A DNA stretch of 64,000 nucleotides from contig NZ_CTDZ01000009.1 in assembly GCF_001375555.1 (NCBI RefSeq), forward strand, positions 3,341,758-3,405,757. The letters are read 5' to 3'. The translations under genes and the position numbers were made by a program. The DNA comes from Numidum massiliense (GTDB taxonomy: Bacteria > Bacillota > Bacilli > Thermoactinomycetales > Novibacillaceae). The notes below the pieces were generated by a model. The model saw nothing but the letters and a program-made list of their open reading frames with translations. It was not told the DNA's origin and searched no databases. Of this stretch, positions 1 through 64,000 are shown piece by piece. Within the stretch, counting starts at the first letter, position 1, and each line of letters begins with the position of its first letter.

Positions 1-39
1 CCGGACGAATCTCGCCTAAATTAGGGCAAGGAGTAAAAC

Positions 40-816
40 ATGTTTAAAGAACTAGCAAAGTACAAAGAACTCGTATACTTTTTAGTGCACAAAGAGTTAC
101 GTATACGTTATCGCAACACGATTTTCGGGTTTTTCTGGACATTGCTTGAACCGTTAGGGCTCATGCTCATATATACCGTCGTTTTTTCGATGATTATGCG
201 CTTTGGAGATAAGGTCGACAACTATCCGTTGTTTCTGTTGTCCGGGCTCATTCCGTGGATGTTCGTATCCCAGTCGTTGCAAAAAGGGACGCGCTCACTC
301 ACGAGTAACCAATCGCTCATAAAAAAAGTGTACTTTCCGCGGCAAATCTTCCCTTTGACGACGATCATCGCTAATCTCGTCAACTTCGTCATGGCGCTGT
401 TGCTCGTCTTTGCTTTTGTCATTGTTTTACAAGGGAACATCCTTTGGTGGCGGCTCATCTTTTTACCGCTTATCATATTGTTACAGGCGGTGTTCGTGTA
501 CGGGGTGGCACTTTTTTTGTCGGTGGCAAACGTGTTTTACAAAGATGTGGAATTTATTTTAACTGTTGCCTTGCGCGGGTGGATGTATTTATGTCCGATT
601 ATTTACCCGCTCGAGCAAGTGCCGCAGGAGTTTCTCGATTGGTATTTACTGAACCCGATGGCGGTAATCATTTCTTTATACCGTTGGGCGCTATTAGGTT
701 TTGAGACGGCGCCGCTCAATTACGTGTTTTACGCGATCGGTTTGACGTTCGTTGTACTCGCTATTTCGTGGCTCGCCTTCAATAAATTAAACCGTAGGGT
801 AGGGGAAGTGATTTAA
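40..816 (+). CDS. ABC-2 type polysaccharide/teichoic acid export permease (TagG/Wzm-like)
   Basis: Membrane half of an ABC exporter that carries a lipid-linked surface glycopolymer across the cytoplasmic membrane. The 258 residues form about six hydrophobic helices, and the amphipathic N-terminal stretch ELRIRYRNTIFGFFW (residues 19-33) just before the first helix is typical of the TagG/Wzm family, which is usually 255-280 residues. AAGGAG at 28-33 lies six bases before the ATG. The ATPase gene begins two bases after the stop, so the two subunits are translationally linked. The substrate cannot be read from the sequence; the neighbouring phosphatidyltransferase, sugar transferase and galU suggest a cell-wall polymer. 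B. subtilis tagG is the nearest named relative, but wall teichoic acid synthesis genes are not in view. Confidence 0.88.
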   Translation: MFKELAKYKELVYFLVHKELRIRYRNTIFGFFWTLLEPLGLMLIYTVVFSMIMRFGDKVDNYPLFLLSGLIPWMFVSQSLQKGTRSLTSNQSLIKKVYFPRQIFPLTTIIANLVNFVMALLLVFAFVIVLQGNILWWRLIFLPLIILLQAVFVYGVALFLSVANVFYKDVEFILTVALRGWMYLCPIIYPLEQVPQEFLDWYLLNPMAVIISLYRWALLGFETAPLNYVFYAIGLTFVVLAISWLAFNKLNRRVGEVI

Positions 817-818
817 CG

Positions 819-1553
819 ATGGATGCGATCGCCGTCAAGCATCTGACCAAACATTTTCGCAAAAAATACGATAAGACGTTGAAGGGCTACTTTATCTCCT
901 TGGCCAAGCGCGAGAAGCGGTACGAACAGTACACCGCCTTAAATGACGTGTCGTTTACGGTAAAAAAGTCGGAAGCGTTCGCCATCATCGGCGATAACGG
1001 CGCCGGCAAAAGTACGCTGTTTAAGGTGTTGAGTGGCATTATTCACCAAGATAGCGGCGAGATAGAAATTAACGGGAAAGTGGCGCCGCTCATCGAGTTA
1101 GGTGCCGGCTTGCACCGCGAACTGAGCGGGATGGAGAACATCCGCCTCAACTGCGCGATCTTCGGGCTTAACAAAGAGCAAATTGAAGAAGTGATCCCGC
1201 ACATTATCGCCTTTTCCGAACTAGAAGAGTTCATCGAGACACCGGTGAAGTTTTACTCTTCGGGAATGAAGGCGCGGCTCGGCTTTTCCATCGCCGTACA
1301 CATTGACGCTGACATCGTCCTCATCGACGAAGTACTAGCTGTCGGGGACAAAGCGTTTAAGAAAAAGTGCAACAAAAAAATGAAAGAACTGAAGGCTGAA
1401 GGTAAGACACTCGTCATCGTCTCCCACAGCTTGAAGCCTCTACGCAAACTTTGCGATCGCGCCTTGATATTGCACAAAGGGGAAGTTGTCAATATCGGGG
1501 AGGTTAACGCGATCATCGACAACTACGAACAGGGTAAAACACGAGGAGCGTGA
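819..1553 (+). CDS. ABC exporter ATP-binding protein (TagH/Wzt-like)
   Basis: Cytoplasmic ATPase that powers the permease encoded just upstream. Walker A GDNGAGKST is at residues 58-66, the signature YSSGMKARLGFS begins near 146 and Walker B with DIVLIDE is at 165-171, followed by LAVGDKAF, a hallmark of the polysaccharide/teichoic acid exporter ATPases. A long N-terminal basic segment (KKYDKTLKGYF) before the core is also characteristic of this family. At 244 residues it has only the nucleotide-binding domain and lacks the C-terminal extension of B. subtilis TagH or the carbohydrate-binding domain of some Wzt proteins, so substrate recognition probably rests in the permease. The start ATG follows AGGGGAAGTG. 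It is the second gene of an operon of at least four genes. Confidence 0.9.
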   Translation: MDAIAVKHLTKHFRKKYDKTLKGYFISLAKREKRYEQYTALNDVSFTVKKSEAFAIIGDNGAGKSTLFKVLSGIIHQDSGEIEINGKVAPLIELGAGLHRELSGMENIRLNCAIFGLNKEQIEEVIPHIIAFSELEEFIETPVKFYSSGMKARLGFSIAVHIDADIVLIDEVLAVGDKAFKKKCNKKMKELKAEGKTLVIVSHSLKPLRKLCDRALILHKGEVVNIGEVNAIIDNYEQGKTRGA

Positions 1554-1556
1554 CCT

Positions 1557-2684
1557 TTGTTGGAAGGCAAACAATTTACGTTGGAAGATGTGCACCAAAC
1601 GTATAAAGCGAAAGACGCTTGGTGGACCGTCTTACTGGTCGACCCGGTCGCTTCGCGACTCGTCGTACCAGTCGCTAACCGGACGAACATTACACCAAAC
1701 CAAATTTCACTCGTTTCGTTTACAATAGGGATGGTGGCCGCGTATTGCTTTTATATGAGTACGACAGGTTCACTCATCACAGGCGCCATCCTTTACCATA
1801 TTAGTTTTATTCTCGATTGTATGGACGGGAAAATCGCGCGTTTAAAAGGGACCGGCTCGATGTTTGGCGTGTTGCTCGACATTATGCTTGACCACATCCG
1901 CGTCGTCATTTGTACAGTTGCCCTAACGTTTGGCTTGTTTTATAAAACGGGCGACTACACTATTTTAATGTTGGCGCTGCTGTTTATTTTCGCTTACTTT
2001 TTTCGCCACTACACGGCGTTAACCATTTATAAGTTGCGGCGGCAAATGAAGGGGAGACTGAATAAGGCGCGGCGAAGACTGAAACGGGCTGAGAAACGGC
2101 AGTCGCGCGCCGAGTTGTTAAACGTGGAAAACATGTTAAACATCGTGACTGACGAACCGACCAATGAGCGGTTAAAGCGTCTGAAAGGTACGTACGAGGA
2201 GCAACTAGAAACGCTGCCTACAGGGATCGCGTCCGCCTCCTCCGCCGTCGGGCAGGAGACTGCGCATACGGGGGATCGCGATGCTGGCGGTAACTCTGCT
2301 CACATCGCTGACGCTGTAGAAGGCACTGATAAGGCGGAGGTGGTGGACGAAGAACAACTGCCCGTGTCACAGCGAAAAACTGATTTGCAGCACGGCTTTA
2401 AACAGAAGTTTACGCTTTATTTGCGCATTCGCGATGCCTTGTTGACGAAACGGATTCGCATGCATCTGTTTAGCGGCATCGAGTTTCAGATGTTTTTGTT
2501 CGTCGTCGCGCCAGTCGCTTATTTCTTTAGCGAAGTGATGAATGTGTTTAAAGGCACGATGCTGTTCGGCTCGATTTTACTACTCGCATTTGAGCTCGCC
2601 ATCATTTACAAACTGTGGATGAGTACGCGAGACTTTGAAAGTGAGATGGCGCTAATCGCTGAGGAGCGGTTGCAGTACGACTGA
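1557..2684 (+). CDS. CDP-alcohol phosphatidyltransferase family protein with large soluble insert
   Basis: Membrane enzyme that transfers a phospho-alcohol from a CDP-alcohol. The catalytic signature is complete: D87-x2-D90-G91-x2-A94-R95-x8-G104-x3-D108-x3-D112. Two membrane helices flank it. After the first catalytic half there is a charged segment of roughly 110-130 residues (about 160-290: basic coiled-coil-like, then Ala/Gly/Glu-rich) before the last hydrophobic helices, making the protein 375 residues where common phosphatidyltransferases are about 180-220. The TTG start at 1557 follows AGGAG; a second TTG codon is adjacent. The gene sits three bases after the exporter ATPase gene, so its product probably builds or decorates the exported polymer rather than bulk phospholipid. 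That role is inference; the acceptor and alcohol are unknown. Confidence 0.8.
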   Translation: MLEGKQFTLEDVHQTYKAKDAWWTVLLVDPVASRLVVPVANRTNITPNQISLVSFTIGMVAAYCFYMSTTGSLITGAILYHISFILDCMDGKIARLKGTGSMFGVLLDIMLDHIRVVICTVALTFGLFYKTGDYTILMLALLFIFAYFFRHYTALTIYKLRRQMKGRLNKARRRLKRAEKRQSRAELLNVENMLNIVTDEPTNERLKRLKGTYEEQLETLPTGIASASSAVGQETAHTGDRDAGGNSAHIADAVEGTDKAEVVDEEQLPVSQRKTDLQHGFKQKFTLYLRIRDALLTKRIRMHLFSGIEFQMFLFVVAPVAYFFSEVMNVFKGTMLFGSILLLAFELAIIYKLWMSTRDFESEMALIAEERLQYD

Positions 2685-2734
2685 CAATCTGCCCTTCAAG
2701 CGAAGACTGATTGAAGAGAGAGGAGGGCTTCCGC

Positions 2735-4114
2735 ATGAATCACCTGAAGGAACGCAAATTGTTGTATACATTCTTGCTACTCGTTGATACGTTCCTCGTA
2801 CTCGGGTCGTATTACGCGGCGTTTTTAGTAAAGTTTCCGCTCGGCGATATTCCAGAGCGCAACTTCGAGGCGTACGTCGCCGTGTTACCGTGGATCGCTT
2901 TAATTTCGGTGATCGTCTTCTTAATATACGACACGTATGCGGTCGCTCGTCGGCTAACGTGGGAAACCGTGTCGTCGACCATCGTCTCGACGGTCGTCAT
3001 TGCCGGGTGTGTCGGGCTCGCGTCGTTTGTTTTCCGTGCCTTCGCTTTACCGCGGTTAGTCATACTCATCGGGTCAGTCATCTCGTTTTTCGCTATTTTG
3101 CTGTGGAAGTTCATCTTGTCTGTCCTCATTAAAGAGAATAAACAGAAGGTGCTGCTCATCGGCAGTGACGAAGAAATTGCGCATGTGAAAGAAAAAGTAG
3201 CGGCTAACCTTCCGGCTGGCTCACAGTTTAATTCCTGCCACCCCGGGCAAAAGCGGGCGCACATTTTTAAAAAGCTACAAGAAGTCGATACTGTGTTCAT
3301 TTGCGCCGGGGTCGAGCAGCGGGTGAGTCAAGAGATGATTCAAGCGAGTATGATGCATAACGTGCAAGTTTACGTCGTGCCCGCTTCGTACGAGTTACTG
3401 CTCAAAAACGCCGACGCGCGCACCTTCGACGATTTGCTCGTCATGTCGGTGAAAGATTGGGGCCTACCGCTCGAGCAGCAATTGATCAAACGGGTAGGTG
3501 ATCTCGTCTTTTCGCTCTGTCTGCTCGTCGTCACCTTGCCGATCACCGTACTGACGGCACTCGCCATCAAATTTTCCGAACCGAAACACCCCGTCTTTTA
3601 TAAACAGAAGCGCATCACGATGCACGACAAAGAGTTTAACATTTACAAGTTCCGCACGATGGTGCCGAACGCCGAAGGGAAGAGCGGCCCCGTACTCGCC
3701 GAAAAAAACGATAACCGCATCACGAAAATCGGTAAGTTTTTACGCGCGACGCGCATTGATGAATTGCCGCAGTTGTTTAACGTGCTGAAGGGCGACATGT
3801 CTGTCGTCGGCCCGCGTCCCGAACGGCCGCACTTTACGGAGATTTACAAAAAAACTTACGGCAACTACTGTTACCGCACCTCGGTGAAAGCCGGGTTAAC
3901 GGGCTTGGCGCAAATTGCCGGCAAGTATGAAACGGACGTTGAAGATAAGTTGCGGTACGACTTATACTACATCCGCAATTACTCCGTCTTCTTCGACATT
4001 GTCATTATTTTGAAGACGTTCAAAGTCGTTTTGGATAAGCAGAAGGCAGACGGCGTGATCAAGCCGAAACAGCGGCAAACGAAGGTGAGCAGCGAAAAAA
4101 ATGTCGGGATGTAA
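2735..4114 (+). CDS. Polyprenyl-phosphate sugar-1-phosphate transferase (WbaP/CpsE-like)
   Basis: Initiating transferase that moves a sugar-1-phosphate from a UDP-sugar onto undecaprenyl phosphate at the inner membrane face. The N-terminus has about four or five membrane helices (residues 5-145), a soluble nucleotide-binding-like region follows, and the C-terminal catalytic domain (about 250-445) opens with a re-entrant helix and contains YKFRTM, RIDELPQLFNVLKGDMS and VGPRPERP, all diagnostic of the bacterial sugar transferase family. I chose the ATG at 2735, which is eight bases after AGGAGG, over an upstream TTG at 2711. The product is 459 residues, normal for the long WbaP class. In this operon it would start the lipid-linked unit that the ABC exporter handles. 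Confidence 0.9.
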   Translation: MNHLKERKLLYTFLLLVDTFLVLGSYYAAFLVKFPLGDIPERNFEAYVAVLPWIALISVIVFLIYDTYAVARRLTWETVSSTIVSTVVIAGCVGLASFVFRAFALPRLVILIGSVISFFAILLWKFILSVLIKENKQKVLLIGSDEEIAHVKEKVAANLPAGSQFNSCHPGQKRAHIFKKLQEVDTVFICAGVEQRVSQEMIQASMMHNVQVYVVPASYELLLKNADARTFDDLLVMSVKDWGLPLEQQLIKRVGDLVFSLCLLVVTLPITVLTALAIKFSEPKHPVFYKQKRITMHDKEFNIYKFRTMVPNAEGKSGPVLAEKNDNRITKIGKFLRATRIDELPQLFNVLKGDMSVVGPRPERPHFTEIYKKTYGNYCYRTSVKAGLTGLAQIAGKYETDVEDKLRYDLYYIRNYSVFFDIVIILKTFKVVLDKQKADGVIKPKQRQTKVSSEKNVGM

Positions 4115-4146
4115 CGGAAATATACGATTAAAGGGGCGATGATTGA

Positions 4147-5040
4147 GTGGCGATTAAGAAGGCGATCATTCCCGCCGCCGGGTTAGGCACCCGGTTTTTA
4201 CCCGCGACGAAAGCGCAACCGAAGGAAATGTTACCAATTGTCGATCAGCCGACGATCCAGTACATCGTCGAAGAAGCCGTCGCTTCGGGCATTGAAGACA
4301 TTATTATCGTCACCGGGCGGGGGAAGCGGGCGATCGAAGATCACTTCGACAAGTCATATGAGTTAGAGGCAATTTTAGCGGCAAAAGGCGAAGGCGGGGA
4401 AGAACAGCTGAAGCGCGTACAGCGCATTTCCAACATGGCCGACATTCACTACATTCGGCAAAAAGAGGCGAAAGGGTTAGGGCACGCGGTGTGGTGTGCG
4501 CGCAAGTTTATCGGGAGCGAGCCGTTTGCCGTCATGTTAGGCGATGACGTCGTCGTTGCGGATGAGCCGTGTTTAAAGCAGCTAATGGCCGTCCACGAAC
4601 GGTTTAGCGCCTCCGTGCTCGGTATCCAACCGGTCGTACCGAGTGAGGTAAATCAATACGGTATCGTCGAACCGACGGGAAATACGGGACAACAGGGAGT
4701 TTACAAGCTTGCGAATGTCGTTGAAAAGCCAGATGCGGATCGCGCCCCTTCGAACTTGGCGATCATGGGGCGCTACATTTTGCAGCCGGATATTTTCGAC
4801 ATCTTACACGATTTGCCACCAGGGGCAGGCGGAGAAATACAGCTGACAGATGCGATTCGCGAATTGAGTAAACTTAAGCCTGTCGTAGCGTTCCAGTTTG
4901 CTGGCAAACGGTACGACGTCGGTAACAAGTTTGGTTTCATTCAAGCGACGGTCGACTTCGCGCTGGGCCGCGACGATTTGCGGCAAGACGTCGCCAAATA
5001 TTTGGAGCGGACCGTCGCTGAGCTTAAACAGGGACAATGA
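4147..5040 (+). CDS. galU: UTP-glucose-1-phosphate uridylyltransferase
   Basis: Makes UDP-glucose from UTP and glucose-1-phosphate in the cytoplasm, feeding glycolipid and wall polymer synthesis. The 297 residues match the family length. The nucleotide-binding loop AAGLGTRFLPATKAQPKEML (residues 10-29) carries the family GxGTRxxPxTK pattern with the usual catalytic lysine of KEML, and the motifs VEKP and GRYIL are in their expected places downstream. The GTG start follows AAAGGGGCGATG; it lies 32 bases after the sugar transferase gene, so co-transcription is likely. B. subtilis gtaB is the equivalent gene and is also next to cell-wall polymer genes. Confidence 0.95.
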   Translation: MAIKKAIIPAAGLGTRFLPATKAQPKEMLPIVDQPTIQYIVEEAVASGIEDIIIVTGRGKRAIEDHFDKSYELEAILAAKGEGGEEQLKRVQRISNMADIHYIRQKEAKGLGHAVWCARKFIGSEPFAVMLGDDVVVADEPCLKQLMAVHERFSASVLGIQPVVPSEVNQYGIVEPTGNTGQQGVYKLANVVEKPDADRAPSNLAIMGRYILQPDIFDILHDLPPGAGGEIQLTDAIRELSKLKPVVAFQFAGKRYDVGNKFGFIQATVDFALGRDDLRQDVAKYLERTVAELKQGQ

Positions 5041-5224
5041 CGACTTGGCCTTTGTGTGAAGCGCAAGCTGAGCGTAAACGGTACGAATGTAGCGTCGGCT
5101 ATCCCTAGCGAAGTTGCAATCGCAAGTGTTACGGTTCGACGTATTTACTGAAACGAAAGGCGAGACATTAACCGTTATAGTAGTTGTAAGCTAGTGATAC
5201 ATAACATTGGGGAGGAGTACAGTT

Positions 5225-7102
5225 GTGAAGCGAACGATGGCGATCGCCTGTCTGTGTACACTGCTAGCTGTCATCCCGCTCGTTACCGCTGCGATCGCTA
5301 AAGACAGTGAGGAGTCCCAACGATTGGAGATGGAAAAAGGTGCAGCTGATCGACGTGCTGATGAAGAAGGCGGTGTTGATGAAGAAGACGGTGCTGATGA
5401 AGAAAGCGGTGCTGATGAAGAAGACGGTGTTGATGAAGAAAAGGCGGTTAAACGCGATGAAGGTGAAGAAGGCGAAGAAGGGACAGATGCGGGCGACGAT
5501 CGCGAAGAAAGTACGGCTGAACGCGATGTAGATGAAAAGCGCGCAGAAAAACGCGACGCTCAGTCTGAAGATGAGCAAGCTTCTGGGGCGAAGGCACGCA
5601 CGGTTGCAGGGACCCAAGCGGCCGCCTACGATAAAATAATTTACCTGCCGACACGGAAGTACGTGAAAGTAAAAGCGAGCAAGGTGAACGTTTATCGGGA
5701 AGCGACAACGGGTTCTACCGTCGTAGGAACCGCTACAAAATCGACGACGTACCGTTTACTCGAGGAGAAAAGCGGCTGGTTTAAAATCCAATTTTCCGAC
5801 AAGGTGACCGGTTGGATGCAAACGAATAGCGGCGCCAACGCGTTTAAAGTACCCTTCATTCGCGTCGCACTTTCCGCTGGAAGTAAAACGAGCAAAACGT
5901 TTCAGCCGAGTCAAACGAGTTATGCGCTGTTGGAAGACGGCTCGAGCAAAAAATATTACACGTTACAAGGTGGAACGACGTACAAAGTTAACTATGAGAG
6001 TAAAAAACTGGTTCTGTACGAAGGTACGCGGAAACTTGTGACGTCGACGAACGCTAACGCGAGTTTGCGCGTTTCTCCGGCCGGTTACGGCGGGACGTTC
6101 ACGATTGGAAAGTACAAGTACCTTGGCCACCTTCACTTCAAGTACTACGACCCGTCGTTACAAGTTGTTAACGAAGTAGATATGGAAGACTACTTAAAAG
6201 GTGTCGTCCCGTTTGAGATGAGCGATTCCTTCCACCTCGAGGCGCTGAAGAGCCAAGCGGTAGCTGCCCGTACATATGCAACGCGACACCGCAACAGTTA
6301 CGGCGGTAAAGCGAAGGATTATATTACCGACACCGTGTTATACCAAGTTTACCGCGGCTACGACGCGGCGTATACACAGTCGATTAAAGCGGTAGAACAA
6401 ACAGCGACCGAAGTACTCGTCTATGGTGGCGCAGTGATCGACGCTGTCTACCACGCCTCGAATGGCGGGTACACGGAAGACGCCGCCAATGTGTGGACGG
6501 GGTCAATTCCGTACTTTCAGAGTTATCCCGATCCATATGACAAGCGCGCGGGGCAATATCACAACTGGACGTACAAAGCGAATGCGAAGGAACTCGCCGC
6601 GCTCGTGGCGAAAAACAACGACACGCCGCTCGATCGCATCGCCAAACTGTCTATTACAAAAAAAGCTGCTTCTGGCCGCGTCGTCGAAATGCGCATTAAC
6701 GGCTATGAGAAGCAAAAAAGTAAGACTGTCACGCTACTCAAAGAACGGACGCGTACAGCGTTTAACTTGCGCAGTCAGCTGTACAGCGTGACGCGGAGTA
6801 ATCCGAAAGTGTCGGTCGTCGACTCTTCAGGCAAAGCGAAGTCGCTGTCGTTAACTGACCAAACGGTTATCGCCGCCGATGCGGGAAGCACGAGTAAGTA
6901 TACGGGTGCTGCAACGCTTTCCGACGGGACAAAAAAAGTTGACCGCCTTGCGACTTTTACGTTTACGGGGAGCGGCTTCGGACACGGCATCGGCATGAGT
7001 CAGTGGGGTGCGAAGCAAATGGGCGACGAAGGGAAAACGTATCGCGATATATTGTCGTTCTACTACCGCGGCACGAAGGTAGTCAAGCAGTACAACGAGT
7101 GA
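5225..7102 (+). CDS. Secreted SpoIID/LytB domain protein with SH3 domain and acidic repeats
   Basis: Exported wall-associated protein of the SpoIID/LytB (amidase enhancer) family. A signal peptide (basic KRT, then a hydrophobic run ending near TAAIAK) is followed by a very acidic low-complexity region with an 18-bp tandem repeat (residues about 46-75), an SH3-like domain (about 145-202) and the SpoIID domain (about 310-620) with MEDYLKGVVPFEM, LKSQAVAARTYA and the closing GSGFGHGIGMSQWGA. SpoIID itself is a lytic transglycosylase; LytB modifies amidase activity, so the enzymatic role here is open. I chose the GTG at 5225, ten bases after GGGGAGG; an in-frame TTG at 5207 overlaps that site. 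It is followed closely by the next gene. Confidence 0.85.
   Translation: MKRTMAIACLCTLLAVIPLVTAAIAKDSEESQRLEMEKGAADRRADEEGGVDEEDGADEESGADEEDGVDEEKAVKRDEGEEGEEGTDAGDDREESTAERDVDEKRAEKRDAQSEDEQASGAKARTVAGTQAAAYDKIIYLPTRKYVKVKASKVNVYREATTGSTVVGTATKSTTYRLLEEKSGWFKIQFSDKVTGWMQTNSGANAFKVPFIRVALSAGSKTSKTFQPSQTSYALLEDGSSKKYYTLQGGTTYKVNYESKKLVLYEGTRKLVTSTNANASLRVSPAGYGGTFTIGKYKYLGHLHFKYYDPSLQVVNEVDMEDYLKGVVPFEMSDSFHLEALKSQAVAARTYATRHRNSYGGKAKDYITDTVLYQVYRGYDAAYTQSIKAVEQTATEVLVYGGAVIDAVYHASNGGYTEDAANVWTGSIPYFQSYPDPYDKRAGQYHNWTYKANAKELAALVAKNNDTPLDRIAKLSITKKAASGRVVEMRINGYEKQKSKTVTLLKERTRTAFNLRSQLYSVTRSNPKVSVVDSSGKAKSLSLTDQTVIAADAGSTSKYTGAATLSDGTKKVDRLATFTFTGSGFGHGIGMSQWGAKQMGDEGKTYRDILSFYYRGTKVVKQYNE
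5360..5449 (+). repeat. 18-bp in-frame tandem repeat, five units
   Basis: Five consecutive 18-base units, each opening with GATGAAGAA, encode a six-residue acidic repeat of the form DEE-x-G-[VA] inside the secreted SpoIID-type protein. The last unit is degenerate. The period is a multiple of three, so copy-number change would not disturb the frame. Confidence 0.9.
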
Positions 7103-7118
7103 GCAGGGGGGAGAAACA

Positions 7119-7628
7119 GTGAAAAAATATTTAATGAAAAACGGGATAACGTTAGTGGCGATCGTAGCGATTCTTTGTGCGGGCATTACAGTCGTCGCCA
7201 GCCAAACGGGCACGACGTCAGCAGCTCCAGGGGAAGCGAGCGACCCGCTTGTCACTAAAAGTTATGTGGACAAGAAGGTTAAGGCAGAGATTAATAAATA
7301 TAATACCGATATGAATAAAGGGACGATTATCGGAATGGACAAAGGCGTCATCATAAAGGGGAAAGTTGGCAGTAAATTCATCTTGCGCGAAGGTAAAGCG
7401 ACGGTTTTCAGCCCGAAATTAGGTTTAATCAATACGACATCGGGAAAAAGTGTATTAAACGGTAAGAACGTCCCGCTCTCAAAAATGATGCTGCAACAGA
7501 ATACCGGGCAAGGTATCCAAGCGACGACAAATTACACGGAAATTATGGTGATCGGTCCGTACTCGATCGACCGCAGTAAAAGTACGAAGGGCGGCGTAAA
7601 GATCGCTGGAAAGTGGACGTACAAATAA
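7119..7628 (+). CDS. Hypothetical exported or membrane-anchored protein
   Basis: I do not recognise this 169-residue protein. The N-terminus is basic (KKYLMKNG) followed by a single hydrophobic segment (ITLVAIVAILCAGITVVAS, about residues 10-28), so it is secreted or held by one helix. The rest is soluble and rich in Lys, Gly and Thr, with a short helical stretch KSYVDKKVKAEINKY and then a beta-like region. The GTG start at 7119 follows a run of GGGGGGAG. It starts 16 bases after the SpoIID-type gene, so the two are probably co-expressed and may act together at the cell surface. No catalytic motif is visible. The segment TKSYVDKKV recalls the opening of copper-amine-oxidase-like or S-layer-associated repeats, but this is too weak for a call. 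Confidence 0.7.
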   Translation: MKKYLMKNGITLVAIVAILCAGITVVASQTGTTSAAPGEASDPLVTKSYVDKKVKAEINKYNTDMNKGTIIGMDKGVIIKGKVGSKFILREGKATVFSPKLGLINTTSGKSVLNGKNVPLSKMMLQQNTGQGIQATTNYTEIMVIGPYSIDRSKSTKGGVKIAGKWTYK

Positions 7629-7663
7629 TAAACGTATAATCCACAAAAGGGGGGACTATTGCG

Positions 7664-8584
7664 ATGCGCGTATTAGTTACTGGCGGCGCAGGTTTTATTG
7701 GGTCACATATCGTAGAACAGGCGCTTGCGCGCGGTCACGACGTCTGTATTATCGATGACTTATCGAGCGGCAAGAAGGAGTTCGTCTTCCCGGAGGCGCA
7801 ATTTCACGAGCTGAACATATTAGCGGACGAAGCGAAAAGAGTGATTAACGACTTTCGCCCGGAAGTAATTATTCATCAAGCGGCGCAAACAGTCGTGCAA
7901 AAATCGCTGGCCGACCCAGTGTTCGACGCAGAAGTGAATGTTGTCGGGACGATCCATTTATTGCAAGCCGCGCGCGCGTGTGGCTGTCCGCGCTTCGTGT
8001 TCGCGTCTTCCGCAGCCGTATACGGCGACAACGACCAGCTGCCGATTTCCGAGGAGCAAGTAGGCCGCCCACTCTCTTTTTACGGGAGTTCTAAATACGC
8101 ATCTGAGCACTATATCGACGTATTTAGTCAACTTTACGGAATCTCTACAGCGATTTTGCGGTACTCCAACGTATACGGGGTGAGGCAAGACCCGCGCGGC
8201 GAAGGTGGGGTTATTTCCATCGTCATCGAGCAAGCCATTAAAGGTGATACGTTCCACGTATTTGGCGACGGCTTACAGACGCGGGACTACATTAACGTAC
8301 GGGATGTGGCGGCAGCAAACATACGAATGGCGGAGTCAGATGTGAGTGGCACGTTTAACGTGTGCACGGCGCAGGCGACATCGCTCTTGCAAATTGTCGA
8401 TACGGTGTCACGCATAAGTGGCAAGTCGTTAGATGTTGCGTTTGACGCACCGCGTGCGGGAGATATTTTGCACAGTGCACTCAGCTACGAGCTGTTACAC
8501 AAACAGATCGGCTGGAAACCGACTGTAGCGCTTGCGGAAGGGTTAAAAGAAACTTACGACTACTATGCCGAGCGGGCTAAGTAG
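7664..8584 (+). CDS. NAD-dependent epimerase/dehydratase (UDP-glucose 4-epimerase-like)
   Basis: Extended short-chain dehydrogenase that interconverts or modifies a nucleotide sugar. The NAD-binding loop GGAGFIGSHI is at residues 7-16, the catalytic YxxxK is Y140-G-S-S-K144, and the sugar-binding region with GDGLQTRDYINVRDVA is typical of the GalE group. Length (306 residues) fits this family. The ATG follows AAAAGGGGGGAC. It closes the surface-polymer gene run and is followed by a terminator. GalE is the most likely function because galU, which supplies UDP-glucose, lies upstream, but related epimerases use other UDP-sugars, so I give no symbol. Confidence 0.88.
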   Translation: MRVLVTGGAGFIGSHIVEQALARGHDVCIIDDLSSGKKEFVFPEAQFHELNILADEAKRVINDFRPEVIIHQAAQTVVQKSLADPVFDAEVNVVGTIHLLQAARACGCPRFVFASSAAVYGDNDQLPISEEQVGRPLSFYGSSKYASEHYIDVFSQLYGISTAILRYSNVYGVRQDPRGEGGVISIVIEQAIKGDTFHVFGDGLQTRDYINVRDVAAANIRMAESDVSGTFNVCTAQATSLLQIVDTVSRISGKSLDVAFDAPRAGDILHSALSYELLHKQIGWKPTVALAEGLKETYDYYAERAK

Positions 8585-8605
8585 GCTAACGATGCGCGCA
8601 CATAA

Positions 8606-8645
8606 AAACGGGGCTTAACGATATTAAGTCCCGTTTACTTATACC
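8606..8645 (+). terminator. Rho-independent-like hairpin after the epimerase gene
   Basis: A 13-bp stem (AAACGGGGCTTAA with TTAAGTCCCGTTT, one G-T pair) around a short loop lies 21 bases after the epimerase stop. The following run of T is short. The minus-strand peptide gene ends at 8659, so the hairpin may serve both directions. Confidence 0.7.
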
Positions 8646-8658
8646 TTCTATCTTCAAT

Positions 8659-8775
8659 TTAAGACGCTATAATTTTAATTAACAAGACCAATAAACCCCA
8701 CAGAGGCACACTTCCTAACGTAGCGGTTGCTACACCAATCCAAAAAGGCGCGTGAACGTGTTGTGATTCGTTCAT
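8659..8775 (-). CDS. Small membrane peptide, 38 residues
   Basis: A short open frame begins with ATG at 8775-8773, preceded by a strong GGGGGTG ribosome binding site at the right distance, and encodes 38 residues. The first ten are polar (MNESQHVHAP), and the remainder is one long hydrophobic helix ending in LLIKIIAS. I do not recognise a family. A single-helix peptide with a proper ribosome binding site in an otherwise empty 360-base gap is likely to be real. It lies on the strand opposite the epimerase gene and upstream on its own strand of that gene's terminator. A role is not inferable; such peptides can act as membrane protein partners or type I toxins, but no antisense RNA evidence is visible. 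Confidence 0.6.
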   Translation of the reverse strand: MNESQHVHAPFWIGVATATLGSVPLWGLLVLLIKIIAS

Positions 8776-8947
8776 GTTGACACCCCCATCGGTTAGTTCG
8801 TACTTTTATTATAGGGGGTGTATGTTACAGTATCTTTACAGGGACGTTAAAACACATTAAGGAGTCGTTAACAGTACGTGAAGGATGCGTTAGGCCGAGC
8901 ACGTTATAACGAGGAGCTCGGGACACCTTTATAAAAGTACTGACGAT

Positions 8948-9583
8948 TTACACCGGGACGTCGACGTAGTCGCGGTGACTGACGACGTAGCTCACTTGTC
9001 GCTGCGGCCACTTGTCGAAATAGGCGCGCAGTTCCGCTTCGCGCTCTAGGGCGACCGAGACGGTAACGGTGACGTGCGCCGTAAACGAGCGGTCGTGCAG
9101 TAGGCTGCGCGCGGTTAACGGCTGCTCGATGCGGCTCCAAGTCGCGTAATCGATGGTCGCAACGAAGAACGCGTGCTCTTCTTTACGCACGAGTTGCGCT
9201 TGCTCGATGCCAGCCGCCGTCGCCCGCGTGTAGGCGCGTACTAACCCGCCCGCACCGAGTTTGATGCCGCCGAAGTAGCGCGTCACGACGACAGCTGTAT
9301 CTGTCAGTTCATTTTTTTTAATCGTTTCTAAGATCGGGACGCCAGCGGTGCCACTCGGTTCCCCGTCGTCACTCGCTTTTTGGATGTGTGCGCGACGGCC
9401 GAGCACGTAGGCGTAACAGTTGTGGGTCGCATCCCAATACTTTTTTTGCGTTTGGCGGACGATCTCCTTCGCTACTTCTTCATTTTCTTCCGCACCGTCG
9501 AGCGGGAACACCTGGGCGATGAAACGCGACTTTTCAATCGTAATTTCTGCCTGGGTACCTTTCATAACCGTAAGGTAGGACAA
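8948..9583 (-). CDS. YvyE/IMPACT (UPF0029) family protein
   Basis: Conserved cytoplasmic protein of the IMPACT/YigZ family; B. subtilis YvyE is the homologue and lies in the same neighbourhood. The family signature is present as TDTAVVVTRYFGGIKLGAG followed by LVRAYTRA, and the preceding ASDDGEPSGTAG is also conserved. The C-terminal ferredoxin-like half is present. I chose the TTG start at 9583-9581 because AAGGGAGA precedes it, giving 211 residues, near the family's 210-217; the longer frame beginning at 9709 would add an unlikely N-terminus. Biochemical function is not established; the eukaryotic relative affects translation control through Gcn2. The upstream neighbour on the same strand is an LCP gene, as in B. 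subtilis. Confidence 0.9.
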   Translation of the reverse strand: MSYLTVMKGTQAEITIEKSRFIAQVFPLDGAEENEEVAKEIVRQTQKKYWDATHNCYAYVLGRRAHIQKASDDGEPSGTAGVPILETIKKNELTDTAVVVTRYFGGIKLGAGGLVRAYTRATAAGIEQAQLVRKEEHAFFVATIDYATWSRIEQPLTARSLLHDRSFTAHVTVTVSVALEREAELRAYFDKWPQRQVSYVVSHRDYVDVPV

Positions 9584-9761
9584 TGGCTTCTCCCTTTCAA
9601 TCGATCTAAATATTATGGTGTCGCAAGAGGCGGCGCTTGTCAAATACGCGCTAAAAAAATGAGGAGGCAAGCGGCTAACGCCCTGCCCCCCCTCACGGCA
9701 CCTTTTCACCGTATCACAAGCTCGCTCACATTCAACTTGTGGGGTACGGTGTGTGCTCGTC

Positions 9762-10865
9762 TTATTGCCCCGCTTCTGTTTGCGCCTCCGTGTCCGCCGA
9801 TTCCGGCTCTAAATCCCCGCTGCCTGTACCTTCCGTAGCCTCTGCACCGTTTTGGTCACCCGTCGTCGTGTGCATGATCGGTGGTAATTCCAGGTGTTTG
9901 CGCAATAAATTTCCGACGCGTTCGGCCTCGCCGTCATTAAGCACATAATAGTAAACACCGTCGTTTAAGTCTTTCCCTTTCAAGGTGAGGGTTTCAATGT
10001 CCTTACCCGAGATCCCGCTAATTAATCCTTGAAACTCGAGTAACTGGTTCGCCGAGACGTTCATTTTCACATTCTGGCCAAGCGCATCGACTAAATCGTC
10101 AATTTTCGTGACGTTAGAGAAGTCTTTGCCCTTCGTTATGAGCTTCGTCAACACTTCGCGCTGCCGCTCGTTACGGCCTAAATCGTCCCCGAACTCTTTA
10201 CGCATGCGCACATACGCAAGGGCATCTTCACCGTCTAGGTGGGCCGGGCCTTTTTTGAAATAGCGCCACGGTTCGCCGTCGAACGCCTTGGAGCGGAAGT
10301 CCCGCGGCACGTTCACATCGACGCCGCCGAGTGTGTCCACGATATCGACAAAACCGTGAAAATTGACATCGACATAGTTGTCGATCGGGATGTTCAATAA
10401 CCTTTCAACTGTTTTTACCGTGCTCTCAATGCCAGTTCCTTCTTCTTCTGATTCCGCGAGCGAATACGAGTGGTTAATTTTGTCCTCCACATTAAAGGTT
10501 GGAATATACGTTAACGTGTCGCGCGGAATGCTCAAGAGCTTCATTGACTTATCTTTCGGGTTCACTGTGGCGACCATTAACACGTCTGGGCGACCGACGT
10601 CTTCTTCGTCGGAACGTTTATCGATGCCCATAATGAGAAAGGCACGTGGATCGTCGTTCGCAATCGCCGTTTCACGTAGCTCCGATTTGTCGCCGCGGCC
10701 GAGTTGATGGAAAGTTTTGTCAAACTTATTATATAGCTGCCAAAAGTACAGTCCACCCCCGGCGACGAGACAGGCGATGAGCAGCAACGAAATGCGCAGC
10801 ACCCAGTTGCGCTTTTTACGCTTCGTTTCGAGCCGATCGTTGCGACTCTCGTTGATCTTCTCCAT
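9762..10865 (-). CDS. LytR-CpsA-Psr (LCP) family glycopolymer ligase
   Basis: Membrane-anchored transferase that attaches lipid-linked wall polymers to peptidoglycan. A basic cytoplasmic N-terminus (about 25 residues) leads into one helix (RISLLLIACLVAGGGLYFW) and an extracellular LCP domain with FLIMGIDKRSDEEDVGRPD, LLSIPRDT, DKINHSY, LGGVDVNVP and YVRMR, the conserved acidic and arginine positions of the TagTUV proteins. The C-terminus is an acidic low-complexity tail (from about residue 335). The ATG at 10865 follows GTGAGG. A second LCP gene lies upstream on the same strand, so the organism has at least two with possibly different polymers or overlapping roles, as B. subtilis has three. 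Confidence 0.93.
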   Translation of the reverse strand: MEKINESRNDRLETKRKKRNWVLRISLLLIACLVAGGGLYFWQLYNKFDKTFHQLGRGDKSELRETAIANDDPRAFLIMGIDKRSDEEDVGRPDVLMVATVNPKDKSMKLLSIPRDTLTYIPTFNVEDKINHSYSLAESEEEGTGIESTVKTVERLLNIPIDNYVDVNFHGFVDIVDTLGGVDVNVPRDFRSKAFDGEPWRYFKKGPAHLDGEDALAYVRMRKEFGDDLGRNERQREVLTKLITKGKDFSNVTKIDDLVDALGQNVKMNVSANQLLEFQGLISGISGKDIETLTLKGKDLNDGVYYYVLNDGEAERVGNLLRKHLELPPIMHTTTGDQNGAEATEGTGSGDLEPESADTEAQTEAGQ

Positions 10866-10981
10866 ATTAACCTCACTTCATTTCTTTTAGAAAAATTTTC
10901 ATACTAGCATGTGACCGAAACATTCTGTCGCTTTTCTATGAACGTACCACATATTATTTTTGTTAGAAATTAGTTTACCCT

Positions 10982-11010
10982 ATCATAATGCTTCTTTTGG
11001 ATTTCGGCAA
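10982..11010 (-). promoter_or_regulatory. Possible sigma-A promoter for the first LCP gene
   Basis: Read on the minus strand, TTGCCG (11010-11005) and TATGAT (10987-10982) are separated by 17 bases, about 117 bases upstream of the LCP gene at 10865. Only partial matches to consensus. Confidence 0.35.
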
Positions 11011-11125
11011 CAGGGTAGTAGGTGAAAAAACGACAAAATATGACAAAAACGCCGCGCATTGATAGCGCTTACTTGCTAAAAGTGGTGTTCAACTCCCCTC
11101 CAACGAACCGATCTGACGAACCTAC

Positions 11126-12103
11126 TTATTGTAACTGCAGATGCGCGTGTAATGTTTCGACAATGTTTTTTTTACTCGTTTCGTCGGCGACAAAATAATA
11201 CGCATCCGACCATTCATCGCGTCCACTTAGTTGCAACGATTCAATGTTGTCGTTACCGACCTGACCGTACAAACGGTGTAGTTGAAATATTTGCCACGGA
11301 GTTAAGTCGGTTTTTACATTTTGGCCAAAAACAGTCAAGATCTCGGTTATGTTGGCGAGTGTCGACCATTTCGAGGCGCGTGCGACTAAGGAGCGGACGA
11401 CTTGTTGCTGCCTGCGATGGCGGTCAAAGTCGGAACTGTTTGTCCGTTCGCGGACATAGTACAGCGCGGCTTTGCCGTTTAGTTGCATCGAGCCTCGTTT
11501 ATAGTGATAGCCGTGTGAAGCAAAGCTGTCTTTGACGTGGACATCGACCCCCCCGAATAAGTCGACAATTTGCGTGAAACCTTTCATATTGACACTAACT
11601 GTGTAGTTGACAGGGATGCCGAGAAACTGTTCGACTGTTTTTTTAGTCGAGGAGATCCCGTTGCCACGGGAGTATGCGTGATTGATTTTGTCATATGCGT
11701 CTCCCGAAACGTCTGCGAGCACTGTTTTCGTGTCGCGTGGGATGTTGAGCATTTTAATGGAGCGGTCTCTTGGATTTACAGTAAACACCATAATCGTATC
11801 CGTCCGTCCACTGTCCTTAAGTCGCTCGTCAATGCCGACGACGAGTATACTGAGCGGTTGCTTGCTAAGGCGTTTGCGTGGGTGTGCGCGGTCGCTAAGA
11901 GGTTCGTCCATATACTCGCCTTTATCGCGGTATCGCTGCGGCGACTGCTCCGGTTCTGATTTTATGTGGCGTCCTGAAGCGCCGCCAGACGGTTGTTGCT
12001 GCTCTCCCGTGAATACGGCTGTTAGCGCGAACGCTAGTAGCAGGCTAAGGCAAGTTAGGGTGAAAAGTAATATGCGCGATCGTGTGCTCCTCGATTTGGA
12101 CAT
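11126..12103 (-). CDS. LytR-CpsA-Psr (LCP) family glycopolymer ligase, second copy
   Basis: A second LCP transferase, 325 residues. It has a short basic N-terminus, one membrane helix (about residues 10-28, ILLFTLTCLSLLLAFAL), a linker rich in Gln, Ser and Glu, and the LCP domain with ILVVGIDERLKDSGRTD, MLNIPRDTK, DKINHAYSRG, FGGVDVHV and YYVRERT. These are the residues that bind the polyprenyl pyrophosphate head group and metal in the family. The ATG at 12103 is preceded by GGAG. The downstream LCP gene at 9762-10865 is 260 bases away with its own possible promoter, so they need not form an operon. The sequence differs clearly from the other copy, so this is an old duplication. Confidence 0.93.
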   Translation of the reverse strand: MSKSRSTRSRILLFTLTCLSLLLAFALTAVFTGEQQQPSGGASGRHIKSEPEQSPQRYRDKGEYMDEPLSDRAHPRKRLSKQPLSILVVGIDERLKDSGRTDTIMVFTVNPRDRSIKMLNIPRDTKTVLADVSGDAYDKINHAYSRGNGISSTKKTVEQFLGIPVNYTVSVNMKGFTQIVDLFGGVDVHVKDSFASHGYHYKRGSMQLNGKAALYYVRERTNSSDFDRHRRQQQVVRSLVARASKWSTLANITEILTVFGQNVKTDLTPWQIFQLHRLYGQVGNDNIESLQLSGRDEWSDAYYFVADETSKKNIVETLHAHLQLQ

Positions 12104-12130
12104 GTCACTGACTCCAGCTGAATAGTTATT

Positions 12131-12159
12131 ATTATAGTATGCACAAACGGCGCCAGCAA
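12131..12159 (-). promoter_or_regulatory. Probable sigma-A promoter for the second LCP gene
   Basis: On the minus strand TTGCTG (12159-12154) and TATAAT (12136-12131) are spaced by 17 bases and lie about 28 bases upstream of the ATG at 12103. Confidence 0.5.
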
Positions 12160-12230
12160 ATGCGCACTATTTCCCTCAAGTAAACGTGTGTAAGTGTGAA
12201 TAAGCGAGCACGGGCGAAAATGAGAGTGAA

Positions 12231-12249
12231 AAAAACTGTCACAGTTTTT
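12231..12249. promoter_or_regulatory. Palindrome between divergent LCP and subtilase genes
   Basis: AAAAACTG and CAGTTTTT form a perfect 8-bp inverted repeat around TCA. It lies in the divergent intergenic region, upstream of both genes, so an operator is more plausible than a terminator. No known regulator consensus was matched. Confidence 0.35.
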
Positions 12250-12326
12250 GTTGCCAATTTGATAGCGTGATATTCGCTTGTCGTGATAAACTAAGGAATA
12301 GTACGTACAGGAGGCGAGAGGCCGTT

Positions 12327-14774
12327 ATGTTTAAGCAACTGATGAGTGTCTTTGTCATTGCGTTACTCCTGCTGCCAGTCGCCTGCCAACCAGCTTCGGA
12401 GAATAAGCAACAAACGAATACTAAAGAAGAGGCGGAGACGAAAGAATGGGTTGTGAAGTGGAAGGCGCAGCCGAAGGGCGAGTTCCTTAGGACGGTTGAC
12501 GTGTTGCGGCAAAACGACACTGACAACACGATGCTCGTTAAGGTGAAGCCAGATGTCGATGAGGAGAAGTGGCTCGTCGAGTGGCAATTAGACGATCAAA
12601 TCGAGTACATTCAACCGAACTTCGACTATAAACTAAACAACGAACCTGTTCTAGGGGAGGCTGCTCAATGGGAGCCTCCTCGCGACTATTTTTTACAGAT
12701 GACGAAAGTATTTGAAGCGCTCCCACGGTTTAAGCCACAGCGGGATGTCACGATTGCAGTGATCGATACGGGGGTCGACACGAACCACCCGTTAATTGCA
12801 CCACATCTCGTGAAACAGACGAATGTGTTATCTCCTGGTGAGGGAGCAGACGATATAACTGAAGACGACGTGCTTTACCCGGAGGAGCGGGGCAAAACGG
12901 CGCAAGAAATCGAACAGATGTATAACGACAATGAAGATTACGGCGGCTACGACGATTATTTATCGCGCACCGGGGCAGTCGGACACGGGACGAGCGTCAT
13001 CGGCGTCCTCTTGCAAACGCTCGGGTTAATTGACGGCGACCAACCAGTTGCTCCGACGAAACATTCGGCCAAGATTATGCCGGTTAAAGTGATGGGTTAT
13101 CGGGATGGGGTCAAAGAAGGCGGCTCGGATTTCGATATGGCGGAAGCGATTCGCCTGGCCGTCAACCGTGGCGCAGACATCATTTCGCTGTCGCTCGGTG
13201 ATTGGGCTTATTCCAAAAACGCCCGCGACGCGGTAGCATACGCCGAACAGTCGGGGGTGCTCGTTACCGCAGCCGCGGGCAACCGGCAAGGGAGCATTAA
13301 CGAGCCGATTTTTTATCCGGCCGCTTTTCCGACCGTGCTCGCCGTCGGCGGCGTGACGACAGCTGGCGTGTACGATCCATACTCAAACCGCGGGCCGGGA
13401 ATCGATCTCGTCGCTCCGGACGAGATGATTTGGACGACGAACGTCGGTGGGGGCTTTCGCTATATCGACGGCAATTCGTTCGCTACGCCGCAAGTGGCAG
13501 CTGCTGCGGCCGTCGTCATGCAGCACGATCCAGCGATGTCTCCGGAGCGGGTGCGCAATTTTCTGCGGCAGACGGCTGACAGTTACGAAGACGGTTGGAG
13601 CGAACAGACTGGTTACGGGCGGTTGAATATGGCTCGCCTATTGACGGAACTGCCGAAGGCGACTATTTTTTCAGCTAACGACAGCCAGGAGCGTGCGGCG
13701 CGCGTGTCGGTCGACAGCGCGTTTGCTTCCGTGTTGCGCAAAGGAGCCACCGAAGAGTGGTTTAAGTTCGACGTGCCAAAAATCGGAACGGACATTAACT
13801 ACCACCTTAAAATACACGTGAAGTTGCCGCGGGCGTTGGAAAAAGGGGTGGAGATGCGTGTCAAGCGACCCGGGAAAGGCGGGTTCGTCACGTACAACTT
13901 AACAGAGAGCGACGACGTGTTCGTCACGGTCGATCCAGGAGAGGTGTACCTCAGCTTCCGCTTTGCGGAGGACGAGCCCAGTCCATACGTCAGTTACAAC
14001 GTGGAGACAAAAATCATGCCTGCACCCGACGCGTATGCGGATAACGATCACCCGTGGAACGCTTATGAATTAGATCCGTTAAATGACAGTTTGATCGAAG
14101 GGACGTTCCACAAAGAAGGCGTGCACAATTGGTTTCGCGTGAAAACGCCAGAGGCGGGTAACTTGACGGTTAAACTGTACGCGAGCAGTCCACGCATTAA
14201 CCCGGTCCTCTTTATCCAACAGCTCGGCGGGACGTACGGTGTGTTGCTAGACGAAGGTAGCCCTCTCGCTGGGGAGGAGCGGACAATCCGCGCCGAAGCA
14301 GGCGGCGTTTACTATATACGCGTCAGCGACGGCAATATGAGCTCGTCGATGGGGAAGTACGATTTGCTGATCAATTACGAACCGCTCGTGGCAGACAGCA
14401 ACGAGCCGAGCAACTCTTCCGAGCAGGCACTTCATTTACCTAACGGCACGGCTGTGAATGCGTCACTGTCGGGCTCCGTCGATTACGATTGGTACAAGTT
14501 CCAGCTTACGGAAGAAAGTGAGGTCACGTTAACGACGACGATCGTCGAGAACGATGCGCCGCTGGAACTTGTTTTGTACAACGACAAACTGACTGCGGTT
14601 GCGAACAAGTCGATGGATCCGCGCAGCGGTGAACTGAAGTGGACGGAAAAACTGTCTGCGGGCAAGTACTTCGTCCGTGTACGGCGTTTGTCGGGTACCG
14701 AGACGACCGCTTATCAAATGGGTGCGTCGGGTGCACATTTGCGCGCTCCCGATCAATCGCTGTCAGGCGAATAG
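12327..14774 (+). CDS. S8 family subtilisin-like protease, lipoprotein, with C-terminal pre-peptidase-type domains
   Basis: Secreted serine protease. The N-terminus is a lipoprotein signal (MFKQLMSVFVIALLLLPVAC) with lipobox Cys at residue 20, so it is probably anchored to the outer face of the membrane. A prodomain-like region (about 35-115) precedes the catalytic domain, whose triad is D147 (in VIDTGVD), H220 (in GHGTS) and S384 (in GNSFATPQVA). Beyond about residue 450 come beta-rich domains resembling bacterial pre-peptidase C-terminal (PPC) domains, at least one clear near 700-800 (DYDWYKFQL, YFVRVRR). I chose the ATG at 12327, 11 bases after CAGGAGGCG. At 815 residues it is long for a subtilisin but normal for multidomain members. 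Its substrate is unknown. Confidence 0.9.
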   Translation: MFKQLMSVFVIALLLLPVACQPASENKQQTNTKEEAETKEWVVKWKAQPKGEFLRTVDVLRQNDTDNTMLVKVKPDVDEEKWLVEWQLDDQIEYIQPNFDYKLNNEPVLGEAAQWEPPRDYFLQMTKVFEALPRFKPQRDVTIAVIDTGVDTNHPLIAPHLVKQTNVLSPGEGADDITEDDVLYPEERGKTAQEIEQMYNDNEDYGGYDDYLSRTGAVGHGTSVIGVLLQTLGLIDGDQPVAPTKHSAKIMPVKVMGYRDGVKEGGSDFDMAEAIRLAVNRGADIISLSLGDWAYSKNARDAVAYAEQSGVLVTAAAGNRQGSINEPIFYPAAFPTVLAVGGVTTAGVYDPYSNRGPGIDLVAPDEMIWTTNVGGGFRYIDGNSFATPQVAAAAAVVMQHDPAMSPERVRNFLRQTADSYEDGWSEQTGYGRLNMARLLTELPKATIFSANDSQERAARVSVDSAFASVLRKGATEEWFKFDVPKIGTDINYHLKIHVKLPRALEKGVEMRVKRPGKGGFVTYNLTESDDVFVTVDPGEVYLSFRFAEDEPSPYVSYNVETKIMPAPDAYADNDHPWNAYELDPLNDSLIEGTFHKEGVHNWFRVKTPEAGNLTVKLYASSPRINPVLFIQQLGGTYGVLLDEGSPLAGEERTIRAEAGGVYYIRVSDGNMSSSMGKYDLLINYEPLVADSNEPSNSSEQALHLPNGTAVNASLSGSVDYDWYKFQLTEESEVTLTTTIVENDAPLELVLYNDKLTAVANKSMDPRSGELKWTEKLSAGKYFVRVRRLSGTETTAYQMGASGAHLRAPDQSLSGE

Positions 14775-14799
14775 GTAAAACTGTGCGTTCTAGCCGACA

Positions 14800-14829
14800 T
14801 TGACAGTTGACAACGCGTTGCGCTAATAT
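14800..14829 (+). promoter_or_regulatory. Strong sigma-A promoter for metK
   Basis: TTGACA at 14800-14805 and TAATAT at 14824-14829 are separated by 18 bases, and the metK ATG follows at 14871. The leader is about 35 bases, so no S-box riboswitch can fit between promoter and gene. Confidence 0.7.
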
Positions 14830-14870
14830 TAAACTTCGAGGGTAGTTTTTAACGATGCGGAGGAATAGGA

Positions 14871-16263
14871 ATGGTAGATAAACGAGGGAGACGCTTGTTT
14901 ACGTCCGAATCGGTGACGGAGGGTCATCCTGATAAAATTTGTGATCAAATCTCGGACGCTGTGCTCGATGCGATATTGAAGCAAGATCCGGAGGCGAGAG
15001 TCGCTTGTGAAACAGCGATTACGACAGGGCTCGTCCTCGTTGCCGGTGAAATAACGACGACGTGTTACGTCGATATTCCGAAAATCGTGCGCAAGACGAT
15101 CGCCGATATCGGCTATACGCGGGCAAAGTACGGTTTCGACGCAAGTACGTGTGCCGTATTAACGTCGATCGACGAACAGTCGCCAGAAATTGCCGCTGGC
15201 GTCGATGTCGCCTATGAAGGGCGGGGAGCAGATACGGCGGGCCAAACCGGAGAAAGCCCCCGCCGCGCGGGGGGACAAAGACTAATGTTTTGCTTTTTGG
15301 TCTATGGAACAGAAGAAATAGTTGCTCTCCCCAATTCCTTTTGCCCTCAGTTTTCCCGCCCATTGCGTGTAGTTCGATGTCGCCTATGAAGGGCGGGGAG
15401 CAGATACGCGGGGCCAAGCCGAAGAAGCCGCTCTCGGCGCGGGGGATCAAGGCTTAATGTTTGGCTATGCGTGTAATGAGACAGAAGAATTGATGCCTCT
15501 ACCGATTTCCTTGGCGCATCAGTTAGCCCGCCGTTTGAGTGAAGTGCGCCGCGACGGCACGCTACCTTACTTACGGCCTGACGGCAAAACGCAAGTGACC
15601 GTCGAGTACGACGGCGATCAGCCACTGCGCGTCGACACGGTCGTCGTCTCTACCCAACACGCCGACGATGTGACGCTCAAACAAATTACGCGGGATATGA
15701 AGCAGCACGTTATTAACGCCATTATTCCGTCCCACTGGATGGATGAAAAAACGAAATATTTCATTAACCCGTCCGGACGGTTCGTCATTGGTGGACCGCA
15801 CGGGGATGCTGGTTTAACCGGAAGGAAAATAATAGTCGATACGTACGGCGGTTACGCGCGTCACGGGGGCGGCGCTTTTTCCGGTAAGGACCCGACGAAA
15901 GTGGATCGCTCCGGCGCGTACGCCGCGCGCTATGTCGCCAAAAATATCGTCGCAGCTCGTTTGGCGGAGCGCTGCGAGGTGCAGTTAGCTTATGCGATCG
16001 GTGTGGCCCAGCCCGTTTCGATTAGCGTCGATACGTTTGGAACGGGCAAGGTGCCTGAGCACGTGTTAGTTAAGCTTATTCGTAAGTACTTTGACTTGCG
16101 CCCAAACGGTATCATAAATATGTTAAACTTAAAGCAACCGTTGTATCAGGGGACTGCCGCTTACGGCCATTTCGGGCGCACGGATCTCGATTTGCCTTGG
16201 GAGCGGATTGATGTCGCTGAAGCGCTGCAAAAAGACGCGAACACTTTAACGAATGAAGAGTAG
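14871..16263 (+). pseudogene. metK: S-adenosylmethionine synthetase, interrupted by a 172-bp tandem duplication
   Basis: Would make S-adenosylmethionine from methionine and ATP. The first part (14871-15201) has [20 protein letters not shown] and normal family sequence to the GVDV motif; from 15374 the frame resumes with [20 protein letters not shown], through [13 protein letters not shown] and [12 protein letters not shown] to the end. Between them, 172 bases starting at 15202 duplicate the following segment imperfectly and break the frame, so the sequence as given yields a 172-residue fragment ending at 15389. Removing 15202-15373 restores one frame of 1221 bases coding for 406 residues, the expected size. 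Since metK is normally essential and single-copy, an assembly or sequencing fault is the leading explanation; a second intact copy elsewhere is the alternative. A good ribosome binding site (GGAGGAAT) precedes the ATG. Confidence 0.9.
15202..15545 (+). repeat. Imperfect 172-bp tandem duplication inside metK
   Basis: Copies begin at 15202 and 15374. The first 34 bases are identical, then the first copy diverges with scattered substitutions, homopolymer length changes and small indels, while the second copy matches MetK codon by codon. Confidence 0.85.
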
Positions 16264-16432
16264 ACGTCAAACATATAACCGCAGTTGCGACACTTACAGA
16301 AGAACAGCTGCTATATGACACACACATAAAAATGGTAGTTTTAACAAATAAGGCGTATATAGGCAACCCTTTCGTACACAGTTTACGTTGATATAGTAGG
16401 GTGAGAAAAAAAGCCTTATGGGGGATTTCATC

Positions 16433-17722
16433 GTGAAAATAAATAAGCAATACGTTGTGGAGGACGGGCCGCAAAACCGCCTGTTGCTCGCGCTGTTACT
16501 ATGTACTGTCATGTCACCGATTCTACCGGGCATATGCTTGGCTGCCATCGCTGGATTAGCCCTATGGAAGTACCGCTGGTCGCTGTGCGATCGGGACCTT
16601 GTCTCAATTGCGCTACTCGGACTCGCCGGGGTCGCCGTCATTGCAACCATCGTACAGCAGACGATGTGGGGATTTGTGTCCATCCTTGCGTTTCTCATTT
16701 ACTTTGCTGTTTACGGGTGGATGAAGCGAGAAGTGACTGTGCGCGACTTTGACCGGGGGCTTACGTTTGCCAGTGTGGCCGGAGTCGGCATCATCGTCGT
16801 TATGCTCATTGAACAATGGGGCGGTTTTGCTTTCATGCCGGATGCAGTGGGGTACTTTTTCGGGTTAGACTCGTGGAAACCGACCGAGTCGCTTAGAAGT
16901 ACGGGTACGTCAGGGAACGCCAACTTGGCTGCTTCGCTGTTAGTTGCATTAGCGCTCGTCGCTTTTTACAAGTTGCTTAGCCCAGGGCAGACCGTCCAGG
17001 CGAAGATATTATGGACGGGTGTCGCAGGTTCTTATTTAGTCGGGATTGCGCTTACGGAAACGCGCATGGCGTGGATTGCACTCAGCTTTGGACTCGCGGT
17101 GCAGTTCGTGTTCGTATACGGCGAACGGGTACGGCGCGAAATGAAGCGCCTGCACGTTTCACACTACGTCGTCGGGCTCATCGCTTGCGGCATCTTTTTG
17201 GCCGCGAACGCCGATTTATTGCCGCGGCATGATAGTCTCGGCTCCGACATGCTACTACGCTTTGAAATTTGGGAGCGCGCGTTACGCATATTTAATGACA
17301 ATTGGTTAGTCGGCGTACTGCCCCTTCACTTTGGCGAAGTATTTTTACACGAATTCGGCGTTTACGAATTTCACGCGCACAATATGTTTATCGGGATTGC
17401 CGTCGATTTTGGTATAGTCGGGTTTTGTCTGTTCATGTTGTTGTTCGTCTCGGCAGTCGTACGCGGTATTCAATGGTTCGCTATGGCGGACAATGCGCGC
17501 GATAAAGGTTTAGCCATCGTCTTATTGTCAATCGTCGCCTCCTATGTGGGGCAAGGGTTTGCCGACTACACGATCCTCGTGCCGCAAACCGGGTGGCTGT
17601 TTATAACGTCGCTTGCTTTCATGCACATTCGCTGGCTGCAACTCGCACCGCATAAACAAGCGAAAGCAGCGAAGCGCAAAATGGCGCACGTCGCCCAAGC
17701 CTTTCATTTAATCCCCAAATAA
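16433..17722 (+). CDS. O-antigen ligase/polymerase-like multispanning membrane protein
   Basis: Polytopic membrane protein of the O-antigen ligase (WaaL/Wzy-like) superfamily. It has about ten to twelve hydrophobic segments and a larger outer loop before residue 330 that includes IFNDNWLVGVLPLHFGEVFL and EFHAHNMFIGIAVDFGIVGF; the AHNxxI/L pattern close to the last helices is typical of these proteins. Such enzymes join glycans to lipid or wall acceptors or polymerise repeat units. I chose the GTG at 16433, eight bases after TGGGGGA, over an ATG at 16418 that lacks a ribosome binding site, giving 429 residues. It stands alone between metK and a terminator; a link to the surface-polymer genes at the start of the window is plausible but not shown. 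Confidence 0.8.
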   Translation: MKINKQYVVEDGPQNRLLLALLLCTVMSPILPGICLAAIAGLALWKYRWSLCDRDLVSIALLGLAGVAVIATIVQQTMWGFVSILAFLIYFAVYGWMKREVTVRDFDRGLTFASVAGVGIIVVMLIEQWGGFAFMPDAVGYFFGLDSWKPTESLRSTGTSGNANLAASLLVALALVAFYKLLSPGQTVQAKILWTGVAGSYLVGIALTETRMAWIALSFGLAVQFVFVYGERVRREMKRLHVSHYVVGLIACGIFLAANADLLPRHDSLGSDMLLRFEIWERALRIFNDNWLVGVLPLHFGEVFLHEFGVYEFHAHNMFIGIAVDFGIVGFCLFMLLFVSAVVRGIQWFAMADNARDKGLAIVLLSIVASYVGQGFADYTILVPQTGWLFITSLAFMHIRWLQLAPHKQAKAAKRKMAHVAQAFHLIPK

Positions 17723-17737
17723 GTGGGGGTTTTTTTA
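17713..17737 (+). terminator. Rho-independent terminator
   Basis: CCCCA and TGGGG pair around a short loop and are followed by seven T. The stem overlaps the last codons of the O-antigen ligase-like gene. Confidence 0.85.
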
Positions 17738-17768
17738 TGGAAAATACTAGTTTTTTGTCAGACACTCG

Positions 17769-17805
17769 CCCCTCCTGCTTTGCATACAATGCAGAAAAGG
17801 AGGGG
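17769..17805 (+). promoter_or_regulatory. Hairpin that can bury the ribosome binding site of the next gene
   Basis: CCCCTCCT (17769-17776) is the exact complement of the Shine-Dalgarno AGGAGGGG (17798-17805), and a nested TGCAT/ATGCA pair (17781-17785 with 17789-17793) stacks between them. The gene starts at 17811. In the folded form ribosome access would be blocked. Confidence 0.5.
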
Positions 17806-17810
17806 GTAAG

Positions 17811-18227
17811 ATGTTCGTTTGGATCTGTGCGCTCGTTATTGCAGCTGGATCGGCTGCTGGACTGTTCCTCCATTCGCGAACGCGTCATAAAAGGCCCCGA
17901 ACGAAAAAGTACCTCGTCATCATTGCAGCGGATAGTCAATCGACCATCGAATGGTGGGTAAGGACGTATATGTTTTGGAACTGGCTACGCGGCGTCAATT
18001 GTGAGGTCGTCTGTATCGACTTAGGCTCTCAAGACGACACACGCGCCATCCTCGTACGTCTAAAACGGCGTTTTCGGTGGCTAGAAATTATAGAATACGC
18101 AATTGAGGAGCGGGGTGAGTCTGCTGAACAACTCATTCCACATGGGCTATTAGTGAAACAGCCCGTCGTACTCGATTTGCGCCAGCCGACCGACCTGCGC
18201 CTTAAAAGTGTCGTCCAACACCTTTAG
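17811..18227 (+). CDS. Hypothetical single-helix membrane protein with glycosyltransferase-like motif
   Basis: I cannot assign a family to this 138-residue protein. It begins with one hydrophobic helix (MFVWICALVIAAGSAAGLFL), then a basic stretch (RTRHKRPRTKK) that would sit on the inside, and a compact soluble domain. In that domain the segment VVCIDLGSQDDTRAIL resembles the D-x-G-S-x-D-D-T motif of family 2 glycosyltransferases, and KYLVIIAADSQSTIEWWVRT resembles their first strand. The domain is far too short for an active enzyme, so it may be a remnant or a regulatory relative. The ATG follows AGGAGGGGG, which can be sequestered in a hairpin. comFA follows about 100 bases downstream. Confidence 0.65.
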   Translation: MFVWICALVIAAGSAAGLFLHSRTRHKRPRTKKYLVIIAADSQSTIEWWVRTYMFWNWLRGVNCEVVCIDLGSQDDTRAILVRLKRRFRWLEIIEYAIEERGESAEQLIPHGLLVKQPVVLDLRQPTDLRLKSVVQHL

Positions 18228-18326
18228 GGAAAGCAAAATGTACAAAAAAGGCACTGTAAGTAGATTGAGAGTTTTGATATAATTGCCCTAAACGCCGTGT
18301 GATCGACGGATGACGGGTTGGTGTCA

Positions 18327-20135
18327 ATGGATGTTTACACGTATGTTATGAACGGAAAATGTTTTCTGACGCTAGCGCCAGAAGTCGATGCAGCGCACTG
18401 GCACGTGCGTGGCGCCCGCGTGGCTGCGTGGTGGAAGTATCGGCAAGTGGCGCAAGCGGCGGCCGATGTGGCACGTTTGCTAGCGGTAGAGAAGCGGATC
18501 GGATCGAGGTGGCGAAAACGTCGCTGCGACAGCCGTCGCCAAGATGGCTCCCGTCACAGTGGCCGTCTTCGTCACGATTGTCCACGCGACAGTCGTCGCG
18601 GCCAGCCTCGCGGGGAACGGATTGCCGCAGTGTCACCGCTCGATGTGGCCAGTTGGGAGGCGTGCATAGCAGAATGGCACGAGTGGCAGCCGTTCTGCGC
18701 TGGTCGATCGCTGTTGTTACCTGAAGTGTACCGCCTGCTGGAAGTTAAAGTAGCGCTACCCGACCACTGTTTACTCACGGCGCGGCGCGTTAACCGTGCG
18801 CTACAAGTCGGTGTGCTACGAGGTGAGGCACACCTTTTGCCTGCGATTGAGAGACACAAAGCAGCAGCCGCATGGAAATGTGAGCGCTGTCAAGCAGGAC
18901 GTACGGCGCTCAGAGAGGTGTCGTGTGCGACTTGTGGCCAATCGTGTGTGTACTGTGAGTACTGTTTGTTGCTCGGGCGCAGCACGGCCTGTACGCCGCT
19001 CTTGCAGTTTTTGCCGAGCGGGCGACAAGACGCCGTGGGGCAGCAGTGGCGACGCAGCCATCGGGTGACGGTCGCGACGGCGCCTACGTTAACAGCGGCA
19101 CAGCAGCGGGCGGCGGACGAAGCAGTCCGTTTCGTCAGTAGCAGCCGCGACGAAACGATGTTGTTGTGGGCCGTTACCGGTGCTGGAAAAACGGAAATGA
19201 CGTTTGCCGTGATCGCGCACGTATTGAGCTGTGGGCAGCGGGTTGCCGTAGCGACGCCGCGCAAAGACGTCGTCTACGAGTTAGCGCCGCGCCTTAAGGT
19301 AGCCTTCCCAGACACTCGCGTCGTCACCTTACACGGCGATAGCGCCGAAACGTGGGATAGGGGCGAGCTATTCGTCGCTACGACGCACCAACTGTTACGG
19401 GCCTATCGCGCCTTCCGCCTTATTGTCGTCGACGAAATCGACGCCTTTCCTTTCCGCGGCGACGCGGTGTTGGCGGCGGCGGTAACGCGTGCACTCGTGG
19501 CAGGAGGGCAGCAATTGTGGTTGACGGCGACGCCGTCCAGGCAGCAGCAAGCAGCGTTTTGGGCAGGGAAATTACCCGGTGTGACGATTCCGGTGCGTCA
19601 CCACCGCCGTCCCCTCCCCGAACCGGTTCTCGCGCGCGAGCGCAGGTTGTGGCAACGTCTCATACGCGGACAGCGGCTGGCGGAAGTGCAGCAGTTTTTT
19701 GCGCACGTCTCTGCAGCGGGCGGACAAGCCTACGTGTTCGTGCCGAGTGTGGCGGCGATCGTTCCTACAGTTGCGTGGCTGAATCGGTATGTGCCTGACC
19801 TGTCCGTCGCCGGAGTGTCGAGTCGCGACGTAGCGCGTACGGACAAAGTGGCCCGCTTCCGCGCGGGGGAGCTCCGCTGTCTCGTGACGACGACAATCTT
19901 GGAGCGGGGAGTGACGGTGCCGCACGCGCACGTGCTCATTTTGCAAGCCGATCACCCGATCTTTGATGAAGCGGCGTTAGTGCAAATGTCCGGGCGCGCC
20001 GGTCGTTCCGCCGCTCACCCGCGCGGCATCGTCTATTGGGTTGCCGCAGAGTGGACAGCGGAGCAACTGCGGGCGAGGAAGCACATTATACGCATGAATC
20101 GGGAAGCGCAGGCACGCGGGTGGCTGGATGAGTGA
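18327..20135 (+). CDS. comFA: ComFA-like competence DNA helicase
   Basis: ATP-dependent DNA translocase of the DEAD/DEAH type that helps pull single-stranded DNA into the cell during transformation. A four-cysteine zinc site (CERCQAG ... CATCGQSCVYCEYC, about residues 190-220) precedes the helicase core with Walker A VTGAGKTE (near 290), the DEID box in LIVVDEIDAFPF, TATPS, and the C-terminal motif MSGRAGRS. These features and their order are those of ComFA. The region around residues 50-100 is unusually rich in Arg, Asp and Ser; it is poorly conserved in ComFA generally. The start is uncertain: ATG 18327 or TTG 18318, both with weak ribosome binding sites. comFC lies 208 bases downstream, so the two may share a promoter or not. 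Confidence 0.92.
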   Translation: MDVYTYVMNGKCFLTLAPEVDAAHWHVRGARVAAWWKYRQVAQAAADVARLLAVEKRIGSRWRKRRCDSRRQDGSRHSGRLRHDCPRDSRRGQPRGERIAAVSPLDVASWEACIAEWHEWQPFCAGRSLLLPEVYRLLEVKVALPDHCLLTARRVNRALQVGVLRGEAHLLPAIERHKAAAAWKCERCQAGRTALREVSCATCGQSCVYCEYCLLLGRSTACTPLLQFLPSGRQDAVGQQWRRSHRVTVATAPTLTAAQQRAADEAVRFVSSSRDETMLLWAVTGAGKTEMTFAVIAHVLSCGQRVAVATPRKDVVYELAPRLKVAFPDTRVVTLHGDSAETWDRGELFVATTHQLLRAYRAFRLIVVDEIDAFPFRGDAVLAAAVTRALVAGGQQLWLTATPSRQQQAAFWAGKLPGVTIPVRHHRRPLPEPVLARERRLWQRLIRGQRLAEVQQFFAHVSAAGGQAYVFVPSVAAIVPTVAWLNRYVPDLSVAGVSSRDVARTDKVARFRAGELRCLVTTTILERGVTVPHAHVLILQADHPIFDEAALVQMSGRAGRSAAHPRGIVYWVAAEWTAEQLRARKHIIRMNREAQARGWLDE

Positions 20136-20343
20136 CGTTGGACAAGAGCGGATGGCACGCACAAGTTGTGCGCGCGATGCCGCGTGCCGTATGACTACCG
20201 CGCGGTAAGCAGGTACAATCTATTACGGAACCGTACCGGTTACGGCGGGCAGGGGATCTCATGCGTCGAATAGGCTGTCCCACGGTGGGAAGGTAGTTAG
20301 CTGGCAAGAAAAAATGTGGCATGGGTGAAAGAGGTGACCGGGG

Positions 20344-21147
20344 GTGTGTGCGTTCTGGAAGCGCGCCTTATTTCCGCAGGCGCATAGGTGTGCTTTTTGT
20401 TCGCGTGCCTTTGCGCGGCGGGCAGGGAACACGGTGACAGGCGTGTCGCTTTGTGCACAATGCACCGCAGAAATTGGATGGATCGCGCCCCCGCGCTGTG
20501 AACAGTGTGGGCGGCAACTGCCGGCGGATACGGCAATTGCTACAGACGGGATCGATCCACCAGATGCGACCGGCGTAGTGGACGCGGCTGCTGAAGTGGA
20601 CGCAGCGCACATTTGTGGCGATTGCGAACGGTTTAGCGGTGTGCCGCTCGTGACAAACCGAGCCGTCGTCCAATATACGCCGCTGGCGCGCGAGCTCGTT
20701 AGCGTCTTTAAATACCGCGGGCGGCAGTCGCTCGCTGTACCACTCGGTCTCTTAATGGCTGAGCTCGTGCAACGCGAGTATCGCCGCCAGCTACCGCACG
20801 TCGTCACGTACGTACCGCTGCACGCGCGGCGCGAGGCCGAGAGAGGGTTTAACCAGGCTGCCTTGCTCGCGGCCGTCATCGCGCGGCAGCTGCGCCTTCC
20901 GCTACACCACTTGCTTGCGCGCGACATCGACACGCCAAAACAGAGCAAACGGGGGAGGCAGCAGCGGCTGGCCAGTTTAGACCGTGCCTTTTCCGTGAAC
21001 GTGCCGGTGAGGAGAAACTTTTACCGCCAAGTTACGTTACTGATAGTTGACGACATCTATACGACGGGGGCGACACTTCGGGCGTGTGCCCGCGAACTGT
21101 CGCAACTCGGCGTGCCGCGACTATTAGCCGTCACGTTCGCTCGCTGA
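20344..21147 (+). CDS. comFC: ComF family phosphoribosyltransferase-like competence protein
   Basis: Cytoplasmic protein with an N-terminal zinc ribbon and a C-terminal phosphoribosyltransferase fold, needed for DNA uptake in competent Gram-positive bacteria. Cysteine pairs CAFC, CAQC, CEQC and CGDC are in the first 100 residues. The PRPP-binding motif VTLLIVDDIYTTGATL is near the end, and the ERGFNQA motif (about residue 163) is also typical. Length of 267 residues is slightly long because the zinc region contains an insert rich in Asp and Ala (about 60-90). GTG at 20344 follows AAGAGGTGA. In B. subtilis the flagellar gene block follows comFC; here the HU gene follows instead. Confidence 0.9.
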   Translation: MCAFWKRALFPQAHRCAFCSRAFARRAGNTVTGVSLCAQCTAEIGWIAPPRCEQCGRQLPADTAIATDGIDPPDATGVVDAAAEVDAAHICGDCERFSGVPLVTNRAVVQYTPLARELVSVFKYRGRQSLAVPLGLLMAELVQREYRRQLPHVVTYVPLHARREAERGFNQAALLAAVIARQLRLPLHHLLARDIDTPKQSKRGRQQRLASLDRAFSVNVPVRRNFYRQVTLLIVDDIYTTGATLRACARELSQLGVPRLLAVTFAR

Positions 21148-21276
21148 GGCGATCGAACAAAAAATGCTACAAAACTTCAGAACATAGGTATATTTTATGT
21201 GCATCCGGGTTAGAAAGAGAATGAAACGTTATACAACGTGCTCAAAGTTAGCATTTAATAAAGGAGAGTGTTAGGA

Positions 21277-21549
21277 ATGAACAAAACGGATCTCATCGAA
21301 AAAGTGGCGACGGACATCGGCATGACGAAGAAAGACGCCACGGCCGTCGTCGATACGGTGCTAGAGACGATCTCTGAGGCGCTCCAGCGTGGGGAGAAAG
21401 TTTCGCTCATCGGTTTCGGTAACTTCGAAGTACGTGAACGTTCGGCGCGCAAGGGCCGCAACCCGCGTACCGGTGAAGAAATCGAGATCAAAGCGAGTAA
21501 GGTGCCCGCATTCAAACCGGGTAAGCAATTAAAAGAATCGGTTAACTAG
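21277..21549 (+). CDS. hup: HU-type histone-like DNA-binding protein
   Basis: Small dimeric protein that bends and compacts chromosomal DNA. The 90-residue product matches the family length exactly and contains the signature [18 protein letters not shown] (about residues 46-63), where the basic arm contacts the minor groove, and ends with [16 protein letters not shown] chose the ATG at 21277, preceded by AAGGAGAG, rather than the GTG at 21268. It stands as a single-gene unit with its own strong terminator. Bacillales usually have one main HU gene (hbs); this locus is not the usual one of B. subtilis hbs, so a second paralog elsewhere is possible. Confidence 0.95.
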
Positions 21550-21558
21550 AGAAGTAGA

Positions 21559-21606
21559 ACAGCGCCCCGAACAACTGTCGGGGCGCTGTGCGTTATATTT
21601 TTATTC
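21559..21606 (+). terminator. Rho-independent terminator after the HU gene
   Basis: A perfect 12-bp stem (ACAGCGCCCCGA paired with TCGGGGCGCTGT, 21559-21589) is followed by an AT-rich run with five T. Confidence 0.85.
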
Positions 21607-21654
21607 CACTAACTATGACGCCCGCTAACAGCGCGATAGTTTCCAGTGGGCTAA

Positions 21655-22002
21655 TCAGTTGTCACTAGTGGCTTTTGCTTCTAGTTTCTCGATGCGTTTC
21701 TCCAACTGTTCGATGACGCGGTAACTGTGAATCATGCGTTTAATGAGATTCATTTCTGCGAGAGCCGTCATCAAGTGGTCTTGCGCGTGAATCGACAAGA
21801 AACTCGGCACCTCGTCACCAGTCGTTTGGATCAGTTCCGTTTGCCACTTGTGTCCACTTAAAAACTCTTCTTCCGCTTGTTGCAAATGTTTTTCTGCCGT
21901 GGCGAAGTCGCCCTCTTCCGCCGCGTCGAGCGCTTCGTACGCTTCGCCGCGCGCGTTTCCTCCGTGCAAGACAAGTTGGAAGATCGTTTGTTCTAATTCC
22001 AC
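21655..22002 (-). CDS. PTS lactose/cellobiose-type enzyme IIA
   Basis: Phosphocarrier that passes phosphate from HPr to the IIB subunit of a sugar PTS. The 115-residue helical protein matches the family's length. The phosphorylated histidine lies in SIHAQDHLMTALAE, where QDHLM is the conserved motif, and the N-terminus ELEQTIFQLVLHGGNARGEAYEAL is typical. GTG at 22002 follows AGGAGTGG. It is the last gene of a minus-strand operon IIB-IIC-IIA, 29 bases after the IIC gene. No glycosidase or regulator is adjacent, so the substrate (cellobiose, chitobiose or related) is not resolved. Confidence 0.92.
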   Translation of the reverse strand: MELEQTIFQLVLHGGNARGEAYEALDAAEEGDFATAEKHLQQAEEEFLSGHKWQTELIQTTGDEVPSFLSIHAQDHLMTALAEMNLIKRMIHSYRVIEQLEKRIEKLEAKATSDN

Positions 22003-22031
22003 GATGCACCACTCCTACTACTATGTTTGTC

Positions 22032-23333
22032 TTATGCGTGTTGTGCTGCTCTGGCTTCTTCTTGTTTGACTAACTGCTTTTCGTACGCTTTAAAGAAGGG
22101 CCAGTAAATGAGGGCACAGATGACACCGTTCATAATTTGTACTAACCCCGCGAGTACCGAGCCACCTGTCGCCAAGAAGCCGCCGATGAAAATCGGTACC
22201 GTGAACGGCGGTTGCATAATAACTGGCGGTAAAATACCGGTGGCGAACAACATGTAGTTGATCGTCACGACAATCGCCGGGCCTAAAATGAACGGGATAA
22301 ACATAAGCGGGTTTAAGACGATCGGCACCCCGAAAATGACCGGCTCGTTAATGTTGAAAATCGTCGGAACAAGTGCCGTCTTACCGACTTGTTTCAGCTG
22401 ACGCGAGGCAGAGAAGAGCATGAACAAGACGAGCCCCCACGTCGCTCCCGAGCCACCGATGTGTGTAAACATGTGGAAGAACGGTTCGGTGACGATCCCT
22501 GTCGCTGCTTCGCCAGCGCTGACGGCCGCCGCGTTTTCGGCCAACTGTTTCATCCAGAACGGGTACGCGACCGAAGCGACGACGTTCATCCCGTGAATCC
22601 CCATCGACCAGAGCAACAGCATTAACACGATCATCCCGAGTGCAGCCGGATACGAGTTCGAGGCGGCGACGAGCGGGCTGAAAATGTTCAATACGGCTTG
22701 CGGAATGGTGATGCCGAAGTTGGCCCACACGATCCACTGCAAAATCCAGACGGTCGGTAAAATTAACAAAAACGGTACGAGGGCGCGGAACGTGCGCATG
22801 ACGTACGGCGGCACCCCGGCAGGCATTTCGAAGGCAAACCCTTTATTAATGAGAAAGCGCATCGCTTCCGTCGTTAATATTCCAAGGATAATCGCCACGA
22901 ACAAACCTTCACCGCCGAGGTAAGTCAAAATTTCTCCAAACGGCACTTTCGTAATGTCGGTCATCGGAAACGCCGTCATGAAGAAGGCGAGCATGGACAG
23001 AATCCCTGCCATCACTGAGTCCATTTCGCGTCGTTCGGCGAGACTGTACCCGACCCCGAAAGCGACAGTTACAGCCATGAGACCGAACGTCAACTGGAAG
23101 GGGAAGTTAATTTGCGGCAGAATCGGTTCGACCGCCTTCGCCCACGCTTGGATCGGTCCCCACTCAATCGCCGTCGGCGGGTTGGCGATAATGAGGAAAA
23201 TCGATCCCGTTAAAATGACCGGAAGGGCAAAAATAACGAAAGCGTCGCGAATCGATTGTAAATAAATGTTTTGCGCCATTTTCCCGAGCGGGCCCATTAA
23301 GTGTTTTTCGAGCCATTTAATAAAATTGTCCAT
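22032..23333 (-). CDS. PTS lactose/cellobiose-type enzyme IIC
   Basis: Membrane channel subunit of a phosphotransferase system that imports a beta-linked disaccharide with phosphorylation. The 433 residues contain about ten hydrophobic helices and the family motifs NEPVIFGVPIVLNP (near 315, containing the glutamate-proline pair that contacts the sugar) and an N-terminus DNFIKWLEKHLMGPLGKMAQ that is typical of the CelB/ChbC group. The ATG follows AGGAGGAGC. It is the middle gene of the operon, 35 bases after the IIB gene. The specificity is probably cellobiose or chitobiose based on similarity to that subgroup, not on any direct sign. Confidence 0.92.
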   Translation of the reverse strand: MDNFIKWLEKHLMGPLGKMAQNIYLQSIRDAFVIFALPVILTGSIFLIIANPPTAIEWGPIQAWAKAVEPILPQINFPFQLTFGLMAVTVAFGVGYSLAERREMDSVMAGILSMLAFFMTAFPMTDITKVPFGEILTYLGGEGLFVAIILGILTTEAMRFLINKGFAFEMPAGVPPYVMRTFRALVPFLLILPTVWILQWIVWANFGITIPQAVLNIFSPLVAASNSYPAALGMIVLMLLLWSMGIHGMNVVASVAYPFWMKQLAENAAAVSAGEAATGIVTEPFFHMFTHIGGSGATWGLVLFMLFSASRQLKQVGKTALVPTIFNINEPVIFGVPIVLNPLMFIPFILGPAIVVTINYMLFATGILPPVIMQPPFTVPIFIGGFLATGGSVLAGLVQIMNGVICALIYWPFFKAYEKQLVKQEEARAAQHA

Positions 23334-23368
23334 CGTTTGCTCCTCCTAATCGTATTGGACGTGGCGAC

Positions 23369-23683
23369 TTACTTCAACATGTTCAGCACTTGGTCGAGAA
23401 CTTTATCTCCGTCCATCATGGCAAAAGCGAACTGGTCGACGAGCTCGAGCGGAATGTTGTGCTGCTCAGCCACTTTCGACACTTCTTTTTTCAAGTGGCG
23501 CACTTGCGGTTCCAATAGGGCGACGTTGTATTGGCCCGCTTTTTTGCTAAATTCACCGGTGCCGCCAGCGTCGGCTGTTAGCGCAACGCCACGTTTTTCT
23601 GCTGCTTCTTGTACTTTTTTCGCTAACTGGCTCGACGTTGCGCCCCAGCTGCACAAAATGATCAATTTAATCGGTTGTTCCAT
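23369..23683 (-). CDS. PTS lactose/cellobiose-type enzyme IIB
   Basis: Cytoplasmic IIB subunit that takes phosphate on a cysteine and gives it to the incoming sugar. The active Cys sits in LIILCSWGATSSQL near residue 10, at the end of the first strand, as in the CelA/ChbB group; the usual CSxGxST motif is here CSWGATSS. I chose the ATG at 23683, preceded by GGAGGGATTTAT, giving 104 residues, the standard size; a longer frame to 23698 is less likely. It is the first PTS gene of the minus-strand operon. The upstream 150 bases contain no recognisable regulator gene or clear catabolite-response element. Confidence 0.9.
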   Translation of the reverse strand: MEQPIKLIILCSWGATSSQLAKKVQEAAEKRGVALTADAGGTGEFSKKAGQYNVALLEPQVRHLKKEVSKVAEQHNIPLELVDQFAFAMMDGDKVLDQVLNMLK

Positions 23684-23827
23684 GATAAATCCCTCCACTG
23701 TGCGTATTAGTTATCGGCTTTTATGACAAAGTTAAAGGAATCGTAGTTCCTGAAGTTGGTGTCCGCGCAGGCGGTCGACAAATAGTTCACATGCCCAATA
23801 TACTCCATATGCCTAATGTGTCCTTTG

Positions 23828-24073
23828 TCACGCCTTTTTGCCGTCTGCTTTGCGGCGAAGTGCGGCGCTCACTTTTTCGTCGAACGCGCGGTAATGTTTG
23901 TTCATGAGCCACTGGCTCAGTCGCGTCGCGGCGAAAATGAGGACGGCAAAGGCGATGCCGAAGGCGAGAACGAGACCGGAAGAAGGTGTGCCGCGTACGA
24001 CTGCGTACAGTCCGTAACCGATCCAGATGAAAGCAAATACAGCGGCATACCCTTTAGCAAAGCGCGAACTCAT
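23828..24073 (-). CDS. Small two-helix membrane protein
   Basis: I do not recognise this 81-residue protein. It has two hydrophobic segments (about residues 9-25, AVFAFIWIGYGLYAVV, and 31-49, SGLVLAFGIAFAVLIFAA) and a basic C-terminal tail (HYRAFDEKVSAALRRKADGKKA) that should be cytoplasmic. GAGAGGAGG lies at good distance before the ATG. It is upstream of the PTS genes on the same strand, 144 bases away, so it could be transcribed with them, but no functional link is visible. Similar small two-helix proteins of unknown role are common in Bacillales. Confidence 0.75.
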   Translation of the reverse strand: MSSRFAKGYAAVFAFIWIGYGLYAVVRGTPSSGLVLAFGIAFAVLIFAATRLSQWLMNKHYRAFDEKVSAALRRKADGKKA

Positions 24074-24433
24074 GTGGATTTCCTCCTCTCTTCGTGCGCG
24101 TTACCACAAAGACAAAGTGTTGCTGACGTATCGGAGTACCAGATAGGTTTTCCCGGCCAGCTGCACTGTATGTGCTGTTTTTCCAGAAACACCTTGTCAC
24201 TTAATAAATAAGCAAGAAGCATGCCAACTCAATAGTAGCGGGCGATTTCAAGTAAAAATAAGCGCTGCACACACATTGCACACATTAAGAGGGAACGGGT
24301 GACACCATCCATCACACGGTGCAGGCGAAAATCCGCACACATTGCACACTTTTGTGCGCGTGCCGAAGCTATACTCGCGAACGTTTGCCAATTTCTATGT
24401 GATTGCTAAGTAACTGCCGTGGCCAATCTATAT

Positions 24434-24517
24434 TGTGGAGGATGTGGACACGATATTGTGGATTGTGTGGATAAAACTGTGCATAACTTGCTGCGCGCCT
24501 ATTTCTATTGTGGAAAA
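24434..24517 (+). promoter_or_regulatory. Cluster of DnaA-box-like sequences
   Basis: TGTGGATAA at 24466-24474 is a perfect inverse DnaA box (TTATCCACA), and TGTGCATAA at 24478-24486 has one mismatch. Further near matches are TGTGGATTG (24457), TGTGGACAC (24443), TGTGGAGGA (24434) and TGTGGAAAA (24509). All have the same orientation. Confidence 0.5.
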
Positions 24518-24561
24518 GCTGGGTGAAACGGCGCGGATAATAGTTAGTGAATATACTGTCA

Positions 24562-24591
24562 TTGACTAAAAATGAGGATAAGTGGTATAGT
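24562..24591 (+). promoter_or_regulatory. Promoter of the cold-shock gene
   Basis: TTGACT (24562-24567) and TATAGT (24586-24591) are 18 bases apart, with the csp ATG at 24652, leaving a leader of about 55 bases. Confidence 0.6.
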
Positions 24592-24651
24592 AACATTGAA
24601 TGAGATGCCCTCTCATATCACTCTTTAAACGAGAAAGGATTGTGTAAGTTA

Positions 24652-24849
24652 ATGCAAGGCAAAGTTAAATGGTTTAATGCTGAAAAAGGCTACGGTTTCA
24701 TCGAGCGCGAAGACGGCGGGGACGTATTCGTCCATTACTCCGCGATCAGTGAAGAGGGCTTTAAGACGTTAGAAGAAGGACAAAGCGTTGAATTCGAAAT
24801 TGTAGAAGGCGCCCGCGGTCCGCAAGCGGCCAACGTCGTGAAACTGTAG
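24652..24849 (+). CDS. Cold-shock protein (CspA/CspB family)
   Basis: Single-stranded nucleic-acid-binding protein that acts as an RNA chaperone. The 65 residues match the family exactly: [17 protein letters not shown] contains the RNP1 motif [15 protein letters not shown] is RNP2, and the end [10 protein letters not shown] is standard. I chose the ATG at 24652 following AGAAAGGA rather than a frame with four extra residues. RNP2 has HYSAI, as in B. subtilis CspB HFSAI. A promoter lies 60-90 bases upstream and a terminator follows immediately. Several paralogs are expected in the genome, so no letter is assigned. Confidence 0.96.
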
Positions 24850-24885
24850 GTTTTGCGGAGACGCGTTTTTTCAACAATTACGATA

Positions 24886-24916
24886 CCCCTTGGCAACTGC
24901 ACCAAGGGGTTTTTTA
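24886..24916 (+). terminator. Rho-independent terminator after csp
   Basis: CCCCTTGG (24886-24893) pairs with CCAAGGGG (24902-24909), followed by seven T. Confidence 0.9.
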
Positions 24917-25018
24917 ACAACTTGTTTACCGTTTAACTGGTATAATTGAAGTATAGCAGCGGGGCGATTCTGCTATGTAAGTGGGGAATTTAAAGCGCTT
25001 AAGGAGGGAACCAATGTT

Positions 25019-25573
25019 ATGGAATATAACATTAGGGGAAATAACATCGAGGTCACGGACGCTTTACGCGATTATGTCGAGAAAAAGTTGAGCCGGATCG
25101 AAAAGTATTTTACGACCGCACCGACGTCGCCGGCGAACGTCGCGTTAACCGTACTCAAAGACATTCACAAAGTGGAAGTGACCATTCCTTTTCCGGGCGT
25201 CATGTTGCGGGCAGAAGAGAGCAATACGGACATGTACGCGTCGATCGACCTCGTCGTCGAAAAGCTCGAACGGCAAATCCGCAAATATAAAACCCGCGTG
25301 AACCGCAAAGCGCGGCAAAACGGCAGCTTGCGGACGCTGTTTAAAGCTAACGGCCAAGTTGATCCAGCAGTCGACGAAAACGACGAGGCTGGATTTGAAG
25401 TCGTGCGTACGAAACGGTTTACGTTTAAGCCGATGGATGTGGAAGAAGCGATTTTACAAATGGACATGCTCGGCCATAACTTCTTTGTTTTTTCCAACGC
25501 CGATACGCGGGAAGTAAACGTCGTGTACAAACGGAAAGACGGGCGCTACGGCTTGATCGAACCGGAAGCGTAA
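25019..25573 (+). CDS. hpf: Ribosome hibernation promoting factor, long form
   Basis: Binds 30S subunits and drives formation of inactive 100S ribosome dimers in stress or stationary phase. The N-terminal ribosome-binding domain (about 1-105, opening YNIRGNNIEVTDALRDYVEKK) is joined by a linker to the C-terminal dimerisation domain (about 127-184, VRTKRFTFKPMDVEEAILQM and VNVVYKRKDGRYGLIEP), so this is the long form found in Firmicutes. At 184 residues it matches B. subtilis YvyD/Hpf (189). The ATG follows AAGGAGGG at ten bases. A TATAAT element lies at 24941-24946. As in B. subtilis the gene is directly upstream of secA. Confidence 0.95.
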   Translation: MEYNIRGNNIEVTDALRDYVEKKLSRIEKYFTTAPTSPANVALTVLKDIHKVEVTIPFPGVMLRAEESNTDMYASIDLVVEKLERQIRKYKTRVNRKARQNGSLRTLFKANGQVDPAVDENDEAGFEVVRTKRFTFKPMDVEEAILQMDMLGHNFFVFSNADTREVNVVYKRKDGRYGLIEPEA

Positions 25574-25649
25574 GGCGCCAGGTATTAATAGCTGTATGAG
25601 ACTTGCGACTTTAGACGACATTATGAGATGTGATTGGTATAAAAAAACG

Positions 25650-25680
25650 GGGCCTGCTCTTTCGAGCAGGTCCTTTTTTT
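25650..25680 (+). terminator. Rho-independent terminator between hpf and secA
   Basis: GGGCCTGCTC pairs with GAGCAGGTCC around a TTTC loop, with a run of T after it. Confidence 0.88.
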
Positions 25681-25804
25681 GCTTTTTTTACGATCGATTA
25701 GGTACTGCGCGTCCATTCGTGATAAAATATACAGTATGTGTTTTCGCTTATAGATCGTGTTCAAAAAGCGTTTTGTTGAGCGACAGTGAAAGGAGCGATG
25801 TGCA

Positions 25805-28366
25805 TTGTCTCTAATGTCAGCTTTACGCAAAGTGTTCCCTAGTCAAAACGACCGCGAACTAAAGAAAATAACGAAAGTTGCCGATAAAATAGAGGCGTTA
25901 GAGCCGGAAGTGAGCCGCTGCTCTGACGAAGAGCTGCAGCAAAAAACGCCGCAATTTCGGGAACGGCTCGCGCAAGGTGAGACGCTGGACGACTTGTTGC
26001 CCGAGGCGTTCGCTGTCGTGCGCGAAGCGTCGAAGCGCGTCTTAGGTTTAAGGCACTTTTACGTGCAATTGCTCGGGGGGATCGTCCTGCACCAAGGAAA
26101 GATTTCCGAGATGAAGACCGGGGAAGGGAAAACGTTAGTCGCGACGTTGCCTGCCTACTTAAACGCCCTGCCCGGAAAAGGTGTCCACATCGTCACCGTG
26201 AACGACTACTTGGCGCAGCGCGACCGGGAAAGCATGGGAAAAATTTATGAGTTTCTCGGATTGACAGTCGGCATGAACTTACACGATATGGACGAAGAAG
26301 AGAAGCGGGCCGCCTACGCTGCAGACATTACGTTCGGGACGAACAACGAGTACGGCTTCGACTACTTGCGCGACAATATGGTGCTGTACAAAGAACTGAT
26401 GGTGCAGCGTCCGCTCAACTTTGCCATCGTCGACGAAGTGGACAGCATTTTAATCGACGAGGCGCGTACGCCGCTCATCATTTCCGGACAAGCGAACAAG
26501 GCGACCGACTTGTACTATGCCGCGGATCGCTTCGCCAAAAGGCTGAAGCGGGAAGACGACTATACGCTCGACGAAAAGACGCGCACAGTGACGTTGACAG
26601 AGCAAGGGGTGGACAAAGCGGAAAAGGCGTTTGACATCGACAACTTGTTCGATACGAAAAACATGCTTTTAAACCACCACATTAACCAAGCGCTAAAAGC
26701 GAACGTCACCATGCACCGCGACGAAGATTACGTCGTGAACGAAGACGGCGTCATCATCGTCGACGAATTTACGGGCCGCCTCATGCACGGTCGTCGTTAC
26801 AGCGACGGCTTGCACCAAGCGATCGAGGCTAAGGAAGGCTTACAGGTGCAAAAGGAAAGCATGACGCTAGCGACGATTACGCTGCAAAACTACTTCCGCA
26901 TGTATCAAAAGTTAGCTGGCATGACCGGGACGGCGAAAACGGAAGAAGAAGAGTTTCGCAAAATTTACGGGATGGACGTCGTCGTCATTCCGACGAACAA
27001 ACCGATGATCCGCAAAGACGAAACGGACATTTTATATAAGACCGAAGACGTAAAGTACCAAAAAGTCGTCGACGAAATCGTCGCACGTCACGCCAAGGGA
27101 CAGCCGGTGCTCGTCGGGACGGTGTCGATTGCCAACTCCGAGCGCCTTTCGAAAATGTTAAAGAAAAAAGGCGTGCCACACAACGTGCTCAATGCGAAAT
27201 TCCACCGCCAAGAGGCGGAAATTATTGCCCAAGCAGGACAGCTCGGGCAAGTGACGATTGCGACGAACATGGCCGGTCGCGGGACGGACATCGTCCTCGG
27301 CGACGGCGTGGCGGAACGCGGCGGCTTGCACATTATCGGCACCGAGCGGCACGAGAGTCGCCGCATTGACAACCAGTTGCGCGGGCGGGCGGGACGACAA
27401 GGCGATCCGGGGTCGTCGCAGTTTTTTCTCTCCTTCGAGGACGAGCTCATGCGCCGTTACGGCCAAGACCGGCTCAAGGGGATTATGGAAAAAGTTGGCA
27501 TGGACGACGAGCAAGAAATCGAAGGGCGCCTCTTTACAAAGGCAGTCGAAACGGCGCAAAAACATATTGAAGGTGCCAACTTTGACACGCGTCGCATCGT
27601 GCTGCAGTACGACAACGTCATGAACGAGCAGCGCAACATCATATACAAACAGCGGCGTGAAGTGTTAGAGGCGGACAGCGTACGCGACATCGTGCGCGGA
27701 ATGATTAAGGCGGTCATCGGACACGTCGTCGAGCTGCACACGCCGGAAGAGGAAGTGCCCGAAGATTGGGACGTCGACGCCATCGTCGACTACGTGAACG
27801 GCAATTTGTTAAAAGAGCCGGTCCGGTTAGAAGTCGACGACATAAAAATGCGTGAGCGTGACGAAGTGACGGCGATCATCGAGGAAAAAGTGCTCGCCTA
27901 TTACGACCAGCGGGAAGCCGAGCTCACGCGGGAGCAAATGGACGAATTTGAAAAAGTCATCGTGCTCCGCACCGTCGACCGCAAATGGATGGATCACATC
28001 GACGCGATGGAGCAACTCAGGCAAGGGATTCACTTACGCGCCTACGGGCAAAAAGACCCGCTGCAGGAGTATCAGTTCGAAGGGTTCAACATGTTTAACC
28101 AAATGGTGTTCGAAATTTCGGAGGAAGTTTCTAAACACGTGATGCGCACAGAAATTAGCAGTGATCAACTTGAACGGGAAGAAGTGGCCGTTGAGCAAGA
28201 GGCGACAACGCGCAGTTACGACCAGCCGCCGGAAAAAGAAGAACCGCGCAAACGGCAACCGGTACGCGTACAATATAAAGCAGGCCGTAACGACCCGTGT
28301 CCGTGCGGCAGCGGCAAAAAGTACAAACAGTGTTGCGGCGCCCCCGGCAAAACGGGGACAGAATAA
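25805..28366 (+). CDS. secA: Preprotein translocase ATPase SecA
   Basis: Motor protein that pushes unfolded preproteins through SecYEG. The 853 residues contain Walker [13 protein letters not shown] (near 102), the DEVD box in [18 protein letters not shown] (near 209), the [10 protein letters not shown] and [10 protein letters not shown] helicase motifs, and a C-terminal zinc-binding motif [14 protein letters not shown], which also binds SecB or lipid in other species. TTG at 25805 is taken as start because AAGGAG is nine bases upstream; the ATG at 25814 is 18 bases away. The C-terminal linker is acidic and variable as usual. It lies between hpf and prfB, the conserved order in Bacillales. 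Confidence 0.97.
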
Positions 28367-28474
28367 CCATGCACGACACCACGTCGGCACTATACAACGT
28401 TAGCGCACAACGCGTTCGTACGATACGCAAGGGCGAGTTAACGTTCTTCCAAACGATAGAAAGGCAGATGACTG

Positions 28475-29582
28475 ATGAACGATTACAGTGAACTGAAACA
28501 AGATGTGACGACTACAGCTAAACGACTGGCGGAAATAAGGGGGTCTCTTTGACCTCGCTCAAAAGAAGGAACAAATCGCAGCGCTCGAACAAGAGATGAG
28601 CGCGCCTGACTTTTGGAACGACCAGCGCGAGGCACAGCGCGTCATTGACGAGAACAACCGCTTGAAACATTTAGTTGAACAGATGGAAGTGTTGGATGAG
28701 TTGTACGACGACGTTCAAGTGCTGTGCGAACTGGGCAAAGAAGAGGGCGACGAGTCGTTGTTTGACGATGCCGCCGCACAGTTGCACGACCTTCATGAGA
28801 AACTGTCTGCCTTCGAGCTGGAACTGTTGCTCAGCGACCCGTACGACCAGAACAACGCCATCCTCGAATTGCACCCTGGCGCTGGCGGGACGGAGTCGCA
28901 GGACTGGGCCGACATTTTGCTGCGCATGTATACGCGCTGGGCGGCCGATCACGACTATCGCGTCGAGACGCTCGACTACCTCCCCGGCGACGAAGCAGGC
29001 GTGAAAAGCGTCACCTTGCTCATTAAAGGGCACAACGCGTACGGCTATTTGAAGGCGGAAAAAGGCGTGCACCGCCTCGTGCGCATTTCGCCGTTCGACT
29101 CCTCGGGACGACGGCATACGTCGTTCGTCTCGTGCAACGTCATGCCCGAAATTACGGACGACGCCGAGGTGACGATTAATAGCGAAGACTTGAAGATTGA
29201 CACGTACCGTTCGAGCGGCGCAGGCGGACAACACGTCAATACGACCGACTCCGCCGTGCGCATTACGCACGTGCCGACAGGCATCATCGTCACGTGTCAA
29301 TCGGAGCGCTCGCAAATAAAAAACCGCGAACAGGCGATGAAAATTTTGCGTGCGCGTCTGTACGAAGTGAAAGAGCGGGAGCGCCAGCAGAAGCTGTCCG
29401 AAATACAAGGGGACCAAAGTGAAATCGGCTGGGGCAACCAAATCCGCTCCTACGTGTTCCACCCATACAGTATGGTGAAAGACCATCGTACGAACGTCGA
29501 GGTCGGCAACGTGAACGCCGTCGTCGACGGTGAGATCGACGTGTTTATCGACACGTATTTGCGGCAGCATATCGGGAAATAA
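28475..29582 (+). CDS. prfB: Peptide chain release factor 2, with programmed +1 frameshift
   Basis: Releases nascent chains at UGA and UAA. The gene is read in two frames. The first 25 codons (28475-28549) end in TCT CTT followed by TGA at 28550-28552; slipping one base forward at CTT T gives GAC CTC and enters the long frame to 29582. An internal Shine-Dalgarno-like AGGGGG sits just before the slip, exactly as at the classical prfB site. The joined product is 368 residues. The stop-recognition motif SPF is at 205-207 and the catalytic GGQ at 250-252, the same numbering as E. coli RF2. RF2 level controls its own synthesis, because scarce RF2 favours the shift. It lies 108 bases after secA. 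Confidence 0.97.
28541..28554 (+). promoter_or_regulatory. prfB +1 recoding site
   Basis: AGGGGG overlapping 28538-28543 followed by TCT CTT TGA C: an internal Shine-Dalgarno-like element three bases before the CTT slip codon and the in-frame TGA stop with C as the next base, the canonical arrangement. Confidence 0.95.
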
Positions 29583-29610
29583 TGGGCCAGTAAACGGCCC
29601 GTTTTTTTTA
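29583..29610 (+). terminator. Rho-independent terminator after prfB
   Basis: GGGCC (29584-29588) pairs with GGCCC (29596-29600), followed by eight T. Confidence 0.88.
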
Positions 29611-30408
29611 TATATATTTTGTGTCGGAGATAAAAAAGTAAACTTTATCTTGACAAAGTACGCGTTTTTTGTAATCCCTTACATACAGAAGGGATGTGAG
29701 GAGATGTTCTCTATTAAGAACAAAAGGAAGTTGCTATTGTCTAGAGATATATTATTGGGAGTACATGTTGCCCCCCGATCAAAAAACGATGTGTCCCCTG
29801 CAATTTCCTGACTTTGAGGGGGCGACGGGCCACGTAGCCTTTAAATTGGCGTGGTTGAGTGACCCCGGGAAAGAAGATTCTGCGGTTACGGGGATGGAGA
29901 CGATTCGGTTAACAGTTGAGAGAAAATAACTACCCAAACGTCGAGTGGGCGTGATTACTTGCTATTCGTACGTACGACATTGCTTTCCGTAAGCAGTCGA
30001 GCGAGCAAGCGATCACGCTTTTTTTGTGCCCGGGAAACACACGTTTCGTCGTCTCAGTAACCACTGAACAATTAAAGTCGCGGGGCTGTCCAAATTGTGA
30101 CAACGACACGTTTCGTATGAGTGGGAAAAGAACAGTATAGGGCACTGACGTCACGACTCTATTTTGTGACAATGAAGATACGATAAATCCGCCCTTCGAG
30201 CACACAGGTTGGGCGAAGTATTTCAGACCCTTTTTTAAATAGCGTGTGAAAAAGACGTCGCGGACAACTTTGTGTATAATAAGGGGGAGTTTAGCCAACT
30301 GATCGCCGGTGAGGGGGTCGCTTAGATCACTTTAAGTTGTCACTTTTTGCTAAGCAGGCGCCCCATCGGTACACGACAACGATTACACTTAAGGGAGAAT
30401 CGACGTTG
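29611..30408. other. Gap between prfB and tkt with doubtful small frames and a hairpin
   Basis: A possible 35-codon frame begins at ATG 29704 behind AGAAGGG and ends at 29811; an overlapping frame runs to 29929 without its own ribosome binding site. TTGACA is at 29650. The two frames together could be a decayed gene, but I recognise no family. A long-loop hairpin follows at 29949-30018. A TATAAT at 30275-30280 may be the tkt promoter -10. Minus-strand frames here lack ribosome binding sites. Confidence 0.4.
29949..30025 (+). terminator. Terminator-like hairpin with long loop
   Basis: GCGTGATTACTTGCT (29949-29963) pairs with AGCAAGCGATCACGC (30004-30018) with one mismatch and one G-T, followed by seven T. 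The loop is 40 bases. Confidence 0.55.
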
Positions 30409-32403
30409 ATGACTTTTACAGAAAAAGACCAACTTGCGGTAAATACGATTCGCACACTGTCGATCGACGCGGTGGAAAAGGCGAATTCTGGGCACCCGGG
30501 CATGCCGATGGGCGCTGCGCCGATGGGCTACGTGTTGTGGACGCGTTTTATGCGCCACAACCCGCACAACCCAAAGTGGCCGAACCGCGACCGCTTCGTG
30601 CTGTCGGCCGGACACGGATCGATGCTGTTGTACAGTTTGTTACATTTGAGTGGTTACGACGTCTCACTCGACGATCTCAAACAGTTCCGCCAATGGGGCA
30701 GTAAAACGCCGGGCCATCCGGAGTACGGCCACACACCGGGTGTGGAGACGACGACTGGTCCGCTCGGGCAAGGGATCGCCACGGCTGTCGGGATGGCGAT
30801 GGCGGAACGCTTTCTCGCCGAGACGTACAACCGCGACAAGTTTGATATATTTAACCATTATACGTATACGATCGTCGGCGACGGCGATCTGATGGAAGGG
30901 ATCGCGGCAGAAGCGGCGTCACTTGCCGGTCACTTGAAGCTCGACCGCCTCATCGCCTTGTACGACTCGAACGACATTTCGCTCGACGGCGATTTGGACA
31001 AGTCATTTACAGAAAATGTGGCTAAGCGGTTTGAAGCGTACGGCTGGCACGTGTTACGCGTGGAAGCGGGTAACGACCTCGCGGCGATCGCCCGCGCCAT
31101 CGAACAGGCGAAGGCGCACAAAGGGCAGCCGACGTTGATCGAAATTAAGACGAATATCGGCTACGGCAGTCCGAACCGACAAAATACGTCGGCCGCCCAC
31201 GGACAACCGCTCGGTGTGGAAGAAATGGCGCTGACGAAGCAGACGTACAAGTGGGAGCACCCGGAATTTTTTGTGCCGGAAGAGGCGCGCGAGGCATTTC
31301 GCGTCGTCCAGGAAACGGGTGAGCGCGCGGAAGGCGAGTGGAACGAGCTCCTGAAGCAGTACGAAGCGGCTTATCCCGAATTAGCCAAACAGCTACAGCA
31401 AGCGCTGGCGGGCGAGCTGCCGGACGGCTGGGACGCTGACTTGCCTGTATACGAGGCAGGGAAAAAAGAAGCGACGCGAAACGTGTCCGGGGCTGCACTC
31501 AACGCTGTCGCCAAACACTTGCCGACGTTGCTCGGCGGTTCGGCCGACTTGAGTGGTTCGAACAAGACGACGTTGAACGACTTCCCGATGTACAGTCCAG
31601 ACGACTACGCCGGACGCAACGTCTGGTACGGCGTGCGCGAACACGCGATGGGCGCGGCGCTGAACGGGATCGCCTTACACGGTGGCGTACGCCCGTACGC
31701 AGGAACGTTTCTCGTGTTCGCCGATTACTTGCGGCCGTCGATTCGCCTTGCGGCGTTAATGAACCAACCGGTCATTTACGTGTTGACGCACGACAGCATC
31801 GGTGTCGGCGAAGACGGGCCGACCCACCAACCGATCGAAGCTATGGCTGCGCTGCGGGCGATTCCGCAACTGACGGTCTTGCGGCCGGGGGATGCCAACG
31901 AAACGGTCGAAGCGTGGCGCTACATTTTGGAGCAAAAAGAAGGGCCGTGTGCCCTCGCCTTGAGCCGTCAGAGCCTGCCGGTGTACGCAGAAACGGCGGA
32001 AAAAGCCCGCACTGGTTTGCGGCGCGGTGCGTACATTTTGAAAGAAGCCGAGAGCGGCGATCCAGAAGCAATTTTAATCGCAACTGGCTCAGAACTGCAA
32101 TTGGCGATGGAGGCGCAAAGCCGCTTAGCCGAGGAAGGCACGCACGTGCGCGTCGTCAGCATGCCGAGTTGGGAGCTGTTCGAGGCGCAAGACGAAGCGT
32201 ATCGCGACAGCGTATTGCCCCCGGCAGTGACGAAGCGAGTGGCTATAGAAGCTGGCTTGACGATGGGATGGGAGCGGTACGTCGGATCCAAAGGCGCGAT
32301 CGTCGGCATTAACCACTTTGGCGCTTCTGCACCAGGCGAAAAGCTAATGGAGGAATTCGGCTTTACCGTCGACAACGTTATTGCCCATTTGCGGAAGTTG
32401 TAA
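30409..32403 (+). CDS. tkt: Transketolase
   Basis: Thiamine-diphosphate enzyme of the pentose phosphate pathway that moves two-carbon units between sugar phosphates. The 664 residues from the ATG at 30409 match the family. The N-terminus contains [20 protein letters not shown], the cofactor motif [19 protein letters not shown] (near 157), and the pyrimidine domain has a conserved glutamate in [18 protein letters not shown] (near 413). AAGGGAGA is 11 bases before the ATG; a TTG is directly upstream as an alternative. A strong terminator follows. The gene stands between prfB and the cytochrome gene, a place where B. subtilis does not have it, so it is an insertion relative to that order. Confidence 0.97.
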
Positions 32404-32517
32404 AGTGAAGGGGACCCTACGCCGTGAAAGTGCGTGTTTACTCCGTAGCGATTACTAATCACATTTAACGGACGATTACTTGTTAGCTTTGACGGGACAA
32501 TAAACGGTCACTCACTC

Positions 32518-32550
32518 GCCGGTCTGTTTATATACAGGCCGGTTTTTTTT
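32518..32550 (+). terminator. Rho-independent terminator after tkt
   Basis: CCGGTCTGT pairs with ACAGGCCGG (one G-T pair) around a short AT loop, followed by eight T. Confidence 0.9.
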
Positions 32551-32643
32551 GGCGCAACGAGTATCGGCGCATAAGAAAAATTTGTGTATAGAATGAGTTT
32601 CCTCCGCGCAACCTAGCAAAAAAGACGGTTAGGAGGGTGACTC

Positions 32644-33009
32644 ATGCGACGAAAGTGGTTAACGCTCGCGATCTGTTTATGTCTGTCGCTCGCGTTACTC
32701 GGCGGGTGCGGTGCGGCGAACAAGCAAAAAGGTGCACCGACCGAGGAAAAGGCTCCGGCGGCGCAAAAAGGTGATTACGATGAAGCAGCAGCGAAGGACG
32801 CGTATGAAAAAGGGACGTGCATGAGTTGTCACGGCGGCAACTTAGAAGGGAGCGCCGGTCCGTCGTTACAAACGGTCGGCAAAAACTTGAGTGCTGATGA
32901 AATCGTCGACATTATTAATAACGGGCGAGGTGGCATGCCCGCACTCGGCGATAAATTAAACGATGACGAGAAGGAAAATCTCGCAGCGTGGTTAGAGGCG
33001 CATAAGTAA
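32644..33009 (+). CDS. cccB: Cytochrome c551-type lipoprotein
   Basis: Small membrane-anchored cytochrome c that carries electrons on the outer face of the membrane. The lipoprotein signal ends in the lipobox LLGGC (Cys about residue 21), so the protein is held by lipid. After a Lys/Glu/Ala linker the haem motif CMSCH is C59-x2-C62-H63, and the axial methionine is in GGMPALGDKL. The total of 121 residues is close to B. subtilis CccB (112). The ATG follows TAGGAGGGTGA. In B. subtilis cccB follows prfB and precedes ftsE; here tkt and the arginine genes separate them, which supports the assignment by position. Confidence 0.9.
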   Translation: MRRKWLTLAICLCLSLALLGGCGAANKQKGAPTEEKAPAAQKGDYDEAAAKDAYEKGTCMSCHGGNLEGSAGPSLQTVGKNLSADEIVDIINNGRGGMPALGDKLNDDEKENLAAWLEAHK

Positions 33010-33193
33010 CGGGAGTGTCTATAACTAACGCGGGAATGTACGGCGTACCGTGTATGAAGAGGATGTGCGCCGCCTTTGCCGCCTTTCGCTGACGGCAACG
33101 TTCTGCGCCACGCGCTCGTCTTTGAGTACACGAACGCCTCGGTTTACGTGAACACGGTGAACTGGGGCGTTTTATTTATTTTAAAAACACCTA

Positions 33194-33229
33194 TTGTATT
33201 ATTATCAATGTCAATGTATAATAATACAA
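33194..33229 (+). promoter_or_regulatory. argC promoter overlapped by an inverted repeat (probable ArgR/AhrC operator)
   Basis: TTGTAT (33194-33199) and TATAAT (33217-33222) are 17 bases apart. A perfect 12-bp inverted repeat, TTGTATTATTAT (33194-33205) and ATAATAATACAA (33218-33229), covers both elements. AT-rich palindromes of this sort are the sites of arginine repressors of the ArgR/AhrC family; binding would exclude RNA polymerase. Confidence 0.7.
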
Positions 33230-33281
33230 ACTCATAGTTGCGATTAACTTTTATAATAATTTGCGAAGGTGGTTGTCTAAC

Positions 33282-34316
33282 GTGCGTGTCGTCATCGTAG
33301 GATCTACCGGCTACGGTGGATTGGAACTCATTCGTTTATGTGAAGCACATCCGCAGTTGGAAATTGGGGCACTCGTTTCTACGTCTGTAGCTGGCGAGGC
33401 ACTCGGTGACGTTTTCCCCCATTTGCGTCCTTTAGAGCTGCCCTTTACGCCGCTTAGCGTCGAAGCAATCGCCACTGCTGGTGAGGTTGTCTTTTTTGCG
33501 ACTCCGGCTGGCGTTAGCAGTGAATGGGTACCGCAGCTACTCTCGCGGGGACTAATTTGTATCGATTTATCGGGGGATTTTCGCTTGCCGGACGGCGAGG
33601 TGTACCGCGAGTGGTACGGGCGAGAAACGGCTACAGACGACGAACTAGCACGCGCTGTTTACGGTTTGAGCGAATGGGAGCGGATCGCCGTGCGCGAGGC
33701 GCAGTTAGTAGCTAATCCAGGGTGCTACCCGACGGCGACACTGCTCGCATTGTTGCCGTTGTTGCAGCAGAAGTTCATCGTTCCGGAGACAGTCGTCATC
33801 GACGCGAAGTCGGGCGTGTCCGGGGCGGGGCGGACGGCGCAGTTGCCGCTGTTATTTACGGAAGTTAACGACAACTTGCGTCCGTACAAAGTGGATCGAC
33901 ACCAACACATTCCGGAAATTGAACATACGTGTCAGCGGGTGACGGGCGAGAGTCTTAACGTCTCCTTTACCCCGCACCTCATTCCGATGAGCCGCGGCAT
34001 TTGCTGTACGGTGTATGCCTCGCTCGTTAGCGGAACGACGCCTAGCGACATTCGCGACGTTTACAGAGATCGTTACGGTACGGAACCTTTTGTACGCCTT
34101 CGTCCACAAGGGGAGTGGCCGCAAACGAAAGATGTGACTGGAAGTAACTACTGTGACATTGCGTTCCAAGTCGATCAGCGCACGGGGCGCGTCATTATCT
34201 TTTCCGTTATCGACAACTTGATCAAAGGGGCCGCTGGGCAGGCGGTGCAAAACTTGAACATACGGATGGGTTGGCCCGAAACGATGGGATTGAGCAGCTC
34301 GCCGCTTTATGTGTGA
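33282..34316 (+). CDS. argC: N-acetyl-gamma-glutamyl-phosphate reductase
   Basis: Third step of arginine synthesis: NADPH reduction of N-acetylglutamyl phosphate to the semialdehyde. The NADP loop VIVGSTGYGGLELIRL is at the N-terminus and the catalytic Cys148 is in NPGCYPTATLLAL; the later motif HQHIPEIEH is conserved. I chose the GTG at 33282, which follows GAAGGTGG, giving 344 residues, the normal length; the longer frame from 33261 adds seven residues. It is the first gene of argC-argJ-argB-argD-carA-carB-argF, with the repressor-overlapped promoter 60 bases upstream. Confidence 0.96.
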   Translation: MRVVIVGSTGYGGLELIRLCEAHPQLEIGALVSTSVAGEALGDVFPHLRPLELPFTPLSVEAIATAGEVVFFATPAGVSSEWVPQLLSRGLICIDLSGDFRLPDGEVYREWYGRETATDDELARAVYGLSEWERIAVREAQLVANPGCYPTATLLALLPLLQQKFIVPETVVIDAKSGVSGAGRTAQLPLLFTEVNDNLRPYKVDRHQHIPEIEHTCQRVTGESLNVSFTPHLIPMSRGICCTVYASLVSGTTPSDIRDVYRDRYGTEPFVRLRPQGEWPQTKDVTGSNYCDIAFQVDQRTGRVIIFSVIDNLIKGAAGQAVQNLNIRMGWPETMGLSSSPLYV

Positions 34317-34412
34317 CCGATGCGGTGGCGACGACCGAGTGATTCAGACGATATGGAGCAAGAAGATGTCGGATGAAAAAATTTAACCTTGCGGAGAGGG
34401 AGAGAGAGTCGG

Positions 34413-35666
34413 ATGAACAGTCACGTACTAACTGCAACAACGCGGGAACAGGGCGACGGGTTTAAAATTGCTGCAGAACCGAGGATTACAGCGCCGCGTG
34501 GGTTCACGGCGGGAGGGATCAACTGTGGCATTCGGCGCTCGCGGCTCGATTTAGGGATCGTCGCTTGCACGGTCCCAGCGACAGCGGCGGCAGTATACAC
34601 GACGAACGCGTTTCAAGCGGCCCCGCTCAAAGTGACACAAGCGAGTTTAGCGATTGAGGGCAAGTTACAGGCGCTCGTCGTCAACAGTGGCGTCGCGAAT
34701 GCGTGCACGGGAGAGAAGGGAGAGCAAGATGCCCGCGCGATTCAAAATGAAGCGGCTGAGCTGCTCGGCATCCCCCCTCACTACGTCGGCGTCGGTTCGA
34801 CGGGGGTGATCGGCGAACGGCTACCGGTAGCGAAAATGGTGAACGGATTGCGTACACTCGCGCCGCGGTTGGCACCGGAGGGCGCGGAACAGTTTTGCGA
34901 GGCGATTTTAACGACCGATACGGTGACAAAAAAAGTGCAGGTGACGGTGACGGTCGACGGCTGCGAGGTGCACATTGCCGGGGCGGCAAAAGGATCGGGC
35001 ATGATTAAGCCAAACATGGCGACGATGCTTAGTTTTATTACGACGGATGCAGTGATCCCCCAGTCCGAGTTAGAGCAGTTGCTGCGGAAGACGACGGACG
35101 ACACGTATAACATGATTACGGTCGACGGCGACACGAGCACGAACGATACGGTAACAGTGCTGGCGAGTGGATTGGCCGAGCACCGTTCGTTGCACGAAGG
35201 ACACCCGGATTGGCTAGCGTTCGCTGCTGCCTTTCACTACGTAAACGAACAGTTGGCACAGGCGATCGCCCGGGACGGCGAAGGGGCGACGAAGTTGGTC
35301 GAAGTGAATGTGTGCGGCGCGCATACGGTGGCCGATGCGCGGCGAGTGGCGAAAACAATCGTCGGTTCGAGCTTAGTGAAGACAGCGGTGTTTGGCGCTG
35401 ACGTCAATTGGGGGCGGGTTATTTGCGCGATCGGTTACGCGGGGGCGTCTTTTGATGCTACTCAAGTAGACATCGCCATTGGCGGGGTGCCGGTCGTGCA
35501 GCACAGCGTCGCGGTCGACACCTTGGAAGCAGACGTACGGGCCGCCATGCAAAGGGAAAAAGTTGTGATCGATGTCGACTTACACTCAGGGGATGTGGGA
35601 GCGACCGCGTGGGGATGTGACCTTACGTACGATTACGTGCGCATTAACGCGAGTTATCGCACGTGA
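34413..35666 (+). CDS. argJ: Bifunctional glutamate N-acetyltransferase / ornithine acetyltransferase
   Basis: Recycles the acetyl group from N-acetylornithine to glutamate, and can use acetyl-CoA in bifunctional members. The precursor cleaves itself ahead of a threonine that becomes the nucleophile, here T204 in KGSGMIKPNMATMLSF, exactly the family motif. The N-terminus has TAPRGFTAGGINCGIR and the C-terminus ends with DLTYDYVRINASYRT, both typical. I chose the ATG at 34413 after GAGAGGGAGAG, giving 417 residues. The gene follows argC by 96 bases. No separate argA or argE is in view, which fits the cyclic pathway. Confidence 0.95.
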   Translation: MNSHVLTATTREQGDGFKIAAEPRITAPRGFTAGGINCGIRRSRLDLGIVACTVPATAAAVYTTNAFQAAPLKVTQASLAIEGKLQALVVNSGVANACTGEKGEQDARAIQNEAAELLGIPPHYVGVGSTGVIGERLPVAKMVNGLRTLAPRLAPEGAEQFCEAILTTDTVTKKVQVTVTVDGCEVHIAGAAKGSGMIKPNMATMLSFITTDAVIPQSELEQLLRKTTDDTYNMITVDGDTSTNDTVTVLASGLAEHRSLHEGHPDWLAFAAAFHYVNEQLAQAIARDGEGATKLVEVNVCGAHTVADARRVAKTIVGSSLVKTAVFGADVNWGRVICAIGYAGASFDATQVDIAIGGVPVVQHSVAVDTLEADVRAAMQREKVVIDVDLHSGDVGATAWGCDLTYDYVRINASYRT

Positions 35667-35705
35667 ATAAAGGCGCGCTGATTTTACGGTTACTGGGAAA
35701 GGTTA

Positions 35706-35742
35706 GTGGCGCCGCGGCAGTGGTGCTGCGGCACATTTTTAT
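35706..35742 (+). terminator. Possible intra-operon attenuating hairpin
   Basis: GCCGCGGCAG and CTGCGGC pair with one bulge and are followed by ACATTTTT, in the 106-base gap between argJ and argB. It could lower expression of the downstream genes; the stem is imperfect. Confidence 0.35.
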
Positions 35743-35772
35743 ACACGTATTCAAAAGGAGTGGGGAGTGGGG

Positions 35773-36615
35773 ATGAAGAACGAAACAGTCGTCATTAAGT
35801 TAGGGGGGAGCTTGCTGGGAGAGCTGCCAGACGCTTTTTTTCAGCAGTGTGCAGCATTGAAGCGCGCGGGTGTGCAGCTTGTCGTCGTGCACGGCGGTGG
35901 GCCAAAAATTAATGCGTACATGGAGCGATTGGCGCTCCCGGCGACGTTCTCGGGGGGGCTGCGCGTGACCGACGCGCCGACACTCGAGCTCGTCGAGATG
36001 GTGCTTGCGGGGACGCTGAATAAACAGATCGTCTCCCGGTTGGAAGGAGCTGGGGCGGCGGCGCTTGGCATTTCCGGTGTCGACCGTGGCTTGCTACGCG
36101 TACAGCCTTATGATAAGGCGCTCGGTTACGTCGGACGAGTCGACCGCGTCCGCGTAGACGTGCTCCGCAAACTGTCTTCCAGTGGGTGGATTCCAGTTGT
36201 CGCTTCGCTCGGCGTCGATGCGCAGGGACAGCATTACAATGTGAACGCCGATAGTGCCGCGGGAGCAATCGCGACCGCGCTCGCGGCAAATAAACTCGTC
36301 TTCGCCACCGACGTTCCGGGCATTTTAGCCCGCGATGGGCAGACGCTGAAGCAAGTGACGCCCCAGCAGCTAGAGCAACTGATCGAGGTGGGGACGATTG
36401 CTGACGGGATGATCCCGAAAGCGCAGGCCGTGTTGACGAGTGTCGCCGGCAATGTCGCCGCTGTCTGTATCGGTGACGGCAAGCATCCTGACATGTTACA
36501 GGCGTTGTACACTGGCGGCGGAGAGGCGTTTCCAGGGACGCGTGTCGTAGTGGAAGGAAGTGAGACAAATGGCGTTAATGGCGACGTATACGCGCTGGCC
36601 GATTACACTCGTTAA
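35773..36615 (+). CDS. argB: Acetylglutamate kinase
   Basis: Phosphorylates N-acetylglutamate, usually the controlled step of the pathway. The family motifs are present: VIKLGGSLL at the N-terminus, VVVHGGGPKINAYM near residue 40, and TDVPGILARDGQTLKQVT in the ATP-binding half. I chose the ATG at 35773; a GTG at 35767 is in frame two codons earlier. The product is 280 residues, about 20 longer than usual, because the frame runs on 47 bases into argD, with an atypical tail (EGSETNGVNGDVYALADYTR). The overlap couples translation of argB and argD but is longer than usual for this gene pair. Confidence 0.94.
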   Translation: MKNETVVIKLGGSLLGELPDAFFQQCAALKRAGVQLVVVHGGGPKINAYMERLALPATFSGGLRVTDAPTLELVEMVLAGTLNKQIVSRLEGAGAAALGISGVDRGLLRVQPYDKALGYVGRVDRVRVDVLRKLSSSGWIPVVASLGVDAQGQHYNVNADSAAGAIATALAANKLVFATDVPGILARDGQTLKQVTPQQLEQLIEVGTIADGMIPKAQAVLTSVAGNVAAVCIGDGKHPDMLQALYTGGGEAFPGTRVVVEGSETNGVNGDVYALADYTR

Positions 36616-37867
36616 AGGAGAGGGCGCCTATGTGTGGGATGACGCTGGGAGGCAATATTTAGATTTTACAGCGGGAATCGGGGTCGTAAACGTCGGGCAC
36701 TGCCACCCGCACGTCGTGCAGGCGCTCGAGAAGCAGGCACACCAATTGTGGCATGTGAGCAACTTGTTTACCGTTCCGGCGCAAGAAGAGTTAGCCGCGC
36801 GGCTGACAGCTGATAGTCACTTGGACGCTGCCTTTTTTTGCAACAGTGGTGCCGAGGCTAACGAAGCGGCGATTAAGTTGGCACGCAAAGTGGCCAGTGA
36901 ACGGAAAGGGATCGAGGCGCCGGAAATTGTGACCTTTACGCATTCGTTTCACGGGCGCACGTTGGCGACGTTGACCGCGACAGGTCAAGAAAAGGTGAAA
37001 CAAGGGTTTGCGCCGCTGCCATCCGGGTTTGAGACGGTACTGTGGGGCGATGCGGCGGCGTTGGCCGAGGCGCTTAAGCCGCACACGGCGGCAGTGATGC
37101 TCGAAGTCGTGCAAGGTGAGGGCGGGTTACGTCCGGCGGACTCCGCGTGGTTACACCAGGTTGCCGAGCTCTGCCGCGCCCGCGATGTGTTACTCATCGT
37201 CGACGAAGTCCAAACGGGAATGGGGCGCACGGGGACACTGTTTGCCCACGAGATGTACGACTTCGCGCCCGATATCGTCACGTTGGCCAAAGGGTTAGGG
37301 AATGGTTTTCCGATCGGTTGTACACTGGCGACGAAGGAAGTCGCACAACATTTTGGGCCGGGAAGCCACGGATCGACATTTGGTGGCAACCCGCTGGCGA
37401 TGGCCAGTGCGCACGCCGTACTCGATGTGTTGACGGCGGAAGGCTTTTTGACCGAAGTAAAGCAAAAAGGGGAATGGCTTAAAGCTGCACTTGCGGAACA
37501 GCTGCACAGTCACCCGCTAGTCGCTGATGTGCGCGGGCACGGGCTAATGCTCGGCATTGCCTTGCGTGAACCGCGCGCGGCGGAACTCATTGCGGCATTG
37601 CAGGGACAAGGCATGCTCGTCTTACCGGCAGGTGCAGACGTCGTGCGCTTGTTACCGCCACTCGTTGTAACGGAAGAGCAGTTAAAAGAAGCGGTCGATT
37701 TACTCAAGGCTGCTTTTGCCGACGCAGTAGCTTCCGCGGATCCGACAGCAGCTTCCGATTCCGCTACACTTACGAAACACGAGAGTCCGTCAACCGTTTC
37801 GGTACCTTCTAATTCCGCTACACCTGCGGGATCTGCTGTCTCTCAGTCGGGGGTGCCGTCGCAATGA
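36569..37867 (+). CDS. argD: Acetylornithine aminotransferase with low-complexity C-terminal tail
   Basis: Pyridoxal-phosphate enzyme that converts N-acetylglutamate semialdehyde to N-acetylornithine. The cofactor lysine is K241 in TLAKGLGNGFPIG; FFCNSGAEANEAAIKLAR and IVDEVQTGMGRTG are the classical class III aminotransferase motifs. I chose the ATG at 36569, eight bases after GGAAGGAAG. Homology ends near residue 383 with EEQLKEAVDLLKAAF, the normal terminus, but the frame continues for about 48 residues rich in Ser, Thr, Ala and Pro. In that tail the DNA TCCGCTACAC occurs twice. The stop overlaps the carA start as ATGA. Confidence 0.95.
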   Translation: MALMATYTRWPITLVKGEGAYVWDDAGRQYLDFTAGIGVVNVGHCHPHVVQALEKQAHQLWHVSNLFTVPAQEELAARLTADSHLDAAFFCNSGAEANEAAIKLARKVASERKGIEAPEIVTFTHSFHGRTLATLTATGQEKVKQGFAPLPSGFETVLWGDAAALAEALKPHTAAVMLEVVQGEGGLRPADSAWLHQVAELCRARDVLLIVDEVQTGMGRTGTLFAHEMYDFAPDIVTLAKGLGNGFPIGCTLATKEVAQHFGPGSHGSTFGGNPLAMASAHAVLDVLTAEGFLTEVKQKGEWLKAALAEQLHSHPLVADVRGHGLMLGIALREPRAAELIAALQGQGMLVLPAGADVVRLLPPLVVTEEQLKEAVDLLKAAFADAVASADPTAASDSATLTKHESPSTVSVPSNSATPAGSAVSQSGVPSQ

Positions 37868-39066
37868 AGGCATACTTCACCTTGCAGTCAGGGGAATCGT
37901 TTAGCGGAAAATGGCTCTGCTCTCCCAGCGGGGCTCAAGGGGGTGTGGTACAAGGAGAGGTCGTCTGTTACATCGGTGCGGGCGGCTACGAGCACGTGTT
38001 GACGAACCCTTTGTACCGCGGGCAGATCGTCGTTTTTACGTATCCGTTAGTCGGCAATTACGGCTTTCCGCTTCCCAAAAGGGAACGGGACCGCGTGACT
38101 GTCGCCGGTGTCGTCGTGAGCGACTACTGCACATTTCCGAGCGCGCCTGATGGGACGGCGACGTTAGCCGACGTGTTAGCAGCGGACGGCGTTCCCGCCT
38201 TGTACGGGGTCGACACACGCGCCGTCGCAGCGTCCCTTCGCGGGCAGGCGTCTGTGTACGGTGCGTTCGGCCTTGCGAGTGGTGCGGAGTCGGTCGCGCG
38301 CATGGCGACAGCGGGGTCTGCGCGTACGGATGTGCACGCGCTGCAGCACGCTGACGTAGGAAAGGCAGTAACGTATGCCGGAGCGGCGGACGCCGCCCAC
38401 CTCGTCGTGCTCGACTTCGGTTGTGTGCAACCGCTCGTCACTCGTTTGCGGGCAGCGGGATACCGCCTGACGATCGTGCCGTACCACTGGTCGGCACCGC
38501 GCATTTTAGCAGTGAAAGCAGACGGGATCGTGTTGTCCGACGGACCAGGCGATCCGCGCAATGTGTGGGCGAGGGCTGCGTCGCTGCCATCCCTCGCTAC
38601 CAAGCTGCCGATGTTCGGTTTTGGGCTCGGTTACCACGTCGCCGCCTTGGCGCTCGGCGCTACGACGACACGCTACCCGTCTCCGTTCCGCGGCATGCGC
38701 CAGCCAGTCGTGCACATTGCTAGCGGACGCGTGCACCACGTGGTGCACCATAGTCGTTACATCGTCGCGAAGCAATCGCTCGCCGCGGCACATTGGAAAG
38801 TAACGCAAGTAAGTACAGACGGGCAGATCGTATTTGCGTGCGAGCACCGCGACTACCCGTTGTACGGTGTGCAGTGTCAACCGCACGCCAGCGAACCACA
38901 CGTTCCGTTGTCGCAGCAGTTACAATACGGGAAACTGTCGCCCGAATCGCGTCAAGCTGGCGATGCATGGCACGCGGTCGAACTGTGGCCCCCGTACTGT
39001 GAGCAGATGTGGCACAGCTTTGCCGAGCGAGTCAATGTTGTGCGAAAGGAGAGCGTCTATGCCTAA
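37864..39066 (+). CDS. carA: Carbamoyl-phosphate synthase small subunit, glutaminase triad lost
   Basis: By position and fold this is CarA, the subunit that normally takes ammonia from glutamine for carbamoyl phosphate. The N-terminal domain is well kept (GGYEHVLTNPLYRGQIVVFTY) and the class I amidotransferase domain has VLDFG and LSDGPGDPRNV. However the catalytic motif usually GICLGHQ is GFGLGYH, putting Gly254 where the nucleophilic Cys belongs (E. coli C269), and the usual QGHPEAS-type motif is QCQPHAS, so Gln339 and His341 replace the His and Glu of the triad. The subunit should not hydrolyse glutamine; CarB might use free ammonia or another glutaminase. Length (400 residues) is longer than the usual 350-380. 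ATG overlaps the argD stop and carB starts before this stop, so it is translationally coupled on both sides. Confidence 0.9.
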   Translation: MKAYFTLQSGESFSGKWLCSPSGAQGGVVQGEVVCYIGAGGYEHVLTNPLYRGQIVVFTYPLVGNYGFPLPKRERDRVTVAGVVVSDYCTFPSAPDGTATLADVLAADGVPALYGVDTRAVAASLRGQASVYGAFGLASGAESVARMATAGSARTDVHALQHADVGKAVTYAGAADAAHLVVLDFGCVQPLVTRLRAAGYRLTIVPYHWSAPRILAVKADGIVLSDGPGDPRNVWARAASLPSLATKLPMFGFGLGYHVAALALGATTTRYPSPFRGMRQPVVHIASGRVHHVVHHSRYIVAKQSLAAAHWKVTQVSTDGQIVFACEHRDYPLYGVQCQPHASEPHVPLSQQLQYGKLSPESRQAGDAWHAVELWPPYCEQMWHSFAERVNVVRKESVYA

Positions 39067-42000
39067 GCGAACGATGTTGCAAAAAGTACTCGTCATCGGT
39101 TCCGGCCCGATTACGATCGGGCAGGCGGCTGAATTTGACTACGCCGGGACACAGGCGTGTCTCGCCCTGAAAGAAGAAGGGGTACACGTCGTCCTCGTCA
39201 ACAACAACCCGGCGACGATCATGACCGACGAGGGAGTGGCAGACACGCTGTACTTGGAGCCGCTCACGGTAGAATCCGTCACGGCGATTATCGCGCGGGA
39301 ACGTCCAGACGGCCTAATCGCCTCAACTGGCGGCCAGACCGGATTGAACTTAGCGCTTGGGTTGGCAAAGTCGGGGGTACTCGACCAATACGAGGTAGAA
39401 CTGTTGGGCACGCCGCTCGCCTCGATTGAAAAAAGCGAGAACCGGGAGCAATTCAAACGCGAAATGCTGCGCATTGGGGAACCGGTTCCCGAGAGCACGG
39501 CGGCGCGAAACGTCGGTGACGCAGAGCGTTTTGCTGCAGAAATTGGCTTTCCGCTCATCGTCCGCCCGGCGTTTACACTCGGCGGTGCGGGCGGCGGAAC
39601 AGCGGCAAATCGCGAGGAACTGCAGCAACTCGTGCGGCGCGGTATACAAATGAGTCCGATTCAGCAAGTACTCGTCGAGCAAAGCATCAAAGGTTGGAAA
39701 GAAATCGAGTACGAAGTGATTCGCGACGCAAACGACACGTGTATCGTCGTCTGCACGATGGAAAATGTCGATCCGGTCGGCATTCACACCGGCGACAGTA
39801 TCGTCGTCGCCCCGGTGCAAACTATGTCTTACGCACAAGAACAAATGCTACGTCACGCCGCGGTAAAAGTCATTCGCACACTCGGAGTGGTCGGCGGGTG
39901 CAACATTCAATTCGGGTTTAACCCCGCGACCAGCCAGTACGCGATCATCGAAGTAAATCCGCGCGTGAGTCGTTCCAGTGCGCTTGCCTCCAAGGCGACC
40001 GGTTATCCGATTGCGCGTGTAGCTGCCAAATTGGCACTCGGTTACCGATTAGACGAAGTCGTCAATCCGCTCACAGGTGCGACGGACGGGAGTACAGAAC
40101 CGGTGCTCGACTACGTCGTCGTGAAGTTGCCGCGCTGGCCGTTCGACAAGTTTCCCCAAGGTGACCGCCAGTTAGGGACGCAAATGAAAGCGACGGGAGA
40201 AGTGATGGCGCTCGACCGCAATTTTGAAGGAGCGCTCATGAAGGCGATCCGCTCTCTCGATACGGGACGGTACGGCTTGTTAGAGGCGGGAACGGATTCC
40301 TTGTCTGACGCCGCGTTACGCCGACGGTTGGCGCAAGCGGACGACGAACGGTTGTTTTTACTCGGCGAGGCGTTTGCCCGCGGCTGGTCGCTCGACGATG
40401 TGCACGATCTAACGTTGATCGATCCGTTTTTTTTATTTAAAGTAGAGCGGCTCGTCAGGTTGGAGCGACAACTGGCGGCGACACCTTGGAAAGAATTGCC
40501 GCAAGAGTTGCTCCACGAGGCGAAGCGGTATGCGTTTTGCGACACGCACCTTGCCACACTGTGTGGAGTCCCGGTAGACACTGTCCGTGCCCGTTGGCAA
40601 CAGTGGGGGTGGCAGCCCGCGTTCAAAAGTGTCGACAGCTGTGCTGCCCAGTATGCGGCGCAGTCGCCGTATTTTTATGCGACCTGGGACGGCGTGGACG
40701 AAGTGGTCGTCACAGGTACAACAAAGGCAATAGAGGCTGCTCCTGCAGCAAACGGAGGTGACGCAACAGGCGCTAAAGACGAAGACGCTGCAAACGCAGC
40801 AGACGTGGCGTTTGTGGAAAGTGCAGCAGCAGTAGGCGCGGAATCGAAGCGGCAAAAAAAAGTACTCGTCGTCGGCTCGGGGCCGATTCGCATCGGGCAA
40901 GGGATTGAGTTTGACTACTGCTCCGTGCACGGGGTAAAAGCGCTGCAGCAGCTCGGCGTCAGAGCCGTCGTCGTCAACAACAATCCGGAGACGGTCAGTA
41001 CAGACTATGTAACTGCCGATCGCCTCTATTTTGAACCGCTCACGATTGACGACGTGCTCGCCGTCGCCGAGAAGGAACGCGTCGACAGCGTGATCGTCCA
41101 GTACGGTGGACAGACGGCGATTCAATTGACGACTGCGTTAGAGGCGAACGGGCTGACTGTACTTGGAACGAGTGCGGAGACGATCGCGCGAGTCGAAGAC
41201 CGGGAACAGTTTTACACGATGCTGAGACAGCTGGCGATCCCACACATCGTCGGGGAAACGGCGGCGTGCGCAGCCGACGTCCTGCCGATCGCCGCGGAAC
41301 TCGGCTATCCTTTACTCGTGCGACCGTCGTACGTCATCGGCGGGCAAGGGATGCAAATTGTGCACAGCGAGGGGCAACTGCGCCACTTGTTACAGCGAGA
41401 GTCGTATCAGCCTTCTGCATACCCCCTATTGTGTGACCGCTACGTCGAAGGCGAGGAAATCGAAATCGACGTCGTCACCGACGGGTGTGACGTAGCGATC
41501 CCGCTCTTCATTCGCCAAGTAGAGAAAGCGGGCGTCCACTCCGGCGACAGCATTGCCTTTTTCGGTGCGGAAGGCATCGCGGAAAGCGTCCAGCGCGACA
41601 TCGTCACATACACTGAGAATATCGCCCGGGCGTTACAGCACAAAGGCGTGCTCAACATTCAATTCGTCGTCGACGGGGACACCGTGTACGTGTTAGAAGT
41701 GAACGCGCGGGCGTCGCGCACCGTACCGCTCGTCAGCAAAGTGACAGGGTACCCGATCCTGCTGTGGGCGACGCGCGTGCAGCTGGGCGAGAAACTGGCT
41801 GACTTTGCCCCGTGCGGACTACTTAAGGAACCGCGCGGGTTCGCAGTAAAAGCACCGGTGTTTTCCGCGGAAAAACTGCGCGGAATCGATGCCGCCCCGA
41901 GCCCGAATATGCGCTCGACCGGAGAAGTGATCGGTCTCGGAGCGACTCCAGAAGAAGCGTTTGGCAAGGCCGTGCCAGAAGTACGCGCTCTGTGGGACGG

Positions 42001-42439
42001 CGACGGTGCAACAGGTGTACTGTTCAGCGTGTGCGACAGTAAAAAGGCGGCACTCGTCCCGTTTGCGCAACAATTGCACGATCGCGGAGTCCCGTTGTTT
42101 GCGACGGCGGGTACTGCGACGGCGCTACGGGCGCACGGGCTGAAGGTGACCGCTTGTTCGCTCGAGGAAGCACTCGGGCACATTGCCGCCGCGCGCATCC
42201 GTGCGGTCGTCAACGTGCCGACGCAGGGCGGCGAGGCGGATCGCGCCGGACGCAGGGCGGCGAGGCGGATCGCGCCGGCTTCCGCCTGCGTGAGCAATGC
42301 TTGTTGCACGGGGTGCCACTCTTTTATTCACTTGAAACGCTCGCCTGGTCTCTCCGCGTGCCACAAGAGCAGACGGCGCCTCGCGTTTCTTCGTTGGCAC
42401 AATTTCGCGCCAACGCATGAGTCGTGTGCCAACGCATGA
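39059..42439 (+). CDS. carB: Carbamoyl-phosphate synthase large subunit, C-terminus shifted by 29-bp duplication
   Basis: Makes carbamoyl phosphate from bicarbonate, ammonia and two ATP. Both ATP-grasp halves are present: VLVIGSGPITIGQAAEFDYAG opens the first and VLVVGSGPIRIGQGIEFDYCS the second, with VEVNPRVSRSSALASKATGYPIA and VLEVNARASRTVPLVSK as conserved metal-binding motifs. The linker between halves holds an unusual insert of about 45 residues rich in Ala and Asp (40700-40850). Near the end an exact 29-base tandem duplication (42220-42277) shifts the frame; deleting one copy restores GGEADRAGFRLREQ and a normal end at 42420 (1110 residues). As given, the last roughly 56 residues of the allosteric MGS-like domain are replaced and the frame stops at 42439. 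The ATG overlaps carA by eight bases after GAAAGGAGAG. Confidence 0.92.
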   Translation: MPKRTMLQKVLVIGSGPITIGQAAEFDYAGTQACLALKEEGVHVVLVNNNPATIMTDEGVADTLYLEPLTVESVTAIIARERPDGLIASTGGQTGLNLALGLAKSGVLDQYEVELLGTPLASIEKSENREQFKREMLRIGEPVPESTAARNVGDAERFAAEIGFPLIVRPAFTLGGAGGGTAANREELQQLVRRGIQMSPIQQVLVEQSIKGWKEIEYEVIRDANDTCIVVCTMENVDPVGIHTGDSIVVAPVQTMSYAQEQMLRHAAVKVIRTLGVVGGCNIQFGFNPATSQYAIIEVNPRVSRSSALASKATGYPIARVAAKLALGYRLDEVVNPLTGATDGSTEPVLDYVVVKLPRWPFDKFPQGDRQLGTQMKATGEVMALDRNFEGALMKAIRSLDTGRYGLLEAGTDSLSDAALRRRLAQADDERLFLLGEAFARGWSLDDVHDLTLIDPFFLFKVERLVRLERQLAATPWKELPQELLHEAKRYAFCDTHLATLCGVPVDTVRARWQQWGWQPAFKSVDSCAAQYAAQSPYFYATWDGVDEVVVTGTTKAIEAAPAANGGDATGAKDEDAANAADVAFVESAAAVGAESKRQKKVLVVGSGPIRIGQGIEFDYCSVHGVKALQQLGVRAVVVNNNPETVSTDYVTADRLYFEPLTIDDVLAVAEKERVDSVIVQYGGQTAIQLTTALEANGLTVLGTSAETIARVEDREQFYTMLRQLAIPHIVGETAACAADVLPIAAELGYPLLVRPSYVIGGQGMQIVHSEGQLRHLLQRESYQPSAYPLLCDRYVEGEEIEIDVVTDGCDVAIPLFIRQVEKAGVHSGDSIAFFGAEGIAESVQRDIVTYTENIARALQHKGVLNIQFVVDGDTVYVLEVNARASRTVPLVSKVTGYPILLWATRVQLGEKLADFAPCGLLKEPRGFAVKAPVFSAEKLRGIDAAPSPNMRSTGEVIGLGATPEEAFGKAVPEVRALWDGDGATGVLFSVCDSKKAALVPFAQQLHDRGVPLFATAGTATALRAHGLKVTACSLEEALGHIAAARIRAVVNVPTQGGEADRAGRRAARRIAPASACVSNACCTGCHSFIHLKRSPGLSACHKSRRRLAFLRWHNFAPTHESCANA
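42220..42277 (+). repeat. Exact 29-bp tandem duplication in carB
   Basis: Two adjacent identical 29-base units (42220-42248 and 42249-42277), beginning GACGCAGGGCGGCGAGG. The unit is not a multiple of three, so it shifts the reading frame. Confidence 0.95.
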
Positions 42440-42443
42440 GTCG
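42409..42443 (+). repeat. 16-bp direct repeat at the end of carB
   Basis: GCCAACGCATGAGTCG occurs at 42409-42424 and 42428-42443, a 19-base period. The unshifted carB frame stops at the TGA of the first copy and the shifted frame at the TGA of the second. Confidence 0.9.
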
Positions 42444-42504
42444 GCAGGTTACAACCATTTTCACTAGTAGAACGGTATCTCTCCATTTAGAAAGGAGCGT
42501 TTTT

Positions 42505-43470
42505 ATGTCGGACAGTGAGCAAAGCGTAACTAAAACTACCGCACAGTCGTTAAAGGGTCGTCACTTTTTGACACTGCTAGATTACAGTACCGCACAATTA
42601 CAGGGGCTCGTCTCGTTAGCGGCGCAACTCAAACAGCAGCATAAAGAAGGAGTCCCGTACCGGCCGCTAGCAGGCAAAACGTTGGCGATGATTTTCGCCA
42701 AAGCGTCAACGCGGACGCGGGTCTCGTTTGAGACAGGGATGTATCAACTCGGCGGGCACGCCCTCTTTTTAGGGCAAGACGATATTCAATTAGGGCGGGG
42801 GGAGACCGTTGCCGACACGGCGCGGGTCCTCTCGCGCTACGTCGATGGCATCATGGTTCGCACTTTTTCCCATAGCGACGTCGTCGAACTCGCCCGCTGC
42901 GCCAGCGTGCCGGTCATTAACGCGTTGACGGATCGCTTTCATCCTTGTCAAGCGCTCGCCGATATGATGACCTTAATGGAACAGTTCGGCGACGTTAAAG
43001 GACGAAAACTGGCGTACATCGGCGACGGCAACAACATGGCCCACTCGCTGTTAGCCGGAGCCGTAAAGTTCGGGATGCACGTTGCCGTCGCTGCGCCACC
43101 CGGCTACGAGCCACTCGCTGACATTGTCGCCGAGTGCCGGTCAATAGGAAAAGAGACGGGCGGCACCGTGACGATTACGAACGAACCACAAGTGGCAGTA
43201 GCAGGTGCCGACGCCGTCTATACGGATGTGTGGGCAAGTATGGGGCAAGAAGCGGAGACTGCGGAGCGACTGCAAGCGTTCCAGCAGTTTCAAGTCGGTG
43301 AGTCGCTTTTGGCGCAAGCGACGGAGCATGCCGTCTTTATGCACTGCTTACCGGCTCACCGCGGCGAAGAAGTGACAGCTGGCGTCATCGATGGCGCGCG
43401 TTCGGTCATCTTCGAGCAAGCGGAAAACCGCCTACACGCACAAAAGGCGATTTTAGCGAGTTTATTGTGA
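42505..43470 (+). CDS. argF: Ornithine carbamoyltransferase
   Basis: Joins carbamoyl phosphate to ornithine to give citrulline. The phosphate-binding loop KASTRTRVSFE, the carbamoyl-phosphate site HPCQALADMMT and the ornithine/metal motif FMHCLPAHRGEEV are all present in the expected order. I chose the ATG at 42505, which follows AAAGGAGCG, giving 321 residues; the longer frame from 42424 overlaps the carB repeat region. It is the last gene of the arginine operon. Unlike its neighbours carA and carB, it shows no damage, so the ornithine-to-citrulline step should work if carbamoyl phosphate is available. Confidence 0.96.
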   Translation: MSDSEQSVTKTTAQSLKGRHFLTLLDYSTAQLQGLVSLAAQLKQQHKEGVPYRPLAGKTLAMIFAKASTRTRVSFETGMYQLGGHALFLGQDDIQLGRGETVADTARVLSRYVDGIMVRTFSHSDVVELARCASVPVINALTDRFHPCQALADMMTLMEQFGDVKGRKLAYIGDGNNMAHSLLAGAVKFGMHVAVAAPPGYEPLADIVAECRSIGKETGGTVTITNEPQVAVAGADAVYTDVWASMGQEAETAERLQAFQQFQVGESLLAQATEHAVFMHCLPAHRGEEVTAGVIDGARSVIFEQAENRLHAQKAILASLL

Positions 43471-43535
43471 CCTCTTTTTATCACTTTTTATTATTAGGAA
43501 GGCAGGTTGGGCGTTCACTAGTAAGGAGGCGGTTG

Positions 43536-43718
43536 CTACCCCTTTTTCTCTTCGCGGGCGAGGACGAATACGAGTACGGAGGCGATGAAGGCGATCGCCG
43601 CACTAATCATATACAATAGACGCGACATATAAAACAGTTCGGTCTCTTCGGGAAAGTTTGGTCGAGTTAGTTTTTGCCTCCAGTTTGGCGGGTGTCGCCT
43701 ACGCACAGGTTGTGGCAT
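43536..43718 (-). CDS. Small membrane protein with C-terminal helix, 60 residues
   Basis: I do not recognise a family. The ATG at 43718 follows GAGGGATG; the 60 residues comprise a basic and proline-rich N-terminal half (PQPVRRRHPPNWRQKL) and one long hydrophobic helix (LLYMISAAIAFIASVLVFVLA) ending in REEKKG. This topology, with a positively charged short tail after the helix, suggests a membrane protein with a soluble N-terminus. A longer frame to 43829 exists but lacks a ribosome binding site. It lies antisense in the gap between argF and argG and is unlikely to belong to the arginine pathway. Confidence 0.55.
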   Translation of the reverse strand: MPQPVRRRHPPNWRQKLTRPNFPEETELFYMSRLLYMISAAIAFIASVLVFVLAREEKKG

Positions 43719-43870
43719 CAGATCATCCCTCACTTTCTGTCCTACATGTATATTCAACAATAATAAAAGTTGATAATGCTTAGTGGCGACAGCGCAATCG
43801 GCACTCACTATCTCATGAATAAGCGGCAACCGAAAGTAGAAAAAAAACTAGCTTTTTGCGCGGAACTGTG

Positions 43871-43876
43871 TATAAT
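43871..43876 (+). promoter_or_regulatory. Probable -10 element for argG-argH
   Basis: TATAAT lies 43 bases upstream of the argG ATG in an AT-rich stretch (TGTATAATTATTCTT) that resembles half of the argC operator; the -35 is weak. Arginine repressor control is likely but not shown. Confidence 0.45.
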
Positions 43877-43918
43877 TATTCTTAAGGATGAATGATTATT
43901 TAGGGGGACGATGTTTAC

Positions 43919-45163
43919 ATGGCTAAACAAAAAGTGGTGCTAGCCTATTCGGGCGGCTTAGATACGTCAGTGGCGATCAAGTGGTTGCAAGATAAATACG
44001 GATACGATGTCATCGCCGTCGCGCTCGATGTCGGGGAAGGGAAGGACTTAAACTTTGTACGGGAAAAAGCGTTACAAGTAGGCGCGATTAAATCACTCGT
44101 CATCGACGCGAAAGAGATGTTTGCCGAGGAATTTCTAAAACCGGCGTTGAAGACGAATGCGATGTATGAAGGGAAGTACCCACTCGTGTCGGCGCTGTCG
44201 CGGCCGCTCATCGCCAAAGTGTTAGTACAAGTCGCGGAAGCGGAAGGGGCCGAGGCGATTGCGCACGGGTGTACGGGAAAGGGGAACGATCAGGTGCGGT
44301 TCGACGTCGCCGCAGCGGCGCTAAACCCGGATCTACAAGTGATCGCTCCGGTGCGGGAGTGGGCGATGTCGCGCGAGGAAGAAATTGCCTATGCGAAAAA
44401 CCACAATATTCCCGTGCCAGTCGATGTCGACAAGCCGTACAGTGTCGACCAAAACTTGTGGGGTCGCAGTAACGAGTGCGGCATTTTAGAAAATCCGTGG
44501 GCGGAGCCGCCGGAAGATGCCTACGAGTGGACAGCACCTTTAAACGAGACGCCCGATGAGCCGGCTGAAATTGAATTGACGTTTGAAAAAGGGGTTCCCG
44601 TCGCACTCGACGGTAAAAAAATGACGCTCGCAGCGCTCATTTCCAAACTGAATCAACTGGCAGGTAAGCACGGCGTCGGACGGATCGACCACGTCGAAAA
44701 CCGTCTCGTCGGCATTAAGTCGCGCGAAGTGTACGAATGTCCGGCAGCGGTGACGTTAATGACGGCGCACAAAGAGCTAGAGTTTTTGACCCAGACGCGG
44801 GACATTTGCCAGTTTAAACCACTCGTCGAACAAAAATGGGCCCAGCTCATTTACGAAGGGCTATACTTCTCCCCGCTCAAAGACGCCCTCGACGCCTTCG
44901 TCGACGAGACACAGCAGTATGTCAGCGGTAAAGTACGCGTCAAGTTGTTTAAAGGCCACTGCACGGTGACAGGACGCACCTCGCCACAGTCGCTGTACAA
45001 CGAAGAGCTAGCGACATATACGGCTAACGATACGTTTGACCACTCGGCAGCCGTCGGTTTTATCGAGCTGTGGGGTTTGCCGACGAAGGTGCACGCCCAA
45101 GTGACCAAAAAGCACGCTCAAGGGAGTTTCGTCGTCAAGGGCGAACAAGTCGAGCAGTTGTAG
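43919..45163 (+). CDS. argG: Argininosuccinate synthase
   Basis: Condenses citrulline and aspartate with ATP. The N-terminal PP-loop [14 protein letters not shown] (residues 9-22) is the pyrophosphatase motif of the family, and [12 protein letters not shown] (about 120) and [21 protein letters not shown] are also diagnostic. The product has 414 residues, close to the usual 400-410. ATG at 43919 follows GGGGGACG. argH starts 12 bases after the stop. The gene pair is separated from the argC-argF block by 450 bases and has its own -10 element, so it is probably a second unit of the arginine regulon. Confidence 0.97.
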
Positions 45164-45175
45164 GGGGGATCGACA

Positions 45176-46582
45176 GTGACAAAAATGTGGGGTGGGCGCT
45201 TCACCCAACCGACGAATAAATTGGTAGAGGCCTACACGGCCTCTCTTGCGTTTGACCGCCGTTTGGCAGAAGAAGACATCCGTGGGAGCCTAGCGCACGT
45301 GCACATGCTCGGTAAAATCGGCGTATTAACGCAAGACGAAGTGACGACGATTAGCGACGGACTACAGAACGTGCAACAAAAAATCGCCGCCGGCGACGTA
45401 ACGTACGATGTGGCCGACGAAGATATTCATATGAGTGTGGAAAAGTGGTTGACGGAGGCGATCGGCCCGCTCGGCGGCAAACTGCACACCGGGAGAAGCC
45501 GCAACGACCAAGTCGCCCTCGATTTGCACTTGTACGTGCGCCGCGCGACGGTTGACGTCGTGCGCCTCACCGCCGCCCTGCAAGAGGCGCTGCTCGCACA
45601 GGCAGAGGCGCACGTCGATACGGTTTTGCCCGGCTACACCCATTTACAGCGGGCACAGCCGATCCGCTTCGCACACCACTTACTGGCGTACGTGGCCATG
45701 TTTGGGCGCGACATTGCGCGACTGATCGACAGTTACGCGCGTGTCGACGTCTGTCCGCTCGGTGCGGGCGCGCTTGCCGGCGCTTCGTTCCCGCTCGATC
45801 GCCACATGGTTGCAGAGGAGCTCGCTTTTGCCGACCTGTACGACAACAGCATTGACGCTGTGAGTGACCGCGACTTCGTCGTCGAGTTTTTAAGTGGGTG
45901 TGCGCTGCTCATGACGCACTTGTCGCGCTTGTGTGAGGAACTCGTGCTCTGGTCGAGCCAAGAATTCGCCTTTATCGAATTAGACGACGCCTTTTGTACC
46001 GGTTCGAGTATTATGCCGCAGAAGAAAAATCCGGACGTCGCCGAACTCGTGCGCGGCAAGACCGGCCGGGTGTACGGAAACCTCGTCGCGCTTCTGACTG
46101 TACTCAAAGGGCTGCCGCTCGCTTACAACAAAGACATGCAAGAAGATAAAGAAGGATTGTTTGACACGGTCGACACTGTCGTCGGCGCGCTTAAGCTTAT
46201 GGCTCCGATGATGGCGACGATGCGCGTCAACGGCGCTAACATGCGGCAAGCGGTGGAACAGGACTTTTCTAATGCGACTGACTTAGCCGACTATCTCGTG
46301 CGCAAAAACATTCCGTTTCGCCAGGCGCACGAAATTGTCGGGAAAACGGTGTTGTACTGCATCGCGCAGCAGAAATTTTTACTCGACCTCAGCCTAGACG
46401 AGTTTCGACAGTTTGCGCCAAAAATCGGCAACGACGTCTACGAGGCATTGGCGATCGAGCGAGTCGTCGATGCACGCGACGTGTACGGCGGGCCTGCGCG
46501 AGAACAGGTGGAAATTGTGATAGAAAAAAGAAAAAGCGCATTAAGTGAAACTGAACAGTGGTTGAAGCACGTTAACCTATAA
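45176..46582 (+). CDS. argH: Argininosuccinate lyase
   Basis: Splits argininosuccinate into arginine and fumarate, the last step of the pathway. The fumarase/aspartase superfamily signature [12 protein letters not shown] is present near residue 280, along with [17 protein letters not shown] and [11 protein letters not shown] earlier, which hold the catalytic residues. The 468 residues are slightly above the usual 455-465. The GTG start at 45176 follows GGGGGGATCG. A strong terminator follows. Together with the operon upstream, the window encodes every arginine step from acetylglutamate, so the only missing capacity is a proven glutamine-dependent carbamoyl phosphate supply. Confidence 0.97.
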
Positions 46583-46598
46583 GGATAGATACTTAAAC

Positions 46599-46638
46599 AC
46601 TCTCATTACCATCCCGGTCAAAATGAGAGTTTTTTTTG
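46599..46638 (+). terminator. Rho-independent terminator after argH
   Basis: ACTCTCATT (46599-46607) pairs with AATGAGAGT (46622-46630), followed by eight T. Confidence 0.9.
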
Positions 46639-46961
46639 CACAAAAATAACATTTGTTTTTCGCAGGAGTCGCGTTATAATGTGATATAATCGTTTTGTTG
46701 AATTTTGTAGCCGCGTCGTTCGTAACAATTAGTCGAACAGCCTTTGCGGCTAGTACGAGACGATGACGAGACTCGCAAGCGACTGACGCGACTCATATGC
46801 GAATCGTACGAGATTTGGGCTGCGGATGCGACTTACGCACCTAGCTCTACTTAGCGACTACCCGCTTGCAACACTCGTCGCACGCGTGCACAATTGTCGC
46901 ATGAACAGTGTACATACCGTGTCCTACGAGCCATTCTTACAGAGGAGTAGGGTGATCTAGT
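46639..46961. other. Intergenic region ahead of ftsE
   Basis: No coding frame is supported. Two TATAAT elements (46675-46680 and 46685-46690) mark a likely ftsE promoter with a long leader of about 270 bases; TTTGTT at 46652-46657 could be the -35 for the first. The leader holds no recognised riboswitch. Confidence 0.5.
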
Positions 46962-47648
46962 TTGATAGAAATGTATGACGTATGGAAGACGTACGACAAC
47001 GGCAACGATGCCTTGCGCGCGATCGACGTCAAAATTGATCAAGGGGAATTTGTTTTTCTCGTCGGCCAGAGTGGCGCTGGTAAATCGACGTTTATTAAGC
47101 TCATTTACCGCGAAGAAAAGCCGACGAAAGGGAAGATTTACATTAACGGCATTAACGTCGACCGCATTAATGAGCGCAAAATTCCACAACTCAGACGGCA
47201 CATCGGCATTGTTTTCCAAGACTTCCGGCTGTTGCCGCGGAAAACGGCGTACGAAAACGTCGCCTTTGCCATGGAAGTTATCGGCGAACCGCGGAAACGG
47301 ATCGAAGAGCGCGTCTCCGAAATGTTTGAGCTCATCGGTCTCACCGACCGCATGCACGCCTACCCCGACGAACTGTCGGGCGGGGAAGCGCAGCGCGTCG
47401 CCGTGGCGCGAGCGATGGTCAACAGGCCGAGTGTGCTGATCGCCGACGAGCCGACCGGTAATTTGGATCCAGAAACGTCGCTCGATATTATGAAGTTGTT
47501 CGAAGAAATTAACGATATGGGTACGACGCTGTTAATGTCGACGCACAATCGGGACATTGTCAACAGCATGAAAAAGCGCGTCATCGCGGTTGAGAACGGG
47601 CAAATCGTGCGCGATGAGATGCGAGGGGATTACGGTTATGAGGATTGA
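46962..47648 (+). CDS. ftsE: Cell division ATP-binding protein FtsE
   Basis: ATPase of the FtsEX complex that transmits a signal across the membrane to activate peptidoglycan hydrolases. Walker A GQSGAGKST is at residues 35-43, the signature [14 protein letters not shown] follows at about 138, and Walker B LIADEPTGNLDPETS is intact. The 228 residues match the family. TTG at 46962 (giving MIEMYDV) follows GGGTGAT and is preferred over the ATG three codons later. ftsX starts before this stop, so the two are coupled. In B. subtilis FtsEX controls the hydrolase CwlO; here the next gene encodes a hydrolase-activator-like protein. Confidence 0.95.
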   Translation: MIEMYDVWKTYDNGNDALRAIDVKIDQGEFVFLVGQSGAGKSTFIKLIYREEKPTKGKIYINGINVDRINERKIPQLRRHIGIVFQDFRLLPRKTAYENVAFAMEVIGEPRKRIEERVSEMFELIGLTDRMHAYPDELSGGEAQRVAVARAMVNRPSVLIADEPTGNLDPETSLDIMKLFEEINDMGTTLLMSTHNRDIVNSMKKRVIAVENGQIVRDEMRGDYGYED

Positions 47649-48528
47649 TGTCGGTTTCCGTCACATACGCGAGGGAGCAAAAAGTTTCGTCCGCAACGGC
47701 TGGATGAGTGTGGCCGCTGCAGGCGCTGTCTCGGTGACGTTACTTATACTAGGTGTCGTCTTACTACTCGCCATGAATGTCAACTACATCGTCAACTCGG
47801 TCGAGAACCAAGTCCAAGTGCGCGTCATGCTCGATTTAGAGACGAAAGAAGCGCAGGCAAAAACGATCGAGAGTGAAATGTTAGCGATCCCCGGTGTGAA
47901 GCACGTCGAGTTCGTCTCCAAAGAAGAGGCGCTGGAACAGTTGAAGACGGACATGGGCGACGCGAAGTTGCTCGAAGGCATGGAAGGGAAAAACCCGCTG
48001 CCGCACGCCTTTATCGTCAAGACGAGCGAGCCGGAACAGGTCGAGGCGGTCGCAAAAAAAATTAAGGTGATTGACGGCGTCAATAAGGCCGAATACGGGG
48101 CGGATTACACCGGAACGCTGTTCAGTACGACGAGCGTGTTGCGCACAGTCGGCATCGTCTTCATCGTCTTACTCGGCGTCGCCTCCGTCTTTCTCATTTC
48201 GAACACGATTCGCCTGACGATCTTAGCGCGGCGTCGGGAAATCGAGATTATGAAACTCGTCGGTGCGACGAACTGGTTTATTCGTTGGCCGTTTTTCATC
48301 GAAGGGTTGTTCATCGGGCTCATCGGGGCGATAATACCTACCATCTTATTACTAATCGGGTATTACAATGTGAGTGTCGATGTGATGAAGTCGTTGCAAA
48401 TACCGTTCTTAAAATTGTTGCCGATGTACCCGACGGCGTACCAAGTGACAGGGTTATTATTAGCAATAGGGGCATTCATCGGAGCGGCAGGGAGTTTTCT
48501 ATCGATGCGCCGCTTCCTAAAAATATAA
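47638..48528 (+). CDS. ftsX: Cell division membrane protein FtsX
   Basis: Permease-like partner of FtsE. The 296 residues begin with a short cytoplasmic N-terminus (MRIDVGFRHIREGAKSFVRNGWMSV), one helix, an outer loop of about 110 residues (RVMLDLETKEAQAKTIESEM...), and three further helices, the four-helix topology of FtsX. The motif RREIEIMKLVGATNWFIRWPFFIEG lies in the conserved cytoplasmic loop between helices 2 and 3. ATG at 47638 overlaps ftsE by 11 bases and follows GAGGGGAT. The outer loop contacts the next gene's product or its equivalent. Confidence 0.95.
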   Translation: MRIDVGFRHIREGAKSFVRNGWMSVAAAGAVSVTLLILGVVLLLAMNVNYIVNSVENQVQVRVMLDLETKEAQAKTIESEMLAIPGVKHVEFVSKEEALEQLKTDMGDAKLLEGMEGKNPLPHAFIVKTSEPEQVEAVAKKIKVIDGVNKAEYGADYTGTLFSTTSVLRTVGIVFIVLLGVASVFLISNTIRLTILARRREIEIMKLVGATNWFIRWPFFIEGLFIGLIGAIIPTILLLIGYYNVSVDVMKSLQIPFLKLLPMYPTAYQVTGLLLAIGAFIGAAGSFLSMRRFLKI

Positions 48529-48586
48529 AGTTACAGAAAGAGAATCGTGAATAATAGAATCGCGGGAGAATAAAGGAGGAATCGAT

Positions 48587-49834
48587 GTGAAGAAGAAACT
48601 ACTGCCGTTTGCCGTCGCTACGACACTCGTCCTATCTGCTATTTCTCCATCGGCAATTGCCGCAAACGTCGACGACGATATTAAGGAATTGCGCAAAGAG
48701 GTGAAAAAGCAGGAAGACAAGCAGGCGGAAGTGCAACAAAAGCTCAAGAAAAACGAGAATGCACAAAAACCAGTAGAGCAAGACATCGAAAAGTTGGACA
48801 AGCAGTTGTCAGATACGGAGAAAAAGCTTCGCAAGCTGAATGACGACATTGTCGTCACCGAAGAAAAGCTGGACAAGGCGGAACGCAAGTTAAAGGCAGC
48901 GGAAAAACGCGTGGCCGAGCGGGACGAGATTTTGAGTGAGCGCTTGCGCCTCATTTACGAAAAAGGGGAAGTGTCGTACTGGGAAGTGCTCTTAGGGGCA
49001 AAAGACTTCAACGACTTACTGTTGCGCTTCGACTCATTACATACGATTGCCCAGCAAGATAAGGAATTGCTCGAAGCGCAAAAGCGCGACCGCGACATCG
49101 TGGCCAAAGCGAAGCGAGCAGTCGAGCAAAACTTAGCGAAACTGAACACGCTCAAAGCTGAGGCGAAGGAGCAGCGCACGCTTCTTGCGAAGCAACAATC
49201 GAAGAAAAAAGTCGCACTCGCCAGCTTGCAAAAAGAGCATAGCAATTTGGAAAAAGCAAAAGAACAATACGCCCAAAAAGCGCGGGAACTCGCAGACGAA
49301 CTCGCAAAAAAAGAAGAGGAAAAGCGGCAAGCAGAATTGCCGATTCAAGCGCCAGTACCTGTACCGAGCGACAACGGCGACTCCGGTAAGCAGCCGTCTA
49401 ACGGCGGCAATCCCGCGCCTCCCGCGCCGAACAAAAATGATGCGCCTCCGAAGAACACCGGTGGAAAACTGTTGTGGCCGGCCAACGGTACGCTCACTTC
49501 CGGCTACGGGTCACGTAGTGGCGGGTTTCATAAAGGCATCGACGTGGCGGGACCGGTCGGCACGCCGATTTACGCTGCGGAAGGCGGCGTCGTGACGTTC
49601 GCTGGTGCGATGCAGGGCTACGGCAACGCAATCATCATTGCACACGGCGGCGGCATGTCGACGCTTTACGGCCACATGTACGATAACGGTGTGTACGTAA
49701 AAGCTGGTCAACGCGTCAGTCGCGGGCAGACAATCGGTGGAATCGGGAACAAAGGTTGGTCAACGGGTCCACACGTGCACTTTGAAGTGCTCATTAACGG
49801 CTCGGCAGTCAATCCGATGAGTTATTTGCGCTAA
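48587..49834 (+). CDS. EnvC-like secreted coiled-coil protein with M23 (LytM) domain
   Basis: Secreted murein hydrolase or hydrolase activator, likely worked by FtsEX. A signal peptide (KKKLLPFAVATTLVLSAI...SAIAA) is followed by a long coiled coil (about residues 30-250, KEL, EEK, KLKK repeats), a Pro/Asn linker and a C-terminal M23 domain (about 300-415). The zinc ligands are retained: H315 and D319 in FHKGIDVAG and H396-x-H398 in GPHVHFE, so it may be an active endopeptidase, unlike E. coli EnvC. B. subtilis places CwlO, with an NlpC/P60 domain, in this functional role; here an M23 domain is used. GTG at 48587 follows AAAGGAGG; the gene lies 58 bases after ftsX. Confidence 0.9.
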   Translation: MKKKLLPFAVATTLVLSAISPSAIAANVDDDIKELRKEVKKQEDKQAEVQQKLKKNENAQKPVEQDIEKLDKQLSDTEKKLRKLNDDIVVTEEKLDKAERKLKAAEKRVAERDEILSERLRLIYEKGEVSYWEVLLGAKDFNDLLLRFDSLHTIAQQDKELLEAQKRDRDIVAKAKRAVEQNLAKLNTLKAEAKEQRTLLAKQQSKKKVALASLQKEHSNLEKAKEQYAQKARELADELAKKEEEKRQAELPIQAPVPVPSDNGDSGKQPSNGGNPAPPAPNKNDAPPKNTGGKLLWPANGTLTSGYGSRSGGFHKGIDVAGPVGTPIYAAEGGVVTFAGAMQGYGNAIIIAHGGGMSTLYGHMYDNGVYVKAGQRVSRGQTIGGIGNKGWSTGPHVHFEVLINGSAVNPMSYLR

Positions 49835-49918
49835 ACGGAACATATGACCTGTTGCCGTCCATTGGCTAGCGTTTGGATGAAATTGAAAATTTTTGTTAGA
49901 GCGGACCCGTTTTTCCAC

Positions 49919-49948
49919 TTGAGAAAACAGCGCATCATTTGATAAAGT
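49919..49948 (+). promoter_or_regulatory. Possible promoter for the ctpB gene
   Basis: TTGAGA (49919-49924) and TAAAGT (49943-49948) are 18 bases apart, about 76 bases upstream of the ATG at 50025. Confidence 0.4.
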
Positions 49949-50024
49949 GAAACAAGTGAGCTTTTAATAAAATGGTCCGGTTCGACATATACTGGGAACC
50001 AGACTGTTAAAGGTGGTGCAGCGG

Positions 50025-51479
50025 ATGTTTTTGCGGAGGCGGACCGCTCTCTTTGTAGTTATCGTTTCACTTTTGAGCGTCAGTATGCTTACGAGTGCTT
50101 GTAGTTTGGGAGATTGGTGGACGGGACAACCTGTCAGTTCCAACCAGGAAGCTACGCCGGAGTCAGATCAGCAGGCGGTCAAAGGAAATAGTGATTTTTC
50201 TAAGCTGGAAAAGGCTTATAAGATTTTGAAGAAGAAGTCGATGTATGAGATTGACGACGACCAACTGATCGAGGGTGCCATTAAAGGGATGGTTGAGTCG
50301 CTTGGCGACCCTTATTCGGCGTATATGGATGCGGAAACGGCGGAACAGTTCCTCTCTTCTTTAGAATCGTCGTTTGAAGGAATTGGCGCCGAAGTGATGT
50401 TGCAGGACGGCAAGGTGACAATCGTTTCGCCGATCAAAGGATCGCCTGCGGAAAAAGCTGGACTGCGTCCGAACGATCACGTGTTGTCGGTAGACGGCAA
50501 AAGTTTGGACGGGCTGTCGCTGACGGAAGCTGTCGCGAAAATAAAAGGTCCCAAAGGAACGAAAGTAAAGTTAAGCATTTTACGCCCGGGCAGTTCGGCG
50601 CCGCAAAATATTACGATTACGCGCGATGAAATACCGCTTGAATCCGTTCACGCGGAAATGATGGATAATCGCATCGGTAAAATCCAAATTACAAATTTTG
50701 CTGAGAAAACAGCGCAAGACTTTGCTAAAGAGATAGCTAAGCTGGAAAAACGAGGCATGAAGGGTCTTGTCATCGATGTGCGCGGCAATCCCGGCGGCTA
50801 TTTGAACGCCGTAGAAGAGATCGGTAGCATGCTCATACCGCACAACGAACCGATTTTGTGGACCGAAGGTAAAGACGGTAAACAAGACGCCGTACGTTCC
50901 AAAAATAAGGACAAAAAGAAGTATCCGATCGTCGTGCTCATCGACCGCGGCAGTGCGAGTGCCTCAGAAATTTTGGCAGCAGCGTTGCAAGAAGCGGGCG
51001 GTTCTACAGTCGTTGGGGAACGCTCTTTCGGTAAGGGCACAGTACAATCGGCTGACGATTTCCCCGATCACAGTAATTTGAAGTACACGATTGCCAAATG
51101 GTTGACCCCGAAGAAAAATTGGATCCACGAAAAGGGGATTAAACCTGACATTAAGGTGAAATACCCGGCGTATTTTGAAGCGACACCGCCGTCGAGCGAG
51201 CACGAATGGGCCTTTGACGACAATGCGGAAGAAGTGCGCGGTGCGCAGTTGATCCTCGAAGGTCTCGGGTTTAAGCCAGGGCGTCACGACGGCTACTTCA
51301 GTAAAGGAACAGAGAAAGCCGTTAAAGACTTCCAAAAGGCGCACGGAATTAAAGTGACCGGTAAGATTGGTAAACAAACGGCGACAAAACTACAGCAACA
51401 ACTGTTTGAACTCGTGCGCGAACCGAAGAAAGACCCACAGTTGCAACGCGCGATTACGGAACTACAGAAAAAATTGTGA
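50025..51479 (+). CDS. ctpB: S41 family C-terminal processing protease (CtpB-like), lipoprotein
   Basis: Secreted PDZ protease that cleaves target proteins from the C-terminal side; in B. subtilis CtpB acts in sporulation signalling. The N-terminal signal ends in the lipobox LTSAC, so it is lipid anchored. A PDZ domain (about 100-185, GIGAEVMLQDGKVTIVSPIKG) precedes the catalytic core with Ser312 in GSASASEIL, Lys337 in SFGKGTVQ and Gln341, spaced as in B. subtilis CtpB. A peptidoglycan-binding domain closes the protein (GAQLILEGLGFKPGRHDGYF). ATG at 50025 follows AAGGTGGTG. It lies downstream of ftsEX, as in B. subtilis, with a terminator after it. Confidence 0.92.
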   Translation: MFLRRRTALFVVIVSLLSVSMLTSACSLGDWWTGQPVSSNQEATPESDQQAVKGNSDFSKLEKAYKILKKKSMYEIDDDQLIEGAIKGMVESLGDPYSAYMDAETAEQFLSSLESSFEGIGAEVMLQDGKVTIVSPIKGSPAEKAGLRPNDHVLSVDGKSLDGLSLTEAVAKIKGPKGTKVKLSILRPGSSAPQNITITRDEIPLESVHAEMMDNRIGKIQITNFAEKTAQDFAKEIAKLEKRGMKGLVIDVRGNPGGYLNAVEEIGSMLIPHNEPILWTEGKDGKQDAVRSKNKDKKKYPIVVLIDRGSASASEILAAALQEAGGSTVVGERSFGKGTVQSADDFPDHSNLKYTIAKWLTPKKNWIHEKGIKPDIKVKYPAYFEATPPSSEHEWAFDDNAEEVRGAQLILEGLGFKPGRHDGYFSKGTEKAVKDFQKAHGIKVTGKIGKQTATKLQQQLFELVREPKKDPQLQRAITELQKKL

Positions 51480-51511
51480 CGACGTGCAGGAAACGTTAGT
51501 CGCTTTATCGA

Positions 51512-51549
51512 AGTACTTACGCTAACAGTTAGCGTGAGTACTTTTTTTT
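51512..51549 (+). terminator. Rho-independent terminator after ctpB
   Basis: AGTACTTACGCTAA (51512-51525) pairs with TTAGCGTGAGTACT (51529-51542), one G-T pair, loop CAG, followed by a run of T. Confidence 0.92.
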
Positions 51550-51565
51550 CTAGGAGTGTGTGCGT

Positions 51566-52963
51566 ATGAACGTGTCGCTACATTCAGTGCTACATCCATT
51601 ACTACATCCATTGCTGCAGTCGTTTTTTAATCCACTTTTGTACGTCGCTTTCGGAATGACGATTTGGCAAGCCTGGCGGCTGCATAAGGCACAGCTTTTG
51701 TTGTGGGGAACGCGCCTCTACCCCACTCGTCGAGACGTTTTCCATCGATTGGCGAGCGGTATTGTCGCGGGAATCGCTGTAAGCGGTGTAATTGCCCTTT
51801 GCGCGGCACCCATCGTTGACGTGCCGCATTTACAGCAGTTCGGGGATGCGTCACAATCACAGGTGTTGCCTGAAGGCGGAACGCAATTACAGGCGTTGCC
51901 TGCGGGTGCTTCGCAAGTACAGGTGTCACCTGGGGGTGGATTGCTGTCACAGATGCAGTGGATGGGCGCGTTAGCACTCTTGCTCGGACTCATTCGCACC
52001 CGTTTCCTCAACGTTTATTACGCGGCCGGGATGATCAGTGTGCTCGCCTTAGTCGCGCCCTTAGTCGAGACGTTGCCGTTGGTGCAGTCACTACCAGCTG
52101 TTGCGCGAGTGTTCGCCTTTTTGCATGCAGTCTATGTTCCCAGCTTGTTGTTTTGCGCTGCTGTTGTGGCGATCGCTGGCGGGGTGCTGACGATGTGGCG
52201 CGGTGGGGACAGTTACTGTCCGTCGTTAGTGTCGCACCGCGGTGCGGCGGTCGGCGTCTACGTGTTGCAAGTCTTTTGGGCCATTCCTCTCGTCCTAGCC
52301 GTAGGTGACAGCTGGCTCGTCGTCCCAGCGCTGTTCGTTTACGACGATCGCGCCACGGCACGGCGACGAGAACAACGCGCGCGGCTAAGTGGTGTGGCCA
52401 TCGTCGTTTTTGGCCTCGTCCTCAGCTTTCTGTGCTGGGTGGGATCACTCTACCCGCCTTCGTCGTGGTTCGCCGCGGTGTGGGCGCTCGGCGGGGCGGA
52501 GCTCATTGTGTCGTTGTTGCGTTATGCGGAGAATAGACGGCCGTTTTTATTCGCGAACAGCGGCAGCGGTATTTGCGTGTTAGCGGTGAAAGCGAGGAGT
52601 CCGGCAGCACTGATGGGTGTTCGCGCCGGGGAAACCGTCATTGCGGTCAACGAGCAAGCGGTGAATGACATGAGCGAGCTCTACGCGGCACTCCGAAAAT
52701 CCCCTGTGTACTGTAAATTGCAAGTTGCCGATCCCGCTGGCGAGCGGCGCTTCGTGCAGCGCTCGCGCTACGCCGATGAACCGTACCAGCTCGGTATCGT
52801 CCCCGTTGTGCGCACCGCGGTGACGGCGCCTGCTTTATCGCCGCGGCGCGGCTGGTGGACGCTGTTTGCGCCCTTGGAGCCCGCGGCTCAACACGGTGCG
52901 TGTCGAGGAGACGATCTCGCTCTGTCGCTGAAGGCGGACGACGACCCTTCTGCCTCGCACTAG
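51566..52963 (+). CDS. Polytopic membrane protein with C-terminal PDZ domain (MinJ-like)
   Basis: Multispanning membrane protein with one cytoplasmic or periplasmic PDZ domain near the end (about residues 330-415, with VKARSPAALMGVRAGETVIAVNEQAVNDMSE). About eight hydrophobic helices precede it. B. subtilis MinJ, which links DivIVA to MinCD and places the division septum, has the same layout and its gene lies next to ctpB, so that is the best guess; similarity outside the PDZ region is not obvious. A 30-base tandem repeat sits in the loop after the second helix (residues about 96-125). ATG at 51566 follows TAGGAGTG; an in-frame GTG is at 51560. The last 40 residues are unstructured. Confidence 0.72.
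   Translation: MNVSLHSVLHPLLHPLLQSFFNPLLYVAFGMTIWQAWRLHKAQLLLWGTRLYPTRRDVFHRLASGIVAGIAVSGVIALCAAPIVDVPHLQQFGDASQSQVLPEGGTQLQALPAGASQVQVSPGGGLLSQMQWMGALALLLGLIRTRFLNVYYAAGMISVLALVAPLVETLPLVQSLPAVARVFAFLHAVYVPSLLFCAAVVAIAGGVLTMWRGGDSYCPSLVSHRGAAVGVYVLQVFWAIPLVLAVGDSWLVVPALFVYDDRATARRREQRARLSGVAIVVFGLVLSFLCWVGSLYPPSSWFAAVWALGGAELIVSLLRYAENRRPFLFANSGSGICVLAVKARSPAALMGVRAGETVIAVNEQAVNDMSELYAALRKSPVYCKLQVADPAGERRFVQRSRYADEPYQLGIVPVVRTAVTAPALSPRRGWWTLFAPLEPAAQHGACRGDDLALSLKADDDPSASH
51851..51940 (+). repeat. 30-bp in-frame tandem repeat, three units
   Basis: Three degenerate 30-base units encode a ten-residue motif of the form [ST]-Q-x-Q-[VA]-x-P-x-G-[GA] in a loop of the PDZ membrane protein. Nucleotide identity between units is moderate. 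Confidence 0.8.
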
Positions 52964-53130
52964 GTGGGTGGATTCACAACTTCGTTTATACTGAACCCCC
53001 GAAACGACGCTCTGAATAGAAGACAGCGGTGTTAGCCGGAGGCGCAGCCGTACCGTTAATCGGAACGAGTAGGAAAAGGTTGCTCGTTATTATAAGCACT
53101 ATCGGTTGAGGAGGTAAATTCCATTTTTGT

Positions 53131-53148
53131 TATTTATTATAATAAATA
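53131..53148. promoter_or_regulatory. Perfect 18-bp AT-only palindrome
   Basis: TATTTATTATAATAAATA is its own reverse complement. It lies 72 bases upstream of the 54-residue membrane peptide start and contains TTATAATAA, so it could be a promoter -10 overlapped by an operator. Confidence 0.4.
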
Positions 53149-53219
53149 CTTGCATATGATCAACTCCTTACGCTATATTAGGGTCAATAAGTCATTAACG
53201 AATTGGAGGGAGTAATAAA

Positions 53220-53384
53220 TTGGGCATTTTGTCTTCTTTTTTTATACTGTTTTTGGTTTTTCTCCTATTCAATCACTTCGGTCTTAGATTGTCGGGTGTA
53301 AAAGGTTCTATTACTCTAATGACGTTTATATTATCGCTAGTTGAAGCGGTGTTAAGTTTATTGTTTGCAATATACGTTATTTAG
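53220..53384 (+). CDS. Small two-helix membrane peptide, 54 residues
   Basis: A TTG start at 53220 preceded by TTGGAGGGAG opens a 54-residue frame that is almost entirely hydrophobic, with two helices (about 3-20, ILSSFFILFLVFLLFNHF, and 30-52) separated by a short polar turn (GLRLSGVKG). The base composition is much richer in AT than the surrounding housekeeping genes, and so is the next gene on the other strand, which suggests that 53.1-54.4 kb arrived together by transfer. I do not recognise a family. The good ribosome binding site and coherent hydrophobic pattern support a real peptide. Confidence 0.6.
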   Translation: MGILSSFFILFLVFLLFNHFGLRLSGVKGSITLMTFILSLVEAVLSLLFAIYVI

Positions 53385-53428
53385 GTGTAGGACTACATTA
53401 ATATCTTTAAATGCTTATTCAACTAAAA

Positions 53429-53466
53429 ACAATAGGGATCCCCCAACTATCGGCGATCCCTGTTGT
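53429..53466 (-). terminator. Terminator for the minus-strand gene
   Basis: ACAATAGGGATC and GATCCCTGTTGT pair (one G-T) around 14 bases. On the minus strand a T-rich stretch (TTTTTAG) follows, and the gene stop at 53476 is just before it. Confidence 0.6.
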
Positions 53467-53475
53467 ATACCTAAC

Positions 53476-54124
53476 TTAGTTTATTTTGGCCCTATGGATT
53501 TGGTACGTTCCACTTCCATAAAGACCAATCTCAATGTTCGTAGTATATTCAACCGGTGAATACTTTAGCGCTCTAAAGGATCCTTTAGTGCTCACTCTTA
53601 CTACGCTTGGATCAGTTCTTTTTGAGGACTTTTTCGAACTTTTTGCGTATAGCGGGCCGCCGTAATCATCGTTATAGTAATAATTACCGACCTTTCCTTG
53701 TCTATATTTAAAGTCTCCATATAGCTTGTGCCAAAATCCCCCAAAGCCACCTATTCCACCATACGACACTTTGGCCGAAAAATTCTTCTTTTTCCAGGCC
53801 GGTTTCTTTTTCTTAGCAGTTGTAACAAAATCTTCTGTTTCTTCATCGTAGCTTACACTAAATGAAAATGTGACAGGTCTTTCACTAAAACTAAGCTCTT
53901 TAGCTCCAGAAACATTTGTTTTTCCTTTAGCGAGTTCTTCATTAATTTCCAATCGAAGCTCTTCTAGTTTCTGGTTGACCTCCTTTTTTTGCTCCGGAGT
54001 AAGTACCCAATCATCTTTTACATTATTTGAACCAGCAGCTAAAACTAGATTCTGACCGACAAAAAGGAGTGAGACAATTAGAGATAGACAAACTACCTTT
54101 GTGAAAAAAAATGATTTTTTTCAT
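53476..54124 (-). pseudogene. Frameshifted secreted protein of unknown function
   Basis: I do not recognise the family. An ATG at 54124-54122 follows GAGGTTG and opens a signal peptide, but the frame breaks within a few codons at a run of eight T (minus strand, 54111-54104). If one T is dropped, translation continues without a stop: KVVCLSLIVSLLFVGQNLV, a cleavage region LAAGS, VLTPEQKKEVNQKLEELRL and then to the stop at 53476. The full product would be about 215 residues: secreted, with a helical N-terminal part and a Gly/Tyr/Lys-rich middle (YGGIGGFGGFWHKLYG), ending in a beta-rich region. The homopolymer could be a sequencing error or a phase-variable switch. Low GC relative to neighbours suggests acquisition by transfer. 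Confidence 0.7.
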
Positions 54125-54390
54125 TTGAACAACCTCTTTTCTTGTTTAAATAAAATGTGCCGCTCAACTAAGTATAAAAATATTGAATAAAGCCCTTTAA
54201 TCACCCCTTTCAAGCACCTTTCAAATATATAGACGCTTTAAGGTCAGAGATCGTTCCCTATTTATCAAATGTTATGCTCGCTTATAGATAAAACACTTTC
54301 GCACGTCATCTTTAGCATCCTTTTGCAGTAGTTATTGGTAATTACTTAGGGTAGTAGCGGACACGAGTGTGTTAGAGATAAAATGTTATT
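54125..54390. other. AT-rich gap upstream of uvrB
   Basis: Apart from the ribosome binding site of the minus-strand secreted gene, I see no coding frame. The stretch is AT-rich, like the two genes to its left. The right-hand end carries the uvrB regulatory elements listed separately. Confidence 0.5.
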
Positions 54391-54404
54391 AGAACGCACG
54401 TTCC
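54391..54404 (+). promoter_or_regulatory. LexA (SOS) box upstream of uvrBA
   Basis: AGAACGCACGTTCC fits the Gram-positive LexA/DinR consensus CGAACRNRYGTTYC at every position except the first. It lies just ahead of the TATAAT element at 54423 and the uvrB start, so LexA binding would block transcription until DNA damage. Confidence 0.8.
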
Positions 54405-54428
54405 CTGACATGCCTTTTGTGGTATAAT
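54401..54428 (+). promoter_or_regulatory. Probable uvrB promoter
   Basis: TATAAT at 54423-54428 with a weak -35 TTCCCT at 54401-54406 (16-base spacer). The -35 overlaps the LexA box. Confidence 0.55.
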
Positions 54429-54460
54429 GAAAAGAGTGCCACAAAAGAGGTGATATGCTC

Positions 54461-56440
54461 GTGAATGAACGTTTTCAACTCGTTTCGGACTACAAACCTC
54501 AAGGTGACCAGCCACAGGCGATTGCACAGCTCGTGGCCGGCATAAACGACAACGAGCAGCAGCAAGTGTTGCTCGGGGCAACGGGTACCGGGAAGACATT
54601 TACGATGGCTAACGTCATCGCCCAGGTCAACAAACCGACCCTCGTCATCGCACACAACAAGACGCTCGCTGCCCAACTGTGCAGTGAGTTGAAAGAGTTT
54701 TTCCCGCATAATGCGGTCGAATACTTTGTCAGTTATTACGATTACTACCAACCGGAAGCGTACGTACCGCAGACGGACACATATATCGAAAAAGACGCGT
54801 CGATCAACGACGAGATCGATAAATTGCGTCACTCGGCGACGAGTGCGCTGCACGAACGGAACGACGTCATTATTGTCGCCAGCGTGTCGTGCATTTACGG
54901 GTTAGGGTCGCCGGAAGAATACCGCGACTTAGTTTTGTCGCTGCGCGTCGGCATGGAAATCGAGCGCAATGAGGTATTGCACCGGCTCGTCGACATTCAG
55001 TACAACCGCAATGACATTAACTTTACGCGCGGCACCTTTCGCGTGCGCGGCGACGTGATCGAAATTTTCCCCGCCTCGCATTCGGAACAGGCGGTGCGCG
55101 TGGAGTTTTTCGGCGACGAAATTGACCGCATCCGCGAAATCGACATCGTTACTGGAGAAGTGATCGCCGACCGCGACCATATTGCCGTTTTTCCCGCGTC
55201 CCACTTCGTCACGCGCGAAGCGAAAATGAAAGTGGCGATTCAATCGATTGAACAGGAATTAGAGGAGCAGTTAAAGGAACTGCGGGAAGCGGGCAAACTA
55301 TTGGAAGCACAGCGCTTGGAACAGCGCACCCGCTACGACATCGAAATGATGCAAGAAGTCGGCTTTTGCTCCGGCATCGAAAACTATTCGCGCCACTTGA
55401 CGGGGCGCAAAGCGGGGGAGACGCCGTATACGCTGCTCGATCACTTCCCAGACGACTACTTGATGTTCGTCGACGAATCGCACGTGACGTTGCCGCAAAT
55501 TCAAGCGATGTACAAAGGCGACCGCGCGCGGAAGCTAACGCTGATCGACCACGGTTTCCGCCTGCCGTCAGCAGCGGACAACCGGCCGCTTAAGTTCGAC
55601 GAATGGGAGCAGCACGTGCACCAAATCGTGTACGTGTCGGCGACGCCCGGGCCGTACGAACAAGAGAAAAGTCCATGCGTCGTCGAGCAAATTATCCGTC
55701 CGACCGGATTGCTCGACCCGAAAATCGACGTACGGCCGATTCAAGGACAGATTGACGATTTGATCGGAGAAATTAATGCGCGCCGCGAGCGAGATGAACG
55801 GGTGCTCGTGACGACGCTGACGAAAAAAATGGCGGAAGACCTCACCGACTACTTAACCGACGTCGGGATCAACGTGCGCTATTTGCACTCCGACATTAAG
55901 ACGATTGAGCGGATGCAAATATTGCGCGACTTGCGCCTCGGTGTGCACGACGTCGTCGTCGGCATTAACTTGTTGCGGGAAGGGCTCGACTTGCCGGAAG
56001 TGTCCCTCGTCGCCATTCTCGACGCGGATAAAGAAGGGTTTTTACGCGCCGAGCGCTCCCTCATCCAGACAATTGGCCGCGCGGCGCGCAACGCGGACGG
56101 GCAAGTGATCATGTACGCCGATAGGATCACTGATTCGATGCGTCGCGCCATCGATGAAACGGAACGGCGGCGAACCATCCAACACACTTACAACGAAACA
56201 CACGGCATTACGCCGCAAACGGTACAAAAAGCGGTACGCGACGTGATCGAAGCGACGCGCGTCGCCGAAGAACGGGCCGACTACTTGGACACCGATCTGC
56301 ACAAATTGCCGAAAAAAGAGCGGCGGGAAACGATTCAGCGGTTAGAGCAAGAAATGAAGGAAGCGGCCAAAGCATTGCAGTTTGAACGCGCGGCTGAACT
56401 GCGCGACCTCATTATCGAGTTAAAAGCGGAAGGAGCCTAA
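54461..56440 (+). CDS. uvrB: Excinuclease ABC subunit B
   Basis: Damage-verifying helicase of nucleotide excision repair, loaded by UvrA. Walker [11 protein letters not shown], the beta-hairpin residues in [19 protein letters not shown], the FVDESH box and the C-terminal UvrC-binding segment ([24 protein letters not shown]) are present. I chose the GTG at 54461, ten bases after AGAGGTG, giving [18 protein letters not shown], which aligns with family starts; an ATG at 54455 is too near the ribosome binding site. The product is 659 residues, the normal size. uvrA follows after eight bases. An SOS box precedes the pair. Confidence 0.97.
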
Positions 56441-56448
56441 ATCGGTTC

Positions 56449-59313
56449 ATGGCACATGAAAACATCGTCATCAAAGGTGCACGCGCACACAACTTGAAAA
56501 ACATCGACGTGACGATCCCGCGCGACCAGTTCGTCGTGTTGACGGGACTGAGCGGCTCGGGTAAAACGTCGCTCGCTTTTGACACGATTTACGCCGAAGG
56601 GCAGCGCCGCTACGTTGAGTCGCTGTCTGCTTACGCGCGCCAATTTTTAGGGCAAATGGACAAACCGGACGTCGATTCAATCGACGGCTTGTCGCCAGCG
56701 ATTTCCATCGACCAAAAAACGACGAGCCGCAACCCGCGCTCGACGGTCGGCACGGTGACGGAAATATACGATTACTTGCGGCTGTTGTTCGCGCGCATCG
56801 GTCGGCCGCACTGTCCGGTGCACAAGATCGAAATTACGTCGCAAACGGTCGAGCAGATGGTCGACCGCGTCATGACGTTGCCGGAGCGGACGCGCATACA
56901 AGTGCTCGCCCCGCTCGTACAAGGGCGCAAAGGTGAACACGTCAAGTTACTGGATAAAATTCGTAAAGACGGGTACGTGCGCGTGCGCGTCGACGGCGAA
57001 CTGCGCGAAGTGACGGAAGAGATTAAGCTGGAAAAAAACAAGAAGCATACGATCGAAGTCGTCATCGACCGCATCGTCGTCAAGGAAGGCGTTGAGACGC
57101 GTCTTTCCGATTCACTGGAAACAGCACTCGAACTAGCTGGGGGAACGGTGCTCGTCGACGTGATCGACGGCGAGCAACTGCTATTCAGCCAAAACTTAGC
57201 CTGTCCAGAGTGCGGCTTTAGCATCGATGAGTTAGCGCCGCGCATGTTTTCGTTCAACAGCCCGTTCGGCGCTTGTCCGGCGTGTGACGGGTTAGGTAGC
57301 CACATGGAGGTTGACCCGGAGATGGTCGTGCCTAACCGGAAAAAATCGCTTAACGAAGGGGCGATCGATCCTTGGGCCAACTCGTCGTCGACGTATTACG
57401 AACAACTGCTGCACACGGTGTGTACCCATTACGGCATCGATCGCGATACGCCTTTCGGCGAGCTTTCCGCAGCGCACGCGGACGTTCTTTTGTACGGTGG
57501 CAAAGAGCGCATCCCGTTTCGCTATGAAAACGACTTTGGACATGTGAAGGAAACCTCCATACGTTTTGAAGGGGTCATCCCTAATTTGCAGCGCCGCTAC
57601 CGCGAGACGTCGTCCGATTACGTGCGCGATCAAATCGAGACGTATATGAGTGAGAAGAAGTGCCGTTCTTGTAAAGGGGCGCGTCTCCGTCCCGAGTCGC
57701 TCGCCGTCCTCGTCGGAGGCGAAACGATTAATACGGTGACGAATCGTTCCATTCGCGAGGCACTGACGTTTTTCCGCGAACTCGAGTTAAGTGAGAAGGA
57801 ACAGGCGATCGCGCGGCTCGTGTTGCGGGAAATAGAGTCGCGGCTCGGCTTTTTAGTGAACGTTGGGCTCGACTACTTAGAGCTCAACCGCGCAGCAGGG
57901 ACCCTATCCGGCGGTGAGGCGCAGCGCATTCGCTTGGCGACGCAAATCGGCTCCAGCTTGATGGGTGTGCTGTATATTTTGGACGAGCCGAGTATCGGCT
58001 TGCACCAGCGGGATAACAACCGACTCATCGATACGTTGAAAAGTATGCGCGACCTAGGGAACACGCTCATCGTCGTCGAGCACGATGAAGACACGATGCT
58101 CGCCGCCGATTACATTATCGACATCGGGCCGGGTGCGGGGGCACACGGTGGCCGCGTCGTCTCGCAGGGGACGCCGGAAGAGGTCATGGCGGACAAACAG
58201 TCGCTCACCGGCCAGTATTTGAGCGGGCGCAAGTTTATTGCACTACCGGCCGAAAGGCGCCAGCCGAACGGCAAGTGGATCGACGTGCGCGGGGCGAAAG
58301 AAAACAATTTGCAAAACGTGGACGTCAAGTTTCCGCTCGGTACGTTTACGGTCGTCACCGGAGTTTCTGGTTCAGGTAAAAGCACACTTGTCAACGAAAT
58401 TTTGTACAAAACGCTGGCGCGGGAGCTGCAGCGGGCGAAGGCAAAGCCTGGGGCACACCGAGAAATTCGCGGCTTGGAACATTTGGACAAAGTGATCGAC
58501 ATCGACCAGTCGCCGATCGGCCGCACGCCGCGCTCCAATCCGGCAACATATACAGGCGTGTTCGACGACATTCGCGACGTATTCGCCACGACGACGGAGG
58601 CAAAAGTACGCGGGTACAAAAAGGGGCGTTTCAGTTTCAACGTGAAGGGGGGCCGCTGTGAAGCGTGTCGCGGTGACGGGATCATCAAAATTGAAATGCA
58701 CTTCCTTCCGGACGTGTACGTGCCGTGCGAGGTGTGTAAAGGGAAACGATACAACCGCGAGACGTTAGAAATTGGCTATAAAGGGAAAAACGTCGCTGAC
58801 GTGCTCGACATGACCGTCGAAGAGGCACGCGAATTTTTTAAAAACATTCCGCGCATTAAGCGCAAAATTGACACGCTGTACGACGTCGGGCTCGGCTACA
58901 TGAAGCTGGGGCAACCGGCGACGACACTGTCCGGCGGCGAGGCGCAGCGGGTGAAACTGGCATCTGAACTGTACCGCCGCAACACCGGTCGTTCGCTGTA
59001 CATTCTCGACGAGCCGACGACCGGCTTACACGTCGACGACATCGCGCGCCTCCTAAAAGTGCTACAGCGGTTAGTCGAAAACGGGGAGACGGTCGTCGTC
59101 ATCGAACACAATTTGGACGTTATTAAGACTGCTGACTACTTGATCGACCTCGGACCGGAAGGAGGCGACGGCGGCGGGCGCATCGTCGCCACGGGCACGC
59201 CGGAAGACGTGGCGCGGGTACCGGGGTCGTATACAGGGCAGTTTTTAGCGCCAGTACTGACGCGCGACCGCGCGCGGACGGCAGCGCTATACGATCGCGC
59301 CTCGAACGAGTAA
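56449..59313 (+). CDS. uvrA: Excinuclease ABC subunit A
   Basis: DNA-damage sensor ATPase of nucleotide excision repair. It has two ABC ATPase modules: Walker [11 protein letters not shown] at the N-terminus and GVSGSGKST near residue 640, with [12 protein letters not shown] and [12 protein letters not shown] signatures. Two zinc modules are intact, [11 protein letters not shown]...CPACDG and [17 protein letters not shown]...[11 protein letters not shown]. The 954 residues match the usual 940-960. ATG at 56449 lies eight bases after uvrB, so the pair is one operon under the SOS box. A terminator follows. Confidence 0.98.
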
Positions 59314-59388
59314 CAACGGAAAGGCACGGGAAGGCGGGAGGAGGACGTCTGCCCCTGCCAGTCTGTCCGCGACGTGGCGGATGCTTTT

Positions 59389-59430
59389 AAGCAATCCCTA
59401 GCTCGGGCAGGGGATTGCTTTACTTTTTTG
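59389..59430 (+). terminator. Rho-independent terminator after uvrA
   Basis: AAGCAATCCC (59389-59398) pairs with GGGATTGCTT (59411-59420), followed by TACTTTTTT. Confidence 0.88.
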
Positions 59431-59512
59431 CTGTCGAAAAAATGGTATACTAAATGGTGAAAATGTACGTGAAAGTAGGGACAAATAAGGTTTATTAAAG
59501 GAGAGACGGGAG

Positions 59513-59908
59513 ATGTTGTTTCACTACACGATAGAGACGGCGCGTACGGTAGAAGAAACAGTGAAAGCGTGCGAAGAGAGTTGCCAGCGGCGGAAATTGA
59601 GTACTGTAGGACACCTGAATATTCCGCTCAAATTACTAGAAAAGGGCATCAATTTACCGCAGCAGTATCGTATATTAGAAGTGTACCATCCGGATGTCGC
59701 AAAAAAAGTACTGTCGTACAACCAGGTAGGTGGGTTATTCCTCACCTATAAAATCGCCGTCTACAAAGACAGGGAGACGGGAAAAACAACGGTCGGTCTC
59801 GTGCGTCCGACGGTTTTAATGGAGCTGGTGGACGATGACCGGTTGGTTGCAATGGTGCAAGATGTCGAAGCGGCACTCCTTGCAGTGCTCGACGAGGTGA
59901 AAGGCTGA
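59513..59908 (+). CDS. DUF302 family protein
   Basis: A 131-residue cytoplasmic protein with the DUF302 fold. The pattern of the family is visible as HYTIETARTVEETVKACEES at the N-terminus, an aliphatic mid region with LEVYHPDVAKKVL, GGLFLTYKIAVYKDR and the terminal VEAALLAVLDEV helix. The function of DUF302 is not established; homologues occur in many bacteria next to diverse genes. ATG at 59513 follows AAAGGAGAG. It is followed at 112 bases by a YvlD-like membrane protein; a functional link is not known. An 80-base stretch ahead of it contains ATGGTATACTAAATGG, which includes a TATACT candidate -10. Confidence 0.8.
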   Translation: MLFHYTIETARTVEETVKACEESCQRRKLSTVGHLNIPLKLLEKGINLPQQYRILEVYHPDVAKKVLSYNQVGGLFLTYKIAVYKDRETGKTTVGLVRPTVLMELVDDDRLVAMVQDVEAALLAVLDEVKG

Positions 59909-60020
59909 CATCGAAGCGTCGGGTCAGGTGTACCTTGTATGTTTCACCGGTAAATGTGAGAAGGTTGATACAGAGAAATATGTTTGGCGGCAAAAATCTC
60001 TCAAAAGGAGGGGTGCCAAT

Positions 60021-60359
60021 ATGCGGTGGATCGTGAAACTGATCTTCAATGCGATTGCGGTAGTGATCGCGGCAGAAGTACTGGATAGTATTCAAGTCAG
60101 CGGAATGGGGGCAGCACTCACGGCGGGGCTCATTTTGTCGATTGTCAATACGTTTTTTCGACCAGTGCTCGTGTTTCTCACTTTCCCGTTAACCGTTGTA
60201 ACTCTCGGCCTGTTTTTGCTTATCATTAACGCTTTAATGTTGATGCTCACGAGTGCGCTCGTGCCCGGTTTTACCGTCGTCGGCTTCGGGGGAGCGTTTT
60301 GGGGCGCGGTCATTGTCAGTTTTGTAAGCTGGTTATTGAACGGGCTATTTCGCAAATGA
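60021..60359 (+). CDS. YvlD-like membrane protein (phage holin 4 family)
   Basis: A 112-residue protein with four hydrophobic helices: WIVKLIFNAIAVVIAAEVL, the GAALTAGLILSIVNTFFRPVL pair, TVVTLGLFLLIINALMLMLTS and FGGAFWGAVIVSFVSWLLNGL. The motif SIVNTFFRPVLVFLTFPLTVVTLG defines the group of small membrane proteins that includes B. subtilis YvlD, often called phage holin family 4 although most are chromosomal. The role is unknown; B. subtilis YvlD is in an operon with cell-envelope stress genes. ATG at 60021 follows AAAAGGAGGGG. The gene lies downstream of the DUF302 gene. Confidence 0.88.
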   Translation: MRWIVKLIFNAIAVVIAAEVLDSIQVSGMGAALTAGLILSIVNTFFRPVLVFLTFPLTVVTLGLFLLIINALMLMLTSALVPGFTVVGFGGAFWGAVIVSFVSWLLNGLFRK

Positions 60360-60547
60360 TCGTTGTCGTATGCGCGTTACGCTGTTGCAAACGCATAACC
60401 CCGACCTACGCACATAACACGCAAAGAACAGCGTGTCATTGTATCATTAATGAACCGAAGGCATTGAAAAGACCTTAAGGTCCGGGGTCTGTACGTATGA
60501 GTAAAAATTTGCGGGGAAGAAGTCCACAGTTTGGAGGGTTTAAACGC

Positions 60548-61609
60548 GTGAATGTGTATCGCCAGTGGCATGACATTGCGCCCGATTTGGCGCGCATTTT
60601 ACAAACGGACGTCGCGTGGGGCACGTCGGAGGACTACCGCGAGTTTGTAGCGCGGGCGGGAGTAGAGGAGCAGACGTTTATTCCCGTCGCGACGCAGGAC
60701 GGCGAAACGTGGGGCTGGATCATTTCCGGCACGTTGACAGCACGCGAACGCCAGTTGCTCGTGCTGTTAACGTCGCAGTCGTTGCGGCGGTCAGCGGACA
60801 GTGACGCACAGACAGAGGGGCCACTTCTTCCTCAGCGCGCGTTAGCCGATTACTTGTGCGACGTCGCTCACAGTGGTCACCTGTTGCCGGTGCCACCTGA
60901 CTTAGTACATGTAGATATCGGGGAAAGAGTGCCGTTTTACGTCGTTTGTCACGGCAGTGCGAGGCAGCTAAATCAAAAAGAAGTTTTACGCGTGTTACAG
61001 TCTTTTTTTGACGGCGATGTGTGGGTCGTAAACGTGGCGCCGAACGATCGCCTCGTCTTGCCGCAAGTTTCGCTCGTTCTAGACGATACGATCGAAGATT
61101 GGAAGGACTCCCTTTACCACTGGGCTGCAGGGTTAGTTGAACTGTTTGCCGCTGAGCTCGGGGAGGATGTCCACTGTATCGTGCATCACTCGGCAGCAAC
61201 CGTGCAGGCGTTGGGCCAATCCCTGTTGCAACTAAAGCAGTCGTATGTCCTCGGGCAGTCTATTTATCCGCGGCGAAATGTTTTTGCGACGTGGGACTTA
61301 CCCTTGGAACGGTTACTGCACGGGTTGCCGTCGGATCTTTGCCGCACGTTTTTGCACGACTTGTCATACGACGCCCACAACTGGTGGCGTGACCAAGAGA
61401 TGCGCGACACGTTAGAGACGTACTTTCGCCTTAACTTGAATGTAAGTGAGACAGCGCGACAGTTGTACGTGCACCGCAATACGCTCCTTTACCGCCTCGA
61501 CAAGTTGAAACAAGAGACAGGACTCGACGTGCGCAACTTTGAGGATGCGATGCTATTACGCCTCGCGTGGCTGCTCACGGCCACTGAAGATGCCGAACCG
61601 ACCGAGTAG
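60548..61609 (+). CDS. PucR/CdaR-type transcriptional regulator
   Basis: Transcriptional regulator with a C-terminal helix-turn-helix of the PucR type: LNLNVSETARQLYVHRNTLLYRLDKLKQETGLD (about residues 305-338), followed by NFEDAMLLRLAWLL. The central part is a GGDEF-like/CdaR-type alpha-beta domain (about 120-260), and the N-terminus is variable. In Bacillales a gene of this kind often lies directly upstream of the msmX-type ATPase gene, as here, and might control it. I chose the GTG at 60548, nine bases after GGAGGG, giving 353 residues; the ATG at 60497 has a poor ribosome binding site. No effector is known. Confidence 0.85.
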   Translation: MNVYRQWHDIAPDLARILQTDVAWGTSEDYREFVARAGVEEQTFIPVATQDGETWGWIISGTLTARERQLLVLLTSQSLRRSADSDAQTEGPLLPQRALADYLCDVAHSGHLLPVPPDLVHVDIGERVPFYVVCHGSARQLNQKEVLRVLQSFFDGDVWVVNVAPNDRLVLPQVSLVLDDTIEDWKDSLYHWAAGLVELFAAELGEDVHCIVHHSAATVQALGQSLLQLKQSYVLGQSIYPRRNVFATWDLPLERLLHGLPSDLCRTFLHDLSYDAHNWWRDQEMRDTLETYFRLNLNVSETARQLYVHRNTLLYRLDKLKQETGLDVRNFEDAMLLRLAWLLTATEDAEPTE

Positions 61610-61735
61610 CACGGAGACCACGCACGACTACAGGACTACACGATTACGCGACGACACGGCTTCAGGACGTTACACCATTTAGATCACTCTTTTAAATACT
61701 TTCATAAATCGCTTCATGTCGCTAGGAACGAAGGA

Positions 61736-61782
61736 TGGGTGCCTTTTTTGGGTAATGTGCTCAAAAAAGGCGCCCATTTTTA
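61736..61782 (+). terminator. Rho-independent terminator between the regulator and the ATPase gene
   Basis: TGGGTGCCTTTTTTG pairs with CAAAAAAGGCGCCCA (one G-T) around a short loop, followed by five T. It separates the two genes' transcription. Confidence 0.85.
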
Positions 61783-61830
61783 GGAGGATTGTCTATAGCG
61801 GGATAGCCCGCGAAGGCGATAAAATAAATG

Positions 61831-61836
61831 TATAAT
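61831..61836 (+). promoter_or_regulatory. TATAAT -10 element before the ATPase gene
   Basis: TATAAT is 21 bases upstream of the ATG at 61858; the -35 is unclear. Confidence 0.4.
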
Positions 61837-61857
61837 ACCTTCTTGGGGGCATGGATA

Positions 61858-62967
61858 ATGGCAGGCTTAAAATTAAATCATATTTACAAGCGCTTTGGCG
61901 ATGTGACTGCGGTTGAAGATTTCAATTTAGATATTAAAGATAAAGAGTTTTTAGTGCTCGTCGGTCCGTCTGGCTGCGGGAAGTCGACGACGCTGCGGAT
62001 GGTTGCCGGTTTGGAAGAAATTTCGGAAGGGGAGTTGTATATCGGCGATCGTTTAGTAAACGACGTCGCCCCGAAAGACCGCGACATCGCGATGGTGTTC
62101 CAAAGTTACGCCCTGTACCCACACATGAACGTGTATCAAAACATGGCCTTCGGGTTAAAACTGCGCAAGTTTAAGAAAGAAGACATCGACAAACGCGTAA
62201 AAGAAGCGGCACGCATTCTCGACATTGAGCATTTGTTGGATCGTAAGCCGAAGGCGCTTTCGGGGGGGCAACGGCAACGGGTAGCACTCGGACGGGCGAT
62301 CGTGCGCGAACCGCAAGTGTTCTTGATGGACGAGCCGCTGTCGAACTTGGACGCGAAGCTGCGGGTGCAAATGCGGACGGAAATTAGTAAATTGGCCAAA
62401 CGGCTGGAAACGACGGTCGTTTACGTCACGCACGACCAGACGGAAGCGATGACGATGGGCGATCGCATCGTCGTCATGAAAGACGGCCTCATTCAGCAAG
62501 CTGACACACCGGATAAAATTTACAACGAGCCGGCTAACGTGTTCGTCGCCGGATTTATCGGGTCACCTGCGATGAACTTTATTAGCGGCTCTTTAGTCGA
62601 GACGGGCGGTAACGTGCACTTTAAAGCGAACAATGTCGACGTGGAGGTGCCGGAAGGACGGGCGAAGTTGTTGCGGGACAAAGGGTACGTCGGTAAAGAC
62701 GTCGTCTTCGGCATTCGCCCGGAGGACATTCACGACGAGCCCGTCTTTTTGGAAGCTTCTCCGGAAAGCGTGCTGAAGACGAAGGTAGAAGTGTCAGAAA
62801 ACATGGGTTCAGAGATGTACTTGTACTTAAGCGGACTCGGCGACGACATGTTTATCGCCCGCGTCGATGCCCGCGCCAACGTCGGTATGGGTGACGAAGT
62901 GAAACTCGCCTTCGACATGAACAAGTGCCACATTTTTGACAAGGAAACGGAAGAGGCTGTGTTTTAA
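61858..62967 (+). CDS. msmX: Multi-sugar ABC transporter ATP-binding protein (MsmX/UgpC-like)
   Basis: ATPase that energises carbohydrate ABC importers; in Bacillales one such ATPase serves several sugar uptake systems whose own genes lack an ATPase. Walker A GPSGCGKST (about residues 37-45), signature LSGGQRQRVALGRAI and Walker B VFLMDEPLSNLDAKLR are present, followed by the TOBE-type regulatory domain (about 240-369) typical of MalK/MsmX. ATG at 61858 follows TTGGGGGC; 369 residues are normal. There are no permease or binding-protein genes next to it, in agreement with a shared, unlinked ATPase. The PucR-type regulator gene precedes it. Confidence 0.92.
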   Translation: MAGLKLNHIYKRFGDVTAVEDFNLDIKDKEFLVLVGPSGCGKSTTLRMVAGLEEISEGELYIGDRLVNDVAPKDRDIAMVFQSYALYPHMNVYQNMAFGLKLRKFKKEDIDKRVKEAARILDIEHLLDRKPKALSGGQRQRVALGRAIVREPQVFLMDEPLSNLDAKLRVQMRTEISKLAKRLETTVVYVTHDQTEAMTMGDRIVVMKDGLIQQADTPDKIYNEPANVFVAGFIGSPAMNFISGSLVETGGNVHFKANNVDVEVPEGRAKLLRDKGYVGKDVVFGIRPEDIHDEPVFLEASPESVLKTKVEVSENMGSEMYLYLSGLGDDMFIARVDARANVGMGDEVKLAFDMNKCHIFDKETEEAVF

Positions 62968-63185
62968 CCTGCCGATCCTTTAGGCGCCTCTTAAATAGAA
63001 ACCGCGAGCTATTGATCAGCTGCGTCGGTAAAAAAGCACCGCCGTGAGGCGAGCGTTGGCTCGGTTTTGCGGCGGTGTATTAAGGTTGACTACTCCTCGA
63101 AAACAATTCCCACAGGAAGCATATGTCAATATTTTTGGAGCTGGCTTATTTTTTGGAGCAATAGCAGCCACACACCGAAATAGTG
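62968..63185. other. Gap between the ATPase gene and the B12 leader
   Basis: No coding frame. CACCGCCG (63037-63044) and CGGCGGTG (63070-63077) form a stem; A-rich sequence before it means that a T-run follows it only on the minus strand, where no gene is seen to need a terminator. Confidence 0.5.
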
Positions 63186-63186
63186 A

Positions 63187-63192
63187 TATAAT
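63187..63192 (+). promoter_or_regulatory. TATAAT -10 element of the cobalamin leader
   Basis: TATAAT lies about 20 bases before the riboswitch; no good -35 is seen at 17 bases. Confidence 0.45.
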
Positions 63193-63214
63193 AGAGTGGC
63201 TCGATAAGTGAAAA

Positions 63215-63385
63215 GGCTATAAGGTCACTCGCAACGCGAGTGTTAAAAAGGGAAGTTTGGTGCGAAGCCAACGCGGTCCCGCCACTGTGATCACTAGGAT
63301 GTGCTTGCAACCCCACTGTCGCCTTGTGCGTGACGGGAAGGGAAGGACGTCTGTGACGTGTCAGCCAGGAGACCTGCCTTATAGT
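63215..63385 (+). ncRNA. Cobalamin (B12) riboswitch
   Basis: The aptamer of the adenosylcobalamin riboswitch is recognised by GCCACTGTG (63279-63287) in the core and the B12 box AGCCAGGAGACCTGCC (63363-63378), with the surrounding paired arms of the usual layout (GGTGCGAAGCCAACGCGG before the core). It lies in the leader of a B12-type substrate-binding lipoprotein gene, so cobalamin binding should switch that gene off. The terminator at 63525 is 140 bases further on and may be the expression platform. Confidence 0.95.
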
Positions 63386-63524
63386 TCTGTGCGGCCTTCG
63401 CGGAGAGGTGTAGCAGAGTCGTAGATCCTAGCGCCACGTGTAGCGCACGTGCGTCTTTATTTCCATTGAGCCATTACTGGTGCTTCGTGGGATTGCTAGG
63501 TGGTACGTACCTGTTTACATAAAG

Positions 63525-63547
63525 TCCCCCGCGCGGGGATTTTTTTA
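63525..63547 (+). terminator. Terminator in the cobalamin riboswitch leader
   Basis: CCCC (63527-63530) and GGGG (63535-63538) with GCGC between, followed by seven T, in front of the lipoprotein gene. It is the likely off-state terminator of the riboswitch. Confidence 0.75.
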
Positions 63548-63627
63548 GTTGGATGTCATGTCGTTGGATGTCGTTGGATGACGGTAGATTCTTTGCTAGA
63601 TCCGGTGGAAGGAAGGGAGATACACGT

Positions 63628-64000
63628 ATGTTTAAGTCGAAAAGGTGGAATCGGTGGTCACTGTTTCTCACCGCCCTCCTCGTATTTGCGCTGCTAATCG
63701 GGTGCGGAGCGCCAGAGGCCGACGAACAGGCTAAAGGGGCAAACGACGGCTCTAACGTGGAGCAGCAAGCAGGAAAACAGGACGGGAAGCAAGGTGCGGC
63801 ACAGCAGAAAGGTAAGCAAAAGTCCAAGGAGGAAGACGCGCAAGCGGAGGGTTCGTTTCCTGTTTCGATTACGGACGCTCGCGATGAAAAGGTTACGATC
63901 GAGAAAAGGCCGCAGCGGATCGTTTCTCTCATTCCGAGTAACACGGAAATTGCCTTCGCCCTCGGCTTAGGAGCGGAAGTCGTCGGCGTCAGCGATTTTG
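63628..64000 (+). CDS. Cobalamin/iron-type ABC transporter substrate-binding lipoprotein, start only
   Basis: The gene continues past the window edge. The first 124 codons are visible. The N-terminus (basic, then SLFLTALLVFALLIGC) is a lipoprotein signal with Cys at the lipobox LLIGC. A Lys/Gln/Asp/Glu-rich linker (about residues 30-70) precedes the binding domain, which opens with FPVSITDARDEKVTIEKRPQ and RIVSLIPSNTEIAFALGLG; this is the start of BtuF/FhuD-type clamshell proteins. The upstream cobalamin riboswitch makes vitamin B12 the likely ligand, inferred from regulation. ATG at 63628 follows GGAAGGGAGA. Confidence 0.85.
   Translation, partial: MFKSKRWNRWSLFLTALLVFALLIGCGAPEADEQAKGANDGSNVEQQAGKQDGKQGAAQQKGKQKSKEEDAQAEGSFPVSITDARDEKVTIEKRPQRIVSLIPSNTEIAFALGLGAEVVGVSDF

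Follow-up and report, generated by a model that had tools for sequence, protein, structure and literature searches.

Loss of the glutaminase triad from the only CarA of Numidum massiliense points to carbamoyl phosphate synthesis from free ammonia

The only carbamoyl phosphate synthetase (CPS) small subunit in the genome of Numidum massiliense, the CarA of its arginine cluster, carries Gly, Gln, and His at the three positions of the Cys-His-Glu glutaminase triad. Judged from these residues, the known glutaminase chemistry is impossible in this protein. We consider it likely that both CPS large subunits (CarB) of the genome make carbamoyl phosphate from free ammonia, and that CarA persists as a folded, glutaminase-dead remnant that serves as a noncatalytic partner. 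All of the evidence on the CarA and the CarBs is computational; the use of ammonia in vivo, an association between this CarA and CarB, and the selection behind the change are the parts that we infer.

Loss of the triad in the arginine cluster

The window, the whole stretch of 64,000 nucleotides that was analyzed, contains an arginine cluster in the order tkt-argCJBD-carAB-argFGH. Its features are as follows, with identities given relative to G001, the single same-family relative that was compared.

33261..37867, + strand: argC, argJ, argB, and argD, upstream of carA (open reading frames; 58-71% identity to the G001 cluster)
37864..39066, + strand: carA, CPS small subunit with the triad lost (400-aa open reading frame; PF00988 and PF00117 above cut-off; alignment)
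38623..38625, + strand: carA codon 254, GGG, Gly where E. coli CarA has the catalytic C269 (sequence, alignment)
38878..38886, + strand: carA codons 339-341, Gln-Pro-His in place of the normal His-Pro-Glu of E. coli H353 and E355 (sequence, alignment)
38899..39003, limits approximate, + strand: additional stretch, about 35 residues long, that follows the HPE motif (alignment; modeled with low confidence, pLDDT 50-58 in residues 341-370)
39059..42439, + strand: carB, encoding the arginine operon's CPS large subunit, in which each synthetase half is intact (TIGR01369, 1308 bits; 322 of 343 invariant columns)
42220..42278, + strand: perfect 29-bp tandem duplication in the arginine carB (tandem repeat; tblastn with a relative's CarB switches frame there)
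42424..46582, + strand: argF, argG, and argH, downstream (open reading frames; 70-80% identity to G001; the argF start is possibly later than 42424)

When aligned to E. coli CarA, H353 corresponds to Gln339 (CAA, 38878-38880) and E355 to His341 (CAC, 38884-38886), and the two motifs read LPMFGFGLGYHV and VQCQPHAS. The triad is C-H-E in 49 of the 49 Cys-type CarA sequences of the alignment. Most of the residues that bind glutamine have gone as well: S47, Q273, N311, H312, and G313 are altered in an alignment with E. coli CarA and about 50 relatives. An earlier note on this DNA had reported the loss of the triad, together with the limits of the reading frame, an open frame that keeps LSDGPGDP, and coupled starts. 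Each of these points held when the sequence was reread and aligned. The usual form of LSDGPGDP is LSNGPGDP. The start codon of carA, an ATG at 37864, shares bases with the stop codon of argD (ATGA), and that of carB, an ATG at 39059, sits within the 3' end of carA.

The protein is still recognizable as a member of the CarA family. It adjoins carB and exceeds the curated cut-offs for both PF00988 (103 bits) and the GATase domain PF00117 (87 bits), and with such scores the change in the triad is neither chance nor misalignment. It falls short of TIGR01368, the glutamine-hydrolysing model (215 bits against a cut-off of 307), on which its same-family sister scores 425 bits, and it passes the looser model NF009475. 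A pattern-based search for relatives of the locus that started from this CarA returned none; the protein is too divergent for the patterns used. Directly before carA, ArgD ends in a tail (37720-37863) of some 45 residues that is rich in Ser, Thr, and Pro, contains repeat-like stretches, and falls outside the alignment with the ArgD of G001.

One CarA and two CarBs in the genome

The genome (3.76 Mb in nine contigs, rated 100% complete) contains one CarA and two CarBs. A second carAB had been suggested as something to look for in the pyrimidine cluster, and half of such a pair turned up there: the second carB lies in an operon that we read from its open reading frames as pyrR, uraA, pyrB, pyrC, carB, pyrK, pyrD, pyrF, and pyrE. 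In this otherwise complete operon, pyrAA is absent from between pyrC and carB, the pyrC stop joining the carB start directly (TGAGTG), which leaves the window CarA as the only one in the genome. A PF00120 search of the whole genome found no glutamine synthetase, an enzyme that was found in 14 of 14 control genomes. In G001, pyrAA occupies its place in the pyrimidine operon, both CarAs have an intact C-H-E triad, and there are two glutamine synthetases, which indicates that the losses are specific to the window lineage.

Because the arginine and pyrimidine operons are otherwise complete, carbamoyl phosphate is still needed. With the sole CarA dead and both the second CarA and glutamine synthetase lost, its most likely source is free ammonia. 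The earlier note had named free ammonia as one option, and the gene content favors it; one CarA and no glutamine synthetase also suggest that ammonia may be the sole nitrogen donor. An anabolic carbamate kinase of the Pyrococcus type was rejected as a source, as the genome has no arcC-type gene (TIGR00746; best score 25 bits, at argB, against a cut-off of 358).

Condition of the two subunits

The pyrimidine CarB retains 331 of the 343 invariant columns. With nearly all of these columns kept in either CarB, both synthetases are intact. Departures in both proteins cluster at about residues 336-346 and 519-547 (7/25 and 8/25 invariant columns); in the other CarBs the same windows have 0 to 1 of 25 changed, except for 3 of 28 in the frame-broken pyrimidine copy of G001. 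The drifted segments lie in the carboxyphosphate and oligomerization domains, the two through which E. coli CarB contacts CarA (PMC6245113). The drift may reflect a CarA interface that is being abandoned, more so in the pyrimidine CarB without its own CarA, although this reading is a lead and not proof given that the windows were picked after the data had been viewed. Both CarBs also have long Ala/Glu-rich insertions between the synthetase halves (arginine protein, about residues 545-600; pyrimidine protein, encoded at L004 6521-9874), at a site where the arginine CarB of G001 is short. The 29-bp duplication in the arginine carB shifts the frame, which replaces the last ~55 residues of the regulatory domain and brings the open reading frame to its end at 42439. 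This duplication is a recent mutation or an assembly fault.

CarA itself has diverged rapidly. It is 35.5% identical to its G001 counterpart, compared with 58-80% for argC, argJ, argB, argD, carB, argF, argG, argH, and tkt. A careful tree places it within the clade of its order (100/99), with the arginine CarA of G001 as its sister (96/78), and it has evolved about nine-fold faster than that sister (end branch, 3.26 versus 0.36). A quick tree had grouped it with Lederbergia-type Gly CarA (support, 44), a placement that we attribute to long-branch noise. Among 99 columns conserved in Cys-type CarA, it keeps 60 and has lost 39, and residues that most Gly-type CarA proteins retain are lost from it as well.

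Taken with the frameshift in carB, the divergence and the lost residues mean that the arginine enzyme could be decaying. At its extreme, CarA would be a near-pseudogene with no role, and the two CarBs, or the pyrimidine CarB alone, would use ammonia for all carbamoyl phosphate. That pyrAA has already gone and that both CarBs have drifted at the presumed CarA interface (in windows chosen post hoc) would fit such a history. Nevertheless, we regard it as rather unlikely. The frame has remained free of stops for 400 codons despite saturation-level change (chance of ~5e-6 to 9e-6 in random sequence of CarA composition), codon bias matches that of neighboring genes, the overlapping starts are retained, and the catalytic halves of the arginine CarB are conserved. 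Furthermore, an AlphaFold2 model predicts a CarA fold with good confidence (pLDDT, 87.8; pTM, 0.88), although the alignment of relatives biases the model toward that fold, and its best structural matches are to E. coli CarA, including 1c30 (C269S), and then to human CPS1. The open frame, codon bias, and fold make it likely that carA is not a simple pseudogene, as had been claimed, but the nine-fold acceleration keeps that claim short of proof. The companion suggestion that CarA has become structural draws support from the predicted retention of the fold and from the recurrence of Cys-to-Gly changes elsewhere. CarA is thus probably a retained noncatalytic subunit under weak constraint.

Another alternative, also raised before, is that glutamine is still used, with a different glutaminase or amidotransferase supplying ammonia to CarB. 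The genome has five class-I amidotransferase genes including CarA, but the other four (PyrG, GuaA, a PuuD-like hydrolase, and one in the his cluster beside hisA) all belong to other pathways, none is near carB, and there is no glutamine synthetase to provide the glutamine. Cys motifs are kept in PyrG, GuaA, and the PuuD-like protein, the three that were read, so CarA stands out and there is no free amidotransferase as a stand-in. We know of no case in which another amidotransferase is shared with CPS, and supply of this kind seems very improbable.

Cys-less CarA across bacteria

We scanned 399 Bacilli genomes with a pattern that allowed most residues except Cys at the nucleophile. It matched in 13 genomes, with Gly at the nucleophile in 15 of 15 matches. 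The reversed pattern matched nothing in the same 399 genomes, which argues against chance as the source of the matches. One match (L083) proved to be something other than CarA and was dropped. Across GTDB, a scan for the Gly form returned at least 120 matches; among the matches listed, 111 of 120 were CarA, and these came from Bacillota, Bacteroidota, Actinomycetota, Pseudomonadota, Planctomycetota, and Verrucomicrobiota. The remaining nine of the 120 listed were chance frames or other amidotransferase-like proteins, none of which resembles TrpG/PabA, which share the motif.

An alignment of 123 non-Cys CarA sequences (122 Gly, 1 Ser) revealed wide variation at the His and Glu positions, a pattern that fits loss of the glutaminase rather than a new mechanism. 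In a larger sequence set, the Cys type also departs from C-H-E in a few copies with C-H-D and in one with C-F-A. The sole CarA of another genome in the same order (L022, genome G013) has Ser-Gln-Glu, the same Cys-to-Ser change as in human CPS1, and that genome has kept glutamine synthetase. On a tree of 214 CarA sequences, parsimony required at least 19-23 state changes, their direction not being inferred and a single tree method being used. We therefore rejected a single ancient clade of Gly CarA, given that at least 19 changes persisted after branches with support below 90 were collapsed and the motif columns removed.

Copy number varied as well. The 40 genomes reached via Gly loci comprised 20 with a single CarA, 9 with two copies that were both Gly, and 11 with Gly plus Cys. 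Two-copy Bacilli had Gly in both copies in 11 genomes and were mixed in two (G069, Streptococcus agalactiae); S. agalactiae ATCC 13813 (L125, L233) has one Gly-type and one Cys-type CarA. In the genus Sporosarcina, 9 of the 10 sampled genomes have Gly CarA as their sole CarA and 1 has no CarA. The median dN/dS of Sporosarcina Gly CarA is 0.042, at a median dS of 1.85 that is near saturation, which indicates that strong purifying selection acts on the dead subunit in this genus. Two other genomes with no CarA (G038, G053) were set aside, as CarB was missing from them too. The surveyed genomes include MAGs, many of them of unrated completeness.

Could CarA have taken on a new function, for instance as a regulator of CarB whose former glutamine pocket now accepts another ligand? 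Fast change, an extra loop, and retention of the gene in the operon might be read in this way. However, the other Gly-type CarA proteins show drift at the old site with no new fixed site, one genome of the genus is available for finding a motif, and we give the idea little credence. A sequencing or assembly error behind the triad loss, for which the exact 29-bp duplication in the next gene, carB, might be cited, can be dismissed for practical purposes, since the frame is open yet differs at three separate codons and at dozens of further conserved positions, and since glutamine synthetase and pyrAA have also been lost from other parts of the genome.

Loss of glutamine synthetase tended to accompany loss of the Cys. 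The 44 genomes without Cys CarA included 8 in which the enzyme was missing or broken, compared with none of the 27 whose CarA is exclusively of the Cys type, an association that is suggestive only (Fisher P = 0.017, or 0.08 if Sporosarcina is counted once). The eight are the window genome, five Sporosarcina, Aliibacillus thermotolerans, and Virgibacillus sp. MSJ-26. The enzyme was likewise missing or broken in an Opitutales MAG, one of eight mixed Gly-plus-Cys genomes, and in the one Sporosarcina genome that has no CarA. Among the genomes surveyed, every one that had lost the enzyme had also lost Cys CarA in one copy or more. Glutamine synthetase persists in most genomes with Gly CarA, so its loss is neither the cause of the CarA change nor necessary for it.

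Discussion

If our preferred reading is correct, the two CarBs would combine bicarbonate, two ATP, and cytosolic free ammonia, and not glutamine, to make carbamoyl phosphate for arginine and pyrimidines. Ammonia may enter CarB directly or via a CarA pocket opened by the absence of a side chain at Gly, after which carboxyphosphate would be aminated and carbamate phosphorylated as usual. CarA would be kept for now, under weakened constraint, as the noncatalytic partner of the arginine CarB, whereas the pyrimidine CarB would already work with no dedicated CarA. The change in CarA may be part of a wider shift in nitrogen metabolism that includes the loss of glutamine synthetase, and the window case would be one of many independent conversions of bacterial CarA, nearly always from Cys to Gly.

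Several known systems resemble this one in part. Replacement of the nucleophile alone is known from the E. coli CarA mutants C269S (the protein of 1c30) and C269G, which retain ammonia-dependent activity; the window CarA is natural, and the rest of its glutamine site is eroded. E. coli CPS requires a very high concentration of ammonia when ammonia is the donor (PMC6245113), but E. coli CarB is cited as forming carbamoyl phosphate from ammonia in vivo without a working CarA (Rubino 1987, cited in PMC3017870). That example, as cited, concerns a laboratory strain, whereas the window genome has a natural pyrimidine operon without pyrAA. NAD synthetases likewise include glutamine- and ammonia-using enzymes within one family, although their glutaminase domain is nitrilase-like and unrelated to that of CarA (PMC3376133).

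With respect to the two main classes of the enzyme, the window system descends from bacterial CPS II (E. coli carAB; B. subtilis carAB and pyrAA-pyrAB), with which it shares the two CarA domains, CarB, and the places in the operons. It differs in having neither the triad nor the glutamine site, in the absence of pyrAA, and in its predicted dependence on ammonia. In CPS I, the vertebrate mitochondrial CPS1, a dead glutaminase-like moiety is likewise retained as structure (Cys to Ser in human) and external ammonia is taken (PMC4655335). The window CarA, as modeled, similarly retains a glutaminase-like moiety with an incomplete triad. Yet CPS1 is a single fused polypeptide of the animal lineage, while the window CPS has separate carA and carB, is of Bacilli descent and independent origin, has Gly instead of Ser, and has lost the His and Glu too. 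Our verdict is that the CPS of the window genome would be like a bacterial CPS I by function and is, by descent, a CPS II minus its defining chemistry.

On balance, we lean toward the view that ammonia-only CPS arose many times in bacteria through a pseudo-glutaminase CarA (nearly always Cys to Gly), as it did once in vertebrate CPS1, that under ammonia-rich life styles the change is accompanied by loss of glutamine synthetase and can end in the loss of CarA, with the window genome late on this path. Glutamine was described in a 2015 structural paper as the donor of every CPS type but CPS1 (PMC4655335), and we found no report of a natural Cys-less bacterial CarA in the open-access literature, a search that left subscription journals mostly outside its scope. 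Our findings indicate that many bacteria, including most sampled species of the widely used genus Sporosarcina, carry a CarA that should be unfit for glutamine hydrolysis by the known mechanism. This has consequences for annotation and for metabolic models, in which ammonia-dependent synthesis of arginine and pyrimidines would be predicted, and it offers natural replicates of the transition from a channeled amidotransferase to an open ammonia enzyme. Beyond the earlier note, the analysis adds a genome-wide case (pyrAA deleted, glutamine synthetase lost), a wide bacterial spread, and the duplication in the arginine carB.

If true, our reading would also contribute, in a testable way, to explaining why Sporosarcina pasteurii has long been reported to require ammonia. 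A paper that cites older work describes this species as dependent on ammonia and as having neither glutamine synthetase nor glutamate synthase activity (PMC7775470), which fits a cell that is rich in ammonia and poor in glutamine. In one genome of the genus (G382:C1:1289519-1289887), glutamine synthetase is present only in short broken pieces, which suggests a recent loss.
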